Part shown: positions 1 through 64,000 of the stretch, piece after piece
How the letters are laid out: each line of letters begins with the position of its first letter
Position numbering within the stretch: position 1 is the stretch's first letter
IMG/VR virus record: IMGVR_UViG_3300046460_000148
Span: 1-64,000 of that record
DNA from: a virus
Reading direction: 5' to 3' (one strand)
Length of the DNA stretch: 64,000 bases
Notes under the pieces: generated by a model
Told to the model about the DNA's origin: nothing
What the model saw: the letters and a program-made list of their open reading frames with translations, nothing else
Databases searched by the model: none
Made by a program: the position numbers and the translations under genes

Positions 1-67
1 CTCATCCGCAGATTTTTTTCTCGCCGGCAAAACAACGGCTTTCAACGAGACAGGATTTTTGACCTCT

Positions 68-673
68 ATGGATGCAAAAGCTGCAAAGACGGGCAAAGAC
101 AAGTGGCCGGCCTTCAACATCGAGCGCCGTGCCGTTGCTGACCTGAAGCCCTACGCAAACAATCCCCGCACGCATACCGAAGAACAGATTGCGCAGATTG
201 CCGCAAGCATCCGGGAGTGGGGCTGGACCTCCCCTATCCTGATTGACCCGGCCGGCGGCGTCATTGCCGGGCATGGGCGTTTGCAGGCGGCGAACCTGCT
301 CGGCATCGTAGAGGTGCCGGTCATCATCGCGGACGCCTGGACGGACGCTCAGAAGCGCGCCTATGTGATGGCCGACAATCAGCTCGCTATCAACGCCGGC
401 TGGGACCAAAACCTGCTGGCTATCGAGATCGGCGAGCTTGGCGTCGGCGGCTTCGACATCGACCTTTTGGGCTTTCCGGAGCTGGATTTAGATAGTATCT
501 ATACCCCTAACCTGGAGCCCGGAACCGCCGTTGGGCTAGTAACAGCGGGGGATGTAGACAAGAAGAAAGGTGACCTTGAAAGCAACTTCACCGACATCAG
601 CAAGCAGACGATCATTCCGATTGCTTGCCCGCACTGCGGTGAAACGTTTTCGGTCAACAAGGACACGCTTTGA
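68..673 (+). CDS. ParB/sulfiredoxin-fold protein
   Basis: 201-residue protein whose N-terminal half (about residues 20-110) is a ParB N-domain: the NNPRTHTEEQ box, then IREWGW and the GHGRLQAA box. In phages this domain usually precedes a DNA methyltransferase domain; here the protein ends without one, and separate methyltransferase genes follow with overlapping starts. The C-terminus has a CPHCG zinc-knuckle-like motif. ATG 68 was chosen; an in-frame TTG at 59 lies too close to the AGGA ribosome site. It probably acts on DNA, as a nuclease or targeting factor with its downstream partners; that role is inferred. Confidence 0.85.
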   Translation: MDAKAAKTGKDKWPAFNIERRAVADLKPYANNPRTHTEEQIAQIAASIREWGWTSPILIDPAGGVIAGHGRLQAANLLGIVEVPVIIADAWTDAQKRAYVMADNQLAINAGWDQNLLAIEIGELGVGGFDIDLLGFPELDLDSIYTPNLEPGTAVGLVTAGDVDKKKGDLESNFTDISKQTIIPIACPHCGETFSVNKDTL

Positions 674-1467
674 CATTTGAAGACGTGGCAGCAGCGCTCG
701 AACAGAGCGAATGGATATACGCAAAGACCATGCCGCAGTGCCCACATTGGTACACGCTGCGGAAAAAGTGGTCAGCCCCTGCCCCGTTCGAACCGCTCGT
801 CCAGTTCATCCGCGATCACGGCTACCGGGAAAAATTCGGGAAGACGTGGTTCACGCGGCTGGACGTAAACAATTTCAAGTATTGGACAATGGGGGCACCT
901 TTGCCGGCGACCATCCTGATTAACCGGGCGGAGATCGACCGGCCGGAACCGTATGACGCCATCGCCCCGATTTACGATCGCCTGTGGAACACGCCGGAAG
1001 CAGAGGCGGAGAACCGGGCGGTCATCGAATCGCTCGCCTACACGGATGGTTCCGTTCTCGATGTCGGTTGCGGCAGCGGCCTCCTGCTCGATCTGATCCA
1101 GCCGCGCCGCTACCTGGGTATCGATCCAAGCAGCGCCATGCTGGACCTCCTCAAATGGAAACACCCGCTGGCGGAGACCTTGCATTCCACATTCGAAGCC
1201 TTCTATCCCGGCGCGCGGCGTTTCGATTTGATCGTCGGACTGTTCGCGGCGCCGAGCTACATAGAGCCGGCCGCGCTGGCCCGCATCCCGTCGCTGCTGA
1301 AAACCGGCGGCCGATATTTCCTGATGTTCTATCGGGACGGCTATGAACCGGAGACGCACAAGGCCGCCGGTGTGGAAATCCCGTTCCACGACTGGCGCCG
1401 CGCCGCCAAGGTTCTGCCGGACAGCCAGGTATCGGAGTTCGGCAATTTCATGGTGCTCCGCTCTTGA
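670..1467 (+). CDS. Class I SAM-dependent methyltransferase
   Basis: 265 residues. The C-terminal two thirds are a Rossmann methyltransferase with SAM-binding motif I LDVGCGSGLLLDL (about residues 120-132), a GIDPSSAM acidic loop, and a post-motif resembling UbiE/BioC-type enzymes. The first about 90 residues form an extra domain with a CPHWYTLRKKW segment seen in phage proteins next to ParB genes. Start is TTG, overlapping the ParB stop (TTGA), so translation is probably coupled. Substrate cannot be read from the sequence: small molecule, protein or modified base are all possible. Confidence 0.8.
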   Translation: MTFEDVAAALEQSEWIYAKTMPQCPHWYTLRKKWSAPAPFEPLVQFIRDHGYREKFGKTWFTRLDVNNFKYWTMGAPLPATILINRAEIDRPEPYDAIAPIYDRLWNTPEAEAENRAVIESLAYTDGSVLDVGCGSGLLLDLIQPRRYLGIDPSSAMLDLLKWKHPLAETLHSTFEAFYPGARRFDLIVGLFAAPSYIEPAALARIPSLLKTGGRYFLMFYRDGYEPETHKAAGVEIPFHDWRRAAKVLPDSQVSEFGNFMVLRS

Positions 1468-2099
1468 TCCGCACTTTCGGGCCTCACCGCGTCAAGCACG
1501 GAGACGTGACACGCGGGATAGATGACCTCATGGCCGGCGACCGCGCCGATATCATGTATAGCGACCCGCCGTGGGGCGAAGGCAACATCCGCTATTGGGC
1601 GACCATGAACCGGAAGATGACCGGCGCCGAGGTGCAACCGGCGCCGCTACAGAGCTTCCTGGACGCGATCTTCGGGATAGCCGGCCGCTATGTCTCCGGC
1701 TTCCTGCTAATCGAGTATGGAGAGCGCTGGGCGGCAATGATCCAGCAGCGGGGCAAACAGGCCGGTTTCCAGGAGCACGGAATCATCAAGCTTCGATACC
1801 GCAGCGGCCGGGACCTCCTGCCGCTCGACCTCCACCTCTTCGCCCGGCCCGGCCTCAACTATCCGCCCGGCTACGCCGATGCCGTCGAGGGCTCTTACGG
1901 CTATGACACGCTTCGCCGCGCCGTGCCGCCGCTGGTGTCCGCGATCAAGAAGCAGATGCGGCCGATCATTTTGGACCCTTGCTGTGGCATGGGCTACACG
2001 GCGCAAGCGGCGATCGATAACGGCCTCGCCTTCCGGGGCAACGAGCTGAACGCCAAGCGCCTGGAAAAGACCGTCGCGAGGCTGTCCAAGTGTCAATGA
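1464..2099 (+). CDS. DNA N6-adenine/N4-cytosine methyltransferase
   Basis: 211 residues with catalytic motif IV DPPW (about residues 35-38) near the N-terminus and SAM motif I LDPCCGMG near the C-terminus. That order, IV before I, is the circularly permuted beta-type arrangement of amino-methyltransferases acting on DNA. Start TTG 1464 overlaps the preceding stop. It is small for the family, so the target-recognition region is short. It likely methylates phage DNA against host restriction; sequence specificity cannot be inferred. Confidence 0.8.
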   Translation: MIRTFGPHRVKHGDVTRGIDDLMAGDRADIMYSDPPWGEGNIRYWATMNRKMTGAEVQPAPLQSFLDAIFGIAGRYVSGFLLIEYGERWAAMIQQRGKQAGFQEHGIIKLRYRSGRDLLPLDLHLFARPGLNYPPGYADAVEGSYGYDTLRRAVPPLVSAIKKQMRPIILDPCCGMGYTAQAAIDNGLAFRGNELNAKRLEKTVARLSKCQ

Positions 2100-3220
2100 A
2101 ATTCTATCTGGATGAAAACGTCTTCGACGCCGGCATGGCGCGCATGCGCTGGCTGTTCGATGAGTTCGAGAACATCGTCGTCAATTTCTCCGGCGGCAAG
2201 GATTCGACCGTCTGCCTCAACCTCGCCTTGGCGGTCGCGGAAGAGCGCGGCCGGCTCCCGCTGCCGGTCCTGTTTATCGACCAGGAGGCGGAGTGGCAGA
2301 ACGTCATTGATTATGTCCGCGTCGTCATGTCCGATCCGCGCGTCAAGCCGCTCTGGCTACAAGTGCCGATCAGGATTTTCAATGCCACCTCCACGACCGA
2401 GCCCTGGCTCAACTGCTGGGAGCCCGGCCGGGAATGGGTGCGCGACAAGGAGCCGGACAGCGTCCACGAAAACGTCTTCGGGACCGATCGCTTTTCGGAA
2501 TTGTTCGGCGGCGTCTTCAGGCACTATTTCACGGACGCTCCGGCCATCCATATCGCCGGCGTGCGGGCGGAAGAGAGCCCGGCGCGGATGAAGGGCCTGA
2601 CGTCCTATGAGACCTACAAGGGCGAGACCTGGGGCAAGGTCGAAGACAAGCGGCGCCAGCAGTTCACCATGTATCCGATCTATGACTGGTCCTACACCGA
2701 CGTCTGGAAGGCGATCCACGATCACGGCTGGCCTTATTGCAAACTCTACGACTACATGTATCAGCACGGCGTCCCCGTGACGAACATGCGGGTTTCGAAC
2801 GTCCATCATGAGACCGCCGTCCGTCAGCTCTTTTTCCTACAGGAGATCGAGGGCCAGACCTGGGACCGAATCGCATCCCGGCTTTCCGGCATCAATACGG
2901 CCGGGCAGCTCCAGGAGCAGTTCTTCACCCCCAAGGAGCTGCCGCCGATGTTCAAGGACTGGTACGAATATCGGGACCATCTGCTGGAAAATCTGGTGCC
3001 CGACGAAAAAACGCGCGCCTACTTCCGGCGCACCTTCGCCTCATATGACGCGCGCTACACCGACGAGGTGCAGAAGACGCTCGTCAAAACCGAGATCGGC
3101 TGCATCCTGTCGAACGATTACCACGGCACGAAGCTCTCGGTGTTCGCTGCCGGTCACGGGATGTATAGCAAGAACGCCGGCAAGAAGGGTGGGAGGTTCA
3201 TTGATGGGCTCCGCACATAA
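2096..3220 (+). CDS. ibrA: IbrA-like PAPS-reductase-family PP-loop protein
   Basis: 374 residues. PP-loop SGGKDST at residues 32-38 marks the N-type ATP pyrophosphatase/PAPS reductase superfamily; a long C-terminal part resembles DUF3440 of IbrA-type proteins. ATG 2096 overlaps the upstream stop (ATGA); GTG 2090 is an alternative. It is followed with overlap by an IbrB-like ParB-domain gene, the same pairing as ibrA/ibrB in enterobacterial mobile elements. The molecular activity of IbrA is not established. Adenylation or sulfur transfer on a nucleic acid is an inference from the fold. Confidence 0.8.
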   Translation: MKFYLDENVFDAGMARMRWLFDEFENIVVNFSGGKDSTVCLNLALAVAEERGRLPLPVLFIDQEAEWQNVIDYVRVVMSDPRVKPLWLQVPIRIFNATSTTEPWLNCWEPGREWVRDKEPDSVHENVFGTDRFSELFGGVFRHYFTDAPAIHIAGVRAEESPARMKGLTSYETYKGETWGKVEDKRRQQFTMYPIYDWSYTDVWKAIHDHGWPYCKLYDYMYQHGVPVTNMRVSNVHHETAVRQLFFLQEIEGQTWDRIASRLSGINTAGQLQEQFFTPKELPPMFKDWYEYRDHLLENLVPDEKTRAYFRRTFASYDARYTDEVQKTLVKTEIGCILSNDYHGTKLSVFAAGHGMYSKNAGKKGGRFIDGLRT

Positions 3221-3860
3221 GGACGCAATCCGGGCCACATTTGAGGCGGCCGACGATCCTCTGGCCTTTATCACCGATCTGCGGGAGTTCATTCACGACC
3301 TGTCCCCGCTCAAGAGCCAGCCGGTCGATTATGTGCGCTGGGTGCCGATCGAGAAGGTGACGCCGAACGACTACAATCCCAATTCGGTCGCCAAGGTCGA
3401 AATGAAACTGCTCTACACGTCAATCGCCCACGACGGTTACACCCAGCCGGTCGTGACGATCTATGACGCGGAGCGCGACAAGTATGTGATCGTGGACGGC
3501 TTCCACCGCTACTTCGTTTGCAAGAATAACCCCGACATCCTGGCCCGGAACCAGGGCCGGCTCCCGGTCGTGGTTATCGACAAGCCGGTAAACGATCGCA
3601 TGGCCTCAACCGTCCGGCATAACCGGGCGCGCGGCAAGCACTCGGTTGACGGCATGGCGAGCATGGTTTTTCAAATGCTGGACAACGGATGGGACGAAGC
3701 GGCGATCTGCAACGAATTGGGGATGGAGCCCGAGGAAGTGCTTCGCCTCAAGCATATCACCGGCTTTTCGAAGCTGTTTAGCGACGTGGAATATAAGCGG
3801 GCTTGGACGACGCGCCGGCAGATGCAAATTCGCCGGGCATTCAAGGAAAAGGCCGCATAA
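3204..3860 (+). CDS. ibrB: IbrB-like ParB-domain protein
   Basis: 218 residues; ParB N-domain with VTPNDYNPN, IVDGFHRY and VRHNRARGKH segments (about residues 50-145), followed by an HTH-like region containing WDEAAICNELGMEPEEVLRL. ATG 3204 lies inside the end of the IbrA-like gene after a GGGAGG ribosome site. The IbrA/IbrB pairing is known from E. coli prophage-like elements, where it affects expression of immunoglobulin-binding proteins; what it does in a phage is unknown. Confidence 0.8.
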   Translation: MGSAHKDAIRATFEAADDPLAFITDLREFIHDLSPLKSQPVDYVRWVPIEKVTPNDYNPNSVAKVEMKLLYTSIAHDGYTQPVVTIYDAERDKYVIVDGFHRYFVCKNNPDILARNQGRLPVVVIDKPVNDRMASTVRHNRARGKHSVDGMASMVFQMLDNGWDEAAICNELGMEPEEVLRLKHITGFSKLFSDVEYKRAWTTRRQMQIRRAFKEKAA

Positions 3861-3873
3861 AGATCGTTCGGGA

Positions 3874-3901
3874 GCGCGTTTGCGCGTGAGGCTTCGGCCT
3901 C
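3874..3901. terminator. Hairpins between convergent genes
   Basis: In the 60-bp gap between the converging ibrB-like gene and the 3921 gene there are two adjacent stems, GCGC-GTTT-GCGC (3874-3885) and GAGGC-TTCG-GCCTC (3888-3901, with a stable UUCG tetraloop). There is no long T-tract, so this is a candidate bidirectional terminator only. Confidence 0.45.
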
Positions 3902-3920
3902 CCCGGCGTCCGAATAGGGC

Positions 3921-4088
3921 TTACTTGTTCGGTGATCCGTACTTTTCGCAAATGTCCTTCACACCCGCCACGCTCAGGCATTCGTAGACATTGCGCTCCT
4001 TGTGCAGCTCCACCCAATTGCCCCTGAGCGTAACGACGAAGCCATAGGCGCGGGCGTAGTGATCGGCCCATTTCTGAAAACTGTTCAT
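3921..4088 (-). CDS. Small hypothetical protein, 55 aa
   Basis: Reads MNSFQKWADHYARAYGF at the N-terminus and ends EKYGSPNK. The start codon overlaps the stop of the upstream gene (ATGA), and it is the last gene of the leftward accessory operon before the convergent hairpins. No family is recognised. Amphipathic and Cys-containing, no membrane segment. Confidence 0.6.
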   Translation of the reverse strand: MNSFQKWADHYARAYGFVVTLRGNWVELHKERNVYECLSVAGVKDICEKYGSPNK

Positions 4089-4432
4089 GCCGTTTCCTCC
4101 GGCTCGTTACCAGCATGCGCCCGGCGTGCATCTGCCAGCGACCGGTAACATTCGGTGCGGTCGATCTGATCCGGATCAAGACCGCCGAGCCGGATGGCTA
4201 CCTGCATGATCTGGTTGGGCTCATCGGCATTCAGAAGCAGACCCATCAGGCCGGCGCATTGCTGCGGCTTGTCTCCCGGCGCCGGCTCATCGTCCGAATA
4301 ATCGACGGTCTTGTGGCACTGAAAAGCCGGAGCGGCGAAGATTTCGTCCAGCCGCTCCGGATGCAGTCGAAAGCGCGAGCCGACGCCCTTCTTGAAGGGA
4401 CAGGTCACGCAAGGCGTCTTGAGCTTAAACAT
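4085..4432 (-). CDS. Cysteine-rich hypothetical protein (DUF6283-like)
   Basis: 115 residues. Starts MFKLKTPCVTCPFKKGVGSRF, so an early CxxCPF motif, followed by a conserved-looking FQCHKTVDY and a QQCAGLMG segment. This Cys/His pattern matches small phage and actinobacterial proteins grouped as DUF6283, probably metal binding. Overlaps both neighbours by a few bases within the operon. Function unknown. Confidence 0.7.
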   Translation of the reverse strand: MFKLKTPCVTCPFKKGVGSRFRLHPERLDEIFAAPAFQCHKTVDYSDDEPAPGDKPQQCAGLMGLLLNADEPNQIMQVAIRLGGLDPDQIDRTECYRSLADARRAHAGNEPEETA

Positions 4433-4641
4433 CAGGCGGCGTTCCTCGGCCAGTCTTCCGGGCGGTAGCCGGCATCATAGGCCCGCATCAGGCGGGCGAC
4501 ATGAACCGGGACCTCGCGCGGATTTGATGAGCGCTCAAACTCCGAGACTCGCATGGGGGAGCCGTAATCGAGCACGCGGGCCAGTTCGCCCTGGGTGAGC
4601 CCAAGGCGCTGACGGATGGCTTTGAACTCAGAGCCGGTCAT
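4432..4641 (-). CDS. XRE-type helix-turn-helix protein
   Basis: 69 residues, nearly all one HTH domain: FKAIRQRLGLTQGELARVLD gives the classic XRE helix pair, followed by SPMRVSEFERSS as the next helix. The C-terminal tail YRPEDWPRNAA is short and no dimerisation domain is present. Start codon overlaps the upstream stop. A local transcription regulator is likely; its target is not known. Confidence 0.75.
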   Translation of the reverse strand: MTGSEFKAIRQRLGLTQGELARVLDYGSPMRVSEFERSSNPREVPVHVARLMRAYDAGYRPEDWPRNAA

Positions 4642-4805
4642 CGAATCCCCATTCGTTCCATTTCGCGCTGCACCCTTTCCGCCCGCATCTCGACTTGGCT
4701 CATGGTGTAGGCCCTTCTGTCAGATTGATCCTGCCAGAAAAAGTAAACCGCGATGGCCGTGACGACCAAGGCGCAAAAGCAGATTGTGGCGTGAAAGTAG
4801 TTCAT
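4638..4805 (-). CDS. Small membrane protein, 55 aa
   Basis: Begins MNYFHATICFCALVVTAIAV, a single hydrophobic helix of about 20 residues, then a charged tail rich in Arg/Glu with Met repeats. ATGA overlaps at both ends place it in the accessory operon. Unknown function. Confidence 0.65.
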   Translation of the reverse strand: MNYFHATICFCALVVTAIAVYFFWQDQSDRRAYTMSQVEMRAERVQREMERMGIR

Positions 4806-5056
4806 AGGACCAGCGCCTTTGCGAGATGTTTGAAATAGCCGTTGCAGTCAGCGTTAACGAAGTCCAGCTTGACCAGCATGGCCTTGATTGCCTCCTGTTC
4901 ACTTGCCGGCGCCGCCTTCATTGCGGCAGCGACGACACCAAGCGGGATAAGGTTGAGCCCAGACGGGCCTTCTACTTCGAAAATGCGTTCAGGATCGAGC
5001 CCCTTCTCTTCTACGAAGGTGTCGAGCCATTGAGCGAATCGATAGTCATTCCGCAT
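4802..5056 (-). CDS. Hypothetical protein, 84 aa
   Basis: Starts at MRNDYRFAQWLDTFVEEKGL; a longer open frame upstream is antisense-free but lacks a ribosome site and overlaps the neighbour, so the shorter start is preferred. Ends with FVNADCNGYFKHLAKALVL. Resembles a helical phage protein with no recognisable domain. Confidence 0.65.
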   Translation of the reverse strand: MRNDYRFAQWLDTFVEEKGLDPERIFEVEGPSGLNLIPLGVVAAAMKAAPASEQEAIKAMLVKLDFVNADCNGYFKHLAKALVL

Positions 5057-5261
5057 GGGAGAACACCACGGTTTCGCCTTCGACGGTATATGGCGCGGCG
5101 CCGGAAAGCAGCGCATCGACGGCGGCCTCCGGGACACTCCAACCCATGATGACCTTGCGCAGCGCCGGGCGGTCGGGTTCGTTCCAGTAAAATTGCTTTG
5201 CCCAGGCGACGACGCCAGGAGCATAGACGCCTTCATTGGAGCCGAGACGGTACGTTTTCAT
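5046..5261 (-). CDS. Hypothetical protein, 71 aa
   Basis: Begins MKTYRLGSNEGVYAPGVVAW. Overlaps the downstream gene by 11 bases and the upstream gene by 4 (ATGA). No family recognised; soluble, mixed alpha/beta composition. Confidence 0.6.
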   Translation of the reverse strand: MKTYRLGSNEGVYAPGVVAWAKQFYWNEPDRPALRKVIMGWSVPEAAVDALLSGAAPYTVEGETVVFSHAE

Positions 5262-5440
5262 CGGTCGCCAGCCTCCATCTTGCGCTGCCGGACCATGTCG
5301 GCGGCTTTGAATACCTGAGCCTTGCGCTCGCCGCGCTGGTCCTTCCGCATCGCCACTTGCGGGTCCGCCATCCACCATTCGGCGGAAAGGACGGCGGCTT
5401 CCAGCGCTTCAAGATAGCGCGTCATAACGGTCGTCATCAT
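5258..5440 (-). CDS. Hypothetical protein, 60 aa
   Basis: Short helical, charged protein (MMTTVMTRYLEALEAAVLSA...) with ATGA overlaps to both neighbours, which is the main support for it being translated. Function unknown. Confidence 0.55.
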   Translation of the reverse strand: MMTTVMTRYLEALEAAVLSAEWWMADPQVAMRKDQRGERKAQVFKAADMVRQRKMEAGDR

Positions 5441-5841
5441 TGAACTGTCTCCTTGACGGTCAAGCGCTGCCAGCCACCTTCACCGACCGTAGCGGCCATG
5501 ACGGATTGTTGCAGAGCTGAAAGTGGGATGGTGCACGATAGCGTGTTGCCGTTGCGATCTGAGGGGCCGAGGAACAGAACGTTCCCTGCCAGCGGGTCCG
5601 GATGACCGCCATTGATAAAAACGAAGTGCTGCGGGTCGTTGATCAGGCCCTCATCATCGACCCACGCGGTATTGTCGCCGGGCAGGTGGACGCAGTCAAA
5701 GCAGGTACAACCGATAAGCTCATACATTTTCTGCATGTGGTCGTTGGTCCGGAACGGCAGCGTCACAGGCTCAATGGTCTTGTCGGCGGCGTTCACCAGA
5801 AAGCCGGTGATCGTCCGTTTCGGTTTTTGGGTCTTTGTCAT
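5437..5841 (-). CDS. DUF3846-like protein
   Basis: 134 residues. The pattern MYELIGCTCFDCVHL, AWVDDEGLIND and PLAGNVLFLG follows the DUF3846 layout found in many phage and plasmid accessory regions. First strong ribosome site of the accessory operon lies upstream (GGAGCCCGGACATG context). Function of the family is unknown. Confidence 0.65.
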   Translation of the reverse strand: MTKTQKPKRTITGFLVNAADKTIEPVTLPFRTNDHMQKMYELIGCTCFDCVHLPGDNTAWVDDEGLINDPQHFVFINGGHPDPLAGNVLFLGPSDRNGNTLSCTIPLSALQQSVMAATVGEGGWQRLTVKETVQ

Positions 5842-5852
5842 GTCCGGGCTCC

Positions 5853-5930
5853 TCAGAGGTAAATGTCTTTAAGAAGGAAGCCCAAAGCCAGGGCTACGGC
5901 GATGAGGGCGAAGGGGATAAGCATTTCCAT
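5853..5930 (-). CDS. 25-aa single-pass membrane peptide
   Basis: MEMLIPFALIAVALALGFLL then KDIYL: almost entirely one hydrophobic helix with a short charged end. AAGGAG-like sequence (CAAGGAGTCGGAAA) precedes the start at good spacing. Small membrane peptides are common in phage accessory operons; function cannot be assigned. Confidence 0.5.
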   Translation of the reverse strand: MEMLIPFALIAVALALGFLLKDIYL

Positions 5931-5944
5931 TTTCCGACTCCTTG

Positions 5945-6154
5945 TCAGGCGTAATTGTTAACAATCAAGAACTGGATCAGCTCGGCGCGGGTGCCTTCCC
6001 GGTACTCCCCGCCGAAAGGCCAGATGTAGAAAACCGGGCGGCCCTCGCGGGCAATCTCCCCGATCATCGTGACGGCCACGGCCTCTCGATCGGCCATGTA
6101 TTTCTCTTGAAGCTGTGCGCGGAGACGGGCGGCAGACTTTGCGGCGTTGCTCAT
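5945..6154 (-). CDS. Hypothetical protein, paralogue of 61676-61894
   Basis: 69 residues; charged helical N-terminus, then EYREGTRAELIQFLIVNNYA at the C-terminus. The gene at 61676 ends KYREGTRAELIAFLIRNNYV, so the two are clear paralogues about 8 kb apart if the genome is circular. Unknown function. Confidence 0.65.
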   Translation of the reverse strand: MSNAAKSAARLRAQLQEKYMADREAVAVTMIGEIAREGRPVFYIWPFGGEYREGTRAELIQFLIVNNYA

Positions 6155-6162
6155 GGCGGCGC

Positions 6163-6402
6163 TCACTTCTGACGCCGCATAGCCGCAACTTCGCGGCGCT
6201 GATCGGCCTCCGCCTTGAGTCGCTGCTCTTCCAGCTCCACGTCGATGATGGAGACGGAAGACACATGCACGCCCAGGCCGCACGGGTCGGAATAGTGGCG
6301 GATGTAATTGTCAGCCTCGCGGCTGGCGGCGGACTGTGACGGAAACCTTCCGTCAAGGCTGACGGAAAATCCGTCTGAAAGAGTAGCTTGCAATCGAAAC
6401 AT
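6163..6402 (-). CDS. Hypothetical protein, 79 aa
   Basis: Starts MFRLQATLSDGFSVSLDGRF, then a predicted helical, Arg/Glu-rich C-terminus (LEEQRLKAEADQRREVAAMR). First gene of the leftward accessory run, divergent from the terminase operon. No family recognised. Confidence 0.6.
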   Translation of the reverse strand: MFRLQATLSDGFSVSLDGRFPSQSAASREADNYIRHYSDPCGLGVHVSSVSIIDVELEEQRLKAEADQRREVAAMRRQK

Positions 6403-6474
6403 GGCGCGGCCTCCCCGGTTAAGCCATTGGCAGGACAGGTGAAATTACCTCCGCCTAACCCATAACACTAGCGC

Positions 6475-6495
6475 GCTTGCGTTACTCCCGCAAGC
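6475..6495. promoter_or_regulatory. Inverted repeat in divergent control region
   Basis: GCTTGCG-N7-CGCAAGC, a perfect 7-bp inverted repeat in the 124-bp gap between the leftward accessory operon and the rightward terminase genes. It could be an operator or a hairpin in the 5' leader of the late transcript. The small terminase gene has its own AAGGAAA ribosome site downstream. Confidence 0.4.
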
Positions 6496-6526
6496 TGAAA
6501 ACGTAGGACCAGTAAGGAAATCTGAC

Positions 6527-6928
6527 ATGAAAAGTCCCGGACGCCCGGCGCACAAGCCGACGGATCAGAGCCGGCGCACGGTCGAAGTCTTGGCCGGCAT
6601 GGCAATCCCCAGTGACAGGATTGCCGACGCTCTGGATATCGCCAAGGGAACACTGCGGAAGCACTACCGGCGAGAGCTGGATGTTGGCGCCGCGAAGGTG
6701 GAGGCAAAGCTCGTCGGCGGTCTGCTGGCGATTGCCGGCGGCAAGGATGCCACGGCCCTGAAAGCGATCATGTTCACGCTGCAATCCCGCTTCGGCTGGT
6801 CCGCCTATGTGCCGCGCCCCGTTTCGCCGAGCGATGAGCACCCGCGTCAGCTCGGCAAAAAAGAGATGCAGCAAATCGAGGCCGAGACCGGTCATCATAA
6901 ATCGGAATGGGGCACCTTGCTCCAGTGA
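6527..6928 (+). CDS. terS: Terminase small subunit
   Basis: 133 residues with an N-terminal HTH (ASDRIADAL-type: IPSDRIADALDIAKGTLRKHY, split over two helices) that would recognise the packaging site, and a C-terminal segment with SRFGWSAY typical of HK97-like small terminases. Overlaps the large-subunit start by 22 bases. Role: bind cos/pac DNA and recruit the large subunit. Confidence 0.8.
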   Translation: MKSPGRPAHKPTDQSRRTVEVLAGMAIPSDRIADALDIAKGTLRKHYRRELDVGAAKVEAKLVGGLLAIAGGKDATALKAIMFTLQSRFGWSAYVPRPVSPSDEHPRQLGKKEMQQIEAETGHHKSEWGTLLQ

Positions 6929-8595
6929 CAGCATGGGCCTTTGCCTGCCCGGATTGGGAGGAGCGACTCCTCACCGGGAAATCACTGATCCCGGACCTTC
7001 CGCTAGATGAGAGCGAGGCCCGGCGCGCGGTCTCCATTTTCGACAAGCTTCGTTTGCCTGACGTTCCAGGCCAGCCGCTATTGCGCGACGCCGCCGGCAA
7101 CTGGCAGCGGGATATTGTCCGCGCGATCTTCGGCTCATTGATCGACGGCGTCCGCATGGTGGGCGAAGTCTTTTGCATGGTGCCGAAGAAGAATTCGAAA
7201 ACGACCGGCGGCGCCGCGATCACACTCACCGCTTTCCTGATGAATGCCCGGCCGCGCGCCGAACTGATCTATGTCGGTCCGACGCAGGAAGTTGCTGACC
7301 TCGCCTTTCAGCAGACCGTGGGCATGATCGAGGCCGACGAATACCTCGCGGCGCGCTTTCACGTGGCGCACCACACAAAGACCATCCTGGACCGCCGCAA
7401 CAAGGCCCGGCTGAAGATCAAGACGTTCGACATGAAGGTGATCACCGGCTCAAAGCCGGTCTTCGTCCTCCTGGACGAGCTGCATCTGATGGCGACGATC
7501 AACGGCGCCGCGCGGATTATCGGTCAGATCAGGGGCGGCCTCCTGCCTAACCCGGAGGCGGTCCTGATCATGATCACGACGCAATCGGATGAACCGCCTG
7601 CCGGCGCCTTCAAAGCCGAGCTGCAATATGCCAGGGCAATCCGCGATGGCCGCGTCAAGGGCTCGGTGCTGCCGATCCTCTACGAGTTCCCCGAAGCCAT
7701 GCAGAAGCGGGCGGATTGGCGGGAGCCCGGAAACTGGCCGATGGTCCTGCCCAATCTCGGGCGTTCAATCACCATAGACCGGCTTGTCAGCGACTACAGC
7801 GCGGCGCGGGAAAAGGGTGAAGAGGAAGAACGCCGCTGGGCAAGCCAGCATCTGAACGTCGAGATCGGCGTCGCCTTGCATAGCGACCGCTGGATTGGCG
7901 CCGACTACTGGATGAGCGCAGCGGACCCGGTCATCACTATCGACTCGCTGATTGAAACCTCAGACTGCGTTGTCTTCGGCATCGACGGCGGCGGCCTGGA
8001 CGATCTTTATGGCCTAGCGGCGATCGGCCGGGACAAGGTCACCCGTGATTGGCGCCTATGGACGCACGCCTGGGCTCACACGGACGTCCTCAAGCTCCGG
8101 AAGGAAATTGCCGAGCGCCTTCGGGATTTCGAGCGGGACGGCGATCTGACCATTTGCGAGCACCCGACGCAGGACGTTCGAGACATCGCTGATATCATCC
8201 AACGCGCCCGCGATGCCGGCGTCCTGCCTGAGAAGGCCGGCGTGGGTCTGGACCCGGTCGGCGTCTCCGCAATGGTCGATGAGCTTGCCGTGCGCGGCAT
8301 CACCGGCGAGCAGGTCGTTGCCATTGCCCAGGGCTACCGGCTTTCCGGCGCCGTGTGGGGCATGGAGCGAAAGCTGAAGGACGGCACGCTCTGGCACGAC
8401 GGTTCACCGATGATGGCGTGGTGCGTCGGCAACGCCAAGGTCGAGCAGCGCGGCAATGCCGTGGTCATCACCAAACAAGCATCAGGCAAAGCAAAAATTG
8501 ATCCGCTCGTCGCCGCCTTCGACGCGGCCATGCTGATGAGCCGGAACCCCGAGCCCAAGCGGCAACCGACCTTCCAAATGGTTTTCGTCGGATAA
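6907..8595 (+). CDS. terL: Terminase large subunit
   Basis: 562 residues, the usual length for Terminase_1 (HK97-type). ATPase: Walker A-like MVPKKNSKTTG at about residues 91-101, Walker B VFVLLDELH with D190/E191. The RNase H-like nuclease begins with FGIDGGGLDDLYG (about residue 360), supplying the first metal-binding aspartate. It cuts concatemers and drives DNA into the prohead. Placed directly after the small subunit, as expected. Confidence 0.95.
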   Translation: MGHLAPVTAWAFACPDWEERLLTGKSLIPDLPLDESEARRAVSIFDKLRLPDVPGQPLLRDAAGNWQRDIVRAIFGSLIDGVRMVGEVFCMVPKKNSKTTGGAAITLTAFLMNARPRAELIYVGPTQEVADLAFQQTVGMIEADEYLAARFHVAHHTKTILDRRNKARLKIKTFDMKVITGSKPVFVLLDELHLMATINGAARIIGQIRGGLLPNPEAVLIMITTQSDEPPAGAFKAELQYARAIRDGRVKGSVLPILYEFPEAMQKRADWREPGNWPMVLPNLGRSITIDRLVSDYSAAREKGEEEERRWASQHLNVEIGVALHSDRWIGADYWMSAADPVITIDSLIETSDCVVFGIDGGGLDDLYGLAAIGRDKVTRDWRLWTHAWAHTDVLKLRKEIAERLRDFERDGDLTICEHPTQDVRDIADIIQRARDAGVLPEKAGVGLDPVGVSAMVDELAVRGITGEQVVAIAQGYRLSGAVWGMERKLKDGTLWHDGSPMMAWCVGNAKVEQRGNAVVITKQASGKAKIDPLVAAFDAAMLMSRNPEPKRQPTFQMVFVG

Positions 8596-8614
8596 CACAC
8601 CAGGACCAACAGCG

Positions 8615-10585
8615 ATGAACAGAGCCTATTCAATCCTGACCGTGAAAGCGGTCGAGGACGAGCAGCGCGTTATCCGGGGCACGGCGACGACGCCGACGCC
8701 CGACAGAATGGGCGACATCGTGGAGCCGCTGGGCGTCAAGTTCGCGAACCCGATGCCCCTCCTATGGCAGCACAAGAACGACAAACCGGTGGGCACGGTC
8801 ACCTTCGACAAGCCGACAAAAAACGGCATCACATTCGAGGCCAAGCTTCCGAAGATCGAAGAGGCGGGCGCCCTCAAGGACCGCATCGATGAGGCATGGC
8901 AGTCGCTCAAGGCGGGACTTGTCACCGCCGTGTCGATCGGCTTCCGCGCGCTCGAATACGCCTTCATCGAAGGTTCCGGCGGCATTCATTTTACCGAGAC
9001 CGAAGTCCTGGAGCTGTCGCTGGTCACCATCCCGGCCCAGGCCGACGCAACCATTTCCCAAATCAAGTCGATTGATGCGCCCTTGCTGGCCGCGACTGGC
9101 AAACAGCCAAAGGCGTCAGATCGACCCGTCCCTCCCGGCGTCACGGGAAAACCCAAACCCGTAAACCTGAAAGAGACATCAGCTATGAAGACGCTGGCAG
9201 AACAGATCGCCGCGCTTGAAGCAAAGCGCGCCGCGAATACTTCCCGCATGGAAGACGTGATGCAGAAGAGCATCGAAGAAGGCCGCTCGACCGACGAGGC
9301 CGAGCAGGAGGAGTTCGACACGCTTGGGCAGGAAGTCGATGCAATCGACAAGGACCTCAAGCGCCTGAAGCTTCTGGAAAAGGCGAAGGCCAATTCCGCC
9401 ACCCCGGTCACGCCGAAGGCTGAAACCCAGAAGGAAGGTTCCACCCTCCGCTCTGGCGTGAACGTCAAGAACACCCAGAAGGCCGAACCCGGCATCCAGT
9501 TCGCCCGCATCGCCAAGTGCATCGGCATGGCGAAGGGCAACATGATGCAGGCAGAGCAGATTGCCATCCAGCGCTATGGCGATCAGGACGTGGTCGTGAA
9601 TGCGATCAAGGCCGCCGTCGCAGCCGGCGCCAACGTCAGCGGCAACTGGGCTGAAGACCTCGTCGGCGACACCACTTCGGCGTTTGCCGACTTTGTCGAG
9701 TTCCTTCGTCCCCAGACGATCATCGGCAAGTTCGGCACCAACGGGATTCCCTCCCTCCGCCGGGTGCCGTTCCGCGTTCCCCTGATCGGCCAGACCGCCG
9801 GGGGTGACGGCTACTGGGTAGGCGAAGGGAAGCCGAAGCCGCTGACCGCGTTCGACTTCTCCCGCAACACTCTGGAGCCGCTGAAGGTCGCGAACATCGC
9901 CGTCGTCACAATGGAAGTCCTTCGCGACTCCAGCCCTTCGGCTGAGATGATCGTGCGCGACTCCCTGGCGGCAGCGCTCCGCGAACGTCTCGATACTGAC
10001 TTCATCAATCCGGCCAAGGCCGCCGCTGCTGGCGTGTCCCCGGCCTCGATTACCAATGGAGTCGCCGCGCCGAACTCGGCCGGCAATGATGCGGACTCTA
10101 TCCGTGAGGACATCCGCACCATCTTCGGGACCTTCATCGCGGCCAACAACGCCCCGACCTCGGGCGTGTGGATCATGGCAGCAACGACGGCCCTCTCGCT
10201 GTCGCTGATGCAGAATCCGCTCGGCCAGTCGGAGTTCCCCGGCATCAGCATGAACGGCGGCACGCTGTTCGGCCTGCCGGTGATCGTGTCCGAGTATGTC
10301 CCGACCGTCTCGGCCGGCGGCTATGTCTTCCTCGTCAATGCCCAGGACATCTATCTGGCAGACGAAGGCGGCATCACCCTCGACATGAGCCGTGAAGCCT
10401 CGTTGCAGATGAACGACGCTCCGACCACTCAGGACGCCACGACCGGCACCGGCACTTCGCTGGTCTCGCTGTGGCAGACCAACGCGGTCGGCTTCCTCGC
10501 CGAACGGACTATCAACTGGTCCAAGCGGCGCGCGAGCGCGGTTGCTGCAATCGACACTGTGAATTGGGGCCAGCCCGGCTCCTGA
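8615..10585 (+). CDS. Prohead protease-major capsid fusion protein
   Basis: 656 residues with two parts. Residues 1 to about 165 are an HK97-type S78 prohead protease: LLWQHKND carries the catalytic His, GLVTAVSIGF the nucleophilic Ser, and ELSLVTIPAQADA is the conserved end. From about residue 191 the HK97 capsid starts with a coiled-coil delta domain (MKTLAEQIAALEAKRA...) and continues to the capsid fold. In-frame ATG 9185 is preceded by AAAGAGA, so a separate capsid could be made by internal initiation. The two genes are separate in most relatives. Confidence 0.9.
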   Translation: MNRAYSILTVKAVEDEQRVIRGTATTPTPDRMGDIVEPLGVKFANPMPLLWQHKNDKPVGTVTFDKPTKNGITFEAKLPKIEEAGALKDRIDEAWQSLKAGLVTAVSIGFRALEYAFIEGSGGIHFTETEVLELSLVTIPAQADATISQIKSIDAPLLAATGKQPKASDRPVPPGVTGKPKPVNLKETSAMKTLAEQIAALEAKRAANTSRMEDVMQKSIEEGRSTDEAEQEEFDTLGQEVDAIDKDLKRLKLLEKAKANSATPVTPKAETQKEGSTLRSGVNVKNTQKAEPGIQFARIAKCIGMAKGNMMQAEQIAIQRYGDQDVVVNAIKAAVAAGANVSGNWAEDLVGDTTSAFADFVEFLRPQTIIGKFGTNGIPSLRRVPFRVPLIGQTAGGDGYWVGEGKPKPLTAFDFSRNTLEPLKVANIAVVTMEVLRDSSPSAEMIVRDSLAAALRERLDTDFINPAKAAAAGVSPASITNGVAAPNSAGNDADSIREDIRTIFGTFIAANNAPTSGVWIMAATTALSLSLMQNPLGQSEFPGISMNGGTLFGLPVIVSEYVPTVSAGGYVFLVNAQDIYLADEGGITLDMSREASLQMNDAPTTQDATTGTGTSLVSLWQTNAVGFLAERTINWSKRRASAVAAIDTVNWGQPGS

Positions 10586-10648
10586 TCCTGATCTGGCCGC
10601 GCTCTTAACCGGGCGCGGCCAGTTTTTCACTTTAACGGGAGGCGTGAA

Positions 10649-10795
10649 ATGATCGGCGCAATATCCTTCATTCAGCTTGTCCGGTTCATCGGGTCCGCTA
10701 GCCAATCGGGCGGCAGCACCGTTCCGGCGAACGTGCTGACGCTCAACGGGCAACCCCTCATCCTGAACGGCACTTACCTCGTCCTCGGAGCCTGA
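10649..10795 (+). CDS. Small hypothetical protein, 48 aa
   Basis: MIGAISFIQLVRFIGSASQS at the start, Gly/Ser/Leu rich, preceded by GGGAGG at good spacing, ending one base before the next start. Located between capsid and a structural gene; a minor head component is possible. Not recognised. Confidence 0.55.
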   Translation: MIGAISFIQLVRFIGSASQSGGSTVPANVLTLNGQPLILNGTYLVLGA

Positions 10796-10796
10796 C

Positions 10797-11408
10797 ATGA
10801 GTATCGACATCACAAACCCCGGCGGCAATGAAGCTCAGTTGCAAGCCGCCTTGCGCGGCCTTGTCGGGGGGTGGGTGCCGTTGCAGTCGGGTATTATCAC
10901 GACGCCGCAACTGTTCATCGACGTCGATTTGCCCGAGGGCTTCATTGCCTATCGGCTTTCTTGTGTCGGCCTGTCGATGGATGGCCTCAGCTATCCCTCT
11001 TACGTGCTATCCGATGACGGCGGCGACACCTACCACATCGATAATGATGAGTTCAGCTCGTACATCTATTACGAGGAATACCACGATGGCGGTTCATCCG
11101 CGCCGTTCGCCGGTCAATCGTCCAACGGCCGTGCCCCGCTGACGAGCTTTTGGCTCGCGGAAGGTGACCGATTCGCCATTACCCTGGATATCGATCCAGG
11201 CGCTACCGGAAGCTGGGCCGTCATCTCCTCCCACCTCTGGGCAGCGAACTCGGCGTTGCAGTGGGCGCGTCTTCAGTCCTTTCCGTTTCCCTGGACTGGC
11301 CGAATGAACGCCATGCGCCTCGGTTCGGCGAATGCCTTCGACGCCTCGCCGGTCAGTCGCCACTTTGTCAGCGGTGCCTACAGCCTGTTGGGCATACCGG
11401 CATCATAA
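10797..11408 (+). CDS. Hypothetical head-module protein
   Basis: 203 residues, rich in Tyr/Ser/Gly and beta-prone (DGGDTYHIDNDEFSSYIYYE), with no Cys-rich or membrane segment. Its place directly after the capsid suggests a head decoration or fibre protein. No family recognised. Confidence 0.55.
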   Translation: MSIDITNPGGNEAQLQAALRGLVGGWVPLQSGIITTPQLFIDVDLPEGFIAYRLSCVGLSMDGLSYPSYVLSDDGGDTYHIDNDEFSSYIYYEEYHDGGSSAPFAGQSSNGRAPLTSFWLAEGDRFAITLDIDPGATGSWAVISSHLWAANSALQWARLQSFPFPWTGRMNAMRLGSANAFDASPVSRHFVSGAYSLLGIPAS

Positions 11409-11424
11409 AAAGGAGCTTCCCGCC

Positions 11425-11757
11425 ATGAAATCTCAAGGCTACCTGACCCGCGCCATGCAGTCGTCCGATCCGCGTTATCTTCAGGTGTTGCTTCGGCTCG
11501 GTTATGTCATTCCCTCCGCGCCCATGCCCGGCGGCCAAGCCGCTCCCGCTCCCGCTCCCGCTCCCGCACCCGCCGCAACCGCACCAGCTCCGGAGCCCGA
11601 AGAAACCGAAGAGGAAAAGGAGCTGAAGAAGGTTCGCGACGATTATGAGCGCGTGGCCGGCAAGCGCCCTTATTACGCCTGGGACGCGGCCGAGCTGCGG
11701 CGCCGGATTGCGGACTTCCGGAAAGAGGAAGCGCATTCGCAGGGCAAACAGGGATAA
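11425..11757 (+). CDS. Hypothetical head-module protein with Ala-Pro linker
   Basis: 110 residues. An N-terminal globular part (about 40 residues) is followed by an Ala-Pro repeat linker (APAPAPAPAPAATAPAPEPE) and a charged helical C-terminus. Start 11425 follows a strong AAGGAG. Similar Pro-Ala hinges occur in small phage structural proteins; the role is not known. Confidence 0.65.
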   Translation: MKSQGYLTRAMQSSDPRYLQVLLRLGYVIPSAPMPGGQAAPAPAPAPAPAATAPAPEPEETEEEKELKKVRDDYERVAGKRPYYAWDAAELRRRIADFRKEEAHSQGKQG

Positions 11758-11763
11758 ATCAAG

Positions 11764-13125
11764 GTGCGGCTATTCGGAATCCCCCTCCCGTTTACCGGCG
11801 AGCGCAAGGCGCTATCGTCCGTCACTGAGAACCGCGCCGGCTGGTTCCGTGTCTTCGAAAGCTTCTCCGGCGCGTGGCAGCAGAACATCACGGTCGATCG
11901 CGACCTCGTGCTGTCCTATCACGCGATTTACGCCTGCATGACGCTGATCGCGGCGGACATCTCCAAGCTCCGCATCAAGCTCGTCCAGCAGGACCCCGAC
12001 ACCGGCATCTGGAGCGAAATCAGGAATAACGCCTACACGCCGGTGCTCCGCAAACCGAACCCGTATCAGAACCGCATTCAGTTCCTTGAAAACTGGATTT
12101 TGTCGAAGCTCATTCGCGGCAACGTTTATGTCCTGAAGGTGCGCGACAATCGCGGCGTGGTCACCGGCATGTATGTGCTGGACCCGAACCGGGTCACGCC
12201 GCTGGTCGCTGATAGCGGCGAGGTGTTTTACCAGCTTATGACCGACAATCTGGCGGCGATCGAAAGCGAGATCGTCGTGCCGGCGCGGGAGATCATCCAT
12301 GATCGGATGAACTGCCTGTTTCATCCCCTCGTCGGCGTGTCACCAATCTTCGCGGCCGGCGTCGCCGCCACACAGGGCCTTCGCATTCAGAATAACTCCG
12401 CCAACTTCTTCGGCAACAATAGCCAGCCGGGCGGTATCTTGACGGCGCCGGGCGCGATTTCCGACGAGACGGCGGCCCGGCTAAAGGCCGCCTGGGAATC
12501 CGGCTACACCGGCAAGAATGCCGGCAAGATCGCCGTTGTCGGCGACGGGCTGGAGTTCAAGCAGCTCACGCTGACGGCGGAAGACAGCCAGTTGATCGAG
12601 CAATTGCGCTGGACCTCCGAAGTGGTTTGCTCGGTCTTTCACGTCCCGCCCTACAAGATCGGCGTCGGCCCAATGCCGACCTACAACAATATCCAGTCGC
12701 TGAACGTAGAATATTATTCTCAGTGCCTGCAAAAGCTGATCGAGGACGCTGAGCTGTGCCTCGATGAAGGGCTACAGACAAAAGAGGGGGTCGGCACCGA
12801 GTTTGACCTCAAGGGCCTTCTGCGGATGGACAGCGTCACGCAGATGGAAATGCTGGACAAGGGCATCAAGGCCGGTCTGCTTTCACCCGACGAAGGCCGC
12901 CGCGATCTCGATCTGCCCCCGGTTCCCGGCGGTAACACGCCATACCTCCAGCAGCAAAATTACTCGCTTGCCGCCCTGGCGAAGCGTGATGCCCAGGAGA
13001 ACCCATTCGGCGCATCCAAGCCGGAACCAGCACCGGCAGAAGAACCGGCACCACCGGCGAATGACAATGCAATTGAGGCCGAGGCCCGCGCCGCTCTCAT
13101 CGAACTCTACAAGGGACTCCGCTGA
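11764..13125 (+). CDS. Portal protein
   Basis: 453 residues, GTG start. HK97-type portal pattern: LVLSYHAIYACMTLIAADIS near residue 50, an NPYQNRIQFLENWI segment, and FHVPPYKIG followed by NNIQSLNVEYYSQCL. The C-terminal 50 residues are Pro/Ala rich. It forms the dodecameric entry ring at the head vertex. Unusually, it follows the capsid gene instead of preceding it. Confidence 0.92.
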   Translation: MRLFGIPLPFTGERKALSSVTENRAGWFRVFESFSGAWQQNITVDRDLVLSYHAIYACMTLIAADISKLRIKLVQQDPDTGIWSEIRNNAYTPVLRKPNPYQNRIQFLENWILSKLIRGNVYVLKVRDNRGVVTGMYVLDPNRVTPLVADSGEVFYQLMTDNLAAIESEIVVPAREIIHDRMNCLFHPLVGVSPIFAAGVAATQGLRIQNNSANFFGNNSQPGGILTAPGAISDETAARLKAAWESGYTGKNAGKIAVVGDGLEFKQLTLTAEDSQLIEQLRWTSEVVCSVFHVPPYKIGVGPMPTYNNIQSLNVEYYSQCLQKLIEDAELCLDEGLQTKEGVGTEFDLKGLLRMDSVTQMEMLDKGIKAGLLSPDEGRRDLDLPPVPGGNTPYLQQQNYSLAALAKRDAQENPFGASKPEPAPAEEPAPPANDNAIEAEARAALIELYKGLR

Positions 13126-14432
13126 TGGCCGGTTTCGATTTCGACGGAAAGGCGTTTGGCGTGGAAATCGTCAGCGTCGTGAAGGATTATCTTGAGCGAA
13201 ACCTTTCCCCGGTGATCGTTCGGCTCGATGCGCTGGAAAAGCGCCTGACAGAGCAACCGGCTCCAAAGGATGGAGTCGACGGCAAGGATGGCAAGGATGG
13301 CAAGAACGGCAAAGACGGCGCCGACGCCGATCCGGAGACTGTCGCGGAGCTAGCCCGGCAGAAGATCGCCGGCGAGCTGGCGGAGCTACGGGCGGCGGTC
13401 GATGCCATCCCGCCGGCACCGGAGCTGCCGGACGTGGCCGGAATGATCGAGCACGCCGTCAGCGCCCTTGCCAGCGAAGAGACCGTCGCAGCTATGATCG
13501 AAAAGCGCGTTTCGGAGTTGCCGGAGCCGCCCGCCCTGCCTGAGCTGCCGGATGTCGGCGCAATGATCGAAAACACCATGCTTCCCTATGAGAAAGCCGT
13601 CGAGGCGCTGATTGAAAAGCGCATCGCGGAGCTGCCGCCGCTGCCGGAGCTGCCGGAGCTGCCGGACGTAGATAGCATGATCAAGGCAGCGATCGACGCG
13701 GTTCCCACGGTCGATGAGGTCACTATCCGCAACATGATCGAAGATCAGATCGCGGAGCTGCCGAAGCCGCAGGACGGCAAAAGCGTGACTGTTGAAGACG
13801 TGGCGCCGCTCATTGACGAGCAAGTTGCCAAGGCGGTTGCCGCGATCCCCGTCCCGAAGGACGGCGCACCGGGCAAGGATGGAATCGACGGTAAAGATGG
13901 CGCCCCCGGCAAGGATGGCGTTGGCTTCGCCGGTGCGATCATCGACCGCTCCGGTCACCTGAACATGACCCTCACCGACGGTCAGACACGCGACCTCGGC
14001 CCGGTTGTCGGCAAGGATGGCAAGGATGGCGAGCCCGGCAAGGATGGAGCTCCAGGCAAAGACGGCCTCGGCTTCGAAGAGATGGACGAAGTGCTGGATG
14101 AAGACGGCCGGACCCTCGTCCGCCGCTATTCGCTCAACGATCGGATCAAGGAATACCGTCACAGGCTCGGCATCCCGCTCGATCAAGGCGTCTTCAAGGA
14201 AGGCACTGAATATCAGCGCGGCGACGGCGTGAGCTACGGCGGTTCCTTCTGGATCGCCCAGGGCACGACCACGGACAAGCCGGACGACAAGACCGAGGCC
14301 GGACGGAAGAGCTGGCGGCTTGCCGTCAAGCGCGGCCGGGATGGAAAGGACGGCATCGTGAAAGCCGAAAAGAAGGTGGGGCCGATCAGCGTCGGCGTTC
14401 CTTCAAAGAAGGATAACGGCGATGACGATTAA
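13125..14432 (+). CDS. Collagen-like repeat structural protein
   Basis: 435 residues. Collagen-type Gly-X-Y runs (KDGKDGKNGKDG, GAPGKDGIDGKDG, GKDGEPGKDGAPGKDG) alternate with four helical repeats built on ELPELPDV-M/I and AELPEP segments. The C-terminus has a carbohydrate-binding-like FKEGTEYQRGDGVSYGGSFW stretch that resembles modules attached to phage fibres. Located between portal and connector, so probably a head or neck fibre. Start overlaps the portal stop (TGATG). Confidence 0.75.
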   Translation: MAGFDFDGKAFGVEIVSVVKDYLERNLSPVIVRLDALEKRLTEQPAPKDGVDGKDGKDGKNGKDGADADPETVAELARQKIAGELAELRAAVDAIPPAPELPDVAGMIEHAVSALASEETVAAMIEKRVSELPEPPALPELPDVGAMIENTMLPYEKAVEALIEKRIAELPPLPELPELPDVDSMIKAAIDAVPTVDEVTIRNMIEDQIAELPKPQDGKSVTVEDVAPLIDEQVAKAVAAIPVPKDGAPGKDGIDGKDGAPGKDGVGFAGAIIDRSGHLNMTLTDGQTRDLGPVVGKDGKDGEPGKDGAPGKDGLGFEEMDEVLDEDGRTLVRRYSLNDRIKEYRHRLGIPLDQGVFKEGTEYQRGDGVSYGGSFWIAQGTTTDKPDDKTEAGRKSWRLAVKRGRDGKDGIVKAEKKVGPISVGVPSKKDNGDDD

Positions 14433-14760
14433 GCTGGTCTCCCTGGAGCGGGTCAAAAGCGCCCTCCGCATTGACACCACGATCGATGACGAGCTGCTTG
14501 ACGCCTACATCGCGGCGGCGTCGGCGGCGGTGGTCAATTACCTCAAGGCGCAAGCCGAGGTGTTGCTTGACCTGGATAGCGGCGGTGAAATGCCCTCCGG
14601 CACCGAAGTGCCGGCGGAGATCGAGATCGCAACGATCATCCTTGTCGGGCATTTCTACAAGGAACCGGACGGCGACGCCGAAGGAGCGTTCGAGCGGGGC
14701 TATTTGCCGAAGAAGGTGACGGCCCTCCTCTATCCCTTGCGCGATCCTGCCTTTGCATGA
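14422..14760 (+). CDS. Head-tail connector protein (gp6-like)
   Basis: 112 residues, start MTIKLVSLERVKSALRIDTT and DDELLDAYIAAASAAVVNYL, the usual opening of HK97 gp6/YqbG-type DNA-packaging connectors that sit beneath the portal. Length fits the family. Overlaps the previous gene by 11 bases and the next by 4. Confidence 0.8.
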   Translation: MTIKLVSLERVKSALRIDTTIDDELLDAYIAAASAAVVNYLKAQAEVLLDLDSGGEMPSGTEVPAEIEIATIILVGHFYKEPDGDAEGAFERGYLPKKVTALLYPLRDPAFA

Positions 14761-15383
14761 AGGACAGGCGGCCGGACTGGTTTCCCGATTGGTCCGGGCA
14801 AACGTGCGTCATCGTCGCGTCGGGACCGACCGCGAAGAATGCGCCGATTGATGCCGCAATCGACCGGGCGCGCTTCATCGCTATCAATACCTCGTGGAAG
14901 CTGGCGCCCTGGGCCGACATCCTGTTTGCCTGTGACGCGGCGTGGTGGAACCATTCCCAAGGCTGCAAGGCGTTCAAGGGGATGAAGATCACGACTGACA
15001 AGGTGGCGGCCCGCACCTTCCCGGATATCCGTCTGGTCGAATGCCTGAAGCCGGACGATCGACTGATCCTCAAACCGCTCGGGACGATCGGGTGGGGCGG
15101 TAACAGCGGTTTTCACTGTCTCAATCTCGCGGTGCAGTTCCAATGCGCTAAGATCATCCTTGTCGGCTACGACATGACGCTCACCGGCGGCCTGCATTGG
15201 CACGGGGCGCACCCGGACGGCATGAGCAATCCGAGGTCCGGCAACGTCGAGCGCTGGCGCCGGGCGGTCGATGCAGCGGCAAAGGTCATCAAGCCGCTGG
15301 GCATCAAGGTCATCAACTGCTCGCCGGTTTCGATGCTCCAGAACTATCCGAAAATGACATTCGAGGAAGCGCTGGAAGCATGA
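14757..15383 (+). CDS. DUF115-like / MptE-like glycosyltransferase-fold protein
   Basis: 208 residues. CVIVASGPTAK near residue 17 is a nucleotide-binding loop like the DUF115/motility-accessory and MptE fold; GTIGWGGNSGFHCLNLA and ILVGYDMTLTGG are matching later segments. The family includes enzymes that attach or make activated sugars. First gene of a three-gene GT/methyltransferase cassette inserted in the connector module. Confidence 0.65.
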   Translation: MKDRRPDWFPDWSGQTCVIVASGPTAKNAPIDAAIDRARFIAINTSWKLAPWADILFACDAAWWNHSQGCKAFKGMKITTDKVAARTFPDIRLVECLKPDDRLILKPLGTIGWGGNSGFHCLNLAVQFQCAKIILVGYDMTLTGGLHWHGAHPDGMSNPRSGNVERWRRAVDAAAKVIKPLGIKVINCSPVSMLQNYPKMTFEEALEA

Positions 15384-15982
15384 CGAAGGCGAAGACGGTT
15401 GCTTGTGTCCTCCGCTCTGGGGGCGAATACGCGCCGCACCATGTCACGCGGTTGCGCGATCAGGTCGCGGAGCATTTGCCCGGCACCGAATTCCGCTGCC
15501 TGTCCGACACAAGCGTTTCCGGAGTCGAGTGCATCCCGCTTCGCTACACGTGGCCGGGATGGTGGGCGAAGATGGAGCTTTTCCGTCCGGACCTTCCCGA
15601 TGACTGGCTCTTCTTCGACCTGGACACAAGCATCGTCGGCAGTCTGGCAGACATGGCAGCGGTCGAGGGTCCGGTGATCATGCGCGACGTTTACCGGCCG
15701 GGCGGCTTTCAAAGCAGCGTCATGGCAATCCCGCACGAGATCAAGGCCACGATCTGGAACGCTTTCACGGTCGCGCCGGTGAGCCGCATGCGGTTCGCAG
15801 TCGGCGGAGATCAGGTTTTTCTTGAGCGCTGCAAAGGCGTCGATTGGCGGCTGTGGCAAGACGTTTTGCCCGGTCAATTGTGCTCCTACAAGGTGGACGT
15901 TCGTCGGCTCGGTCGCAAGCCGCGCGGCGTCCGGGCGGTGATCTTCCACGGCAAACCGCGACCTTGGGAGGTAGGATGGTAA
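15380..15982 (+). CDS. Glycosyltransferase, GT-A-like
   Basis: 200 residues. FFDLDTSIVGSL supplies a DxD-type metal-binding motif; VIMRDVYRPGGFQSSVMA and the SRMRFAVGGDQVFLE segment follow the layout of small GT-A transferases. Start overlaps the previous stop (ATGA). Target may be a capsid or tail protein or host surface sugar; this is inference. Confidence 0.7.
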   Translation: MTKAKTVACVLRSGGEYAPHHVTRLRDQVAEHLPGTEFRCLSDTSVSGVECIPLRYTWPGWWAKMELFRPDLPDDWLFFDLDTSIVGSLADMAAVEGPVIMRDVYRPGGFQSSVMAIPHEIKATIWNAFTVAPVSRMRFAVGGDQVFLERCKGVDWRLWQDVLPGQLCSYKVDVRRLGRKPRGVRAVIFHGKPRPWEVGW

Positions 15983-16539
15983 CACCCTTTGCGCAGCGCG
16001 GCGGCGCAATCATCCGCCGCTTGCCACGAAACGCGCGTGTGGTCGAGGTCGGCGTGCTGATCGGCATCTTGTCCGAGTATCTGCTCCGCAACCGGACGGA
16101 TATCACGCTCTATATGGTCGATAGCTGGCTTGAGGCCGACGAACAGCCCGATCAATACCGCGCCACCGGCGACGTGCACGCCAACCACAATCGCAAGATC
16201 GTCCGCGATCATCGCGCCCAGGCGGAGAACCGCGCCCGGCATTTTCACGGTCGCGCGCAAGTCATGGCGGTGCCCTCGCTTGCGGCTGCGACCCGATTTA
16301 ACGACGCCGAACTCGATCTGGTCTTCCTGGATGCTGATCACAGCTATGCCGGCGTCAGCGCCGACATCGCGGCATGGCTGCCGAAGATTAAGCCGGGCGG
16401 CTGGATCGGCGGTCATGATTACGAAAACCCCGATCCGGCGTTCCGTTTCGGCGTCACGGAAGCGGTCGATGAATGGGCCGAGGCGACCGGGCGCAAGATC
16501 GAAACCGACGCCAATTTCACTTGGTTTGCGAGGGTGTGA
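15976..16539 (+). CDS. SAM methyltransferase (Methyltransf_24-like)
   Basis: 187 residues. VVEVGVLIGILSEYLL is motif I; DLVFLDADHSYAGVSADI and KPGGWIGGHDY are the later motifs typical of Methyltransf_24 family enzymes often paired with glycosyltransferases. ATG 15976 follows GGGAGG and overlaps the upstream stop; a longer frame reading from 15844 lacks support. May methylate a sugar added by the two upstream enzymes. Confidence 0.75.
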   Translation: MVTPFAQRGGAIIRRLPRNARVVEVGVLIGILSEYLLRNRTDITLYMVDSWLEADEQPDQYRATGDVHANHNRKIVRDHRAQAENRARHFHGRAQVMAVPSLAAATRFNDAELDLVFLDADHSYAGVSADIAAWLPKIKPGGWIGGHDYENPDPAFRFGVTEAVDEWAEATGRKIETDANFTWFARV

Positions 16540-16754
16540 TGGCTGCAATTACTCCGAAGACGGCCCGGCTGGAAATCAGGGTGGATCAGCGTGGCAAGTT
16601 CCGCGCCTACTATGACGGCGAGCCTATGAGGGGCGTCGTCGCCGTCGATCTCAATCACCAATACGGCCAGCTCGCGACCACGACCGTGACCTTCGCCGGC
16701 GTGGCTACCCGGCTGGCGACCGAAGTGCTGGATGAGTCCGAAGATGGCGAATAA
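16539..16754 (+). CDS. Small head-module protein, 71 aa
   Basis: MAAITPKTARLEIRVDQRGK start overlapping the methyltransferase stop (TGATG). Beta-rich, no membrane segment. Located directly before the head-closure gene; no family recognised. Confidence 0.6.
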   Translation: MAAITPKTARLEIRVDQRGKFRAYYDGEPMRGVVAVDLNHQYGQLATTTVTFAGVATRLATEVLDESEDGE

Positions 16755-17124
16755 GGGCGCCGGCCACCTCTATGAGAAAGTCGCTTTCGATGAACGGCAG
16801 CTCGCCAGCGACGGCTACGGCAATACTGAAACCGGCTTCGCTGAAATCTTCTCCTGCCGCGCCGGCTTTACCTATCTGCGCGGCTCGGAAGCCGTCATTG
16901 CGGCGCGTTTGGAAGGCCGGCAACCGATCGTCGTCCGGGTCCGTGCGACCCCGGACACGCGGCAAATTCAGCCCGATTGGCGAATGCGTGATTTGCAGAA
17001 CGGGACCTGGGAGGACAGCGCCGAAACCGTCTGGTCCGGCCCGGTCTACGCGGTGCGCTCGATCGCAGAGACCGAGGACCGACAATGGATCGATGTGATG
17101 GTGGAAAGCGGCGTGGCCGCATGA
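16744..17124 (+). CDS. Head-tail adaptor (head-closure) protein
   Basis: 126 residues. GHLYEKVAFDERQL...GYGNTETGF and the IVVRVRATPDTRQIQPDWRM segment follow the SPP1 gp16/HK97 gp7-like head-closure family, which plugs the connector after packaging. Start choice is uncertain: ATG 16744 gives the usual N-terminus, ATG 16732 lies four codons upstream. Confidence 0.75.
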   Translation: MANKGAGHLYEKVAFDERQLASDGYGNTETGFAEIFSCRAGFTYLRGSEAVIAARLEGRQPIVVRVRATPDTRQIQPDWRMRDLQNGTWEDSAETVWSGPVYAVRSIAETEDRQWIDVMVESGVAA

Positions 17125-17134
17125 GGAAGAGCTA

Positions 17135-17338
17135 ATGGCCTGGGTACGATTCAAGCGCAATTACGACTGGAAGCCGACGTCGCAAACCACGATCGCCTAC
17201 AAGGCCGGCATGGAGGTGAACGTCAAGGCCGCATGTGCGGAGATGGCGGTCGATGCCGGCGCCGCCGTGCGTTTGCAGAAGGGCAACCGGGACGCGGAGC
17301 CGGTCGAAGAGACCGCGTCAGACGAACGTGCCGGTTAA
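17135..17338 (+). CDS. Small conserved phage protein, 67 aa
   Basis: MAWVRFKRNYDWKPTSQTTI, then YKAGMEVNVKAACAEMAVDAGAAVRL. Matches short proteins usually sitting between head closure and gp10-like genes of alphaproteobacterial phages; their function is not known. The next gene starts inside its 3' end in another frame. Confidence 0.65.
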   Translation: MAWVRFKRNYDWKPTSQTTIAYKAGMEVNVKAACAEMAVDAGAAVRLQKGNRDAEPVEETASDERAG

Positions 17339-17765
17339 AATCCTCGGCCTTGCCCGGCTCGATGCCAAGCTGACGCGGATGCCGGCAGCGGCAAAGGCGG
17401 AAATCAAGAAGGCGATGGAGGCGGCGGCCACTGAAATGGTCGCAACCATGAAGCACCTCGTCCCAGTCTCATCCGGCCCGCACGGCGGCACGCTGCGCGA
17501 CAGCATCGGCTGGACATGGGGCAAGGCGCCGAAGGGCGCCGGCATTGTCGCGCTGGGGACCTCCAAGCTTGCCGCCGATCTCACGCTGACGGTCTACGCC
17601 GGCAACGAGGAAGCCTTCTATGGACGCTGGCAGGAATTCGGCACGGTCAAGCAGGCCGCCCAGCCGTTCTTTTTCGTCTCATACCGGGCTCACCGGAAGT
17701 CAGCCAAGCGCATGATCCGCGCCGCAACCACCCGCGCCGCCAAGAAGGTAGCCGCATCGTCATGA
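17328..17765 (+). CDS. HK97 gp10-like tail-component protein
   Basis: 145 residues from GTG 17328. VKILGLARLDAKLTRMP start and VPVSSGPHGGTLRDSI followed by YGRWQEFGTVKQAAQPFF are characteristic of the HK97-gp10 family at the head-tail junction. Overlaps the previous gene by 11 bases. A longer in-frame reading to 17235 would overlap more and is not preferred. Confidence 0.8.
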   Translation: MPVKILGLARLDAKLTRMPAAAKAEIKKAMEAAATEMVATMKHLVPVSSGPHGGTLRDSIGWTWGKAPKGAGIVALGTSKLAADLTLTVYAGNEEAFYGRWQEFGTVKQAAQPFFFVSYRAHRKSAKRMIRAATTRAAKKVAASS

Positions 17766-18166
17766 CATCGCCATCACTGGAAATTCAGGGGGCCATTCTC
17801 CCGGTCCTCAGAAGCGATAGCGCCGTGGTCGCGATCATCGGGCAGCGGTCCTATGACAGCGTGCCGACGAACGCGGTTTTCCCCTACACCTCATTCGGCC
17901 CGAGCGATGAGACAAGCGACGACGCGGACTGCATCACCGGCTTTGAGGTTTCATTCCAGATCGATTGCTGGTCGCGCAAGCCCGGTTACCCAGAGGTCCG
18001 CGCGCTGGCCGACGCGGTGCGGAAGGCAATCCACGGTCAGGACTTTGACCTGTCCGTCAACAAGCTTGTGCTGTTCGAACATCGCCAGACCCGGTTCCTC
18101 CGCGACTCCGATGGCCTCACGTCACATGCCGCCATGACTTTCACGGCCATCGTCGAGGCCGCCTAA
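17762..18166 (+). CDS. Tail completion/terminator protein (DUF3168)
   Basis: 134 residues. IQGAILPVLRSDSAVVAIIG, DSVPTNAVFPYTSFG and QIDCWSRKPGYPEVRALADA are the DUF3168 pattern, a tail terminator that caps the tube. ATG 17762 overlaps the upstream stop. Confidence 0.85.
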   Translation: MTSPSLEIQGAILPVLRSDSAVVAIIGQRSYDSVPTNAVFPYTSFGPSDETSDDADCITGFEVSFQIDCWSRKPGYPEVRALADAVRKAIHGQDFDLSVNKLVLFEHRQTRFLRDSDGLTSHAAMTFTAIVEAA

Positions 18167-18253
18167 CCCAAAACCAAAATCGAAATCCACCCATCCTCGT
18201 CCGCGCCTGGACGGGGTTTTTTGCGCTGCCTGTGCTTCGAAAGGAAAACCACA

Positions 18254-18697
18254 ATGGCACCTCCTACCACTGCCAAATTCGGCAAGTTCCGCGTGCTTCT
18301 CGGCAACGGGGCTTCGCCGGAAGTGTTCGCCGCGCCTTGCGGTTTCACTTCAAAATCGCTTGCCCTGACCAAGAACCTCACTGACGTGAACCTTCCGGAT
18401 TGCGATGACCCGGACGCGCCCGCATGGGTAGGCCGCGACGTCGAAAGCCTGACGGCTTCGATTACCGGTGAAGGGGTCATGGCGGCGGAGTCTGCTGCTG
18501 ATTGGATGGACGCTTTCGAGAGTACCTCATCGATCAGCGTCAAGGTGGAGATCGAGTTCCCGCTCGTCACGTGGACCTACACCGGCAAGATGCACATCTC
18601 GTCCATGACGCTTGCCGCTGAGCAGGGCGGGCGCGTCAGCAACAATGTCGAGATGCAGAGCGACGGCGAGCTGGTCCGGAGCATGGCGACCACGTGA
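18254..18697 (+). CDS. Major tail tube protein
   Basis: 147 residues, start after AAGGAAAA. Opening FGKFRVLLGNGASPEVFAAP and the later WTYTGKMHISSMTLAAEQGG match lambda/GTA-type tail tube proteins, the subunit stacked around the tape measure. Followed by the tail chaperone, as in other siphoviruses. Confidence 0.8.
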   Translation: MAPPTTAKFGKFRVLLGNGASPEVFAAPCGFTSKSLALTKNLTDVNLPDCDDPDAPAWVGRDVESLTASITGEGVMAAESAADWMDAFESTSSISVKVEIEFPLVTWTYTGKMHISSMTLAAEQGGRVSNNVEMQSDGELVRSMATT

Positions 18698-19110
18698 GCC
18701 GGAGCGCTACCATCATTCTTACGTGGGCGGATGGTGATTACACCTTCCGCCTCGCGTGGGGCGAGCTTGCCAAGCTGCAAGAGGCAACTGACGCCGGCCC
18801 ATTCGTCGTCCTGAACCGCCTGCAAGACGGAACATGGAGAATTGAGGATATTTCCTCGGTAATCCGCCTCGGCCTGATAGGCGGCGGCCTGGAGCCTATC
18901 CAGGCGCTCAAACTGACGCGCTCCTATGTAGAGAGCCGCCCTCCCCTCGAAAACGTCCTGGTAGCCGTTGCCGTCCTTCAGACAGCCCTCATGGGGGCAC
19001 CGGATGAAGACGATTTAAAAAAAAACGAAAAAGCGACCCCGGCGAGCGACTCGACACCCTCCCCAACGGAAAATTCAACTTCGGCGTCCTCTACGGCAGC
19101 GGTGCAGTAA
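18694..19110 (+). CDS. Tail assembly chaperone, zero-frame product
   Basis: 138 residues from GTG 18694, which overlaps the tube stop. Residues 1 to about 105 follow the gene-transfer-agent family pattern for this position (TFRLAWGELAKLQEA, IRLGLIGGG). After the A9 run the frame becomes a low-complexity Ser/Thr/Pro tail (ASDSTPSPTENSTSASS), the expected look of the less constrained frame past a slippery site. Equivalent to lambda gpG. Confidence 0.8.
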   Translation: MSRSATIILTWADGDYTFRLAWGELAKLQEATDAGPFVVLNRLQDGTWRIEDISSVIRLGLIGGGLEPIQALKLTRSYVESRPPLENVLVAVAVLQTALMGAPDEDDLKKNEKATPASDSTPSPTENSTSASSTAAVQ

Positions 19111-19265
19111 TCGGCTACACCCCGCAAGAGGTTGACCAGATGAGCGTCTGGCAATTCGTCGCCGCTTGCGACGGCTATGCCAAGGGCAATGATCCCAACG
19201 GCAATCACGACCTTTCCCCCGCCGAAGCCGATGAGCTTTGGTCATGGATGCAAACCAAACACTGA
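18694..19265 (+). CDS. Tail assembly chaperone, -1 frameshift product (gpG-T-like)
   Basis: Reading slips to the -1 frame in the run at 19014-19026 and stays open to the TGA at 19263-19265. The extension contains GKFNFGVLYGSGAVIGYTP and then MSVWQFVAACDGYAKGN, the conserved small chaperone seen in gene-transfer-agent gene sets. The product would be 190 residues. A separate start at ATG 19140 (GAGG eight bases upstream) could also make the last 41 residues alone. The extended product binds the tape measure in lambda; that role is inferred here. Confidence 0.8.
19014..19026 (+). promoter_or_regulatory. Programmed -1 ribosomal frameshift site
   Basis: T TTA AAA (19014-19020) and A AAA AAC (19020-19026), both canonical X XXY YYZ heptamers in the zero frame, overlap within one nine-A run. 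The downstream -1 frame is open for 79 codons and encodes a recognisable protein. Confidence 0.85.
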
Positions 19266-19274
19266 GGTTCTTAC

Positions 19275-22200
19275 GTGGCAGCGACCGATCTTGAGCGCCT
19301 AGTCGTCCAGCTAAGCGCCGACTTCAAGGGCTATGAACGCGGGGTATCCCGTGCGCGCGGTGTGACGAACCGTGAGTTTTCGGCGATTGAGCGCCGCGCG
19401 CAAAGCATGAACCGCAATCTGGACAATATCGGCAAGGGTTTCGGCCGGGGCCTGATCGCGCCGCTTGCCGGCGTCGGCGCCGCCCTCACGGTTGCCGAGG
19501 TCATCAAATATGCCGACGCCTGGAAACAGGCTGGCAACGCGCTGAAGGTCTCCGGCGTCCCGGCCGAGAAGATGACGGCCACGCTCGACCGGCTCTTCAA
19601 TATCGCCCAAGGCGCGGGTGCGGACCTTGGCGCGACGGTGACCTTGTTCTCCCGGCTGTCACAGTCAGCGGGCGAATTGGGCGCCACCGAAGAGCAGCTT
19701 TTCAAATTCACGACGGGCATCGGAGACGCCTTGAAGGTGGCCGGCACTGATGCTGGCGCGGCCAGCGGCGCGCTCCTACAGTTGAGCCAAGCCCTCGGCG
19801 GCGCGGTTGTCCACGCCGAGGAATTCAATTCGATCAATGAGGGCGCCCGGCCGATCCTGCAAGCGGTCGCCAACGGCATGGACAAGGCCGGCGGCTCGGT
19901 TTCCAAATTGCGGGCGATGGTCCTGGACGGCAACGTGACGTCGAAGGAATTCTTCGCCGCCTTCCTAAAGGGGTCCGGCGAACTGGCGAAACAAGCCGCC
20001 TCCGCCTCCACGACGTTCGGGCAAGCGTTCCAGAAGATCGAGAACGCCTTTACCAAATACATCGGTCAGACCGACGAAAGCCTCGGCGCCTCCCGGCGTC
20101 TGATTGTCGGCCTGGAAGCGCTCGCCAATAACTTCGGCACGGTGGCGGACGTCGCCATCAATTTCGCCAGCATCCTGGCGGCCGGCCTGCTCGGCCGTTC
20201 CATCGGCAAGATGGTTGCATCCTTCGGGCTGGGGATCGCGGCACTCAAGAAGTTTATGGACGCGCTGAAAGCGGCTCAAGGTGTCGCCCGCACCGGTATC
20301 CTGCTTGGCGGCCTGGGGTCGGCGGCCGGTCCGATCGGCGCCGCTATTGCGGTTGGCGCGACGGCGGCAACAATCGCCCTTGGATATTTGGCATCTAAAG
20401 CCGAGGAAGCGGCCGAACGGTCAAAGCGCGTCAATGAGCAGCTTGAAACGATGGGCCTCCTTGCCAACGAAGCCGCGCCGAAGGTTGAGGAGGTTGCAAA
20501 ATCCCTCGATCAAATGTCGAAGGGTGACGTCGCCCGGAGCCTTGCGGACATCAACGCCGAAATCGACCGGCTGCGCAGCGGCGGCGGCTTCAGTAGCCTT
20601 GGCGACGAGCTGGGTTCGATCGCGGAAAAGGCGCGGGCTCAGACGCGCGGCCTTGTCGGTCTATTCTCTACCTCCGCGATAGACAAAGGCGGCCTGGATC
20701 AGATTGCCCGGCTCGCGGATGATATCGCCAATGGCAACATCGCCGCCGAGGATGCGCTCGCCACCCTCAAGGAGATGGAGAAGACTGAGATCAGCAAGCC
20801 CGTGCTTGATTTGAATAAGCAGCTCCAATTCACCATTACGCGGTTCCAGGCGGCGCAGCTCGGCGCGTCAAAGCTGGGCGACACGAAGCAGCTCGACACC
20901 TACCGGGAGGCTGTGAAAAAGGCCGGCGACGAGGCGGTTGCGCTGTTTGACAATCTGCTGAGCACGATGGACCGGACGGGCGTCTCGGCCGACACCATCA
21001 CTCAGCTCGAAACCCTTCGGGACGGCCTGAAAAATGGGTCGATCAGCGCGGAGACCGCCAAGAAGGCGCTCCAGGAGATGGCCAACGCTGACTACCGGTT
21101 CCAGAATATCGTCAGCGCTTTTGCCCCCGTGCTCGACGTCATCACCCAATCGATAAAGGCTCTTGAGGAGTTCCAGAAGAAGGCCGGGGCGATCGGCTCA
21201 ACCAGCATGCCCGGCCAGACCACGTTCATGCCGCGTGAAGGTGCGCAAGAGGAAACCCGGCGCCGCGCCGCCAAGACATTTCTTGATGAGCAGACCGCGC
21301 TGGAAACACGCACGGCCAACGAAAAGGAGATCGCCGCTCTTACTGAAAAGCTCCTGAAGGACGCCAAGGAAGCCGGCAAGGCGATCACCGACGCCGAGGC
21401 CGCCGCCACGGCCCGGTCTATCATTGAAAAGCGTGAAGCCGCCGAGACGCGCACCTCCGCAGCGAACGACATCCGCAAGTCACTTGTGGACACGGCGAAG
21501 GACTTTTCCGGCTTCAGTGAAAACGTCCCGGCCCAGCGCAACGCTTTGCAGGATTTTTTCAAGGCGGCAAACCAGAACGTTGATCCGAAGATTACAGCAT
21601 GGTGCGCGGCCTTCGTGAACGCGGTCCTGGCAACCAACGGCCTGCCGAGCACCGGCAAGCTGAATGCCCGGTCCTTCCTCGACTACGGGACCGCGACCAC
21701 GGAGCCGAAGCCGGGAGACCTTGTCATCCTCAAGCGCGGAAGCGGCAACGTGCAAGGTCACGTCGGTTTCTTCATGGGCAATGACGAGGGTGGCGGCGTC
21801 CGCGTCCTCGGCGGAAATCAGGGCGATCAGGTCAGCGAAAAGACCTTCAAGAGCGAGGACGTTCTCGGCTTCCGGCAGGTGCCCGGCGGCTCATCGGATT
21901 CCCTGGCCCAATCCGTCAAACTGCGGCAAGAGCAACTGAAAATCATCCGCGAGACGATGGCGGCGACCGCCGAAGAGACCGCCGGCATCGCGTTCGAAAC
22001 GGGCACCATGTCAGCGTCGAACGCGGAGCGGGAAAAGCAGCGCGTCATCCGTGAGACGCTGCTCGAACTGGAAAAGCAGGGCGTCCCGATCACCGACGAA
22101 CTGCGCGCCGCCGTAGAAGCCGAAGCCGCCGCCCGCTACACCCAGGTCGCCGCCTATGATGCGGCCGAACAAGCGGCCGATCGCCTGAAGGAAAAGCAGG

Positions 22201-22799
22201 AGGAGCTGAAGGCGGTTCAGCAGGAAATGTCGTATGCCTTTCAGGGCGCGCTCAAGGGCCTGATTTCCGATCTGGTCCACGGCAAGTCCGCGACCGAGGC
22301 GCTTTATAACGCGGTCTCACAGTTGGCCGATCGCCTGCTCGATATCGCCCTCGACCAAATCTTCAAATCGCTGTTCAGCGGCGGCGCCGGGGCGGCAACC
22401 GGCGGCGGTCTCTTCGGTGGCCTGTTCGGCTTTGCGGCCGGCGGCTATACCGGCGACGGCAGCAAGAACCAGCCGAAGGGTGTGGTTCATGGCGGCGAAT
22501 ACGTCTTCTCGAAGAAGGCGACCAACCGGATCGGCGTCTCTAATCTGGAGGCGATGCACAAGGCCGCACAGCGCGGCTATGCCGAAGGCGGGTTCGTCCT
22601 GCCCCGGATTGGTGCCGGCGGTGGCGTAGCGCAAGCCGGAGCCGCCGCGCCGAACGTCGATGCCCGGACGACGGTCATAAACCGCTTCGACGCCTCCTCG
22701 TTCCTTTCGGAAGCGCTGGCGCACCCGGACGGGGCGAAGACCATCTTGAATGTCATCCGGGCGCAACCTGCCGTCTTCCGGCAGGCGTTGCAGGGCTGA
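19275..22799 (+). CDS. Tail tape measure protein with embedded peptidase-like domain
   Basis: 1174 residues, GTG start. N-terminus VVQLSADFKGYERGVSRARG and the MNRNLDNIGKGFGRGL segment are typical of GTA/lambda-type tape measures; long helical stretches and a membrane-like Gly/Ala region (about 345-370) follow. About residues 765-875 hold a TIGR02594/CHAP-like domain: ITAWCAAFVNAVL supplies the catalytic Cys and VQGHVGFFMG the His. That domain may cut peptidoglycan during DNA entry. The C-terminus has GGAGAATGGG repeats and KGVVHGGEYVFSKKATNRIG, a common tape-measure ending. The length sets tail length. Confidence 0.92.
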   Translation: MAATDLERLVVQLSADFKGYERGVSRARGVTNREFSAIERRAQSMNRNLDNIGKGFGRGLIAPLAGVGAALTVAEVIKYADAWKQAGNALKVSGVPAEKMTATLDRLFNIAQGAGADLGATVTLFSRLSQSAGELGATEEQLFKFTTGIGDALKVAGTDAGAASGALLQLSQALGGAVVHAEEFNSINEGARPILQAVANGMDKAGGSVSKLRAMVLDGNVTSKEFFAAFLKGSGELAKQAASASTTFGQAFQKIENAFTKYIGQTDESLGASRRLIVGLEALANNFGTVADVAINFASILAAGLLGRSIGKMVASFGLGIAALKKFMDALKAAQGVARTGILLGGLGSAAGPIGAAIAVGATAATIALGYLASKAEEAAERSKRVNEQLETMGLLANEAAPKVEEVAKSLDQMSKGDVARSLADINAEIDRLRSGGGFSSLGDELGSIAEKARAQTRGLVGLFSTSAIDKGGLDQIARLADDIANGNIAAEDALATLKEMEKTEISKPVLDLNKQLQFTITRFQAAQLGASKLGDTKQLDTYREAVKKAGDEAVALFDNLLSTMDRTGVSADTITQLETLRDGLKNGSISAETAKKALQEMANADYRFQNIVSAFAPVLDVITQSIKALEEFQKKAGAIGSTSMPGQTTFMPREGAQEETRRRAAKTFLDEQTALETRTANEKEIAALTEKLLKDAKEAGKAITDAEAAATARSIIEKREAAETRTSAANDIRKSLVDTAKDFSGFSENVPAQRNALQDFFKAANQNVDPKITAWCAAFVNAVLATNGLPSTGKLNARSFLDYGTATTEPKPGDLVILKRGSGNVQGHVGFFMGNDEGGGVRVLGGNQGDQVSEKTFKSEDVLGFRQVPGGSSDSLAQSVKLRQEQLKIIRETMAATAEETAGIAFETGTMSASNAEREKQRVIRETLLELEKQGVPITDELRAAVEAEAAARYTQVAAYDAAEQAADRLKEKQEELKAVQQEMSYAFQGALKGLISDLVHGKSATEALYNAVSQLADRLLDIALDQIFKSLFSGGAGAATGGGLFGGLFGFAAGGYTGDGSKNQPKGVVHGGEYVFSKKATNRIGVSNLEAMHKAAQRGYAEGGFVLPRIGAGGGVAQAGAAAPNVDARTTVINRFDASSFLSEALAHPDGAKTILNVIRAQPAVFRQALQG

Positions 22800-22805
22800 T
22801 CGATC

Positions 22806-24002
22806 ATGGCGACGATCTGGCCCTACCTGCCGAACATCAGGCGCGAGCCCTATGTCCTGACGCGGGAGTATCGTACCGACATCATCACCTCCCGGAATGG
22901 CAAGGAACAGCGGCGCGCGCTTCGGCAAACGCCGCGCAAGCGGGTGGAATATCTCACCGGCGTTGCCGGGGACTGCCTCCGGGAGTTTGATCGCTCGATG
23001 GTCTCCGCTCAGCGGCAGTTGCTGGCTATCCCGGATCGCGTCCGATTCGTGATCCTGCCCGATGGACTTGAGGGCGATGCCACGACCGTCACTCTCTCCC
23101 CTGTCCCCGCCTGGATTGCTGACGGCGTCGAATTGCTGCTGGTGTCCGGCTCCCGCGTGGCGGCTCGCACGGTTGAAAGTGTGGACTCCGGGGGAACGGT
23201 CACCTTCACCGAGTCCGAGGCGGCATCCTGGCCGGCCGGGACGCGGCTTTATCCGTCGCTTCACGGCTACCTCGATTCTAGCATCAAGGCGCCGGTCATC
23301 TCACCGCGCGGCGTGGTGGATATCGCCGTGGCTTTCGAGGTCGATGTCGGCAGTGAGCTGGCAGAGGATGCCGGCGCGGCACCCGTCACCTTTGCTGATC
23401 GCGAGGTTTTCTTGAAGCGTCCGAACCGCTGGGCGCCGATCGATCTTGAACGGTTGCAGGAGGGCGCCGCCGACGTCGATTATGGCTTCGGCCGCATCCG
23501 CCGGTTCTTCCCGATCGCGTTCGCGACCCGCGTCTGGGGCGCGGAATATACCGGCTGTGATTTCGACCATGCGGAACTCATCCGGCAATTCTTCGATCGC
23601 ATGAAAGGCCGGCAGGGCGAGTTTTACATGCCGACGTGGCAGGCGGATTTCAAACCGGTTGCCGGCGTCACAGCGGCCGGCACGACATTGACCGTCGAGG
23701 GCGCGCTCTCATCCTTTACCGGCGACACAGTCTTCAAGGCGATCGCCCTCCGCAAGAAGAGTGACGGCTCCTGGTTGCTGCGCACGGTCAACTCGATCGC
23801 GCCTTCCGGCGGTTCTAACAGCGTGCTCACGGTCAGCGCCGCCTGGGGCGAAACGATCGCGCTCGCCGGCATCGACATGGTGTCGTGGTTGCCGGTCTGG
23901 CGGTTCGCGACTGACATCCTGGCAATGAGCTGGCCGCGCGAAGACGTGGCCGAGATGACCTTGTCATTTCAGATGCTCGAAAACCTGCCGGCCGAAACCT
24001 GA
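22806..24002 (+). CDS. Distal tail / tail-tip protein (GTA gp12-like)
   Basis: 398 residues. WPYLPNIRREPYVLTREYRT opens the protein; the second half FFDRMKGRQGEFYMPTWQAD is conserved in this gene position of rhizobial phages and gene transfer agents. Follows the tape measure directly. It probably forms the ring joining tube and tip. Confidence 0.7.
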   Translation: MATIWPYLPNIRREPYVLTREYRTDIITSRNGKEQRRALRQTPRKRVEYLTGVAGDCLREFDRSMVSAQRQLLAIPDRVRFVILPDGLEGDATTVTLSPVPAWIADGVELLLVSGSRVAARTVESVDSGGTVTFTESEAASWPAGTRLYPSLHGYLDSSIKAPVISPRGVVDIAVAFEVDVGSELAEDAGAAPVTFADREVFLKRPNRWAPIDLERLQEGAADVDYGFGRIRRFFPIAFATRVWGAEYTGCDFDHAELIRQFFDRMKGRQGEFYMPTWQADFKPVAGVTAAGTTLTVEGALSSFTGDTVFKAIALRKKSDGSWLLRTVNSIAPSGGSNSVLTVSAAWGETIALAGIDMVSWLPVWRFATDILAMSWPREDVAEMTLSFQMLENLPAET

Positions 24003-24017
24003 AGGGTCCGACCTCCC

Positions 24018-24875
24018 ATGTCATTCTCATCGATCGAAACAAGCCGGCACCGGGGACAGCCGGTCACGCTCTATCATTTCATCTACAGCGAAACCGCCTA
24101 TTTCGCCTACACCGACGCTGAAAACCCGATCACTCGACCCAGCGAAATAGCGTCGGGCGAAGACGTGATCTATGAGCCTATCCCAATCATGCGGGATGCC
24201 ATCGTGTCCTCCGGCACTATGGACAAGTCGGCGCTGGCGATCCGCATGCCGCGCGACGTCGAGTTGGGCGATCTGTTCCGGGTCTATCCGCCGGCCCAGG
24301 TCGTGACCCTGATCATTCGACAAGGGCACCTCTCCGACACCGATGACCCGCCGGAGTTTCTTGTCATCTGGTCCGGCCGCGTCCTGTCCGTTGCCCGTGA
24401 GGGTGACGAATGCGTGGTCTCCTGCGAGCCCGTCTCGTCCTCTCTGCGGCGGCCGGGCCTACGCCGGCATTACCAGTTCGGATGCCCGCATGTCCTCTAT
24501 GGGCCGCAGTGCAACGCGAACAAGGCCACCCATTCAATCTCGACCACGGTCAGCGCTCTATCCGGTTCTTCGATCACCCTGCCGTCCGGCTGGAACGGCT
24601 CTTTCGATTCATCGAAGTTCATCGAAGGCGTCGTGGAATGGCTCAATGATGCCGGCGGCACGGAGCGCCGGAAAATCCTCAAGGTGACCGGCAATGTCCT
24701 CCTGCTCGGCGGCTTGCTCCGGGACCTTGATGTTGGGGCAACGATCACGGCGGCGCTCGGCTGCAATCATCAAATGTCCGACTGCCAGAACCTGTTTGCC
24801 AACATCCAGAACTTCGGCGGTTGCCCGTGGATTCCAACGGAAAACCCGATCGGTCCCCGCAACAATTACTACTGA
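24018..24875 (+). CDS. BR0599-family tail-tip protein (DUF2163-like)
   Basis: 285 residues. CNANKATHSIS and SDCQNLFANIQNFGGCPWIP near the C-terminus are the Cys-containing signature of the phage_BR0599 family; the N-terminal half resembles DUF2163. In gene transfer agents the counterpart is part of the baseplate hub. The Cys pattern suggests a metal or iron-sulfur site. Confidence 0.8.
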   Translation: MSFSSIETSRHRGQPVTLYHFIYSETAYFAYTDAENPITRPSEIASGEDVIYEPIPIMRDAIVSSGTMDKSALAIRMPRDVELGDLFRVYPPAQVVTLIIRQGHLSDTDDPPEFLVIWSGRVLSVAREGDECVVSCEPVSSSLRRPGLRRHYQFGCPHVLYGPQCNANKATHSISTTVSALSGSSITLPSGWNGSFDSSKFIEGVVEWLNDAGGTERRKILKVTGNVLLLGGLLRDLDVGATITAALGCNHQMSDCQNLFANIQNFGGCPWIPTENPIGPRNNYY

Positions 24876-24884
24876 GGCCCACAT

Positions 24885-25112
24885 ATGGCGTGGTTTATCC
24901 CGCTCCTGCTGGCGATCATTTTCAATGTCATCGCCTATCTTCTCGCGCCCAAGCCCAAGAAGGCAAAGCCGCCGGAAGTCAAAGACATGGACAATCCCAC
25001 GGCCGACGCCGGCCGGCCGGTCCCGGTTATCTTCGGAACAGTGACGGTCAAGGGCCTGAACGTCCTCTGGTACGGCGACAAGTCGCGCCAGACGAAGAAG
25101 GTCAAAGCATGA
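24885..25112 (+). CDS. Small tail-assembly protein with N-terminal membrane helix
   Basis: 75 residues. MAWFIPLLLAIIFNVIAYLL is one hydrophobic helix; the rest, AGRPVPVIFGTVTVKG, resembles the start of tail-tip assembly proteins that sit before the central fibre. Function unknown. Confidence 0.6.
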   Translation: MAWFIPLLLAIIFNVIAYLLAPKPKKAKPPEVKDMDNPTADAGRPVPVIFGTVTVKGLNVLWYGDKSRQTKKVKA

Positions 25113-25309
25113 GCAGGATCACCATCACCGATGTTCGGGATGCCGGCCATTGCGTGCGCGGCGCTCGGGAGTGGTTCGAGCGGCACGGCTTCGATTTCCG
25201 GGCTTTCCTCAAAGACGGCATTTCCGAACAGGACTTCCTCGCCACCGGCGACGCCCTTGCCGGCGAGGTCGTGAAGAACAAGCATCGAAGGGAGCGCCCG
25301 CGTGGGTAA
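25109..25309 (+). CDS. Small tail-module protein, 66 aa
   Basis: MSRITITDVRDAGHCVRGAR then WFERHGFDFRAFLKDGIS. ATGA overlap with the previous gene and an 8-base overlap with the next. Similar short proteins sit at this place in rhizobial phages and gene transfer agents; role not known. Confidence 0.7.
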   Translation: MSRITITDVRDAGHCVRGAREWFERHGFDFRAFLKDGISEQDFLATGDALAGEVVKNKHRRERPRG

Positions 25310-28300
25310 AAAATCAAAGCCCAAGATTGAGGTGACGCTCTACTACATGTCGGAGCACTTCGGCATCTGCCACGGGCCGCTTGATTTCATCTCCGAGATC
25401 AAGGTTTCCGAAAAGGTCGCCTGGACCGGCACGAAGGCCACACAGGGCGATATCACCATCAATGAACCGGAGCTGTTCGGCGGCGCCAAGAAAGAGGGCG
25501 GCGTCCAGGGCTCGGTGCATTACCTGCCGGGCAACTATACGCAGACCATCCCGGAAGCGATCGCGGCAAAGCATGGGCGCACGACGGCGACGATGCCGGC
25601 CTATCGCGGCATCGCGTCGGCGTTCTTCTATAACGGGCCGGGCGGGGGAGGGTTTTACTGGTCCGCCAACTCGCCCTACCTGCCGCCCGTCTGGATCAAG
25701 GCCGCGCGCGCCTCGGTGGCGCTGAGCGAGGAACACGCCCGCATCTGGCGCGGCGCGGAGCGCTCCACCCGGACGATCTCCAACATCAATGTCGGCTTCT
25801 TGGACACCGGCCGGAAGCTGTGGGACGTTTCCGGCTCCTATCTGGTGCACGCATCGACAGACCACACCCAGGTGATAATCGAAGACCTACGCACGGGCTC
25901 GGTGCGCGCCACGATCAACCTCGGTTACACGCCGGTCTGGGTCTACATCAGCGAATCCGCAAGTCAGGTCCTGGTCCTCGCGATCGACGGCACGATGCAC
26001 GCCTACAACATGTTCGGGGGCGAAGTTACCTCGGTCGATACGCCGGACCCGACTTTCGGCGGGGTTGATACAGCCGGGAGCCTGACGGGGCCGCCGACCG
26101 AGATTGTCGTTGACGGCGCCACCTATCTGTTCTGGATGCGCTGGAATGACGTCGTCTGTTGTACATACTCGGGCGGCGGCTGGGGCTTTAACTGGTCCGG
26201 GCATCCGTGGGGCCTCTTCGGTGTCACCGGCGGGGTCATCGCGGCGGGACCTGACCACCTTGTTATCCGCATGCCGTTCGGCGGCTGCTATTATGTGGAC
26301 TGGTCACCGCTTGCCATTGGTTTCTTCGGTTTTACCAATATCGATTTCCTGGGGCTTCTCGGCTGGCACGTCTCGACATCTGACCCTATTCACAGCGTTT
26401 CATATGTCCCCGACACCGGCACGTGGTTTTTCACCATCGGCGGCGGATTTGACGCCACTCTCAATTCCGATTGCACTGCCGTCGTTGCACAAGGCGTTAC
26501 CGGCGAATCATTAAGCACCGACACATCGCTTGCTCAGCCGGTTAAATCCCGGCGCATCCTGGACGGCGCGACCGCTGCCGCGTTCATCTCCTCGGCCGAC
26601 GCCTATTTCGTTGATGTCACATCAGGAGACGTGATCGACAGCATCGCCTTTTCCGAGTTCGGTATAGCCAACGCGCCTACGCTGGACGCTGGCTGGTCCG
26701 AGGAAGAGCGCGCATTTGTCCTCAAGACCCCCACCGCCGCCTATGTGCTCTTTCTGCCGACCAATGCCTTTGACAGCAACCCGGCACACATCATCTTCGA
26801 CAGCCTGACGAACACCGACTGGGGCATGGGTTCGCCCACGACCGCCATTGACGTCGATAGCTTTCACAGCGCGGCAGCGGTGCTTTACGGCGAGCAGTTC
26901 GGTCTATCGATGATCTGGACGAAGCAATCCACCATCGAAAGCTTTATCGGCGAAGTGCTGGATCACATCGAGGCGGTGCTGTTCGTCAACCCGGCAACCG
27001 GTCTGCTGACCCTCAAGCTGATCCGCAATGATTACGACCCGGACGATTTGCCGATTTTTACTCCGGACAATTGCGTGGTCACCAGCTTCGGCCGGAAGCT
27101 GTGGGGTGAAACGATCAATGAGATCGTCGTCACCTTCACCAATCCGGCCAATGAAGAGGATCAGACGGTTATCGCTCAGGACCTCGCCAACATCGAGGCG
27201 CAAGGCGGCATCGTCTCCGACGGTCGCAATTACTACGGGGTGCGGGTCCGGTCGCTGGCCGCCGGTCTCGCTCAGCGTGACCTCCGGGCCGCCGCGACGC
27301 CGCTAGCCTCCTGTGACATCGAGGCCAACCGTGAGGCGTGGGATTTGCTGCCCGGCGGCGTGCTCAAAATCCATTCCCCTGATGACGGCGTGAACAGCAT
27401 CATCATGCGGATCGGACGAGTTGATTACGGCAAGCCGGGTGACCCCAAGGTTCGCGCCTCCCTCGTTGAAGACATCTTTTCGCTGCCGCTGGCCGATTAC
27501 ACCATCCCGCCGGACAGCGAATGGGAACCGGTGTCGGAAGAGCCGACGCCGGCCGCTGCCACGCTGGTCTTCACCCTGCCCTACTACATGATGGTCAATG
27601 AGGTTGACGCCATCGTCCTGCTGACCGGGATTGAATATCCGGAGACCTTCGCCGGAGTGCTTGCCGCCCAGACCGGCCAGGACACGGCGGAGTTCGAGCT
27701 TTTCGAAGCGGACGGCGATGACATCGGGACCAAGACGATCGTCAGCCGCGACGTGCTGGCGGCGGACATCGTCCCGGAAGTGGAAACCACGCTGCCGGCA
27801 TTCCCGGACCGGACACAAGGCGACGCGCCGACGGTCGGCGGCATGATGCTGATCGAGGGCGAGGATGATACCGAAACCGAGCTTTGCCTGATCACCGCCG
27901 GGAGCACGACCACGGGATGGACGATCACGCGCGGCGTGCTCGATACCGTTCCGCGTGCGTGGCCGGCCGGCACGCCGGTGTGGTTCATCGATGAGAACCT
28001 TGAGAACACCGACGACACCATCCGATCGGAAGCGGAGACCGTCGATTACAAGGTGCTGACGCGGACCTCGCTCGGCCTGCTGGACTTGGGCGCCGCTCCC
28101 ATCATCTCCGCCACGCTTTCGGCCCGGCCGCATCTGCCGCTGCGGCCGGCTGACGTCAAGGTGGATGGCGATGACGGCTTCGCCGGCGTGGTTGATGAAC
28201 GCGGCGCTGACCCTGTTCCGGTCACCTGGGCAAACCGCAACCGGCTGACCGAGGACACGGTGGTGCTCGCCTGGGATGCCGGCGACGTAACACCCGAGGA

Positions 28301-28538
28301 CGGCCAGACCACGCGCATTGACATCATCAACGGGTCTGGAACAGTGGTGTTCACGCATGATGATTTGCCCGGCACCAGCTTCGACATCCCGGCTGCATCG
28401 TTCGCCGGAGTAGCAACCGGCAGGATCAAGGTCAGCGCCAAGCGCGATGACCTCATTTCGCTACAAGGGTACGAGATCGCGGTGATGATCGACTCCGGCT
28501 ACGGCGATGGTTACGGCTACAATTATGGAGGGGCCTAA
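25302..28538 (+). CDS. Central tail fibre / host-specificity protein
   Basis: 1078 residues, GTG start. The N-terminal section (PKIEVTLYYMSEHFGICHGP) and the middle (EVLDHIEAVLFVNPATGLLT) carry the pattern of the GTA/lambda J-like tip proteins. The last part (from about residue 960) looks like a fibronectin-type module and ends in a Gly/Tyr tail, GYGDGYGYNYGG. It is the likely receptor-contact protein. Confidence 0.8.
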   Translation: MGKKSKPKIEVTLYYMSEHFGICHGPLDFISEIKVSEKVAWTGTKATQGDITINEPELFGGAKKEGGVQGSVHYLPGNYTQTIPEAIAAKHGRTTATMPAYRGIASAFFYNGPGGGGFYWSANSPYLPPVWIKAARASVALSEEHARIWRGAERSTRTISNINVGFLDTGRKLWDVSGSYLVHASTDHTQVIIEDLRTGSVRATINLGYTPVWVYISESASQVLVLAIDGTMHAYNMFGGEVTSVDTPDPTFGGVDTAGSLTGPPTEIVVDGATYLFWMRWNDVVCCTYSGGGWGFNWSGHPWGLFGVTGGVIAAGPDHLVIRMPFGGCYYVDWSPLAIGFFGFTNIDFLGLLGWHVSTSDPIHSVSYVPDTGTWFFTIGGGFDATLNSDCTAVVAQGVTGESLSTDTSLAQPVKSRRILDGATAAAFISSADAYFVDVTSGDVIDSIAFSEFGIANAPTLDAGWSEEERAFVLKTPTAAYVLFLPTNAFDSNPAHIIFDSLTNTDWGMGSPTTAIDVDSFHSAAAVLYGEQFGLSMIWTKQSTIESFIGEVLDHIEAVLFVNPATGLLTLKLIRNDYDPDDLPIFTPDNCVVTSFGRKLWGETINEIVVTFTNPANEEDQTVIAQDLANIEAQGGIVSDGRNYYGVRVRSLAAGLAQRDLRAAATPLASCDIEANREAWDLLPGGVLKIHSPDDGVNSIIMRIGRVDYGKPGDPKVRASLVEDIFSLPLADYTIPPDSEWEPVSEEPTPAAATLVFTLPYYMMVNEVDAIVLLTGIEYPETFAGVLAAQTGQDTAEFELFEADGDDIGTKTIVSRDVLAADIVPEVETTLPAFPDRTQGDAPTVGGMMLIEGEDDTETELCLITAGSTTTGWTITRGVLDTVPRAWPAGTPVWFIDENLENTDDTIRSEAETVDYKVLTRTSLGLLDLGAAPIISATLSARPHLPLRPADVKVDGDDGFAGVVDERGADPVPVTWANRNRLTEDTVVLAWDAGDVTPEDGQTTRIDIINGSGTVVFTHDDLPGTSFDIPAASFAGVATGRIKVSAKRDDLISLQGYEIAVMIDSGYGDGYGYNYGGA

Positions 28539-29356
28539 TGGCTCAAAGAACGCTTCCCGGCATTGGCCTCACCGGCTTCTGGCCGCTTGGATACGACGGC
28601 TGGAATACCGAGAATGACGTCAATCTCCGGCTCCTCTCCGCGCTTGTCCAGGCGCGCGCGATCAGCCGCACCACGGCGCTCCCCGGCTCCCCAACCGATG
28701 GTGACATTTACATTGTCCCGGACGGTGCCGGCAGCAACCCCAATGAGATCGCCATCCGCGATAATGGTGCCTGGGTCTACGTCGTGCCCGAGGAAGGCTT
28801 CAGGTTCTATGTCGATGACGACAATGAAAACATTCAGTTCGACGGCGCGAATTGGATAGGATTTGCCGCCGGCCTTTCTGATGCGCCGAGTGACGGCACG
28901 ATTTACGGTCGAAAGGACGCGGCCTGGGAAGCGGTGCCGAGCGGTCTTTCCGATGCTCCCAGCGATGGCACGATCTATGGGCGGAAAGACGCCGCTTGGG
29001 AGGCAGTGCCGGACGGCCCGACGAGCATCGAGCTTTCACTCTTCGCCGCCGGCGAGCTGACTGCGACCGAATTGATTTTCCGGCATGAGGCGACGCAAGC
29101 CTTCACCATCCCGGCCGGCATGACGGGCTCGCGCGGCTCTTCCGCAGTAGCGGCGACGGGAACACCGGCGCTATCGGTCAAGAAGAACGGCGCGTCAGTC
29201 GGGACCGCGACATGGTCCGCCGCCGGCACGACGGCGGCGCTGGCGATGGCGTCTCCCACGGCCTTCGCAATTGGTGACATCCTGTCTGTGACCGCTCCGG
29301 CTTCACCGGATGCAACGCTTGCCGATGTCTCGCTGTCCATCGTTGGAGATTTGTAA
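28538..29356 (+). CDS. DUF2793-like tail fibre protein with tandem repeats
   Basis: 272 residues. The N-terminal half has WPLGYDGWNTENDVNLRLLS, matching DUF2793. Two tandem 23-residue repeats follow (GLSDAPSDGTIYGRKDAAWE...), a repeat common in phage tail fibres. C-terminal beta-rich region ends DVSLSIVGDL. Start overlaps the upstream stop (TAATG). Confidence 0.75.
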   Translation: MAQRTLPGIGLTGFWPLGYDGWNTENDVNLRLLSALVQARAISRTTALPGSPTDGDIYIVPDGAGSNPNEIAIRDNGAWVYVVPEEGFRFYVDDDNENIQFDGANWIGFAAGLSDAPSDGTIYGRKDAAWEAVPSGLSDAPSDGTIYGRKDAAWEAVPDGPTSIELSLFAAGELTATELIFRHEATQAFTIPAGMTGSRGSSAVAATGTPALSVKKNGASVGTATWSAAGTTAALAMASPTAFAIGDILSVTAPASPDATLADVSLSIVGDL

Positions 29357-30345
29357 TGAGCATCCTTGCTGCCGCCACTTCGCGCGCCGATTTCTACACG
29401 GTGGGAACGACTGCCGCCATCACGACGGCGGCCAAGATCGCGCCCTACGCCAAAGAGGGCGTCTCCATCACGGGCGATACCAGCTACGCACGAATCCTGT
29501 TTCCGTCGGCGTTGGCTGAAGGCTGGTTCCAGTTCTATGTCAATATCAATGCTACCGTTGCCGGCAGCACGACCGGGCAAATGTTTCGTCTCAAGAGCGG
29601 CGAAACCGGGCAAACACTATTCCAACTTGACTTCGATGCCGCTGCCGGCAACTCCCTTGAATACTGGAACGGTAGCGCCTTTGTCGAAGTCAGCGAAACG
29701 ACCACTTTCAACATCGCCCGCTTCAAAATCGACGTCCAGTTTAAGATGGACAATTCAGCAGGCTATTTCCGGGTGTACGTGAACGACACACTCATCCATG
29801 AGCTAACCGGAGATACGATTTTCACGGCGGCGACAACGCTGGACACGCTCGAACTCGCGTGTCCGAACAACGTGGGGCTCGGCAACGGTCAATATGATTT
29901 CTCCGGCTTTATCCTCGCCGACGAGGACACCCGGTCGATGATCTTCCATCAGGGGCAGGCAACCGCCGATGGCGCGAATACGGCATGGACCGGGGTATAT
30001 ACCGACGTCACAAAGCTCGACCGAAACGACAGCACCTTCATCGAGTCCGGGACGGCGGCTCAGCTTGAAACATACGTCATGGATGACGTGCACACTGATC
30101 TCGCGGCCTATGTCCCGCGCGCCGTCGTTCTCTCCACGCGCACCCGGCGCGGCGCGACGGGGCCGCAGAACATGCAAGGCGTCGTCCGGCAGGGCGGCAG
30201 CGACTTCACTACCTCGAACATCTCCGGCATCAACACGGCTTACGGCACCCGGCAGGCGGTGATGAATACCAATCCGGCCACCGGCGCGGCCTGGACCATT
30301 GCCGAAGTCAACGCGGCTGAGTTCGGCGTGAAGGCGATCGCCTGA
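29356..30345 (+). CDS. Tail fibre-like protein
   Basis: 329 residues. Laminin-G/concanavalin-like pattern in the middle (GYFRVYVNDTLIHELTGD) and a C-terminal segment TRRGATGPQNMQGVVRQGG shared with phage fibre tips. Start overlaps the previous stop. Likely a carbohydrate-contacting fibre; no family name assigned. Confidence 0.6.
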   Translation: MSILAAATSRADFYTVGTTAAITTAAKIAPYAKEGVSITGDTSYARILFPSALAEGWFQFYVNINATVAGSTTGQMFRLKSGETGQTLFQLDFDAAAGNSLEYWNGSAFVEVSETTTFNIARFKIDVQFKMDNSAGYFRVYVNDTLIHELTGDTIFTAATTLDTLELACPNNVGLGNGQYDFSGFILADEDTRSMIFHQGQATADGANTAWTGVYTDVTKLDRNDSTFIESGTAAQLETYVMDDVHTDLAAYVPRAVVLSTRTRRGATGPQNMQGVVRQGGSDFTTSNISGINTAYGTRQAVMNTNPATGAAWTIAEVNAAEFGVKAIA

Positions 30346-30346
30346 T

Positions 30347-31285
30347 ATGACATTATCCCCATCCCCGTTTACCTTCGTTGGCGCAAGTAACGCGGCAGAA
30401 GTAGCGAGCGGCAATCTGACGCTTGTCACCACCGGCGTCACAATTCAGACCGGTGACCTAGTTATCGCCTGTATTGCATATCGTGACACGCCCGCCTTCT
30501 CGGCTCCGGACGCGAGCTGGTCGATCGTTGAACAGCAATCAAGCGGCAACGTCGCGACGGTAGCCAGCACGGCTATTGCGTCCGGCGTGATGATGGTCTG
30601 CCAATCGTGGCCCGCGTCTGCGCCCAGCCTCGTCTTCGGGCGCACCGGCGGGGATGTCGCCCGAGGCGTGCTGCTGGTCTATCGAGGGCAGAAGGCGGCG
30701 GGCTCGCTCAACGTGCACAGCTCGTTCACGACGGCGGCGGCGTCAACGACATCGTCCACTCCATCGATCACGACGACGACTGACGAGGAGTTGATCGTCG
30801 CAATGGTTGCGGGCGGCGTCAACAGCGGGTCGTCGGCTTTTAGGGCGGTAACCGATCCGACAACGCAGAGCGGCACGACCACCGACACTACCGAATACGG
30901 GGTGGAGGGCGCGTGGCTTGAACGCCATGACAGCACGACGAACACCGGGGCCAGGTGTTCGATCGGCGTCGCCTCTGCGGTTAAGTCGGCCGCCGGGGCA
31001 ACCGGGGAAATACGGTCCACCCAGACCCAGACGTCCAGGTTCGTGACGATCGCCGCGTCGTTCAAGAACGCCGGGCAGGATCGTTCGACGGTCCAGGCTT
31101 CGAAGGCGTCCCGCTATGACGTGGTTGGGCCGAACGATGACGGGGTCAGCGTCTCCAAGGTATCCCGCTATGACGTCTTCATGGCTGTCGGCGTAGTGTC
31201 CATCACCAAGCTCTCTCGATATGACGTGCTTGTTCCAGGCGAGAGCGCGGTCAAACGGCGCGTCCAAAACATCAACTATCACTAA
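30347..31285 (+). CDS. Tail-module protein of unknown function
   Basis: 312 residues, Ser/Thr/Ala-rich and beta-prone. Two recognisable halves: an N-terminal sheet protein (PFTFVGASNAAEVASGNLTL) and a C-terminal triple repeat of (S/A)K.SRYDV(V/F/L): SKASRYDVV, SKVSRYDVF, TKLSRYDVL. The repeats suggest a fibrous or phasin-like tip. Last gene of the tail block. Confidence 0.6.
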   Translation: MTLSPSPFTFVGASNAAEVASGNLTLVTTGVTIQTGDLVIACIAYRDTPAFSAPDASWSIVEQQSSGNVATVASTAIASGVMMVCQSWPASAPSLVFGRTGGDVARGVLLVYRGQKAAGSLNVHSSFTTAAASTTSSTPSITTTTDEELIVAMVAGGVNSGSSAFRAVTDPTTQSGTTTDTTEYGVEGAWLERHDSTTNTGARCSIGVASAVKSAAGATGEIRSTQTQTSRFVTIAASFKNAGQDRSTVQASKASRYDVVGPNDDGVSVSKVSRYDVFMAVGVVSITKLSRYDVLVPGESAVKRRVQNINYH

Positions 31286-31308
31286 TCCCAAACATCAGGA
31301 GCGCCACG

Positions 31309-32169
31309 ATGGCGGCCAAGAATTTTGACGACTCCCTCGCCAGGGTGCTTGTCCATGAGGGCGGCTATGTCGATGATCCGAGAGACCCCGGCGGGGCGAC
31401 AAATCAGGGGATCACACAGCGGACTTACGACGCCTACCGGCGGAGCAAGAAGCAGTCCACCCGCGCCGTCCGGCTCATGACGCCGCCGGAGCGCAATGAG
31501 ATTTACCGGCGGCAATACTGGGACGCGATCCAAGGCGACACGTTGCCGGACGGAATCGATTATGTCCTGTTTGACGGCGCCGTGCATAGCGGTCCGAAGC
31601 AGTCGATCAAATGGCTACAGCGCGCGCTCGGCCCTTCCTACCACGGGGCGATTGATGGCGTGATCGGCCTCGCCACCTTCGCGGCGCTTGAGTCGACCAC
31701 GAACTATTCCCAGCTCATCGACCGGATTTGCGATCGGCGGCTGGCCTTTCTCCGGACGCTCGACGGCTGGGCGCCCTTCGGCAATGGCTGGAAGCGGCGC
31801 GTGGCCAATGTCCGGGCGGTCGCCAAGGCTGACGCCCTGGATATCAAGAATCCGTCCACGGTCCTTGCGGTTCCGCTGCCCGGCGGCGAGGCAAAGGCGA
31901 GGATAGAGGATGCGCGCCGGGCTCCATCGAAAGCGCCAGGAGACGCGGCAACCGGTGGCGGACTCGGCGGTCTCGGGATTGCCGGCGTCCTGCAAGGGCT
32001 TCAAGAGCAACTGACGCCATACAGCATCGCCGGCGGCTGGATCGGAAGGCTCGTGATTATCCTGGCCGTCAGCGGCGCGCTCCTCGCTATCGGCGGCATC
32101 GCCTACCGCTGGTATGCAAAGCGGCAGCAAGCCAAGATCGCTGACGCACTCGACGTGGTGCCGGCATGA
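31309..32169 (+). CDS. Endolysin: GH108 muramidase with C-terminal membrane segment
   Basis: 286 residues. GH108 N-terminal domain with catalytic Glu17 in VLVHEGGYVDDP, then GGATNQGITQRTYD. A PG_binding_3 region follows (WLQRALGPSYHGAIDGVIG). About residues 175-230 are a linker, and LVIILAVSGALLAIGGIAY (about 245-263) is a hydrophobic helix followed by a basic tail RWYAKRQQ. Cuts the glycan backbone of peptidoglycan. A membrane anchor on an endolysin is unusual and may control when the enzyme is released or flipped. Confidence 0.9.
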   Translation: MAAKNFDDSLARVLVHEGGYVDDPRDPGGATNQGITQRTYDAYRRSKKQSTRAVRLMTPPERNEIYRRQYWDAIQGDTLPDGIDYVLFDGAVHSGPKQSIKWLQRALGPSYHGAIDGVIGLATFAALESTTNYSQLIDRICDRRLAFLRTLDGWAPFGNGWKRRVANVRAVAKADALDIKNPSTVLAVPLPGGEAKARIEDARRAPSKAPGDAATGGGLGGLGIAGVLQGLQEQLTPYSIAGGWIGRLVIILAVSGALLAIGGIAYRWYAKRQQAKIADALDVVPA

Positions 32170-32432
32170 TCGCCTTTCTCGCAAGCCCGATCGGCAAGAT
32201 TGCCGCCGCCATCATCGTCGCCGCCGTGCTGGTCGGCGCCGGCTATATCAAAGGCCGATCAGATGGCAAACTTCGGCAGATGAAAGATACCGTTGAGGCG
32301 GTTCAAAATCGCGGGGTGATTAACAATGAAGTCAGCAAGCTTGGCGATTATAGCCTCTGCCTTCGCCTTGGTGGGATGCCAGACGACTGCGCTCAATTGC
32401 GCGGGATGGACGCCGCCCCCCAAGGCAAATAA
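32166..32432 (+). CDS. Inner-membrane spanin (Rz-like)
   Basis: 88 residues. IGKIAAAIIVAAVLVGAGYI is a single N-terminal membrane helix, then a charged helical periplasmic part. ATGA overlap with the endolysin. The lipoprotein gene below starts inside it in another frame, the standard Rz/Rz1 arrangement. Confidence 0.75.
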   Translation: MIAFLASPIGKIAAAIIVAAVLVGAGYIKGRSDGKLRQMKDTVEAVQNRGVINNEVSKLGDYSLCLRLGGMPDDCAQLRGMDAAPQGK

Positions 32433-32523
32433 CCCGGTTAGGCTGGTCCAGGAGGAACAGGGTCTTTCCCGCTGGATCATCGCGACCGATCAGTTCGGAA
32501 AGAAACAAGGTTGCTGGAAATAG
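32326..32523 (+). CDS. Outer-membrane spanin (Rz1-like lipoprotein)
   Basis: 65 residues; signal peptide MKSASLAIIASAFALVGC with lipobox LVGC, cleavage before Cys18. The mature part is short and has a Pro-rich PPPK segment, as Rz1 proteins do. It overlaps the inner spanin by 107 bases in the +1 frame. The pair links both membranes to fuse them at the end of lysis. Confidence 0.8.
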   Translation: MKSASLAIIASAFALVGCQTTALNCAGWTPPPKANNPVRLVQEEQGLSRWIIATDQFGKKQGCWK

Positions 32524-32534
32524 GAGAAATTCCG

Positions 32535-32738
32535 ATGCCGCTTTTGCAGATGCTTTTGGTGATCTTGGTCATCTCGCTTGTCGCCGCCCTTGTTGCCGGC
32601 GTGCTTGTCTTCCTGATCCGGAGCGCGCCGTTCCTGCCTGAACCTTATAAGGCGTGGGCAGTATGGGCGGTCATCGCGATCGTCGTGCTGGTCGCGCTGA
32701 TCAAGATTTTGCCGGCAGTGGGAGTGCTCACCTATTGA
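32535..32738 (+). CDS. Two-helix membrane protein (Thivi_2564-like), holin candidate
   Basis: 67 residues from ATG 32535 after TAGGAG. Two hydrophobic helices (about 3-28 and 42-62) with the PFLPEPYKAWAVW turn shared by the Thivi_2564 family. Small two-helix protein next to the lysis genes, so a holin is plausible. Confidence 0.65.
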   Translation: MPLLQMLLVILVISLVAALVAGVLVFLIRSAPFLPEPYKAWAVWAVIAIVVLVALIKILPAVGVLTY

Positions 32739-33202
32739 ACGTGCGCGCCGCTCTTGCCATTGGGTGGCGCTGGTTTGCCCACGCATCCGGCGTCATCCTC
32801 ATCGCTGGGTCGATCTCCTATGGCGTCCTGCATCTCTTCTCGATCAATGGCCCGGTCGTTACCGTAACCGAGGGGCCGGGCTACATTTCCACCGTCGTGC
32901 CCTACAGAGGGGTCCTGACCTACAAGATTTCGACCCAGCGCCACGCCTCCTGTCCCGGCCGGGTGATCGCCAGCTTTATCAATCAGGGCGGGGGTCCGCC
33001 GGTTACCGTCCTCTTGAGCCGGCCGATCCTTTCCACCGAGATCAAGCAGACCGACGACGCCACTATTTATCTTCAATTGCCTGAGAACGTTTACCCCGGC
33101 CGCTGGTTATTCCGGTCAGTGGTGGACAGCACATGTCCGACCTATTCGCGCCAGGATGTAACCGCACAGTTCCCGTTCGAGGTGACCCATCATGTGGACT
33201 GA
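32735..33202 (+). CDS. Membrane-anchored hypothetical protein
   Basis: 155 residues from TTG 32735 (overlapping the previous stop) or GTG 32741. One N-terminal hydrophobic helix (WFAHASGVILIAGSISYGVL), then a beta-rich domain with two Cys (HASCPGR and DSTCPTY). Probably periplasmic. Function unknown. Confidence 0.65.
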   Translation: MNVRAALAIGWRWFAHASGVILIAGSISYGVLHLFSINGPVVTVTEGPGYISTVVPYRGVLTYKISTQRHASCPGRVIASFINQGGGPPVTVLLSRPILSTEIKQTDDATIYLQLPENVYPGRWLFRSVVDSTCPTYSRQDVTAQFPFEVTHHVD

Positions 33203-33566
33203 CATCCTCAATTTCTTCGGCGCCGAACGCTATTCACAGCACTCCATCTGCCTGACCAATGACCCCGTCATGATCTTCCTCTATGTGCTGTCTGATCTTT
33301 CCACCTTCGCGTCCTATATCGCGATCGGCATTTCACTGTTGCTCGTAGCGCGCGTTCCGCCCATTCGCGTGAGGCCAACGATGCGGCTCTTGTTCGGGTC
33401 TTTCATCTTCCTATGTGGTCTTTCTCATCTGACGTCCGTGATTACCCTCTTCACCGGCGTCTATCGTCTCGACATCATGATCAGGGCCGCGATGGCCGCC
33501 GTCTCGGTCATGACTGCAATTGCCACGGTCAACGACTACTATCGTCAACAGCCGAAAGTCACGTGA
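33192..33566 (+). CDS. Ethylene-receptor-like (ETR1-type) membrane domain protein
   Basis: 124 residues, about three membrane helices. SDLSTFASYIAI and FGSFIFLCGLSHL align with the ethylene-binding domain of ETR1-type sensors: Asp35, Tyr42, Ile45, Cys75 and His79 fall at the spacing of Asp25, Tyr32, Ile35, Cys65 and His69 of Arabidopsis ETR1, with a constant offset of 10. The last conserved ligand-pocket Pro is Gly here. There is no kinase or other output domain. In the lysis cassette it could be a holin-like pore or a copper- or ligand-responsive timer; both are inference. Confidence 0.6.
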   Translation: MWTDILNFFGAERYSQHSICLTNDPVMIFLYVLSDLSTFASYIAIGISLLLVARVPPIRVRPTMRLLFGSFIFLCGLSHLTSVITLFTGVYRLDIMIRAAMAAVSVMTAIATVNDYYRQQPKVT

Positions 33567-33567
33567 C

Positions 33568-33768
33568 ATGGATGCGGAGGCGTTCTTGACTGTAACGGCG
33601 ACATTCCTCATCGCGATCAGTTGCGGCGTCATTTCATATCGGGTTTCCATCCGGCAAGCGAAACAGGAGATCGACGCGGCCTTCCAGCAGCACATCGAGC
33701 GGATGCACCAAGAGCATCGACTGTTCGTTGAGGAGGTTGTGGAGACGATTGAGCAACCGAAGGACTGA
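33568..33768 (+). CDS. Small single-pass membrane protein
   Basis: 66 residues. MDAEAFLTVTATFLIAISCG gives one membrane helix, then a charged helix (QAKQEIDAAFQQHIERM). Unrecognised; starts one base after the stop of the previous gene. Confidence 0.6.
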   Translation: MDAEAFLTVTATFLIAISCGVISYRVSIRQAKQEIDAAFQQHIERMHQEHRLFVEEVVETIEQPKD

Positions 33769-33771
33769 GAT

Positions 33772-34095
33772 GTGGACCTCGCACCTTTTCTCACGTTCGG
33801 CGGGGCTGTCCTCACTGCTGTGTTCACCGTCATCGGTACTATCTATGTCGCCCGCTCCCGGACGAAGACTGATCTCGGCGCTTCCATCACCAGCGGCTTC
33901 CGGGAACTGACCGATCAGCTCCAGGAGGAGCGCAGCCAATTGAGCGAGATCATCAGGCGGCAGCGGGAGGAGTTGGCGAACGTCGAAAAGCTGACGGACA
34001 GGCAGGAGCACACAATTCGGCGAATGCGCCGCCGTGTGGCCCTCCTGGAAAGCAAACTGGCAAAGGCCGGGCTGGATATACCGCCCGGCGACTGA
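33772..34095 (+). CDS. Membrane-anchored coiled-coil protein
   Basis: 107 residues, GTG start. N-terminal helix LTFGGAVLTAVFTVIGTIYV followed by a predicted coiled coil (ITSGFRELTDQLQEERSQLS). Resembles small membrane proteins of phage lysis modules; last + gene before the opposite-strand macro-like gene. Confidence 0.6.
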   Translation: MDLAPFLTFGGAVLTAVFTVIGTIYVARSRTKTDLGASITSGFRELTDQLQEERSQLSEIIRRQREELANVEKLTDRQEHTIRRMRRRVALLESKLAKAGLDIPPGD

Positions 34096-34104
34096 GCGCG
34101 TTCC

Positions 34105-34443
34105 TTAGCGAAATTCGGGCGGCTTGCAAACATTGCCCGGAGCGTCAGCGAACATCGGCGCGATCTGCCCCGGCGTGTAGCCGGCGAGGCCGCACCCGAT
34201 CGCCGTGAGATTGAATGTCAGCTCCGGGTGATTGCGCGCGAACTCCAGGAAGCGCTCGACATGCATCCGAATGTTATCCAGGTGCAGCGTCCGAATATAA
34301 TGGTCCTTCGTCGGTATGCCGTAAGACCTCCCTTGAAGGCCCTCGCCCTGGCCGTAAATCGCCCCGTGATTTTTGAGCGCAAACAGCGCCGCGCCCTTCC
34401 CGTGCCGGCCGGCGAGATTGCTTCCGAAAACGAAGATATTCAA
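34105..34443 (-). CDS. Macro-domain-like protein
   Basis: 112 residues. MNIFVFGSNLAGRHGKGAAL has the loop of macro/ADP-ribose-phosphatase-like phage proteins, and TAIGCGLAGYTPGQIAPMF gives the second conserved GCG-LAGY segment. Such proteins bind ADP-ribose. It lies on the opposite strand at the end of the lysis block, overlapping the next minus-strand gene (ATGA). It may remove ADP-ribose or counter host ADP-ribosylation; this is inference. Confidence 0.75.
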   Translation of the reverse strand: MNIFVFGSNLAGRHGKGAALFALKNHGAIYGQGEGLQGRSYGIPTKDHYIRTLHLDNIRMHVERFLEFARNHPELTFNLTAIGCGLAGYTPGQIAPMFADAPGNVCKPPEFR

Positions 34444-34706
34444 AGCGGGTCCGCTCCTTCTCTGACGGCGATCTCAATCCACGCAGAGATCGCCGCGCGG
34501 CTCGTCAGGCCGTCGATCGATCTGCGTAAGTCCCCGATCTTCTCACCTTGCCAGAGCGGCTCGGCAATCCACTGCCGGAGGTAGGCGCGCATCGCCGCAA
34601 TGTGTTCGGGCGACATGTCCCCGCCGCTCAGATAAGCCTTGACGGCGGGCCGCAAGACGCCGCTTGTTTCATTCATCCAATATCCGGGCACACGCACGAT
34701 CTTCAT
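34440..34706 (-). CDS. Hypothetical protein, 88 aa
   Basis: MKIVRVPGYWMNETSGVLRP and the helical SPEHIAAMRAYLRQWIAEPL. First of a two-gene minus-strand unit with the macro-like gene. Similar short proteins are seen in rhizobial phages; function unknown. Confidence 0.65.
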   Translation of the reverse strand: MKIVRVPGYWMNETSGVLRPAVKAYLSGGDMSPEHIAAMRAYLRQWIAEPLWQGEKIGDLRRSIDGLTSRAAISAWIEIAVREGADPL

Positions 34707-34776
34707 ATCCTGATGCTTCCACGGTTCCCTCCCGGCGCGGGCTGGAACTCCTGACCAACGGCGCCCGCGCCCACCT

Positions 34777-34806
34777 GCCCCGCCCTAACCGGTGGGGCCT
34801 TTTTTT
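34777..34806 (+). terminator. Rho-independent terminator
   Basis: Stem CCCCGCC/GGTGGGG (plus a closing G-C) with loop CTAACC, followed by CTTTTTTT on the + strand. Would stop transcription from the late/lysis direction before attP. Confidence 0.75.
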
Positions 34807-34927
34807 ATGCGACAAAATTCGGGTCGTGTCTGCCCGGTTTGTGCCATCCTTTGTGCCAGTGAGCCGCCGGGACCGAAAGGGAAAGCCCGGAAAACATGGG
34901 AAATGGACGGCACAAACATGGCACAAA

Positions 34928-34958
34928 GGCCCCGGAGTAACCGGAGCCTTTTTCTTTT
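34928..34958 (+). terminator. Second rho-independent terminator
   Basis: Stem GGCCCCGG/CCGGAGCC with one C.A mismatch, loop AGTAA, then TTTTTCTTTT on the + strand. The two terminators in series shield attP and the integrase from late transcription. Confidence 0.7.
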
Positions 34959-34987
34959 CAAGCCGCTGTATTTCTTAGGGAATTTGA

Positions 34988-35037
34988 TGGTAGCGGAGGA
35001 GGGATTTGAACCCCCGACACAAGGATTATGATTCCCG
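34988..35037 (-). other. attP core: 3' half of a CAU-anticodon tRNA
   Basis: On the minus strand the sequence runs from a tRNA anticodon stem (CGGGA), loop ATCATAA with anticodon CAT, through a T-arm GGGGG-TTCAAAT-CCCTC and acceptor strand to ACCA. Positions 27-76 of the tRNA fit without gaps. No D-arm or 5' acceptor lies upstream, so this is not a whole tRNA. Such half-tRNA copies are attachment cores for tyrosine integrases; the integrase starts about 80 bases away. Confidence 0.85.
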
Positions 35038-35118
35038 TGTCAGCGTTGTTTTTATTAAGTTTTTTGTCATTTTGTGCCAGTGTTGTGCCATCCGTGCCGG
35101 CGCTGTGCCGCTGCCCCT

Positions 35119-36360
35119 TTACCCTAGCAATGACCGTTCAGCGGCGGCCAGCTCGTCGGCATCATCGCCGCGCGGGAACAAATGCCCGTAGCAGTCGAGC
35201 GTCATTTGAATACTCGAATGCCCCAGCCGTTCTTGCACTGACTTGACCGGCAGCTCCAGACCGCCGTCAACCTTCCGGTTGATGCACCACGAGGCGAAGA
35301 AGTGCCGGAGCGAATGAAGGCCGCTGTACTTCGCCAGCATGATCGGTTTGCCGTGCTTGTCTAGCTCCCCCGAGGGAACCGAGACCCCTGCCCTGATTCC
35401 AGCCGGGATCAGTCCCCGGTTGACAATATTGGCATGGCTTTCAAGCTTCCCCTTGCCGTTCGGAAAAACGTAATGAAGTTCCATGATGGGCTTGCCGGCT
35501 TCATCAACCCGCCCCGTATCTCGGCGCGGGCAGACTAACCGCCATTCCCGAAGCGTGTTTGTCACGATAGGTGAAACCGGAATGGTGCGCTCGCCGGCTT
35601 CGGATTTCGGACGGCCAATCTTGCCGTATTCATCGGCGCGCTGGCAGACGCTGATCGATCGTCCCTCCAGATCGACATCCTCCCACCGCAAACCGCGTAG
35701 CTCCGATGAGCGCATACCGCTGAAAATTGCGGTGATCAGCAGCGGACGCCAATGGCCCATGCCGTCGAGCGCGTTGATGATCGCGCGGACCTCGGCCGGC
35801 ATCGGGATGTGAACCCCTATCTTGAGTTTGCCCTTGCTGCGGCGCTCCGCCCGCTTTTCTTTCCCACCCCGGCGCTGACGCATGTCCCTGACCGGATTCC
35901 GGGTCGCCAACCCGCGTTCAACCGCATCCCCCAAAATGCCGCCGAGTGACACGAGCACCTTTTTGATCATCGCGGCAGAGCGACCATCCGCCCTGAGTTT
36001 GTCTTCGAACTCCCGGATCAAAGGCACCGATAGCTTTGACACCAGCGTGTCGCCGATGAACGCCTCGATGTGGAATTTTAGATGGCGCCGGCGCTGGTCC
36101 AGGGTGCTCCGCTCAAGACCCTCCCCCTCACCGGTCGCAATCCACAGCTCAGCGGCTTTTCGGACGTTAACGCTGTCGCGGTCAGCAACGTGGGTGCCTT
36201 CACGAACCTCAATCTTCGCCTTCTCCACGAAAGCGTCCGCATCCTTTTTCCGGCCGAACGACTGACGATGCCGGACGCCCTTGGCGTCAATATAATCGGC
36301 CATCCACGATTCGCCTTCCGACCCGTCTCTGTTCGTCCATTTGCGCTTGCGTACCGACAT
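35119..36360 (-). CDS. int: Tyrosine integrase
   Basis: 413 residues from ATG 36360 (MSVRKRKWTNRDGSEGESWM); the frame reads 38 codons further up but overlaps brnA. N-terminal arm-binding domain, SAM-like core-binding domain (about 65-165), and catalytic domain with Arg in FSGMRSSELRGL, HSLRHFFASW, LGHSS and the nucleophile Tyr in LDCYGHL. Catalyses integration at the tRNA-type attP next to it. Confidence 0.95.
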   Translation of the reverse strand: MSVRKRKWTNRDGSEGESWMADYIDAKGVRHRQSFGRKKDADAFVEKAKIEVREGTHVADRDSVNVRKAAELWIATGEGEGLERSTLDQRRRHLKFHIEAFIGDTLVSKLSVPLIREFEDKLRADGRSAAMIKKVLVSLGGILGDAVERGLATRNPVRDMRQRRGGKEKRAERRSKGKLKIGVHIPMPAEVRAIINALDGMGHWRPLLITAIFSGMRSSELRGLRWEDVDLEGRSISVCQRADEYGKIGRPKSEAGERTIPVSPIVTNTLREWRLVCPRRDTGRVDEAGKPIMELHYVFPNGKGKLESHANIVNRGLIPAGIRAGVSVPSGELDKHGKPIMLAKYSGLHSLRHFFASWCINRKVDGGLELPVKSVQERLGHSSIQMTLDCYGHLFPRGDDADELAAAERSLLG

Positions 36361-36362
36361 TG

Positions 36363-36596
36363 TCAGTGACCTCCCCCAAGCTGGTCTAGCCGATCGGCAA
36401 TCCACATTTTGATCAGCGCCTGCCGGGTTATCCCCCGGCGCTGCGATTCCTGATCGAGCCCTTCGACCATCCATGTCGTGAAATCGACGTTGACACGCTT
36501 GACCTCAAGGTTCGGCCGGCGTCCCTTTGTCCAATCCACCTCGCCGCTGACGTCCTCTCCGGCATCAAAGCGCCGGTCAAATTCAGTTGCTTTCAT
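36363..36596 (-). CDS. brnA: BrnA-like antitoxin
   Basis: 77 residues. EVKRVNVDFTTWMVEGLDQE then RRGITRQALIKMWIADRL is a ribbon-helix-helix domain of BrnA type. Overlaps the end of brnT by 14 bases. Neutralises BrnT and, in the known family, represses the shared promoter. Confidence 0.85.
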   Translation of the reverse strand: MKATEFDRRFDAGEDVSGEVDWTKGRRPNLEVKRVNVDFTTWMVEGLDQESQRRGITRQALIKMWIADRLDQLGGGH

Positions 36597-36846
36597 AATG
36601 CGCTACCTCCTGTTGTCTGGCCCGGCGCACCGAAATAATCCGTATCTTTGCGCCGCGATGGGTGATGACCGCCGTCCAGTGTTTCCCGGCGATCATGCCG
36701 ATAGCGAGGAAGCGCGGTTCATCTTCGGTTTTTGCAGGGAATTCTAAGAGCCGACTATCGAGCCACAGCGCCTGTGCCTCGACGAAACCAATGCCGTGTT
36801 TGGCCTTGTTGCTGTCACTCTTCGCCGGGTCAAATTCGAAATCCAT
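36583..36846 (-). CDS. brnT: BrnT-like toxin
   Basis: 87 residues. FEFDPAKSDSNKAKHGIGF and EAQALWLDSR, then RISVRRARQQE near the C-terminus: the BrnT RelE-fold ribonuclease pattern. Transcribed before brnA. Probably an addiction or phage-exclusion module between integrase and early operon. Confidence 0.85.
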   Translation of the reverse strand: MDFEFDPAKSDSNKAKHGIGFVEAQALWLDSRLLEFPAKTEDEPRFLAIGMIAGKHWTAVITHRGAKIRIISVRRARQQEVAHYESN

Positions 36847-36907
36847 AAAATAAGTATAGGTATAAAAACGGTATAAAGCAAGCGCACGCGGAGTAGTGGA
36901 AAAGGTG
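36847..36907 (-). promoter_or_regulatory. brnT: brnTA promoter region
   Basis: AT-rich stretch containing the direct repeat GGTATAAA (GGTATAAAAACGGTATAAAG at 36855-36875) ahead of brnT. Likely holds the brnTA promoter and the BrnA operator; the exact -35/-10 boxes are not clear. Confidence 0.5.
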
Positions 36908-37144
36908 TTAGTTCAGGAAGTGCTCGCGCAGCTTCATTTTCGAGGCGACCCATCGATTGCCGATTTTTTTGGCCGGCAGCTCCCCGCGTTCAAGCATGTT
37001 GTAAGTGACCTTCTCGCCGCGACCGATCTCGCGGGCGATTTCTTGAGCGCCCCACAGGAGGTCATCGCTGAGACCGGCCGGCGGCGCTGGATCAGGTTTT
37101 AGATGCATCGTCATTGTAACGGCTTCCTTGTTGCTGAACTGCAT
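36908..37144 (-). CDS. Excisionase/HTH-type DNA-binding protein
   Basis: 78 residues from ATG 37144 (MQFSNKEAVTMTMHLKPDP). LLWGAQEIAREIGRGEKVTY and AKKIGNRWVASKMKLREHF form a winged-helix excisionase-like fold. A start two codons into MTMHLK with AAGGAAG is an alternative. A longer frame upstream is made of GGCNN repeat translation (ARLGTAGRGG...) and is rejected. The gene sits between brnT and a repeat array, near int, so excision control is likely. Confidence 0.7.
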   Translation of the reverse strand: MQFSNKEAVTMTMHLKPDPAPPAGLSDDLLWGAQEIAREIGRGEKVTYNMLERGELPAKKIGNRWVASKMKLREHFLN

Positions 37145-37712
37145 TTCACCTTGCTTCGCCGTGCCCTGCTTTGCCCCGCCCCGCCCAGCCGTGCCTAACC
37201 GTGCCACGTCATCGCCGTTCGAAAATTCACAAACCTCAATCCTTGCCCTGCCCTGCTTCGCCGCTCCACGCCGAGCCTTTCCCGGCTGTGCCGCACCTAG
37301 CTCGGCCCTGCCCTGCTTCGAAAATTCAAAAACTCAAATCCTTGCTTTGCCTCGCCTCGCCGGGCCTTGCTCGACCTAACCCCGCCAAGCTACGCCCTGC
37401 TATGCCCCGCCTCGCCTTGCCTCACCTAGCCAATCCTCGCAGTGCCCGGCTTTGCCCGGCCATGCGATGCCCCGCCATATTCAAAATCGACAAACCTCAA
37501 TCCTTGCATTGCCGCTCCGCGCCTTGCCCCGCCATGCATCGCTGAGCCCCGCCTCACCTTGCCTAGCCTAGCCTAGCCGTGCCCTGCCGCGCCTTGCCAT
37601 GCCGTTCGAAAATTCACAAAACGCAATCCTTGCCCTGCCCCGCCACGCCTAGCCTAGCTCTGCCCTGCCGAGCCCCACCTAGCCACGCCAGCTATTTCGA
37701 ATCCGACCTCAA
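37139..37712 (-). repeat. Large GGCNN pentamer array with four embedded 29-nt elements
   Basis: Non-coding 570-bp gap. On the minus strand it reads as hundreds of bases of GGCNN (for example GGCTAGGCTAGGCTAGGC). The pentamers are broken by four near-identical 29-nt elements at 37218-37246, 37317-37345, 37479-37507 and 37605-37633, consensus TTCGAAAATTCAC + AAACCTCAATCCTTGC on the + strand; a partial fifth overlaps the stop of the 37713 gene (37696-37720). Spacings are 99, 162, 126 and 87 bases. Confidence 0.85.
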
Positions 37713-37976
37713 TCACTTGCGGCTCTGCGCTTCCACATCCTTGACGAAGTCGATGACTTCATCCTCCATGATCCCCAGAGCCACCTCCAACCGGTGGCCG
37801 AGTTCCATTCCCTTCCGCAGCACATGCGAGAACGCGATGGCGCCTGAATAGAAGCTCATGCGCATTTCAATGTATTGCTGGGAGTCGGTGGGCAATCCGT
37901 CGTAGCAGGAGGTCACATAGCTTTTCCAAAGCTGCTCGATGAAGTCCGTCCGGCCCGGTTTCTCATTGTCGTTCAT
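37713..37976 (-). CDS. Hypothetical protein, 87 aa
   Basis: MNDNEKPGRTDFIEQLWKSY, helical, with IEMRMSFYSGAIAFSHVLRK in the middle, a pattern seen in short phage proteins of unknown function. Overlaps the upstream gene (ATGA). The start of the repeat array touches its stop codon. Confidence 0.7.
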   Translation of the reverse strand: MNDNEKPGRTDFIEQLWKSYVTSCYDGLPTDSQQYIEMRMSFYSGAIAFSHVLRKGMELGHRLEVALGIMEDEVIDFVKDVEAQSRK

Positions 37977-38551
37977 GCCGGTGTCCTCCCGATCCGGTCT
38001 GCCAGGACCGCGCGTTCGACCTCAGTCAAGTCCCAGGCGCCGCAGACAAGCCACGTGTCGCCACGGCCGATCCTCCGGAGCAGCATCGGGTCCGGGGGAA
38101 TGTCTTTCCAGTTCGCCTCAAACAGGATGTGATAGTTCGCCAGCCCGCGCGCCGGGCGGATATCCGGCGGGATATGCGGGACTATTGCCTCGGCCATTCT
38201 ATGGCGGCCGGGGAAAGTGCCGTCCGGAAACTCGATGTAACGGCTCTTGGCCGTGTTGCTGGTGATCCATTTCAGGTCGGAGGTCATGCGGGCCGAGCCG
38301 TCGTGCCGGATGGTCAGGTGGCAGAGCGCGGCGTCGGCGCGGGCGATGCCGAGGAGCGGCAGGCCATACTCATTGACGCCGGCCGCCTTGATCGATGCGA
38401 GCGCCCGAACGACCTTCCGGCCTTTCGAGATGAGATAATAAATCCGCTCAATCTCCTGATCGATCGGCGTCGAATAGGCGCGGTGCTCCCGGTACTTTCG
38501 ATACAGCCGGGCCGCCTCGCCTATTTCGAGGTCAAGCGTTTGGGTCTCCAT
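37973..38551 (-). CDS. Hypothetical early protein, 192 aa
   Basis: METQTLDLEIGEAARLYRKY start; mid-section LPLLGIARADAALCHLTIRH and C-terminal DTWLVCGAWDLTEVERAVLA. No catalytic motif recognised. Overlaps the genes on both sides; part of the RecT operon. Confidence 0.65.
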   Translation of the reverse strand: METQTLDLEIGEAARLYRKYREHRAYSTPIDQEIERIYYLISKGRKVVRALASIKAAGVNEYGLPLLGIARADAALCHLTIRHDGSARMTSDLKWITSNTAKSRYIEFPDGTFPGRHRMAEAIVPHIPPDIRPARGLANYHILFEANWKDIPPDPMLLRRIGRGDTWLVCGAWDLTEVERAVLADRIGRTPA

Positions 38552-39335
38552 TGCCTTTCTCCCTTTTGCCAGAGGCGAGCGCGTCGAGATAGCGCCGGGC
38601 CTCTGCTTCCTTCATCGTTCCATCAACAACCTTGCTGGCGATCTCGCGGCAATTCCGGATAAAGGGCGCATCGTCCACGGGCGCGGTCTTGAGCCATCCC
38701 TGTTCCAGCCAACCGAGTCCGTCATGCCGGGCTTCGATGGTCAGGCTTTCATCGGTCGCGTAACGCAGGAATTTTTTGACCGCCTCCGGCTTGAGCGAAG
38801 GCGGTTCGGTTGATCGCGGCAGCGGCGCCGGCTCCCGTGATGGGAGTTGCGGCCTGTTACCGGCGCCGCTGCCTTCATCGGTCCCGCTGGAGGTCGGGGC
38901 CGACGGTTCCTGATCTTTGCCCGGATCAGCCGATTCCTTGGAAAGCGTCTCGGGATCAACACCGGTGATCCGGTGCAGGATCAACATGGCGCCTTCATAA
39001 AATTCTTCGAATTCCGGCTCTTCCAGATCGCTCAGGCTACGGGAATAGATCACCTGGACCCCGCCGACGGTCCGGCCTTCCTCGGTGATGCCGAGGAGGC
39101 GCTTGAGTTCATTGTTCGCTTCATCGACGTTTCGAAACTTGGTGGGGCAATCCTTCACGACGCGGGCGAGGATTGCGAAATACTTCCGGCGCTTCCAGGT
39201 CTGATCGGCCGCCGGCTTGAGCGTCATGATCGTACCATTGCGGAAGCTGTCCAGGCGCTCCTGGGTAAACGGGTCAGCCGGCGTCAGTTTGCCGGGACCG
39301 ACTACCATGCGCAGCGGGGGAAATTCGCTCTTCAT
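38532..39335 (-). CDS. DUF1367-like early protein
   Basis: 267 residues. The first half has MTLKPAADQTWKRRKYFAIL, then FEEFYEGAMLILHRITG, which follows DUF1367-type phage replication/recombination-region proteins. A Ser/Pro/Gly linker of about 60 residues leads to a helical C-terminus. Adjacent genes overlap by 4-20 bases. Confidence 0.65.
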   Translation of the reverse strand: MKSEFPPLRMVVGPGKLTPADPFTQERLDSFRNGTIMTLKPAADQTWKRRKYFAILARVVKDCPTKFRNVDEANNELKRLLGITEEGRTVGGVQVIYSRSLSDLEEPEFEEFYEGAMLILHRITGVDPETLSKESADPGKDQEPSAPTSSGTDEGSGAGNRPQLPSREPAPLPRSTEPPSLKPEAVKKFLRYATDESLTIEARHDGLGWLEQGWLKTAPVDDAPFIRNCREIASKVVDGTMKEAEARRYLDALASGKREKGNGDPNA

Positions 39336-39976
39336 GCCGGCACCTTCACATCAAGTATCTTTTCGAAATCACGCCGCATCTTGTTCAGCTCCTTGATGCC
39401 GGCGGGTCCGTCGCTCTTGGCCGCGTTCTCCAGCAGCGGAAAGCCGGAGGCAATCGAAGCGTCAACCTCGTCACGGGTGGCCGGCCGGGCCTTGGCGTAA
39501 AACTCAACTTCGGTCGGGTCGCCGATGCGGAAGAGCACGCCGTTATGAACCTCCATCTTCTGATAGGAGTCGGTGACCCAGATTGCGCAGACGCCCGGAT
39601 TGCGATCGATCATCTGTCCGGCGACATGCCTGTCCTTCGGCAGATCGCGTTCATTGCGCTTCGCCAGCGGCTGCGTGAGGAACGGGCAATTCTTCGCCGC
39701 GAACCGCGCGCACGTGTAGTGGCTGGGCGGCTCGGACGACACCCGGTTGATGCAACACATGGGGCCGATCACGAAAGCCTTGTGCCGGCCCATCGTGTCA
39801 CCGCAGAGCCAGCAGAGCTTGCGACGGTAGCAATCCGAAACCCAGCCGGGCTTAACCAGACGGAAGTCCGGGATGCCGTCACGGGTGTGAACAAACTTCG
39901 GGATAGGAAAGCCGCGCGCATCGCGCGGCAGTCGTTCGAAGCGCTGCGGCATGTCCGTGAACAGACGGTCAATCAT
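39332..39976 (-). CDS. Cysteine-rich early protein
   Basis: 214 residues from ATG 39976. KLCWLCGDTMGRHKAFVIGP with MCCINR, and CARFAAKNCPFLTQP, suggest a zinc-binding domain; the middle has a conserved-looking DRNPGVCAIWVTDSY. Similar proteins occur in the recombination operon of alphaproteobacterial phages. Function unknown. Confidence 0.65.
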   Translation of the reverse strand: MIDRLFTDMPQRFERLPRDARGFPIPKFVHTRDGIPDFRLVKPGWVSDCYRRKLCWLCGDTMGRHKAFVIGPMCCINRVSSEPPSHYTCARFAAKNCPFLTQPLAKRNERDLPKDRHVAGQMIDRNPGVCAIWVTDSYQKMEVHNGVLFRIGDPTEVEFYAKARPATRDEVDASIASGFPLLENAAKSDGPAGIKELNKMRRDFEKILDVKVPA

Positions 39977-40245
39977 GCCAATGCCCCTTTTGCTCGCAGG
40001 AGGGCGCCGCCGAATGACCACGGCTCTTTTCTGGCGATCTCATTCCAACCCGGCGGCAAGATCGACGCCGACAAGCGGCCCGGCAGGATGGCGCTCTTGC
40101 TGTCAACCTGGGCGCCCTTGATGCCGCGATGTTGCAGGTATTGCGCAATCATGCAGCATGAGCCATCCATGTAATCGTAGCGCTTGGCCGGGTCCTTTCT
40201 GCTGAGAAATTCGATCAGGCTGCTATTGTCGAAGATCGGTTTCAT
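39973..40245 (-). CDS. Hypothetical protein, 90 aa
   Basis: MKPIFDNSSLIEFLSRKDPA, CCMIAQYLQHRGIKGAQVDS. ATG 40245 after GGAGGA. ATGA-type overlap with the downstream gene. Unrecognised. Confidence 0.6.
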   Translation of the reverse strand: MKPIFDNSSLIEFLSRKDPAKRYDYMDGSCCMIAQYLQHRGIKGAQVDSKSAILPGRLSASILPPGWNEIARKEPWSFGGALLRAKGALA

Positions 40246-40270
40246 TTGCACTTCCTCCTTGGGTTTTGGG

Positions 40271-41209
40271 TTATTCCGCGACCGTCACGCCGAGCGCCCG
40301 GAGCCGCCGGTTCTTGATATTCAGGCAAAGTTTCTGGTCATCCTCGGCCTCTTGGAAGCGGGCCATAGGGTCCATCTCGGTCCAGATTTCCTCGACCGTC
40401 TCCGCGTCCGGCGCCTCAGTGAGACGATCACGCAGCTCATCGAAGAAGGACCAGTCAACATCCGCGTCGGTCTCGGCGCCGGATGTTTCCTCGGCACCCG
40501 CCCCGGACGTTTCCTCAACCACACCGTCGATCATCGGGCCTTCGTCTTGTTCCGCCTCCTCGGCGGGCGTTTCCGTTCCGGCGGGCAATGCATCCGGCCG
40601 TGGCGGGCGCGGCGCCTGACGGACATCTGGGAGCGACGTGAGACGGTTCTCCGCGACTCGCTGCCCTTCCTCTTCATCGAAGATGCCGGCGAAGCCGAAA
40701 GCGTAGCGTGCGCACTGGATCAGCGACTTGTGCCGGAGCATCCGGTGGGCCATCTTCCACGGGTCGGTATCGCGCCAGCACTCGGACAGATATTCGGTGA
40801 CCGCCGTGGGGTGGGTCCGGTCCTTCCGATAGATCGTGCACTCGCACGAATACAGGGCTCCGCTATCATCGTGCACCTCATTGAATTTGAAGCCGTCACA
40901 GGCCGGGTGCGAGTTGACGAGGTTTACCCAACCGTCGATCGAGACGATCGGGACAACGCCGCCGCCGCGCTTCGGATAGGCGAAGATTTCACGGGTGATC
41001 GGATTGAGTTTGTATTCCCGCGCGACCAGCAGGAAGGCGGCAAACTCTTCGCGGGTTAGCGGCCGGAACTGCTCCCCCCTCTTCGGCGCCGGCGAACATG
41101 TCGCCCGGACGGTTAGCTCAAACGCTTGCGGTTCCATGCCGAAGCGGGCGGCCATGTCATGCAGGACCGAGCGCGGTTGGTCCTGTCTGGTTGCGATTGC
41201 GGTATTCAT
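40271..41209 (-). CDS. recT: RecT/Bet single-strand annealing recombinase
   Basis: 312 residues. FLLVAREYKLNPITREIFAY, GVVPIVSIDGWVNLVN and WKMAHRMLRHKSLIQCARYA are the RecT/Bet-family segments. The C-terminal 110 residues are acidic and low complexity. It anneals single strands during replication or recombination; no partner exonuclease is recognised next to it. Its ribosome site, AAAGGCAATGCA, falls in a GGCNN unit. Confidence 0.92.
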   Translation of the reverse strand: MNTAIATRQDQPRSVLHDMAARFGMEPQAFELTVRATCSPAPKRGEQFRPLTREEFAAFLLVAREYKLNPITREIFAYPKRGGGVVPIVSIDGWVNLVNSHPACDGFKFNEVHDDSGALYSCECTIYRKDRTHPTAVTEYLSECWRDTDPWKMAHRMLRHKSLIQCARYAFGFAGIFDEEEGQRVAENRLTSLPDVRQAPRPPRPDALPAGTETPAEEAEQDEGPMIDGVVEETSGAGAEETSGAETDADVDWSFFDELRDRLTEAPDAETVEEIWTEMDPMARFQEAEDDQKLCLNIKNRRLRALGVTVAE

Positions 41210-41220
41210 TGCATTGCCTT

Positions 41221-41365
41221 TCTTTGCCTCACCGAGCCTAGCCTAGCGCCACCTAGCAACGCCTAGCCTCACCGTTTCCACGCCTAGCCTTGCCGTTCGA
41301 AGCCCCGCCCCGCCATGCCGTTCCTTGCCTTGCCTCACCATGCCCATCCACGCCTTGCCCCGTTC
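41221..41365 (-). repeat. GGCNN pentamer array upstream of recT
   Basis: About 145 bases of minus-strand GGCNN (for instance GGCTAGGCTCGGTGAGGCAA), filling the gap between recT and the 41373 gene. No open frame of its own is credible. Confidence 0.8.
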
Positions 41366-41372
41366 GGGGTGT

Positions 41373-41981
41373 TTAAGCTGCCTGGGGCAGGCGAACCGGG
41401 GCCTCCCGTTCCTCCTCCCAGCGCACGACGACGAAGCGGCCGAAGGGTCCTTTCGTCGCCGGCCGGAAGTCGCCCAGGCCGATGCGCTTGCCGGCGTCGT
41501 CAATGATCTGACGCATCAGCTTTTGGCTCATGATCGTGATGTCGAGATCGAGCACGAAATCCAGCCGCCAATCATCGAACAACGGTCTATGGGACAGGAT
41601 GCGCCCGCCGGTCGAAGGGATGCGGACGGGCCGCGTATCAACCCGCCAAGGCTGCTCGTGGATGATCGGAATTGTCGCACCTTCGACATCGACGCAGGAG
41701 AAGAGCATGGATGATTTTTGCGTCGTCACTTGGCTCTTGCCGACCTTGTGGAAGCGTCCGCCTTCGACAAGGCAGCGCAGCAAGTTCGGCTGGGGGATGA
41801 CCAGTTCACCCTCAAGCCCGTGATAGAGTTTTGAGGACGCGATCTCCAGAGGTGTCCCGCGATCCGTTGTTGCGATTGAGGAGCGCGTCCCGCTCGTCGC
41901 TGCCTCGGCCGCCTCATCCGTGAAGCGATTGCAGAGGAGTGGCGTGATGCCTTCGATGTTGACTTGGATTTTCATGTTCAT
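41373..41981 (-). CDS. Conserved early protein of unknown function
   Basis: 202 residues, MKIQVNIEGITPLLCNRFTD opening, ELVIPQPNLLRCLVEGGRFH middle, and RIGLGDFRPATKGPFGRFVV near the end. This pattern is found in the recombination operons of unrelated phages. The beta-rich layout loosely recalls RAMP-like folds but no defining motif is present. Start after CGGAGAATGAAC. Confidence 0.65.
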   Translation of the reverse strand: MNMKIQVNIEGITPLLCNRFTDEAAEAATSGTRSSIATTDRGTPLEIASSKLYHGLEGELVIPQPNLLRCLVEGGRFHKVGKSQVTTQKSSMLFSCVDVEGATIPIIHEQPWRVDTRPVRIPSTGGRILSHRPLFDDWRLDFVLDLDITIMSQKLMRQIIDDAGKRIGLGDFRPATKGPFGRFVVVRWEEEREAPVRLPQAA

Positions 41982-41998
41982 TCTCCGTTGGATTGACC

Positions 41999-42095
41999 TT
42001 GCTGCGTTTCCTTGCTTTGCCCCGCCTTGCCTTGCCTACCATTGCCTGACCAGGGTCTGCCGTGCCTTGCGTAGCCTTGCCGAGCCACGCCATGC
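41999..42095 (-). repeat. GGCNN pentamer array
   Basis: About 95 bases of minus-strand GGCNN (GGCAAGGCAAGGCGGGGCAA) between the 41981 gene and the 42103 gene. Confidence 0.8.
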
Positions 42096-42102
42096 CACGA
42101 GT

Positions 42103-42330
42103 TTATCGCCTCGGCGGCGGCGGCCTCTCGTCCGAGTGCCGCGTCGAAATCATCGGCCGGCGTTCTTCGTGGCCGGGGTATGCTTTTGAGAAAGCCCACA
42201 TCATTGGGACCAACAAGACCATTGCAGTGACGCACATGGCGGCGGGCAGAGTGCCCGTGATGTAAGCGGCGGCGATCAAGAGGCCGGCGCTGACGCCGTA
42301 AATTCCCCAGGCGAGCATCTTCAAACCCAT
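42103..42330 (-). CDS. Two-helix small membrane protein
   Basis: 75 residues. MGLKMLAWGIYGVSAGLLIA and AAMCVTAMVLLVPMMWAFS give two hydrophobic helices, followed by a basic/Pro C-terminus. GAGGGGATATTGAG precedes the start; it begins immediately after the stop of the secreted protein gene. Unknown function. Confidence 0.65.
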   Translation of the reverse strand: MGLKMLAWGIYGVSAGLLIAAAYITGTLPAAMCVTAMVLLVPMMWAFSKAYPGHEERRPMISTRHSDERPPPPRR

Positions 42331-42331
42331 C

Positions 42332-42643
42332 TCAATATCCCCTCGGCGGAACGTAGAGGCAGATGGTCCTGGACGTGTCCAAGCCACCGGAGCTACACCA
42401 GTGATATTCGCCATCGGGCGACTGCCTGATCCGGGTGTCGGTGTAGCCGAGCACTTCGCCGGTGCTGGAAATCTGGTAGCCCATCGGCGTCTCTTTGACC
42501 CGGACGCCGGGGTCATGATTGACCTCGCGGCAGTCCATGCCGGAGCAGCATCGGAGGTCATACCGCCAGCCAGCGGGAGCGTCGTGGGCCTGAACCGTGC
42601 CGGCGATAAGACCGGCGGCGATGACGAAATTCATGCTGAACAT
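42332..42643 (-). CDS. Secreted Cys-rich small protein
   Basis: 103 residues, ATG 42643 after CAGGAGATTCGGAA. Signal peptide MFSMNFVIAAGLIAGTVQA, then GWRYDLRCCSGMDCREVNHD and EYHWCSSGG: five Cys in a periplasmic domain. Such an exported protein in an early operon could alter the cell envelope (for example superinfection exclusion); this is inference. Confidence 0.7.
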   Translation of the reverse strand: MFSMNFVIAAGLIAGTVQAHDAPAGWRYDLRCCSGMDCREVNHDPGVRVKETPMGYQISSTGEVLGYTDTRIRQSPDGEYHWCSSGGLDTSRTICLYVPPRGY

Positions 42644-42660
42644 TTCCGAATCTCCTGAAA

Positions 42661-42720
42661 CCGCGCCTTGCTTCCGCCTCGCCGTGCCTGACCGCGCCAA
42701 GCCCTGCCTAGCCCAGCCTT
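42661..42720 (-). repeat. GGCNN pentamer array
   Basis: About 60 bases of minus-strand GGCNN between the coiled-coil gene and the secreted protein gene; shortest of the four arrays. Confidence 0.75.
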
Positions 42721-42722
42721 TT

Positions 42723-43733
42723 TTAGACGGCTCGTTTTTCCTCGATGATTTCCATGCCGGCGACGGTCCTCTGTTGCCGCGCCAGCCGGTTGGCAATCCG
42801 CTGGGCCGTTTCCTTGAGTTCTTCGTCATCCATGATCGCGGCCAGGAACGCTTCGAAGTCCGTTATCAGCCCCGTGCGATAGGTCCGGAGCGACGTCTTC
42901 TCGCCGGTGGGTCCGGCCTGGGGAGGACGGAATTCGGCGTCACGCTCCGCCTCCTTGGCGGCGGCTACCTTGGCGCCGGCCTCGCGCTGGGCGTCCGGGC
43001 TGTTGGCCTTCCGCGCCTCCTCTTCTGCCTCCTGCCGCAACCGCTCGGCCTCTATAGCCTTCTGGGCGGCGCGCTCGCGTTCAAGCCGCTCCTGTTCCCT
43101 GAGCCAGACCGTCGCGCGCCGCTTGAGCAGCTCCGCATAGCCGGCCGGCTGCTCGCGTAGTTCCCGCCACCGCGCGTCGACCTTTTTCACGGCGACGACC
43201 AGAGGGGCCTTCTCGACGGCGTGGAGTTGGTCCGCGCGGTTGCCGATGCTCCGGAGACGCTTCAACAAGGTCGCTTCACTATCGGCCTGATCCTTGGTCG
43301 TGAGCGGCGCTTTCAAAGCGTTATCGACCAGTGCCTTTTCACCGACGAACTCAGCCATCAGCGCATCGAATGGGTCGGCCTCACCGGCGGCGGCAGAGTT
43401 ATGCCCTATGCCGGACGCCGCGACTTGTTCGGGTTGATCGGCCCAACCGCCGCCGGCTACCGCCCGGTCGAAGGCTGCTTCGGTAATCGGGTTTTTGCAC
43501 GCCCACAGCCAGAGGTCCGGAATGTTCTCCGGGATGACTGCCTGCCCGGAGCGCGCGGCGCACCAGACGCCGGTTTCGTCCTGCCAGAACTGGACGGGCT
43601 CCCACGCTTGACCCTTCCGGCGGACCCGGAAAAATCCAGTCCACGGAAGTCCGTCATGGACGGCAAGCGCGCCTTTCCCGATCTTCGAAGGATCGGCGAG
43701 CGCTAGCCGCCACTTTTCCCAAGGGTCTGTCAT
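42723..43733 (-). CDS. Coiled-coil early protein with IGHNS motif
   Basis: 336 residues. MTDPWEKWRLALADPSKIGK start; ASGIGHNSAAAGEADPFDAL carries the IG(D/H)NS motif common in alphaproteobacterial phage proteins. Residues about 200-270 are a strong coiled coil (LREQERLERERAAQKAIEAE). Probably the first gene of the leftward operon and a DNA-replication or recombination accessory. Confidence 0.7.
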   Translation of the reverse strand: MTDPWEKWRLALADPSKIGKGALAVHDGLPWTGFFRVRRKGQAWEPVQFWQDETGVWCAARSGQAVIPENIPDLWLWACKNPITEAAFDRAVAGGGWADQPEQVAASGIGHNSAAAGEADPFDALMAEFVGEKALVDNALKAPLTTKDQADSEATLLKRLRSIGNRADQLHAVEKAPLVVAVKKVDARWRELREQPAGYAELLKRRATVWLREQERLERERAAQKAIEAERLRQEAEEEARKANSPDAQREAGAKVAAAKEAERDAEFRPPQAGPTGEKTSLRTYRTGLITDFEAFLAAIMDDEELKETAQRIANRLARQQRTVAGMEIIEEKRAV

Positions 43734-43912
43734 CTGGAGGTTTCTCCCGTTTTTTCTCCGATGGGTTCATGAAAGCAAATCTTGCTCGCCCCGACAAGTG
43801 GCCGGGCAAGAAAAAATTGCACGAAGAGGCTAACTCATTCGCTGGCTGCATAAATTTTATTGGAAGGGGCGGCCGAGGGGCTATTGCCACGCCTCGGCCG
43901 GAAGATGGGTGA
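43734..43912 (-). promoter_or_regulatory. Leftward early control region
   Basis: 179 bases between the repressor-side gene and the coiled-coil gene. AT-rich islands (GGCTGCATAAATTTTATTGG) suggest the leftward early promoter is here, but no clean -35/-10 pair is evident. Confidence 0.4.
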
Positions 43913-44347
43913 TTATAACCCTGTTAGGCTAGTAACACGGGCCGCGTCCTGCTTGGCGCGGATGACTTCAATGTCGTCTTCCGTCAGCAAGACGGGGATG
44001 GGTGCACGGTTGGGGAATTGAAGCAGGTAGCGATATGACCTCGTTGCCGGATCATACTGGACATAGCTGTTTTCCACGTCGGGCCGGGAGCCGCGCCGGA
44101 GCATCATAGCCACCTGCCGCGCATGCAATGATGATAGCCGGGATTGGAGCACCATCTTCGCGGCGCCCTGGCTTGCCTCATGGAAAACCCAGGCGGCTAC
44201 ATCGACAAGCCGAATTAGTGCGGACATCTGTTGTCCGTCTTCAGTTTCAACACGCATGAGCGCTTCGCCGCTCCGCAAGCTCGTGATACGAAAAGCCGCC
44301 AACGGTGACACGACGTCAGGCGACTGCAAACTGCACCTCTGTCCCAT
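43913..44347 (-). CDS. Hypothetical protein adjoining the repressor
   Basis: 144 residues. SALIRLVDVAAWVFHEASQG and ARQVAMMLRRGSRPDVENSY; no motif recognised. Co-directional with and 3 bases from the CI-like gene, so likely co-transcribed with it. May modulate the repressor. Confidence 0.6.
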   Translation of the reverse strand: MGQRCSLQSPDVVSPLAAFRITSLRSGEALMRVETEDGQQMSALIRLVDVAAWVFHEASQGAAKMVLQSRLSSLHARQVAMMLRRGSRPDVENSYVQYDPATRSYRYLLQFPNRAPIPVLLTEDDIEVIRAKQDAARVTSLTGL

Positions 44348-44350
44348 AGC

Positions 44351-44818
44351 TCATTGATCCTCTTGCGATTTTGGGGTTTTTCCCTTTAGTTTTGACTGCT
44401 CTTTCCTAGCCTCAAGAGACCGTAGGCGGTTATCGATCATCGCTTGGAAATGCTCATAGAGGGGGTCGTATTCTTCGGGCGGCAGCAATTCCAATCTTGC
44501 GTCTATGCTCGGCTTCACCACGGGGCTACCTGCCCCGGTCGTGAGCCATGCTATTGAAATGGTGAAGGTCTCTGCTATTCGTTCGAGATTGGCGCGCTTG
44601 ACGCCTTTCCCTACCTCCCAATTCCCCACGGCTCCGCGCGTCACGCCTAGCCGGGCTGCGAAATCGGCCTGTCGGTCGATCCCCAATATCTCGGTGCGGA
44701 GATAACAAACGCGCTTGCCGAGTTCGATATCGGCTTGCTGGTCGGCCTCCCGCTTTCCCATTTTTTTAGCCGCTGGTGCGTCGGCGCGGCCTTTGCCGAG
44801 AGGTTTCCCACTCGCCAT
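44351..44818 (-). CDS. CI-like repressor (XRE HTH)
   Basis: 155 residues. GIDRQADFAARLGVTRGAVG and NWEVGKGVKRANLERIAETF are the HTH; the C-terminal 60 residues are helical without a LexA/S24 peptidase, so induction would not be by RecA-stimulated self-cleavage. Divergent from the Cro-like gene. Maintains lysogeny, probably by binding the three half-sites in between. Confidence 0.8.
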   Translation of the reverse strand: MASGKPLGKGRADAPAAKKMGKREADQQADIELGKRVCYLRTEILGIDRQADFAARLGVTRGAVGNWEVGKGVKRANLERIAETFTISIAWLTTGAGSPVVKPSIDARLELLPPEEYDPLYEHFQAMIDNRLRSLEARKEQSKLKGKTPKSQEDQ

Positions 44819-44846
44819 ACAGTTTTATTTCCCTCTAATTAATCAA

Positions 44847-44871
44847 CTTGCCACAAGCAAGGTTACCTTGC
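44847..44871. promoter_or_regulatory. Repressor operator array
   Basis: Three CTTGC/GCAAG half-sites start exactly 10 bp apart (44847, 44857, 44867), alternating in direction; the last two form GCAAGGTTACCTTGC, a near-perfect palindrome. They lie in the 104-bp divergent gap of the CI- and Cro-like genes, covering the probable promoters. Confidence 0.7.
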
Positions 44872-44922
44872 CAATCAGATTTTTACAAAAAAAGATTGAA
44901 CTCTTGTGTAACGTTTGCTTTC

Positions 44923-45279
44923 ATGGCGCGCATGGAACAGCGCCACAAAACGTTACCCGAAGACCCCCGAGAACTTGCCTGGGCAGAAGCGCGGGCACGG
45001 CTGGGCGGCCTCAAGCCGCTTGCCGCCAAGCTGGGAATATCCCGGCAGGCGATCAGCGTGTGGAAGATCGTCCCCAGCAAGCATGCCGTCAAAGTATCGG
45101 AAGAGACCGGCGTTTCGCTCCATGAATTGCGCCCGGACATCTATCCGGACCTCTACGGGCCGAACCATGAAAAGCCGGCAACCAGACCGGCAGAGGCTGA
45201 ACCCGCCGAAGAATCCACGAAAGCAGTTAGCGAGACGACGGGCTTGCTCCGCCGTCTCATCACGTTCCCGCGCCGGTGA
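44923..45279 (+). CDS. Cro/YdaS-like regulator
   Basis: 118 residues. ELAWAEARARLGGLKPLAAK then LGISRQAISVWKIVPSKHAV are an HTH of Cro/YdaS type; VSLHELRPDIYPDLY is the usual end of the domain. The tail is low complexity. Divergent from the repressor and probably its antagonist. No ribosome site precedes ATG 44923; ATG 44932 is also possible. Confidence 0.8.
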   Translation: MARMEQRHKTLPEDPRELAWAEARARLGGLKPLAAKLGISRQAISVWKIVPSKHAVKVSEETGVSLHELRPDIYPDLYGPNHEKPATRPAEAEPAEESTKAVSETTGLLRRLITFPRR

Positions 45280-45379
45280 TGGTGGCACCTAAGCCGGCCG
45301 GGAATTAGTCACCGCACCCTTGCCCACCCCTGATTTCATGGCGGGTGCGGTGGCTACCAAATCCGAACAAGGAGCACCC

Positions 45380-45946
45380 ATGCACGCAAAAATCGGAGAC
45401 AATTCGCACGAGCTGACGCCGGCCGAGACCAAGGCGCTGTTCATGCACCACTTCGACAAGGTCCTGAAACAGACCGAAATTTGCAAAGCCGAAAACGCTA
45501 TCCGGCAGAAGCTTCGCAAAGAGGCCAAGGCGGACGGCATCATCCTTTCCGACATCGATTTCGGGCTCCGCTGCGCTCAGATCGAGGACCCCCAGATCAT
45601 CATCGATGAGCAGAAGCGGCGCGCTGAAATCGGCCGGTTCTTCGCCTTGCCGATCGGGGCGCAAACCGAACTGGATTTCGACCGCATGCCGGCAGTCGAT
45701 CGCGCACGAGTATTGGGTGAAGCTGCCGGATTTGCCAGCAAGAACGCGGACACGGTCCCCTATGACGAAAACTCCGATCAAGGCCGGGCATGGCTCGAAG
45801 GGTGGAAAGACGGGAACATGCGGCTCGCGGAAGATTTCCAGACTGCCCACCAAAAAAAGAGCGCTAGCCGCAACGATGCCGACACCGCATCCGATGACGG
45901 CGAAAACGACCCTGACAATGATGATGAGCCCGATGAGGCGGCATAG
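45380..45946 (+). CDS. IGDNS-motif early protein with Rmf/CrpP-like region
   Basis: 188 residues from ATG 45380 after AAGGAG. IGDNSHELTPAETKALFMHH at the N-terminus is the IG(D/H)NS motif family; GRAWLEGWKDGNMRLAEDFQ near residue 135 resembles the ribosome-modulation-factor/CrpP fold. The acidic tail is low complexity. Such proteins may act on host DNA or ribosomes; function not established. Confidence 0.7.
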   Translation: MHAKIGDNSHELTPAETKALFMHHFDKVLKQTEICKAENAIRQKLRKEAKADGIILSDIDFGLRCAQIEDPQIIIDEQKRRAEIGRFFALPIGAQTELDFDRMPAVDRARVLGEAAGFASKNADTVPYDENSDQGRAWLEGWKDGNMRLAEDFQTAHQKKSASRNDADTASDDGENDPDNDDEPDEAA

Positions 45947-45954
45947 GCGCCGCC

Positions 45955-46386
45955 ATGACCCATCCTGACTGTGATGAACGGAGCAAATGGAATGATGCCG
46001 ATCGAGGCCGCGTCGCGGCGATGCTCAAGCAGGGCCTGTCGCGCCGTGAGATCGCCCTCAAGATGGGTATCACCCGTAACGCTTGCGGCGGCCGGATTTA
46101 CCGCGACGATGATTTGCGAGCCGTCGCGCCGGGCCGTCCGCCGTCCAGGCCGAGAAGGGTCGTGCCAGTGATGCCGCCCCCGGACCTCCCCCCGCCGGTG
46201 ATGCGTCGAGTGCCGCTGAAAGACCTCGGCCAAGACGAATGCACGTGGCCGATTACCACGGCTCCAGATCGCAGGGTGATCGGCGCCTTTCTCTTCTGCG
46301 GCGCCGAGACGGAACCGCTGGCGATGTGGTGCCGCTATCACGGGCAGCTTGGATATGTCCCGCCAAAGGAGCGCCGTCATGGGTAA
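45955..46386 (+). CDS. gcrA: GcrA-like cell cycle regulator
   Basis: 143 residues. N-terminal HTH as in GcrA (RVAAMLKQGLSRREIALKMG then ITRNACGGRIYR), a Pro-rich linker, and the C-terminal sigma-70-binding part (CTWPITTAPDRR ... FLFCGAETEPLAMWCRYHGQ). In Caulobacter and Brucella GcrA guides RNA polymerase to promoters carrying methylated GANTC. A phage copy would let the virus redirect cell-cycle transcription. Confidence 0.85.
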   Translation: MTHPDCDERSKWNDADRGRVAAMLKQGLSRREIALKMGITRNACGGRIYRDDDLRAVAPGRPPSRPRRVVPVMPPPDLPPPVMRRVPLKDLGQDECTWPITTAPDRRVIGAFLFCGAETEPLAMWCRYHGQLGYVPPKERRHG

Positions 46387-46933
46387 ACGCTCCGCATTCC
46401 CGCGCAACAAACATGACGCCTATCAGACGCCGTATCCGGCAATCCCACCGATCATCCCCCACCTTCGCGCCGAGAATATCTCGTCGTTCGTGGAGCCCTG
46501 CTGTGGCAAGGGGCAGCTCATTGATTTCCTCCGCTGCTTCGGCGTCTACTGCCGCCTCGCCGGCGATATCCAGGAAGGCTTCGACGCGCTGACTTGTGAC
46601 CCGCATCTCCTGGCCGGCGCCGACGCCATCATCACCAACCCGCCTTGGACCAGGGCGATCATGCACCCGATGATAGCCCGGTTCTCTCTGATCGCGCCGA
46701 CATGGCTCCTCTTCGATGCCGACTGGGCGCATACCAAACAGGCGGCTCCTTACATCGACTACTGCTCCAAGATCGTGAGCGCCGGCCGGCTTAAATGGAT
46801 GCCCGGAACGAAGCACACCGGGAAGGACAATGCCGCTTGGTATCGCTTCGATCGGCGCCACACCGGCGGCCCGGTGTTCTTCGGCTGGTCCTCAAATCAA
46901 ATCGGAAAAAGTTACGCGGAGGCCGCCGCATGA
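46379..46933 (+). CDS. DNA methyltransferase-like protein (NPPW)
   Basis: 184 residues. SAM motif I VEPCCGKGQLIDFL near residue 37 and catalytic NPPW near residue 86, in the I-before-IV order, unlike the permuted enzyme at 1464. HKDAYQTPYPAIP-like opening (NKHDAYQTPYPAIPPI) suggests a DNA-binding lead. Overlaps the GcrA-like gene by 8 bases. Possibly sets the methylation state that the GcrA-like protein reads; that link is inference. Confidence 0.75.
   Translation: MGKRSAFPRNKHDAYQTPYPAIPPIIPHLRAENISSFVEPCCGKGQLIDFLRCFGVYCRLAGDIQEGFDALTCDPHLLAGADAIITNPPWTRAIMHPMIARFSLIAPTWLLFDADWAHTKQAAPYIDYCSKIVSAGRLKWMPGTKHTGKDNAAWYRFDRRHTGGPVFFGWSSNQIGKSYAEAAA
46878..46922. repeat. Direct repeat copy 1 (45 bp)
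   Basis: Covers the C-terminal codons of the methyltransferase gene and the ribosome site of the next gene. Copy 2 lies at 47122-47166; 44 of 45 bases are identical. Confidence 0.9.
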
Positions 46934-47169
46934 GCGCGCGCATGACACCCGACGAAATCCGCCAGCAGGCAATCAGCGTCATGAAGAGCGGCGGGAGGGA
47001 AGTCTGCGAGCGCGCAATCACGAAATGGCTGCGGGGCGACTACGGGGACGACTACGGCATGATCAACGCCTATGTCGCCAACTGGCAGGACACCGCGCGC
47101 GAGATTTCGAGGCTCACCTCATCTTCGGCTGGTCCTCAAATCAAATCGAAAAAAGTTACGCGGAGGTAG
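46930..47169 (+). CDS. Hypothetical protein flanked by direct repeats
   Basis: 79 residues (MSARMTPDEIRQQAISVMKS). The last 16 residues are encoded by the second copy of the 45-bp repeat in another frame (SSSAGPQIKSKKVTRR), so its end arose by duplication. Starts with ATGA overlap to the methyltransferase. Unrecognised. Confidence 0.65.
   Translation: MSARMTPDEIRQQAISVMKSGGREVCERAITKWLRGDYGDDYGMINAYVANWQDTAREISRLTSSSAGPQIKSKKVTRR
47122..47166. repeat. Direct repeat copy 2 (45 bp)
   Basis: Second copy; supplies the ribosome site GCGGAGG for the ParB-like gene. One base differs from copy 1. Confidence 0.9.
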
Positions 47170-47173
47170 CGGC

Positions 47174-48028
47174 ATGAACGTTCACCCATTAGCAGCGATG
47201 TTTCCCATGCTCCCGGACGATGAGCTGAACGCGCTCGCTGAAAGCATCAAGGAGCACGGGCAACGCCATCCCATCCTGATCGGAGAGACCGCCACCGAGG
47301 ACGGTGAACTCGTTGAGGTCATTGTTGATGGCCGCAACCGTTTTGAGGCATGCCGCAGGGCTGGGGTTGAGCCCAAGTTCGAGCGTCTGAACGGAGTTGA
47401 CGTTCGGCAGGTGATCCTAGCCGAGAACGTCGAGCGGCGGCACATGACCAAGGGCGCGCGAGCGATGGCTGTCGCGATGCTTTACCCCCAGGCCGAACGT
47501 GGGCGAGGAAAAAAAGACCCTGCAAAAAATGCCCAGAAAGTGGGGCTTTTTGGTAATGAACTCCTCCGCCAAGCTCGCACTGTTCTCGATCATTCCAAGC
47601 CGCTAGCCGAATCCGTGCTAGCCGGGGTCAAGCCGCTCGACCTCGCCTATCAAGAGGCCGCGAGGGCAAAACAGGCGGCAGATTCCGAAGCTGCCCGGCT
47701 GGACCGTCTCCGGGAGCAAGCCCCTGACCTAGCCGACCTTGTAACAGAGGAGCGCTTTTCATTGAACGAAGCGCTAGCAGCGGCCGAACAGCGCCGGATT
47801 GAGGAACTCGATCGTCAGCGGGCGGCTACCTCCAACCTCTCCCGCCTCTATTCCAGTCTTCATCCCCGCACCGCTTCACCATCGGATTACGCGGAGATGA
47901 TGTTCAGCGGCATCAACCCGAAGTTCTGGCCCACTGAAGGTGAAGCCCTGTCGCCGGACGGCCTCAAGCGATGCGCCGCCGTCCTTTTAGCAACTGCTGA
48001 AATGTTGGAGAAAGGATCATCCCAATGA
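47174..48028 (+). CDS. ParB-like protein
   Basis: 284 residues. ParB N-domain: LNALAESIKEHGQRHPILIG, VIVDGRNRFEACRRAG, LAENVERRHMTKGARA. Then a HTH-like region and a helical C-terminus. Third ParB-domain gene of the window, but without a CTP-switch neighbour or parA. Phage ParB-like proteins often are nucleases or transcriptional regulators. Confidence 0.85.
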   Translation: MNVHPLAAMFPMLPDDELNALAESIKEHGQRHPILIGETATEDGELVEVIVDGRNRFEACRRAGVEPKFERLNGVDVRQVILAENVERRHMTKGARAMAVAMLYPQAERGRGKKDPAKNAQKVGLFGNELLRQARTVLDHSKPLAESVLAGVKPLDLAYQEAARAKQAADSEAARLDRLREQAPDLADLVTEERFSLNEALAAAEQRRIEELDRQRAATSNLSRLYSSLHPRTASPSDYAEMMFSGINPKFWPTEGEALSPDGLKRCAAVLLATAEMLEKGSSQ

Positions 48029-48561
48029 GTAACCGCCGCCGGAGATCGACCGGGTCGATGCTGATGCCGGTCATTCACCGCATCGTGCGAAACCTGCCTG
48101 ATGCGTCAATAGGCGTCTTTGAGGATACCCACGCGCGATTAGCGTTGGCGAAATACCTTCAAGAAAATCCTCAATATCGCATGACCGCGATGGAGCAAGC
48201 CAAGCGCGAGTATGCCCGCTATCAGAAAATCCTCAGTCCGCGCCCTGCATCGCCGGGAGGGTTTTATCACCCTGAGCGGTTGGTGCCCGCATCACCCTCA
48301 AAGAGCATCTTCATGGCAAAGGTCGGGTTGGTGCAGTTGGATTTCTGGAAGGACAAGCATGAGGAGGCCAAGCGGCACGCCGACGAGGCGCATGCGAAGA
48401 AGACGGATTATTGGGAGACCCGCCGCCGCGCGCTGATCGAGACCGGGCTAACCAACCTCAATGACGTCGAGTGCGCTGTCTTCGGCTACAAGCCCCGGCC
48501 GGTCCCAACCATGCCGGATGAAATATTCACTGACGATGGCGATGATGAGGATGACGTTTGA
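48025..48561 (+). CDS. Hypothetical early protein, 178 aa
   Basis: Basic N-terminus MSNRRRRSTGSMLMPVIHRI, a middle with LALAKYLQENPQYRMTAMEQ, an acidic C-terminus (DDGDDEDDV). Overlaps both neighbours. Not recognised. Confidence 0.65.
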   Translation: MSNRRRRSTGSMLMPVIHRIVRNLPDASIGVFEDTHARLALAKYLQENPQYRMTAMEQAKREYARYQKILSPRPASPGGFYHPERLVPASPSKSIFMAKVGLVQLDFWKDKHEEAKRHADEAHAKKTDYWETRRRALIETGLTNLNDVECAVFGYKPRPVPTMPDEIFTDDGDDEDDV

Positions 48562-49139
48562 TGCTCATTCTCGGCCTCGACCAAAGCATCACCCGGACAG
48601 GCTGGGCGCTCTATCGCTTCCCCGGCGACGAGCGGCACATGAGGTGCGGCTCGTTCTCCTGTTCGGATGAGGCCGACGCCGACGCCAAGTGTGAGCGCTT
48701 CGCCCGCGAGATCAAGCGGCTGGTCGGACCCCAGGAAACGCGGCCGGATTTCATCTGCTGGGAGCGGGCCAAACGGCAAATCTCCGCCTATCCCAAAAAG
48801 CCGAACGCCGATCTGCTCGGCCTGGGCGGACAGGACGTTTGGACGGTCAACGCCGATCAGCTCCTCCTCCCGGAAATTCAAGGCATCATCCGGGCGGCAA
48901 CCGTCTTCTATCGCGTGCCGCACGAATCGGTGTCACCGGCGACATGGCGGGCTGCGATATACGGCAAGGGCGGCGGCAAACTATCGCGCGTCGATGCGAA
49001 GGCGCGGGCCAAGGAATACTGCCAGGCCCTCGGTATCAAGTTCAGCGGCGACGATCAGGCGGAAGCCGCTTGCATCGCCCGTTGGGCCGCGACGTGCTCT
49101 ATCGCCTTCCGGATGCTTATGGCGAGGGCGGCGGCATGA
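48561..49139 (+). CDS. RuvC-like Holliday junction resolvase
   Basis: 192 residues. ILGLDQSITRTGWA places the first catalytic Asp at residue 7; DFICWERAKRQIS and SGDDQAEAACIARWA supply the other acidic positions of the RNase-H-like RuvC fold. ATG 48561 overlaps the previous stop (TGATG). Probably resolves replication intermediates before packaging. Confidence 0.85.
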   Translation: MLILGLDQSITRTGWALYRFPGDERHMRCGSFSCSDEADADAKCERFAREIKRLVGPQETRPDFICWERAKRQISAYPKKPNADLLGLGGQDVWTVNADQLLLPEIQGIIRAATVFYRVPHESVSPATWRAAIYGKGGGKLSRVDAKARAKEYCQALGIKFSGDDQAEAACIARWAATCSIAFRMLMARAAA

Positions 49140-49957
49140 TCCAGTTGCGCGTCCTGTCCCTCGGTGCCGGCGTCCAATCAACCACGATGGCGCTCATGGC
49201 CGCGCACGGCGAAATAGGCCCGATGCCGGATGCCGCGATCTTTGCGGACACCGGAGCAGAACCGCAGCCGGTCTATGATCACCTCACGTGGCTGATGTCG
49301 GCCAACGTGCTTCCCTTCCCCGTCCATGTCGTCAGCGCCGGGAACCTCCGGGACATCCTTACGGGCCGCGCCCACTGGAAGGGCGGCAATGACGGCCGGC
49401 CGCCGTTCTACGTTGTCACCGACAAAGGTGACGCCGGCACGCTCAATCGACAATGCACCCGGCATTTCAAGATTGATCCGATCCGCCGGAAGGTGCGTGA
49501 GCTGCTCGGCCTGACGCACGGGCAGCGCGGACCCAAGACCGCAGCGGCGGAGCAATGGATTGGCATCAGCCTTGACGAAGCCACCCGCATGAAGCCGTCG
49601 CGTGACCGCTACATCGAAAGCCGGTGGCCGCTGATCGAAAAGCGGATGACGCGCCGGGACTGCCTGAAATGGCTTGCCGCTCATGACTATCCGCTGCCGG
49701 CAAAATCGGCCTGTACTTTCTGCCCATTCCGCAATGACGTCGGCTGGCGCGACCTCCGCAACAATGACCCGGTGTCATTCGCCGACGCCGTCGCGATCGA
49801 CAAGGTCATCCGGGACGGGATGCCCGGCGTAAATCGTTCCCAAGTATTTATCCACCGATCGCTGAAGCCGCTCGATGAGGTCGATCTATCGACCGCCGAG
49901 GAGCGCGGCCAACTGAACCTTTTCATCAATGAGTGTGAAGGGATGTGTGGCGTATGA
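49136..49957 (+). CDS. PAPS-reductase-family PP-loop protein
   Basis: 273 residues. LSLGAGVQSTTMALMA is a degenerate PP-loop, AAIFADTGAEPQPVYDHLTW and LNRQCTRHFKIDPIRRKVRE follow. CTFCPFRNDVGWRDL near the end is a Cys pair. This class is widespread in phages and distinct from the IbrA-like gene; a base- or tRNA-modifying role is suggested by the fold only. Confidence 0.8.
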   Translation: MIQLRVLSLGAGVQSTTMALMAAHGEIGPMPDAAIFADTGAEPQPVYDHLTWLMSANVLPFPVHVVSAGNLRDILTGRAHWKGGNDGRPPFYVVTDKGDAGTLNRQCTRHFKIDPIRRKVRELLGLTHGQRGPKTAAAEQWIGISLDEATRMKPSRDRYIESRWPLIEKRMTRRDCLKWLAAHDYPLPAKSACTFCPFRNDVGWRDLRNNDPVSFADAVAIDKVIRDGMPGVNRSQVFIHRSLKPLDEVDLSTAEERGQLNLFINECEGMCGV

Positions 49958-50547
49958 GCGGCGAGCGCTGGATGAAATTCTATACCAGTGATTGGCTCGG
50001 AGATGCGCAGCTCCGCACGTGCAGCGTCGCCGCGCGCGGTCTCTGGATGGATATGATTTGCCTGATGGATAACGCCAGCCCGCGCGGGCACCTCAAGCTC
50101 GGCCGCCGGAAACTCGACATGCCGACGCTCGCCGGGCTCGTCGGGCTGACCCCGAAACAGCTTGAAAAACTGATCGATGAATTGCGTGAAGCGGACGTTT
50201 TCAGCCTCACAAATCGGGGCGTTATCTTCAGTCGAAAAATGATACGGGAGGAAAAGTGGAGGAAAAATGGAGCGAAAGCGGTAAAATCAAGATGGGCGAA
50301 AGCCACTGAAAATAAAGAGGAAATCGGAAAGCGTATTAGGGGGTCTATGACTCCAGAGTCCAGAGTCCAGAATCAAACCTCTTTACCCTTTCGACTCGAT
50401 GCTACGCGCGACCTTCCGTCGAAGTCCCGTCCCCTCACCAAACACCACGACCCTCCCGACTACAGCAATGATCCCGTCGAACCGACGCAGGCGTTGCTGC
50501 GAACGCCCATCGTCAAACTCAGCATCGGAAAAGGAGAAAAGTCATGA
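49954..50547 (+). CDS. Replication-type protein (DUF1376-like N-terminus)
   Basis: 197 residues. WMKFYTSDWLGDAQLRTCSV, AARGLWMDMICLMDNASPRG and LAGLVGLTPKQLEKLIDELR form the winged-helix start common in phage replication initiators. The rest is basic/low complexity, and no helicase loader is recognised next to it. ATG 49954 overlaps the previous stop. Confidence 0.75.
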   Translation: MSGERWMKFYTSDWLGDAQLRTCSVAARGLWMDMICLMDNASPRGHLKLGRRKLDMPTLAGLVGLTPKQLEKLIDELREADVFSLTNRGVIFSRKMIREEKWRKNGAKAVKSRWAKATENKEEIGKRIRGSMTPESRVQNQTSLPFRLDATRDLPSKSRPLTKHHDPPDYSNDPVEPTQALLRTPIVKLSIGKGEKS

Positions 50548-50822
50548 ACGAAGTTGGTTTTGCTACACCCATCAGGATGATCACCGAACGCGGCCCGTCG
50601 CACGCTCGCCTCACCCAAACGCTCCGGGACGTCCGGACGGTGGAACGGCAGCTTGGCGAACTGGCCCTGGCTCTGACCGGCTCCCGGCCGGAAGGCGTCG
50701 CGGCAGTAACCACGGAAACGCCCCAAGGCTTGTTCCCCCGCCTGGAAGGAACCATCCGTGAAATCGAGTCCGAGATCGCCGCCATGCGTGCCGTTCTCGA
50801 ACATATCAAGCGGCAAATCTGA
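50544..50822 (+). CDS. Hypothetical protein, 92 aa
   Basis: Two predicted helices ending in a coiled coil (GTIREIESEIAAMRAVLEHI). Start at ATG 50544 with ATGA overlap to the replication gene. Function unknown. Confidence 0.6.
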   Translation: MNEVGFATPIRMITERGPSHARLTQTLRDVRTVERQLGELALALTGSRPEGVAAVTTETPQGLFPRLEGTIREIESEIAAMRAVLEHIKRQI

Positions 50823-50920
50823 TGACGCCGAAGAAGCCGCGCCCCTTGCCGGTGGTGTTCATCGAACGGGGCGCGATCATTTTGGCTTTCGTGATCATCA
50901 TCACGCTGATCATCGGATGA
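50822..50920 (+). CDS. 32-aa membrane peptide
   Basis: MTPKKPRPLPVVFIERGAII then LAFVIIITLIIG: short cytoplasmic stretch and one helix. Start overlaps the previous stop (TGATG). Confidence 0.5.
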   Translation: MTPKKPRPLPVVFIERGAIILAFVIIITLIIG

Positions 50921-50932
50921 AAGGATTGGTCC

Positions 50933-51229
50933 ATGCACACGAAAGACATCCTGGCCGCAGAGCTGGAGGCAGTCGGTCTGACCGAGATGGCGGAGAACGC
51001 CAGGAAGGGCCTCTATCACGACTTCCTGTCGCCGCTTGAATTTCCGGAGCTACGGCTCGACGCGGAGCTGGCGGCAGCGATCAAGGAAGGCAACGTCGGC
51101 GCTATCGGCATCCGCCGCCGGCATCATAACGGCGACTACGACGCTTCCCTGGAGGAAAGCGAGGAATGGGCAAAGAGCCCCGAAGGCCGGGCCGCCTTCG
51201 CCATGATCGCGAGGAGACCGAACACATGA
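50933..51229 (+). CDS. Hypothetical protein, 98 aa
   Basis: MHTKDILAAELEAVGLTEMA then LYHDFLSPLEFPELRLDAEL. Matches the style of small phage early proteins with a helical first half. ATGA-type overlap with the next gene. Unknown function. Confidence 0.65.
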   Translation: MHTKDILAAELEAVGLTEMAENARKGLYHDFLSPLEFPELRLDAELAAAIKEGNVGAIGIRRRHHNGDYDASLEESEEWAKSPEGRAAFAMIARRPNT

Positions 51230-51663
51230 CCTACGCCTGGAAGGAACACCATCCGGAAAGCGAAGTCTTCAGCGTTTCCTGGATCATCGACGCGCCCTGG
51301 GCGCACCCATTGTGGTCGCAATATCTGGTCCTCCTCTATGACCTGACCACACCACACGAGGGCGGGCCGCCGACGCTACACCTGAAGGACGTGACCCACG
51401 AATTTCTGGTCTACGCGCTGGACCCGGCGCACAAGGTCCCGAGGAACACGCCGCCATCAAAGGCCAAGCTCGCCATGCTGCAACCGCCGAATTACGGTTA
51501 CCAGTTCGCGGCGGCCTCGGATGCGGAAGCAGAGGAGCGCATTCAGGAGCTGGTCACCGCCATCATCGGGGAAAAGCTCAGCCCGGACACCGACTTCCGA
51601 TCGCTGTGGAACAAGCTCCTGCCGGACATGTATCCGCTGGTGCACTCCGGGCTGGTGATATGA
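51226..51663 (+). CDS. Hypothetical protein, 145 aa
   Basis: MTYAWKEHHPESEVFSVSWI, then APWAHPLWSQYLVLLYDLTT. Start overlaps the upstream stop. Trp/Pro-rich; no motif recognised. Confidence 0.65.
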   Translation: MTYAWKEHHPESEVFSVSWIIDAPWAHPLWSQYLVLLYDLTTPHEGGPPTLHLKDVTHEFLVYALDPAHKVPRNTPPSKAKLAMLQPPNYGYQFAAASDAEAEERIQELVTAIIGEKLSPDTDFRSLWNKLLPDMYPLVHSGLVI

Positions 51664-51908
51664 GCGGCGAGCTGCCTATCCTCTGGTGGACCCGGCAGGG
51701 TCACACCGTCGCTGTATTTTACGAGTCCAGGTCCGGCCTCTTCCGCGTCGTCGTCTGGCATGAGTCGGGCCTGACGGCGGCGGTCTGGTTTCGCGCCAGT
51801 CGCGAGCCGGCGCGGGGCGTGGATAGCGAAGACATGGTCACCATCGATAAACACGTGCAGGCGATCACCCATGACCTCGATCTCGCATCCGGAGGGCTGA
51901 GCCAATGA
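51660..51908 (+). CDS. Hypothetical protein, 82 aa
   Basis: MSGELPILWWTRQGHTVAVF, beta-prone with several Trp. ATGA overlaps at both ends. Unrecognised. Confidence 0.6.
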   Translation: MSGELPILWWTRQGHTVAVFYESRSGLFRVVVWHESGLTAAVWFRASREPARGVDSEDMVTIDKHVQAITHDLDLASGGLSQ

Positions 51909-52114
51909 CGCTGAAAGTGAGCCTGTTTACATGCGGGCTTTGCGAAGGAACGTTCCGCGAGATATCGACGCCAGAGCAAACGCGCTTCGAATACGAACAC
52001 ACCTGGGGGCGGCCCTGGAAGGCCGAGGAGACCGATTCGCTTTGCGACGACTGCTACAAGTTCGTCCTCGCCCGGCTCGTGCGGCTCGGACAAGCTCCCG
52101 GCGGGCGGGCATGA
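51905..52114 (+). CDS. Small zinc-finger-like protein
   Basis: 69 residues with two CxxC pairs: FTCGLCEGTF and SLCDDCYKFV, 30 residues apart, a treble-clef-type spacing. ATGA overlaps. First of several CxxC proteins in the following 8 kb. Confidence 0.65.
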   Translation: MTLKVSLFTCGLCEGTFREISTPEQTRFEYEHTWGRPWKAEETDSLCDDCYKFVLARLVRLGQAPGGRA

Positions 52115-52386
52115 TGCATGGACTCGTCACTGCCTGGGCTAACAAGAGTTCTGACGCGATCGATGCCGCAATCACATTGGCTCAGGAGATTCGCCGCGCG
52201 CCGGATGACCTGACCGCCGCAAGACTGATTTTGACGCGCGTCTTTTCTTGTGTCGAGACGGCATGCGATCATTGCGGTGGGGTTTATTGGACCGGTCATA
52301 GAACGGGCCGGCGATCCCATGCCAAATATTGTTCCGACCGCTGCCGCGTGGCGGCGATGAGGGCGCGCAATATGGGCAGGACATGA
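52111..52386 (+). CDS. Zinc-ribbon-like protein, 91 aa
   Basis: C-terminal half ACDHCGGVYWTGHRTGRRSH and YCSDRCRVAAMRAR make a four-Cys site; helical N-terminal half. Start overlaps the previous stop (ATGATG). Resembles short DNA-binding phage proteins. Confidence 0.65.
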   Translation: MMHGLVTAWANKSSDAIDAAITLAQEIRRAPDDLTAARLILTRVFSCVETACDHCGGVYWTGHRTGRRSHAKYCSDRCRVAAMRARNMGRT

Positions 52387-52390
52387 CGCC

Positions 52391-52792
52391 ATGCCGCGCG
52401 CGGTTCCCGAATGGATAGGCAAACATCCTGACCAGAAGGTCCCTCCTCGGGTCAGGCTTCGCGTCCTGGAGCGTTTTAACCGGACCTGCTACCTATCTAG
52501 CCGGCCGATCAGAGACGGCGATCCTTGGGAGCTTGAGCATATCAAGCCGATAATCCTCGGTGGGGAGCATCGGGAAAGCAACATGGCACCAGCACTGGTG
52601 GAGCCGCACAAGGTCAAGACGGCGACCGAAAAGAAGATCAAATCGAAGATCGCCAAGACGGCGAAGCGCGCCGCCGGCATCAAGAAGAAGTCCAGCCTAT
52701 CCCACCCGTACCTGAAGCGCCGCATGGACGGCACGGTTATCGACAAGCGGACAGGCAAGGTCGTGGGCGGGAAAGATGGTGGCCGAGCCTGA
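52391..52792 (+). CDS. HNH endonuclease
   Basis: 133 residues. RLRVLERFNRTCYLSSRPIR and LEHIKPIILGGEHRESNMAP give the HNH motif (WELEHIKPIILGGEHRESN), but the usual zinc Cys pairs are missing. A basic, Lys-rich C-terminus (KKIKSKIAKTAKRAAGIKKK). The stop lies inside a 12-bp inverted repeat. May nick phage DNA for packaging or act as a homing-type enzyme. Confidence 0.8.
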   Translation: MPRAVPEWIGKHPDQKVPPRVRLRVLERFNRTCYLSSRPIRDGDPWELEHIKPIILGGEHRESNMAPALVEPHKVKTATEKKIKSKIAKTAKRAAGIKKKSSLSHPYLKRRMDGTVIDKRTGKVVGGKDGGRA

Positions 52793-52824
52793 CAGGGCCG
52801 GGGGACGGAATATCAGGCTCGGCC
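52781..52824. terminator. 12-bp perfect inverted repeat at the HNH stop
   Basis: GGCCGAGCCTGA and TCAGGCTCGGCC, 20-nt loop. The stop codon of the HNH gene is in the left arm. Convergent genes are downstream, so a terminator is likely although no T-tract follows. Confidence 0.6.
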
Positions 52825-52982
52825 TTCCGGGCGCACCATAGTCGGCCCTTACTGGAGGTCCTAAAGGGTGGCAGGCTACGTGGGATTTCCCCTGCCGATT
52901 AACCGACTTGCGTGACATTCCTTCGCAGGTTTTCATCACGCTCGGCTGCGATCCGCCGCCCGGAAACTCATTTGAAAAGAAC

Positions 52983-53024
52983 GGGCAGCGCCATAGGACC
53001 GGGGGGCTTTTAATGGCGCTGCCC
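52983..53024. terminator. Second 12-bp perfect inverted repeat
   Basis: GGGCAGCGCCAT and ATGGCGCTGCCC with an 18-nt loop containing GGGGGGCTTTTA, in the 276-bp gap between converging genes. A stable hairpin on both strands; terminator or RNA element. Confidence 0.6.
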
Positions 53025-53068
53025 TATTCCGTTGCTGACTTGAGGGTTCGCAACGGAAATTCGTTAAA

Positions 53069-53326
53069 TCACCGCATCGCTTCCGCGACCTCCGACATGG
53101 TGGGGAGTTCGATCACCTTCACCTTGCGCCACTGCTCACGCTCGGCGATGTCGTCCCATATGCGCGGACCCATGCGCTCCGGCAATTCGTTGTGGATGAG
53201 CACGATATCGAAGACCGGGCTTCCGATGCTCTTCACGAAGGTTGCTATCCGCAGACCGGCCCACGGTTCACCGGCCTGGGAATAGATGAACCAGAGCTGG
53301 TTAACGCTTTCATCGATCTTCCTCAT
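53069..53326 (-). CDS. Hypothetical protein, 85 aa
   Basis: MRKIDESVNQLWFIYSQAGE; the middle VFDIVLIHNELPERMGPRIW resembles a small sensor-like fold but is not assigned. Last gene of the leftward set starting at 54561. Confidence 0.6.
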   Translation of the reverse strand: MRKIDESVNQLWFIYSQAGEPWAGLRIATFVKSIGSPVFDIVLIHNELPERMGPRIWDDIAEREQWRKVKVIELPTMSEVAEAMR

Positions 53327-53563
53327 TCATCCCCCAACCAGACGCGCCACGATCATCGAATTGATGACCGCGACGATGGACATCAGCAGAAGCAGGAACA
53401 CCAGGACGGTGGTCAGCCGTTCCAGCGTCTTCACCCGTCGCTGCATCTGCCCGACGCAATCGACCACGCGACAGAGGCTGGCCATGACGCGGATCATGTC
53501 GCGGCTCATGTGCGGCCGGTCTTCCTCCGTGAACCCATCGACTACCTTCTGTAATTCGCTCAT
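53327..53563 (-). CDS. Small C-terminal membrane protein
   Basis: 78 residues. Charged helical N-terminus, then LTTVLVFLLLLMSIVAVINS as one membrane helix near the end. Adjacent genes abut within a few bases. Unknown. Confidence 0.6.
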   Translation of the reverse strand: MSELQKVVDGFTEEDRPHMSRDMIRVMASLCRVVDCVGQMQRRVKTLERLTTVLVFLLLLMSIVAVINSMIVARLVGG

Positions 53564-53916
53564 ATCCGGAACTCCTCCTTGACGGTCCTGGCGGCTTCAG
53601 CCTCGGCTTTCAGGACGCGGCGGACTGCCGCCCGGTGCCCGGCATCGGCATCATCCCAGGAGCAGTAGCGGAAGCAGTCATCGGGGAAAGCAACGCCGCC
53701 ATTACCGGCCCGCGTGAAGACCATCGTTTCAAACAGGACCGGCGGACCCCGGCCGAAAAAATTGTGGTCGAGACCCAGGAAGACGGTGCTGATGAGGTGC
53801 AGCTCGGTCTCGGTCTTGGCAATATCCCGGTCATTGGCTTCAAACCACATGGCCCATTCCATCAGATCGGGCACCTCGGCGACGGTACGATTCGGCAGGA
53901 GGATGTAGTGTTTCAT
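53560..53916 (-). CDS. Hypothetical protein, 118 aa
   Basis: MKHYILLPNRTVAEVPDLME, then VSTVFLGLDHNFFGRG-like segment (STVFLGLDHNFFGRGPPVLF) and DDCFRYCSWDDADAGHRAAV. This set of motifs recurs in phage accessory proteins. Function unknown. Confidence 0.65.
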   Translation of the reverse strand: MKHYILLPNRTVAEVPDLMEWAMWFEANDRDIAKTETELHLISTVFLGLDHNFFGRGPPVLFETMVFTRAGNGGVAFPDDCFRYCSWDDADAGHRAAVRRVLKAEAEAARTVKEEFRI

Positions 53917-54116
53917 TTGCGTTCGGCCGCCTGTCGGGCCTCGGCGACATCAACGGGGTCTTTCCGCCGCCCATCGATGCGATTCGCAATCTGTAAAATG
54001 CGTTCGATATCGGATGCCCACAAAGGAAATGGCGAGGCGTTACGGTGAACGTCAAGTTCATGGGCCAACGAGCGCAAGAAATCCGCGTTGGCCAAATCGG
54101 CGCGATCCACGGTCAT
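53913..54116 (-). CDS. Hypothetical protein, 67 aa
   Basis: MTVDRADLANADFLRSLAHE, helical and charged, no motif. ATGA overlaps on both sides. Confidence 0.6.
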   Translation of the reverse strand: MTVDRADLANADFLRSLAHELDVHRNASPFPLWASDIERILQIANRIDGRRKDPVDVAEARQAAERK

Positions 54117-54385
54117 GTCTCCAACCCTAGCCGTTGCCGCTGTCCTGCCGCTTCTCGGGCCTCATCTATAGCGTGCAAATATTTGCGTGCCGCCGGCAGG
54201 GCTTGAACGAACGGCAGTGATTCGAGAACCCGCGCGACGGCGTCGATCGAGTGGCGCCGGTCACGCAGATCAGCGTTCCGGGAATAACACTCCATCACCA
54301 ATCCACAGGTAACACCGGCCAGAAGCGCGAGCTGCGATTCCAGCGAGTCAATCCGCTCAGCGGCGTCCTCGTTCTCTGCCATCAC
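54113..54385 (-). CDS. Hypothetical protein, 90 aa
   Basis: Coiled-coil-like start (DAAERIDSLESQLALLAGVT), then helical. ATGA overlaps with the HTH gene upstream. Unknown. Confidence 0.6.
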   Translation of the reverse strand: MMAENEDAAERIDSLESQLALLAGVTCGLVMECYSRNADLRDRRHSIDAVARVLESLPFVQALPAARKYLHAIDEAREAAGQRQRLGLET

Positions 54386-54561
54386 GCGGCCTCCTTTTGC
54401 TTGCGGGCCAGGGCTTCCAGGGCAAGCGCGATGTGCAGCGGCGCACCTTGCATGGCGTATCGTTGCGAGGTGCGCGCGCCAATGCCAAGCGCCTTGGCGG
54501 CTTGACTGTGGGTCAACCGGAGCGCGTCCAGTGCGATTTTGTATGCATCAGCGGTCATCAT
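54382..54561 (-). CDS. Small HTH regulator
   Basis: 59 residues, start MMTADAYKIALDALRLTHSQ then AAKALGIGARTSQRYAMQGA: an HTH. First gene of the leftward set and divergent from another HTH gene; two CGCCA-N3-TGGCG sites lie between. Probably autoregulatory. Confidence 0.7.
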   Translation of the reverse strand: MMTADAYKIALDALRLTHSQAAKALGIGARTSQRYAMQGAPLHIALALEALARKQKEAA

Positions 54562-54577
54562 GGGTTAACAACTTAAA

Positions 54578-54590
54578 CGCCATATTGGCG
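54578..54590. promoter_or_regulatory. Operator copy 1, CGCCA-TAT-TGGCG
   Basis: Perfect inverted repeat 17 bp from the leftward HTH start codon. On the minus strand it lies between a TTGTAT box and a TAAGTT box spaced by 17 bases, so binding would block leftward transcription. Confidence 0.7.
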
Positions 54591-54600
54591 ATATACAATA

Positions 54601-54648
54601 TTGACACGTGAGAAAAAAACGCAACTATTGATGTACGCCAAGATGGCG
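54601..54648 (+). promoter_or_regulatory. Rightward promoter and operator copy 2, CGCCA-AGA-TGGCG
   Basis: TTGACA at 54601-54606 matches a consensus -35; a weak -10 follows about 17 bases later. The identical inverted repeat (54636-54648) lies around the start of transcription. Copy spacing is 58 bp. Confidence 0.6.
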
Positions 54649-54718
54649 GTTAAATGCAACCGGCTCTACAACCGTGGACCCGGTTACTCCCAAAAAATAA
54701 AGGGTGGAGGAATAGCAA

Positions 54719-54997
54719 ATGCAGGTGGTCTCATTCGAATCGGCAAGGCGTTTCAAGGCTGCTCAACAGCGGGCAGGCATACAGGAATACAGTTTTCGCG
54801 ACGAATATGAGCTATGCGCCTTCGTTGCCGGTGAAATCCGATCAGCGAAAATCAAATATACGAAACTGGCCGATAAGTCCGGCGTCTGCGCTTCGACAAT
54901 TTCGAATCTCGCAAACGACGTCACCAAGTCCCCGCGCGCCGCAACCCTCCTCAAAATCCTGAAAGCCCTCGGCTTCGAAATCTTCGTCAGAGGCTGA
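54719..54997 (+). CDS. HTH transcription regulator
   Basis: 92 residues. FVAGEIRSAKIKYTKLADKS then GVCASTISNLANDVTKSPRA is a HTH domain near the C-terminus. Preceded by GGTGGAGG at suitable spacing. Pairs with the divergent HTH gene at 54382 to control this region. Confidence 0.7.
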   Translation: MQVVSFESARRFKAAQQRAGIQEYSFRDEYELCAFVAGEIRSAKIKYTKLADKSGVCASTISNLANDVTKSPRAATLLKILKALGFEIFVRG

Positions 54998-55002
54998 AGC
55001 CG

Positions 55003-55506
55003 ATGGATATCACCGAAAAAATACTGGAGCAGATCGCGCATCATCGCGCGGAAATCCTCCGGCTCGAATCGGCGCTAGACGTCATTGCCCAGGTAAGCGG
55101 CAAACCGGTCAAGAAGGATGCGCCGCTCATCACTATCCGGAGAACGGTGCCGACCGAGGCATCTGATCCGCCGCCGGTGCAGAAGAAACGCAAATCACCG
55201 TCGCCGTCCGCCAGAAAGACCCGCTCCATGCAGCTTAGCGACAATCGGCGCGCTAGGACGCTTGTTCTCACAGCATTGAAAAACATCGGCCCGGCTCTGA
55301 CCCGCGACTTGGTCGCACCCGTCGGATTCAAACCGGGACAGGACATTCAGCCGCTCTATCAGCGGCTCTATGAACTCAAAAGGGACGGGTTGGCTGTGAA
55401 GGATGAAGAAGGCCGATATGTCGTAACCGCCGCCGGACTGGCGGCGCTTGAGGGACTGGTGCAGGAGGCGGACGGCGACGCCGGAGCTTCCGAACAAGCG
55501 GCTTGA
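55003..55506 (+). CDS. Winged-helix DNA-binding protein
   Basis: 167 residues. The N-terminal coiled coil (LEQIAHHRAEILRLESALDV) and a Pro/Lys-rich linker lead to a C-terminal winged helix: ARTLVLTALKNIGPALTRDL, LYQRLYELKRDGLAVKDEEG. Likely a transcription factor. Confidence 0.7.
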   Translation: MDITEKILEQIAHHRAEILRLESALDVIAQVSGKPVKKDAPLITIRRTVPTEASDPPPVQKKRKSPSPSARKTRSMQLSDNRRARTLVLTALKNIGPALTRDLVAPVGFKPGQDIQPLYQRLYELKRDGLAVKDEEGRYVVTAAGLAALEGLVQEADGDAGASEQAA

Positions 55507-55587
55507 GCAACCAGGGCCGCGCACCATAGGCGATGGCGGGGAGCCCCCGCCGCAAGCGCCCGCCATCGCCAATCGACGGTTTTTGAA

Positions 55588-55755
55588 ATGCGACAATGTC
55601 CTGTGGTTTTTGAAGATTGTGATGATCCCGGCTGTCCAGGTCCGTTCCGCTGCGTGCTGACCGACCCCGAGAAATTGCTGCGCTGGATTCGGCGCAACCC
55701 GAAACACCCATTGGCCGGCAAGGTGCTGATGGAAGCGTTTGACCCCTGCATCTGA
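55588..55755 (+). CDS. Cys-containing small protein, 55 aa
   Basis: MRQCPVVFEDCDDPGCPGPF: four Cys in the first 20 residues, then RWIRRNPKHPLAGKVLMEAF. Lies in a 258-base stretch otherwise empty. No clear ribosome site. Confidence 0.5.
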   Translation: MRQCPVVFEDCDDPGCPGPFRCVLTDPEKLLRWIRRNPKHPLAGKVLMEAFDPCI

Positions 55756-55764
55756 GGTATCCCC

Positions 55765-56292
55765 GTGAATCGAACTTGTGGCGAATGCACGCTCTGTTGC
55801 AAGCTCCTGCCCGTCCGGGAGCTGGATAAGCTCGCCGGCATGCGCTGCCAGCATCAGCGCCACGGGAAGGGATGCGCGATCTATGGCCGGCATCCGCCGA
55901 GCTGTCGCGTGTGGTCTTGCGCGTGGCTTGTCGATGATGACGCCGGAGATTTGCGCCGGCCCGATCGGGCACATTACGTCATCGACATCATGCCGGACTT
56001 CATCACTGCGACCTTCGAAAATGAACCGGACCAGCGCTTGCCGGTGCTGCAAATCTGGATTGATCCGCAGCACCCGGACGCGCACCGCGACCCGGCCTTA
56101 CGCGCCTACATCGCCAAGCGATGCGAGCAGGAAGGCGGCATGGCGGCGCTGATCCGGTATGATAGCTCAAGAGCCTTCGTGCTCTTTCCGCCGGCCATTT
56201 CGTCGGACGGCCAGTGGCATGAAATCCACTCCGGCGTTCTGGAACAAGCGCACACCGCCGCTGAAATCAATGCGGCTTTGACAGGAGCATAA
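55765..56292 (+). CDS. YkgJ-like Cys-cluster protein
   Basis: 175 residues, GTG start. TCGECTLCCKLLPV is a CxxCxxCC cluster; CAIYGRHPPSCRVWSCAWL is the second Cys group, as in the YkgJ/Fe-S-type family. Binds a metal or Fe-S cluster, reaction unknown. Confidence 0.75.
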   Translation: MNRTCGECTLCCKLLPVRELDKLAGMRCQHQRHGKGCAIYGRHPPSCRVWSCAWLVDDDAGDLRRPDRAHYVIDIMPDFITATFENEPDQRLPVLQIWIDPQHPDAHRDPALRAYIAKRCEQEGGMAALIRYDSSRAFVLFPPAISSDGQWHEIHSGVLEQAHTAAEINAALTGA

Positions 56293-56664
56293 ATGAAAAC
56301 CCGAATTCTGATCATGCTGCCGGGCCAGCCGGCGGAGACGCGCGACGTCGAGCTGCCGGGCGATGGTGAAGCCACGCCCAAGGATTGCTATCTCGCCTTG
56401 AAGGCGATCATAGAGCCGATCACCGGCAAGCCATTTGAGCACGTGACCGTGCTGGCCGATTTTGCCGGCGGCGAGAATTTCCGGCGCTCCGACATGTTCG
56501 TCTATGAATTGGGCCACGTCATCAAACCGCCGCTCCCGCGCAATGAAGAGGCCACCGCGATCTATCGCCGGAACGCCCTCTTGCATCAGGGCTACACTGA
56601 TCCGGAGGAGCTGCCGTGGATAGCCGGGCCGGCGGTTCTCTTTCAACACATCGTCTGGCATTGA
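56293..56664 (+). CDS. Hypothetical phage protein, 123 aa
   Basis: MKTRILIMLPGQPAETRDVE start; FRRSDMFVYELGHVIKPPLP and EEATAIYRRNALLHQGYTDP and GPAVLFQHIVWH form a pattern shared with accessory proteins of actinobacterial and rhizobial phages. No assigned function; starts right after the stop of the YkgJ-like gene. Confidence 0.65.
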   Translation: MKTRILIMLPGQPAETRDVELPGDGEATPKDCYLALKAIIEPITGKPFEHVTVLADFAGGENFRRSDMFVYELGHVIKPPLPRNEEATAIYRRNALLHQGYTDPEELPWIAGPAVLFQHIVWH

Positions 56665-56676
56665 CGGGAGGTCGTT

Positions 56677-57198
56677 TTGCAACCGCGTGTTTTCAAACAG
56701 GAGTTTTTGCCCGGCCTCGCCCGCGCCGATCTTCACGAGATGATGGTCGCCTATGGGATGCTGGAATTCGACCGTCGCGGCGCGGCGCCGTTTATGTGGA
56801 TCATCAAAAACGGTCCCCACGTTTATTGGATCGAGACGCCCTGGGAAAATGACGCCGAGAAACATGCGTCAACGTCCCTTATGCGCCTTCTCATGCAGAA
56901 GATGGAGGCCGAGGCGTATTCATTCATGACTGAGGCATGGGTGGCAGTCGAAACGAGAGAGGCAGTGACGGATGAGTTTCCGACCGACTTCACGCCGCCG
57001 AGCGAACGGCCGAAGAATGAGCGCGACGACGTCCTGATGATTTACACCTGTGACAAAGACGGTGGTTTCAACGCTACGCGCTTTCTGGTGACGGTCCGCG
57101 ACAATGGGCGGAATTACCTTGGACCGCGCGATGACGATTCCCTCACCGGCGCCACTCCGAGCGGCAACATGTGGAACCTGCTGGCGAAGGAGAAGTGA
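56677..57198 (+). CDS. Hypothetical phage protein, 173 aa
   Basis: TTG start after GGGAGG. MLEFDRRGAAPFMWIIKNGP and later SFMTEAWVAVETREAVTDEF. The same arrangement occurs in phage proteins from soil bacteria; function unknown. Confidence 0.65.
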   Translation: MQPRVFKQEFLPGLARADLHEMMVAYGMLEFDRRGAAPFMWIIKNGPHVYWIETPWENDAEKHASTSLMRLLMQKMEAEAYSFMTEAWVAVETREAVTDEFPTDFTPPSERPKNERDDVLMIYTCDKDGGFNATRFLVTVRDNGRNYLGPRDDDSLTGATPSGNMWNLLAKEK

Positions 57199-57440
57199 TG
57201 GAGGCGGACACCGAACTCTTCCTGGGCGACGTCGTGCAGCTCAACCCGGAGACATGCCGCAACCAGATGTTTGCGGCTTGCATGATGACGGTCACGGAAT
57301 CGAAAACCTTCGGCGCTCAAGGCTATGTCCAATGCACGGGGCGGGACGGCATGCCGGGCGGTCAAGCCTTCTATCGGGCAAACTGGGAGGAAATGGATTT
57401 TGTCGGCCGTGCGCCGTTCATCATCAAGCGGAGGGATTAG
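57198..57440 (+). CDS. Hypothetical protein, 80 aa
   Basis: MEADTELFLGDVVQLNPETC, CMMTVTESKTFGAQGYVQCT; small beta-barrel-like pattern, TGATG overlap. Unassigned. Confidence 0.65.
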   Translation: MEADTELFLGDVVQLNPETCRNQMFAACMMTVTESKTFGAQGYVQCTGRDGMPGGQAFYRANWEEMDFVGRAPFIIKRRD

Positions 57441-57444
57441 GGAC

Positions 57445-57657
57445 ATGGAGCCGGGGATTGATCAGCCAGATTTCATCTATTTCGAATGCCAGACGTGCGG
57501 CTTCGACAGCGTGCAGAGGTCCGACTTCGCCGGGTCTGATGCGTGCCCGTTATGCGACGGGGATAACAATCGATATTCCCGGATGACGCAGAGGGTTTGC
57601 CGGGACACCGACCGGCCGGAAGGCCATAACGCGCGCATCGAGGAAGTGGAGCGATGA
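57445..57657 (+). CDS. Zinc-ribbon protein, 70 aa
   Basis: FECQTCGFDSVQRSDFAGSD and ACPLCDGDNN: two CxxC pairs 20 residues apart. Preceded by GGAGGGATTAGGGAC. Likely binds zinc. Confidence 0.65.
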   Translation: MEPGIDQPDFIYFECQTCGFDSVQRSDFAGSDACPLCDGDNNRYSRMTQRVCRDTDRPEGHNARIEEVER

Positions 57658-57953
57658 AGGAGCGGGTAACGGAGTTCAAAACCACCTGCCCATTCTGCGG
57701 AGCCGCGCACGAACTGGCGAGCAGCGTCGTGGGACCGGGTGAAGAACCGGCTCTTCCTGGCGACGGACACGTGACGTTATGCGTGAGGTGCGGTGAGTGG
57801 TCGGTCTATGCGTCTGACGCGCCCGGCGGCCTCCGGAAACCGAATGACGAAGAATATTCGCTATTGGCAGATGATCCGCGTGTCCGCGCAATCCGCAAAG
57901 CCTGGGCGCAAACGATCGGGACTGTTACGAAAAAGAAGGTCGCAGAACGATGA
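57654..57953 (+). CDS. Zinc-ribbon protein, 99 aa
   Basis: TTCPFCGAAHELASSVVGPG and VTLCVRCGEWSV: CxxC x 30 CxxC. ATGA overlap. Resembles small phage zinc-ribbon proteins. Helical C-terminal tail. Confidence 0.7.
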   Translation: MKERVTEFKTTCPFCGAAHELASSVVGPGEEPALPGDGHVTLCVRCGEWSVYASDAPGGLRKPNDEEYSLLADDPRVRAIRKAWAQTIGTVTKKKVAER

Positions 57954-58186
57954 CAATGAAAGCCGCCGGTCTCGATATCTGGACGATTTGCGAGCGTCCG
58001 AGTGACTTCCCCGACCGGTTTACCGCCCGGTGCCATCACGCAACTTCGGCAGGCTCACACCCGACCGGCCTGCTAATGGTCGCCGAGAACATCGAGACCT
58101 TGCGCAAGGAAATGATCCGGCGCGGCCTGACCTGCATCGGCCGGGAGCCGGGAGACGATCCGGTCATTGTGGAAAGCTGGCTGTGA
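57950..58186 (+). CDS. Hypothetical protein, 78 aa
   Basis: MTMKAAGLDIWTICERPSDF, then NIETLRKEMIRRGLTCIGRE and VIVESWL end, a pattern seen in small phage proteins. ATGA overlap. Confidence 0.65.
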   Translation: MTMKAAGLDIWTICERPSDFPDRFTARCHHATSAGSHPTGLLMVAENIETLRKEMIRRGLTCIGREPGDDPVIVESWL

Positions 58187-58199
58187 AAGGGGAACGCCG

Positions 58200-58454
58200 A
58201 TGGCGGGGACAGGTATCCTAAGCATCGATCAAGTGTGGATGGCGGTCGCAGTCGATGCGGACGGAACGGAAGGCATTTGCGCCGTCCATTCCCAGGCCAC
58301 GGACTCGTGGCTACCACTGCTGGCGGCCGATGAGGCTCGGCTCCCCTGGGTCATGGAGATGGCGCGGCAGATCGCCCGCGAACGGCAGCAACTTGTCCGG
58401 ATCATCAGATTGCACGGGCGGGAGGAGTTAGAACGCATCGACGGACGTCAGTGA
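58200..58454 (+). CDS. Hypothetical protein, 84 aa
   Basis: MAGTGILSIDQVWMAVAVDA; helical second half (MEMARQIARERQQLVRIIRL). Start after AAAGGGGAAC. Unknown. Confidence 0.6.
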   Translation: MAGTGILSIDQVWMAVAVDADGTEGICAVHSQATDSWLPLLAADEARLPWVMEMARQIARERQQLVRIIRLHGREELERIDGRQ

Positions 58455-58717
58455 TGAGCGATGAAAAGAAGGCCCGGAAGGAACTCCGAATGACCGGCGA
58501 GGATTTTTGCGCGTGGCTGGCGGCAATGAAGGCGAAAGGCTTCAATAAACAGGAAAGCGGCTTGATGCTTGGACGCGGCGCCCCGTGGGTCAGCCGCGCC
58601 CAGAAAGAGGGCGCCGACATAATGGCTGCTTATGCTTGCGCGGCCATCTTCGCGGGGCTCAAGCCGTACCCGATGCCGTCGCCGCGTCGGAGAAAACCAG
58701 ACAAGGAAAGAGGCTGA
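58454..58717 (+). CDS. HTH-like protein, 87 aa
   Basis: MTGEDFCAWLAAMKAKGFNK then QESGLMLGRGAPWVSRAQKE is a helix-turn-helix pattern. Overlaps the previous stop (TGATG). Possible regulator. Confidence 0.6.
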   Translation: MSDEKKARKELRMTGEDFCAWLAAMKAKGFNKQESGLMLGRGAPWVSRAQKEGADIMAAYACAAIFAGLKPYPMPSPRRRKPDKERG

Positions 58718-59043
58718 TGTCTGACCCAATTACCTCGCTTCTGGAAATTGAACGGCACTTCCGGGACCGTCTTCGCGTCGATTCCGGCGACACAAACCAA
58801 GCGTCATTGAAGCGCGTGATCAAACATCTGCGCATTCGGGCCGAGGCCGCCGAGGCGGAGCTTGCCGGCCTCAAGGCGGCGATGGGAAAGCCGGTGGCAT
58901 GGATACCGGCCCAGCGCTGGACCCGCATGGAAGGTGCAGGACCGTGGCTGACCAATATCGTTTATTCCGAGGATCAGTCGCAGTTCTTCCGGTGCATTCC
59001 GCTCTACGCGATCGAAAAGGGGGGTAATCATGAGCCAAACTGA
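58717..59043 (+). CDS. Hypothetical protein, 108 aa
   Basis: N-terminal coiled coil (RIRAEAAEAELAGLKAAMGK) and the KPVAWIPAQRWTRMEGAGPW segment resembling phage MazG-like-adjacent proteins that begin with a coil and end in CIPLYAIE. Not assigned. Confidence 0.6.
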   Translation: MSDPITSLLEIERHFRDRLRVDSGDTNQASLKRVIKHLRIRAEAAEAELAGLKAAMGKPVAWIPAQRWTRMEGAGPWLTNIVYSEDQSQFFRCIPLYAIEKGGNHEPN

Positions 59044-59386
59044 AGACGACAAAGTCCGGCCGATCGGCGTCCAGTTCAAGCCGCCGCCGTCCGATGATCG
59101 AACCTTGACGATCGTCCGCGATTCCGGCTGTGACCACAAGCTGACTTGGGTCGGCGGCAAGGTTGTCCGGGCGAACTATCTGATCCGTGAAGGCGAGACT
59201 GAGGTCGAATGCGGCCTATGCGGCAAGCACCTGGACCCCATGTTTGTGCTCCTGAACCTCGCCAATGAGGAAACGCGCTGGATGCGCAACCGACAAGCAT
59301 ATCAGGAGGAAGCCAAGCGCCTGCAAAGCCGCCGCCGGACCAAGTGCGAGCACTGCCAGAAGATCACGCGAATCAGCTCGTCATGA
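59030..59386 (+). CDS. Cys-containing hypothetical protein, 118 aa
   Basis: GCDHKLTWVGGKVVRANYLI, VECGLCGKHLDPMFVLLNLA and a C-terminal CEHCQK. Three Cys pairs suggest zinc. Strong GGGGGG ribosome site; starts inside the previous gene. Confidence 0.65.
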   Translation: MSQTEDDKVRPIGVQFKPPPSDDRTLTIVRDSGCDHKLTWVGGKVVRANYLIREGETEVECGLCGKHLDPMFVLLNLANEETRWMRNRQAYQEEAKRLQSRRRTKCEHCQKITRISSS

Positions 59387-59397
59387 GAGGGAGTCGA

Positions 59398-59652
59398 ATG
59401 GGCCAAACCGATATCATGGCGTTGAAGGTTGAGCAGATCGTGGACGCGATCAAACCGCACCTGAGCGGTCATCCGCCGGAAGTGCAAGGTGCCGTGATCG
59501 CTGACCTCCTGGCCATCTGGCTTGCCGGTCATCCGCCGGAGCTGCGTGAGGCGGCGATGGAATTCCATATGGAGATGGTGCGTGAGTTGATCGTAGCTGA
59601 AGAGGGCTTGATCTTCGGCGCCGACGGCCACCCGGCCAGGACGCAAAAATGA
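59398..59652 (+). CDS. Hypothetical protein, 84 aa
   Basis: MGQTDIMALKVEQIVDAIKP, with an internal repeat of SGHPPEVQ/AGHPPELR. Start after GAGAGGGAG. Helical; unknown function. Confidence 0.6.
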   Translation: MGQTDIMALKVEQIVDAIKPHLSGHPPEVQGAVIADLLAIWLAGHPPELREAAMEFHMEMVRELIVAEEGLIFGADGHPARTQK

Positions 59653-59873
59653 ATATTCCCGAAGATTACGTGAAGACCATTTGCAAGATCGGCCAGGGCG
59701 CCTTGTGCTGCCGCTATATCGTCGGCGGCCCGCAAGGGCTCGAATGCGCCAAACATGAGCCGGAGCTGGCGGCGCAAATTAACCGCCGGGTCGCCGCCGG
59801 AGCGTTCACCGCACGCGGGGACAATTGCGACGGCATAGCGGCCGGAGTGCAGGACCCCGGCCGCGCTAATTGA
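59649..59873 (+). CDS. Hypothetical protein, 74 aa
   Basis: MNIPEDYVKTICKIGQGALC, CCRYIVGGPQGLECAKHEPE and DNCDGI: five Cys, a metal site is possible. ATGA overlap. Last + strand gene of the right arm. Confidence 0.65.
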   Translation: MNIPEDYVKTICKIGQGALCCRYIVGGPQGLECAKHEPELAAQINRRVAAGAFTARGDNCDGIAAGVQDPGRAN

Positions 59874-59886
59874 GATCGCTGATTGT

Positions 59887-60138
59887 TCAGGCTACCGGCG
59901 TTTTCGCCGCCTTCTTCAAATGCCGGATCACCTCGGCTAGTTTAACCGACCGCTCCTCGCAGATGCCAAGCAGCTCCTCGGCCATTCCCGGTGAAAGATC
60001 AGCCGCCCCGGATGCAAGCCGGCGAACATGCCGGTCCGACATGTCCAGATCGCGGGCGACGTCGGATTGCCAGCGAGGCCCGTAAAGGGCCTCACCAGTA
60101 TCGCGGAGCAGAGTGCTGTGGGTGACAGTTTTTGTCAC
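59887..60138 (-). CDS. HTH regulator with palindrome at its start
   Basis: 83 residues, GTG start. VARDLDMSDRHVRRLASGAA is an HTH. GTGACA-N5-TGTCAC (60122-60138) covers the start codon, so it may regulate its own translation or transcription. Last gene of the leftward set from 63855; a candidate for the regulator of the three 16-bp operators upstream, unproven. Confidence 0.7.
   Translation of the reverse strand: MTKTVTHSTLLRDTGEALYGPRWQSDVARDLDMSDRHVRRLASGAADLSPGMAEELLGICEERSVKLAEVIRHLKKAAKTPVA
60122..60138. promoter_or_regulatory. Palindrome over the HTH start codon
   Basis: GTGACA-GTTTT-TGTCAC, perfect 6-bp arms, with the GTG start in one arm. Possible operator or translational hairpin. 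Confidence 0.45.
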
Positions 60139-60150
60139 GGCAACGTCCTT

Positions 60151-60573
60151 TCAGTTGGCAACGAGTTTGAGGCGCAGATTGTCGTTCGGCGCCGTTTCAA
60201 GCGTGTAGAGATTGCCCTCAAACCGGACCTGCATCCCCACCTGAACCATGACATGCTTGGTCGTGGACCGTGGGCCGTTGTGGATGACGCTGCCGGTGCC
60301 GAAGATAAAAACCAGCTCGTGGCCGAAAGACCGAGCACGGTCAATCTCCGCTACCGGGTCCTCGCCCTTTTCGATCGCGCTCGATACGACCGAATGGATC
60401 ATGTAGGTCCGATACAGGAGGCCGTGATTGCGGGACTGGAACGGCGCAACAAGGCGCTCGCCGGCAAACAGGTTCACCGCCGGCCGGCGGTCGTTCCAGC
60501 CGTGGCCGGGCGCGCGTTCATAGAGGTCGCCGATGCCGTTCTGAATTTTGAGAGTGTCAACTGGCTTCATCAT
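60151..60573 (-). CDS. Hypothetical protein, 140 aa
   Basis: MMKPVDTLKIQNGIGDLYER; PAVNLFAGERLVAPFQSRNH; STTKHVMVQVGMQVRFEGNL. Leader with Shine-Dalgarno in a hairpin loop at 60577-60589. No family recognised. Confidence 0.65.
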   Translation of the reverse strand: MMKPVDTLKIQNGIGDLYERAPGHGWNDRRPAVNLFAGERLVAPFQSRNHGLLYRTYMIHSVVSSAIEKGEDPVAEIDRARSFGHELVFIFGTGSVIHNGPRSTTKHVMVQVGMQVRFEGNLYTLETAPNDNLRLKLVAN

Positions 60574-60576
60574 TTT

Positions 60577-60652
60577 CGGGTCCTTCCCGGTTTGTCCGGC
60601 GGGGCTCACCCCGGCCGGTGGTTACTTTCCAAATCCGCCCCGGAAGGCGGAT
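60577..60652 (-). promoter_or_regulatory. Shared leader L1 and intergenic hairpin
   Basis: Minus strand: ATCCGCC-N6-GGCGGAT hairpin (60633-60652), GGGG-N4-CCCC (60601-60612), then CGGG-AAGGA-CCCG (60577-60589) with the ribosome site in the loop, followed by AAA and the start. Confidence 0.75.
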
Positions 60653-60666
60653 GCGGAAACCAACCC

Positions 60667-60927
60667 TCACGGGTAGTAGTATTCGGCAATGACTTCCTGT
60701 GCCTTGCCTGCCTGCACGCGGCGATAGATGACGTAGAAGTTTGATTCGCCCGGCAGGACCGGCAGCGCCATTGCGTCCATCTGGGCTGTGATGTTTAAGC
60801 GGACATCCATCAGATCGCGGTCGGCGCTGACCAGCACATCGCGGAGCACTGTTTCGACGCGGGCTGCTCCGTTCGGACGCTTTGAAGGGATGTAGGTAGC
60901 GAAGGCAATGTAGCTGGACTTGGCCAT
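60667..60927 (-). CDS. Hypothetical protein, 86 aa
   Basis: MAKSSYIAFATYIPSKRPNG; EVIAEYYYP at the C-terminus. First gene after promoter-operator module 1; leader L2 in front. Function unknown. Confidence 0.65.
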   Translation of the reverse strand: MAKSSYIAFATYIPSKRPNGAARVETVLRDVLVSADRDLMDVRLNITAQMDAMALPVLPGESNFYVIYRRVQAGKAQEVIAEYYYP

Positions 60928-60930
60928 TTT

Positions 60931-60966
60931 CGGGTCCTTCCCGGTTTGAGGGCGGGGCTAAATCCC
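60931..60966 (-). promoter_or_regulatory. Shared leader L2
   Basis: GGGG-N5-CCCC-type stem (60954-60966) and CGGG-AAGGA-CCCG (60931-60943); the AAGGA ribosome site is in the loop. Confidence 0.8.
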
Positions 60967-60976
60967 CTTTCCCTAT

Positions 60977-61011
60977 GTCCTAAGATTAGGACAAAGCGGC
61001 GGCGATTGCAA
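60977..61011 (-). promoter_or_regulatory. Promoter-operator module 1
   Basis: Minus strand: -35 TTGCAA (61011-61006), 17 bases, -10 TAATCT (60988-60983). The palindrome GTCCTAAGATTAGGAC (60977-60992) covers the -10. The same layout recurs at 61945 and 63906. Confidence 0.85.
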
Positions 61012-61025
61012 GGGAAATCGGGCGA

Positions 61026-61586
61026 TTACTTGGTGCGCAGATCAAATAGTTCGCCGCGCTGGAAGCGCTCCCGAATTGCGTCCAGCTTGGCGCGGACCGC
61101 CGGAGTGTCGAATTCGATCTTGCCTGTCCAGATGCCCTTGTGGGCGCGTGGGACATCGAAGATATGCACGCTGATATCGCAGGCGGAGGCGCCGGGCTTG
61201 GTCGCCAGCGTCGTGAAGACGTAGAAAGAGCGGTAATCTTCGACCGGGCCACAGGTGATATTTCCGATGTAGCCGCAGGTGACGCCCAGATCGGCGTAAT
61301 CGCGTTTGATCGCGGCTTCCGGGTCCGATTCCCGGATAACGACCACATCGACAAATTTGCCGGTCGGGCGGCCACCGTTCACATATTCGGCTTCCACAAT
61401 CTCAAGGCCGAGCTGGCGGAGGTCGGAGGCCTCCAGGCGCGGCACGCGGCGCCACCCGGCATCCCGGAGCGCGCCGGAGACGCGGGAGACGCAATCACCG
61501 ACCACTTCGCGGCCCTCGCGGGTCCGGTAGCGGCTCGGCCACTTAGCAATAGCATCGCGGATATTTTGGGCTGTGAGATTTGTCAT
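61026..61586 (-). CDS. Hypothetical protein, 186 aa
   Basis: MTNLTAQNIRDAIAKWPSRY start; RRVPRLEASDLRQLGLEIVE; YGYIGNITCGPVEDYRSFYV-like middle. Leader L3 in front. Unknown function. Its own transcript would come through from module 2. Confidence 0.65.
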   Translation of the reverse strand: MTNLTAQNIRDAIAKWPSRYRTREGREVVGDCVSRVSGALRDAGWRRVPRLEASDLRQLGLEIVEAEYVNGGRPTGKFVDVVVIRESDPEAAIKRDYADLGVTCGYIGNITCGPVEDYRSFYVFTTLATKPGASACDISVHIFDVPRAHKGIWTGKIEFDTPAVRAKLDAIRERFQRGELFDLRTK

Positions 61587-61590
61587 TGTC

Positions 61591-61664
61591 GGGTCCTTCC
61601 CTGTTTTCGGTGGGGCTAATCCCCAGCCAAGATTGCTTTCGATATCCGCCCTGGGCGGGCGGAT
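61591..61664 (-). promoter_or_regulatory. Shared leader L3 and intergenic hairpin
   Basis: ATCCGCCC-N5-GGGCGGAT (61644-61664, perfect 8-bp stem), GGGG/CCCC stem (61612-61624), and GGG-AAGGA-CCC (61591-61601) with the ribosome site in the loop. Confidence 0.75.
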
Positions 61665-61675
61665 GCCGAAGGCCG

Positions 61676-61894
61676 TCAGACGTAATTGTTGCGGATGAGG
61701 AAGGCGATCAGCTCCGCGCGGGTGCCCTCGCGGTATTTGCCGCCCACTGGGTAGACGTAGAGCTTGCCGGAGTTAAGCTCACCGATCATGGCCTCGGCGG
61801 CAGCTTCCCGCTTTTCGATGCGGCCGAGGAAACGGTCTTCGGCGGCCATGCGGCGGGCCTGACGGGCTTCAAGGTGGCGTTCTGTCTTGTCCAT
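61676..61894 (-). CDS. Hypothetical protein, paralogue of 5945-6154
   Basis: 72 residues. Charged helical start (MDKTERHLEARQARRMAAED), then KYREGTRAELIAFLIRNNYV, which matches the C-terminus of the 5945 gene. Under module 2 with leader L4. Confidence 0.7.
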   Translation of the reverse strand: MDKTERHLEARQARRMAAEDRFLGRIEKREAAAEAMIGELNSGKLYVYPVGGKYREGTRAELIAFLIRNNYV

Positions 61895-61898
61895 TATT

Positions 61899-61934
61899 CG
61901 GGTCCTTCCCGGTTGAGGGCGGGGCAATTTCCCC
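61899..61934 (-). promoter_or_regulatory. Shared leader L4
   Basis: GGGG/CCCC stem (61921-61934) and CGGG-AAGGA-CCCG (61899-61911); ribosome site in the loop. Confidence 0.8.
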
Positions 61935-61944
61935 AAGTCCCTAT

Positions 61945-61979
61945 GTCCTAAGATTAGGACAAGCTGACGCTGATTGCAA
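61945..61979 (-). promoter_or_regulatory. Promoter-operator module 2
   Basis: -35 TTGCAA (61979-61974), 17 bases, -10 TAATCT inside GTCCTAAGATTAGGAC (61945-61960). Spacing identical to module 1. Confidence 0.85.
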
Positions 61980-61994
61980 GCCGAATCTTCGGGC

Positions 61995-62330
61995 TCAGAC
62001 CCGAAGGTCCTCCGCCTCAAAGCCGAACGTGGCAACCACCCATCGCTTGCCGTCTACGATGAAAACGTCCCCCATCATGGAAGATCGAAGCCCCCAGGTC
62101 TTGCCCTTGGCATCGACATGAAGCGGGGCGACGACTTCCACGGCCGGATTGAAATCGCCATTCTCCTGACCGCCTTCAAACGTGCGCTCTTTGATCGACC
62201 AGCTCCCATCGATGTTATTGGTCCAGCGGTAGGCATATTCCAGCGCCTGCCAGACCTCGGCATCTGGCGCGGTCACGGTAGCGACGTGGGTGAAGCCGAT
62301 TTGATTGTGGTGGTGCACTTCGATTTTCAT
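61995..62330 (-). CDS. Hypothetical protein, 111 aa
   Basis: MKIEVHHHNQIGFTHVATVT; VFIVDGKRWVVATFGFEAED at the end. Beta-rich. ATGA-type overlap with the upstream gene. Not recognised. Confidence 0.65.
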   Translation of the reverse strand: MKIEVHHHNQIGFTHVATVTAPDAEVWQALEYAYRWTNNIDGSWSIKERTFEGGQENGDFNPAVEVVAPLHVDAKGKTWGLRSSMMGDVFIVDGKRWVVATFGFEAEDLRV

Positions 62331-62587
62331 TTGCCTGTCCCCTCTGGATTTTGCATGGCTTTGCGAATTGCGTTCACGGTTGCCTTCGCGGATGACTTCA
62401 AACCGGGCGGCAGTTGGTCCATTGCGTCGGACGCATAATATTCGGCGTCCTCAAGCAAGTCCGTCAGCGCCGGGTCGGCATCGTCCACGATAACCGCCGC
62501 CTTGTTGGACTGGACCATCTCCGGCGTCGGCAGATCGCGCTCGGAGTGATCGAAGTAGAATTTGCGCGGCAAACTGATCCGAGCCAT
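62327..62587 (-). CDS. Hypothetical protein, 86 aa
   Basis: ATG 62587 (MARISLPRKFYFDHSERDLP); EDAEYYASDAMDQLPPGLKS. Overlaps the 62587 gene by 1 base. Unknown. Confidence 0.65.
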   Translation of the reverse strand: MARISLPRKFYFDHSERDLPTPEMVQSNKAAVIVDDADPALTDLLEDAEYYASDAMDQLPPGLKSSAKATVNAIRKAMQNPEGTGK

Positions 62588-63432
62588 CAGAACCCCCACT
62601 TGGTTGCGCAGACCGGGCCGATGCCGGCGGCGATGCTGGCCGGGTCCGTCAGCTCCCGGCCGCAGCACGAGCATTGACCGGTTTTCCGGCCATAGCGCTC
62701 GGCCGCCTCTGCCGGGTTTTCCGCAATGATGCGCAGCGCGGTCTTGTCCTCCTCACTGGCCTCCCAGGCGGCGTTGAACGTTTGCGCCACGACCTTGCCG
62801 ACATAGGTCCCGTCGCGGCGCTTCACATAGATCGCTCCGGGATTGGCGGAACTCGGCTTGGCGAGCGACAGCACCAACCCCTCGGCGCGATATTGCAGCT
62901 TGCTCAGCCCGGCGCTTTTCGCCTTGGCGAACATCGCGTGAATCGGATTGAGATCGACCGGCGTCCGCCGGGCCGCGTCACGGGCCTCCCGTTCGGCCTT
63001 CCGCTGCTCCTCCAGCACCGCTACCTTTGCGCGGGTGGATTGCACGCCCCGGAGCTGGGCCGGAGTGAGCGCGCCTTGCTGCCGGTAAATATCCAGCATT
63101 TCCCGAATGAAGTTCGACCAGCCGGCGTTCTGGGCCAGAAATTCGGAAACGCCCGGATTCTCCGCATCAAAGACGGCCTGGGCGGTTTCCAGTTTGGCAC
63201 GCTTGCGGGCCGCCTCCTGCTGGCGCCGCTTCATGCGGTCACCGGGCGATTGATAGAAAAAGCCCCGGCCGCCACAGGCAAAGCAGCGGTTATCCTTCTG
63301 ATGCCGGCGAGGCTTCAGATATCTCCCCGTCCCAACGCAGGACTGGCACGGGAATGTAGGGCGATCCTTTTTGAGTGCCGGCTGATCCGGGCCGGAGCCG
63401 GGCAAGTGGTCGAGGTCGGAAAAGTCAATCAT
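62587..63432 (-). CDS. Zinc-binding protein with DUF6011-like C-terminus
   Basis: 281 residues. PCQSCVGTGRYLKPRRHQKD plus CFACGGRGFFY form DnaJ-like zinc motifs near residues 29-58; a coiled middle (KVAVLEEQRKAEREARDAAR); and TGQCSCCGRELTDPASIAAG at the C-terminus as in DUF6011. DnaJ-type zinc motifs bind protein or DNA. Largest gene in this arm. Confidence 0.8.
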   Translation of the reverse strand: MIDFSDLDHLPGSGPDQPALKKDRPTFPCQSCVGTGRYLKPRRHQKDNRCFACGGRGFFYQSPGDRMKRRQQEAARKRAKLETAQAVFDAENPGVSEFLAQNAGWSNFIREMLDIYRQQGALTPAQLRGVQSTRAKVAVLEEQRKAEREARDAARRTPVDLNPIHAMFAKAKSAGLSKLQYRAEGLVLSLAKPSSANPGAIYVKRRDGTYVGKVVAQTFNAAWEASEEDKTALRIIAENPAEAAERYGRKTGQCSCCGRELTDPASIAAGIGPVCATKWGF

Positions 63433-63668
63433 CCCCGTGCCCCTCCCTTTGCCCGGCGTCCTATCTCGGCCTTGAGGGCCTCACGGAGCTGCCGCGTTGC
63501 CTCATCGGCGCGTTCGCGGATGTTATCCCCGCCGGCCTTGCGCTTTAGGTGCGTCTGCGCCTTTGCCGCGTAGGCCGGGTTTTGGAGATACAGCTCAATG
63601 TTTTTGAGCATCGCCGCGAGCTTCGATGTGGGAAGCGTTTTAAGCTGGTCTAGGATTGAAGCGGTCAT
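63429..63668 (-). CDS. Hypothetical protein, 79 aa
   Basis: ATG 63668 (MTASILDQLKTLPTSKLAAM); basic, helical (KAEIGRRAKGGARG). ATGA-type overlap with the zinc-protein gene. Unassigned. Confidence 0.65.
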   Translation of the reverse strand: MTASILDQLKTLPTSKLAAMLKNIELYLQNPAYAAKAQTHLKRKAGGDNIRERADEATRQLREALKAEIGRRAKGGARG

Positions 63669-63681
63669 GTCCGGTCCTCCC

Positions 63682-63855
63682 CTACTCGCCCGAGAAGCGA
63701 CGATCGAAAGCCCGGCGCATATCCTGCTCGGCCCGCTCAACCTCGTCCTCATTGTCGGCTTGCTGCATCTGCGCTGCGAACCAGACATCCCACCAATCGC
63801 AAAAGGCGGCGTCATGCATCGCGTCGAATTCTTCCTGAGAAGGCATTTGGAACAT
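63682..63855 (-). CDS. Hypothetical protein, 57 aa
   Basis: MFQMPSQEEFDAMHDAAFCD, acidic, with WWDVWFAAQMQQ. First gene under module 3, leader L5. Unknown. Confidence 0.6.
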   Translation of the reverse strand: MFQMPSQEEFDAMHDAAFCDWWDVWFAAQMQQADNEDEVERAEQDMRRAFDRRFSGE

Positions 63856-63859
63856 GTAT

Positions 63860-63893
63860 CGGGTCCTTTCCCGGCTGCGCGGCGGGCCAACCC
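63860..63893 (-). promoter_or_regulatory. Shared leader L5
   Basis: GGG/CCC stem (63884-63893) and CGGG-AAAGGA-CCCG (63860-63873); the loop is one base longer than in the other leaders. Confidence 0.75.
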
Positions 63894-63905
63894 CTTCCGC
63901 TACAT

Positions 63906-63940
63906 GTCCTAATCTTAGGACAAAGCCGAACCACTGGCAA
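63906..63940 (-). promoter_or_regulatory. Promoter-operator module 3
   Basis: -35 TTGCCA (63940-63935), 17 bases, -10 TAAGAT within GTCCTAATCTTAGGAC (63906-63921). Same geometry as modules 1 and 2. Confidence 0.85.
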
Positions 63941-64000
63941 GCTGAAAAGCAAAGCAAAATCAGCCCGGCCCACCGGCAGGATTTGGCGATTTGGTATAAT

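Follow-up and report, generated by a model that had tools for sequence, protein, structure and literature searches.

Seven residues of the ethylene receptor ETR1 are needed for ethylene binding: D25, Y32, I35, P36, I62, C65 and H69. C65 and H69 are the copper ligands (PMC6586836), ethylene binding depends on P36 among others (PMC11819568, PMC6586836), and D25 has been proposed to pair with K91, a pair proposed to matter for receptor output (PMC11819568, PMC6586836), to which this helix-3 lysine has been linked (PMC11819568). For AzoEtr1 of Azospirillum, ethylene binding has been shown, and its residues D35, C75 and H79 have been equated with D25, C65 and H69 of ETR1 (PMC11819568). A literature search for ethylene-receptor domains in phages found no report. 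Here we describe a known domain family, ETR1_N, in a new setting, the phage lysis cassette.

Identity and topology of the window ETR protein

The window, the whole stretch of 64,000 nucleotides analysed, comes from a virus contig of 66,194 bases (IMG/VR record IMGVR_UViG_3300046460_000148). An open reading frame at 33192-33566 (+ strand) starts with ATG and encodes a protein of 124 amino acids (the ETR protein), for which an initial annotation had proposed kinship with the ethylene-receptor membrane domain. The protein matched Pfam ETR1_N (PF25487) with 65.4 bits (E=5.8e-18), well over the family cut-off of 27. This match rules out a chance resemblance, and the likeness is true homology. An Azospirillum kinase of the AzoEtr1 type (L007) has an ethylene-binding domain to which residues 1-116 of the protein aligned without gaps. 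An AlphaFold2 model made with 76 sequences (pLDDT 90.3) predicted the three-helix membrane bundle of ETR1_N, with helices at residues 25-51, 62-88 and 91-119, and the charge pattern predicted an N-out/C-in topology. The chain stops five residues after helix 3, with no kinase, GAF, PAS or other output domain. Judged by its sequence, the ETR protein belongs to the ETR1_N family of membrane sensors, of which it is a divergent, stand-alone representative.

The initial annotation had also described the protein as a membrane domain only, set in a lysis cassette, with D35, Y42, I45, C75 and H79 at a constant offset of +10 from their ETR1 counterparts; these points all held. The five residues lie within SDLSTFASYIAI and FGSFIFLCGLSH, a GH108 endolysin gene and Rz/Rz1-like genes lie upstream, and the offset is supported because D35, C75 and H79 of AzoEtr1 carry the same numbers as in the window protein, while at ETR1 Y32 and I35 it rests on the family alignment. 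The kinship had been said to fall if profile comparison showed no relation and no homologue conserved Cys-x3-His; the relation was found, and the homologues keep the motif.

A sequence search of solved structures found no ETR membrane domain. Neither did a fold search of solved structures with the model, whose best match (E 0.59) was to NuoK-type three-transmembrane (TM) subunits. No PHROGs v4 family matched the ETR protein, nor did any holin family in Pfam or PHROG.

The lysis-cassette module in the window

The genes around ETR are co-oriented (all + strand) in the order endolysin, Rz/Rz1, 155-aa partner, ETR and two TM-coiled-coil proteins. The endolysin (31309-32169) has domain matches to GH108 and PG_binding_3, followed by a C-terminal TM segment with a weak Phage_holin_10 match. 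It is succeeded by an Rz-like inner-membrane spanin (32166-32432; PHROG 1026, E=0.002; phrog_12535, E=2.6e-12) and by an Rz1-like lipoprotein (32326-32523), which overlaps Rz in another frame and carries the lipobox ALVGC. A 67-aa protein with two TM segments (32535-32738), a candidate small holin, is also present in the related contigs L002 and L011 and absent from L003 and L012. The partner gene (32735-33202) starts with TTG, and its 155-aa product, with two conserved cysteines, is predicted to consist of an N-terminal TM segment and a beta-sandwich (AlphaFold2, pLDDT 86). Its stop codon overlaps the ETR start, as it does in L014 and L026. Downstream of ETR, a 66-aa protein (33568-33768) has, by hydropathy, one TM segment and then a cytoplasmic helix, with homologues in L002, L003, L011 and L012. 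The following 107-aa protein (33772-34095) has one TM segment and a long coiled coil, and its homologues adjoin ETR in L013 and L014 too; it shares this architecture with PHROG 2658, 'hol-like chemotaxis' (E=3.4e-8), a match that does not establish the family's function.

The 155-aa partner had no match in Pfam, PHROG or NCBIfam, and a partner search with the wide alignment A8 found no conserved stretch. A role of the partner as copper chaperone was considered and found unsupported, its fold matches being generic Ig/FnIII-like ones (TM-score about 0.3-0.46).

Downstream of the TM-coiled-coil genes lie an A1S_2505 phage family gene on the opposite strand and then a tyrosine integrase, so the phage is probably temperate. 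Beside the integrase gene, and about 1.4 kb from ETR, is a tRNA-like stretch, GGTAGCGGAGGAGGGATTTGAACCCCCGACACAAGGATTATGATTCC (34985-35045), in which ARAGORN found no whole tRNA and which is probably an attachment site. Repetitive, low-complexity Pro/Ala/Cys-rich open reading frames occupy 37128-37851, with similar ones in L002. The large tail protein of the window resembles those of Achromobacter phage AchV4 and of 66-69 kb Rhodobacter phages, two neighbouring genes match Rhizobium phages at the DNA level, and we infer that the host is probably an alphaproteobacterium.

Distribution of the module

Close relatives of the window ETR protein (79-92% identity) were found in four viral contigs (L002, L003, L011 and L012) and moderate relatives (51-54% identity) in three more (L013, L014 and L018). 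Two bacterial genomes, those of Chelatococcus reniformis (L023) and Methylobacterium soli (L026), contain intact copies in prophages; together with the window and the seven viral contigs they make up the ten module copies, while L015, an apparent bacterial contig, was set aside. Each of the members tested (L013, L014, L018, L023 and L026) matched ETR1_N over the cut-off, with 39.6-71.2 bits. Partner homologues lie directly upstream of ETR in L002, L003, L011, L012, L014, L018, L023 and L026. The order endolysin, lipoprotein or spanin, partner, ETR, TM-coiled-coil recurs with differing endolysin families (GH108, N-acetylmuramidase, GH19 and phage lysozyme2); the exceptions are L013, which has no 155-aa partner, and L014, where the endolysin lies downstream.

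The C. reniformis copy belongs to a contractile-tail prophage, downstream of tape-measure and baseplate genes, and a recognised holin (PF23987, E=2.3e-11) is encoded two genes upstream. The same species has a second, broken module copy (L024:2409-3371). In M. soli the ETR copy has repressor, recombinase and integrase genes close by, and its partner gene (L026:2135-2995) is a tandem duplicate of 286 aa whose second copy lacks the conserved cysteines. No further phage-type copies were found in the sampled order, class and genus sets (398, 385 and 111 genomes), so they are rare in cells, and tblastn of the window ETR protein against 50,697 phage records gave no match.

Copper-ligand and signalling residues

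The ten module copies were set against a comparison set of 82 ETR domains, kinase-linked or from plasmids. A first genome scan with N-terminal patterns had yielded no loci, and a second with an FI-x2-CG motif yielded 80. C20, Y42, I45, L67, F71, I72, C75, G76, H79, Y91 and S105 are invariant in both groups; the pattern used to find the comparison set and some copies included L67, F68, F71, I72, C75 and G76 but not H79, Y42, I45 and C20, and L013 and L018 came from N-terminal patterns. The motif C75-G-L-S-H79 (33414-33428, + strand), whose Cys and His are the predicted Cu(I) ligand pair equivalent to ETR1 C65/H69, is thus unchanged in its ligands in all copies.

Other positions that are near-invariant in the kinases differ in the module. 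D35 (ETR1 D25; codon 33294-33296, + strand) is kept in the window copy but replaced by G, N or Y in four of the ten copies. P46 (ETR1 P36) is G, S or A in all ten, and the helix-3 lysine (K91 in ETR1, K98 in AzoEtr1) is R, H, V or L and never Lys. W87 is replaced by F or Y, and T101 mostly by M. The window copy therefore keeps six of the seven ethylene-binding residues, with G46 in place of P36, and has R98 in place of the lysine, two substitutions that the initial annotation had missed. As the copper-ligand pair is kept and the ethylene and output residues are relaxed or replaced, the phage lineage retained the ligands and dropped the latter. Because of P46G and K98R, ethylene sensing by the phage ETR protein is unlikely.

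ETR domains outside the module

With an AzoEtr1-type domain as query, we found ETR domains in Maribacter phages Molly_1-5 and Colly_1. The protein Molly1_65 of Maribacter phage Molly_1 (L152:5935-6804, corresponding to MT732451.1 36990-37859) is annotated as a hypothetical protein, as is that of Colly_1. This 289-aa protein matches ETR1_N with 60.9 bits; Cys and His are retained, and N, S and D replace D35, P46 and K98, respectively. Its gene starts over the stop codon of a TM-coiled-coil gene and lies 3 bases upstream of the amidase gene, and its position beside the amidase is an independent recurrence of the lysis-gene setting. We also compared Molly1_64 with the TM-coiled-coil protein of 107 aa in the window, and the similarity was not significant. 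For the Molly phages, the authors name an amidase as the only lysis gene, with no holin recognised and with TM proteins nearby, and report no integrase (PMC8776804).

A further phage, L016, encodes a 127-aa non-kinase ETR protein (75 bits) with H at D35 and V at K98. At L016:3839-5607 this stand-alone ETR gene is followed by two multi-TM open reading frames and a TM-coiled-coil one, among head and tail genes, and no recognised endolysin adjoins it. In L017 (9872-10930) ETR is fused to STAS instead of a kinase, and the D35 and K98 equivalents are replaced. Full ETR-domain histidine kinases are encoded by the viral contigs L166 (5893-7477) and L161-L163 (5944-7383), in L166 with a response regulator beside apparent head genes; entire two-component systems of the ethylene-receptor type may thus occur in some phages.

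Across nine non-kinase lineages (the module lineages, L016, Molly and the ETR-STAS protein), which are not fully independent, so that Fisher values are indicative only, D35 is kept in two, P46 in two and K98 in none, against 80, 81 and 77 of the 82 comparison domains, respectively.

Selection and phylogeny

Comparison of the ETR gene between the five closest phages gave a dN/dS of about 0.08-0.13 (pairs with dS near 1 or more, at which dS is rough), below the values for the endolysin and the 107-aa gene; between the window and L002, at low divergence, it is 0.27. The ETR gene is under purifying selection, and its product is the most conserved among the cassette proteins compared. In a tree built on few columns, nine of the ten module copies group together (100/89) with L026 unplaced, and 55% of bootstrap trees give all ten a single origin. 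In this tree the phage clade lies far from the kinase copies. The phages probably acquired the domain from bacterial kinases of the ethylene-receptor type and put it to a new use.

Discussion

Copper-ligand residues are kept and kinase-signalling residues lost in related as well as unrelated phages, which suggests reuse of a sensor, probably for lysis control. We tentatively propose that ETR and its partners form a membrane complex that sets or triggers lysis in a copper- or redox-dependent manner. The C75/H79 pair would hold Cu(I) as in ethylene receptors; ETR, the TM/beta-sandwich partner and the two TM-coiled-coil proteins would assemble into a small membrane complex; and this complex, whose state would be set by copper or by oxidation and reduction at the Cys-His site, would act as an antiholin-like holin regulator or as an auxiliary holin. 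That the module binds copper, that its proteins assemble and that they have any part in lysis is what we infer, as is the signal. A lysis-associated complex with a Cu(I) site is suggested by the lysis context, the overlap with the partner gene, the three-TM topology and the Cys-His pair, and a regulator is favoured because a recognised holin coexists with ETR in C. reniformis and because ETR is the most conserved cassette gene compared. Several observations count against such a complex: a gene that closes a late operon may be a moron with no part in lysis, the tRNA-like stretch is close by, the L016 ETR gene has no adjoining recognised endolysin and L013 has no 155-aa partner. Also, the Cys-His pair could be conserved for structure alone. 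The wider claim that at least two unrelated phage families independently recruited the Cu(I)-binding ETR domain, gave up the signalling residues and turned it into a copper/redox-gated lysis control with membrane partners is more doubtful still.

Class I holins (phage lambda S type) are small proteins with three TM segments and N-out/C-in topology, encoded in lysis cassettes. The ETR protein resembles them in size, TM number, predicted orientation and setting. No second multi-TM protein was seen in the cassettes of L003 and L012, and in Molly, where the authors recognised no holin, the ETR gene abuts the amidase gene. Topology and position would also suit the holin derived from a host sensor that the initial annotation suggested. 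That it is itself the holin, replacing a canonical one, is nonetheless unlikely. At least one carrier, the C. reniformis prophage, has a separate holin; the window has the two-TM protein and the endolysin TM segment with its weak holin similarity; and the absence of a holin family match, the buried Cys/His pair and a conservation high for a pore-former all differ from class I holins.

It is similarly improbable that the module is a late-operon moron expressed in lysogens, for example as a superinfection-exclusion or envelope-protection complex. Its place at the operon end near the integrase and the tRNA-like stretch, its small TM proteins with a predicted periplasmic domain and the temperate phages or prophages among its carriers would fit. 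Yet ETR stays tied to lysis genes across differing endolysins and also in the Molly phages, comparison of the module with defence families gave no convincing match, and a search of the ETR region found no promoter-like site (a weak test).

We give little credence to the idea that the protein still senses ethylene or copper and influences a host pathway through partners in trans. The window copy does keep most ethylene-binding residues, and the coiled-coil partners could stand in for the missing output helix, but loss of the P36 equivalent in every module copy, of D35 in some and of the helix-3 lysine throughout argues against it and makes ethylene binding or output, and with them the hydrocarbon-responsive element suggested in the initial annotation, doubtful. 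That the protein is a decoy, forming mixed dimers that poison the ETR kinases of the host, was also suggested there and is scarcely credible: phage protein and host kinases have the domain in common, the copper site lies at the dimer interface in an ETR1 dimer model (PMC6586836) and M. soli has a kinase-type ETR in its genome, but none was found in that of C. reniformis, 244 of 298 genomes sampled in the M. soli group gave no ETR match at E<=1e-8, phage and kinase copies lie far apart in the tree, and the module recurs among lysis genes and keeps its own overlapping partner gene.

If the wider claim of independent recruitment is true, the copper/redox-gated control would represent a novel type of lysis regulator and a naturally occurring split of copper binding from receptor output. 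The non-kinase ETR copies offer a natural test of which residues of ethylene receptors hold copper and which signal, and the link to lysis genes in two lineages makes metal-dependent lysis control testable, a cultured phage-host pair being available in Molly_1 on Maribacter forsetii DSM18668.

Among described systems, Molly1_65 is like the window protein an ETR1_N member that adjoins an endolysin and a TM-coiled-coil gene and has lost the D, P and K residues with C and H kept; it differs in its extra C-terminal region, in belonging to a Bacteroidota phage and in that no 155-aa partner was seen. With the membrane domain of ETR1, Synechocystis SynEtr1 and AzoEtr1, the window copy shares three TM helices, C-x3-H and the Y, I and D residues, as well as the N-terminal H-x2-C typical of bacterial ethylene-receptor domains. 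Unlike these receptors, it has no kinase, PAS or GAF domain, carries G for P36 and R for K91, and lies in a phage lysis cassette, where the module copies usually have the same partner gene.
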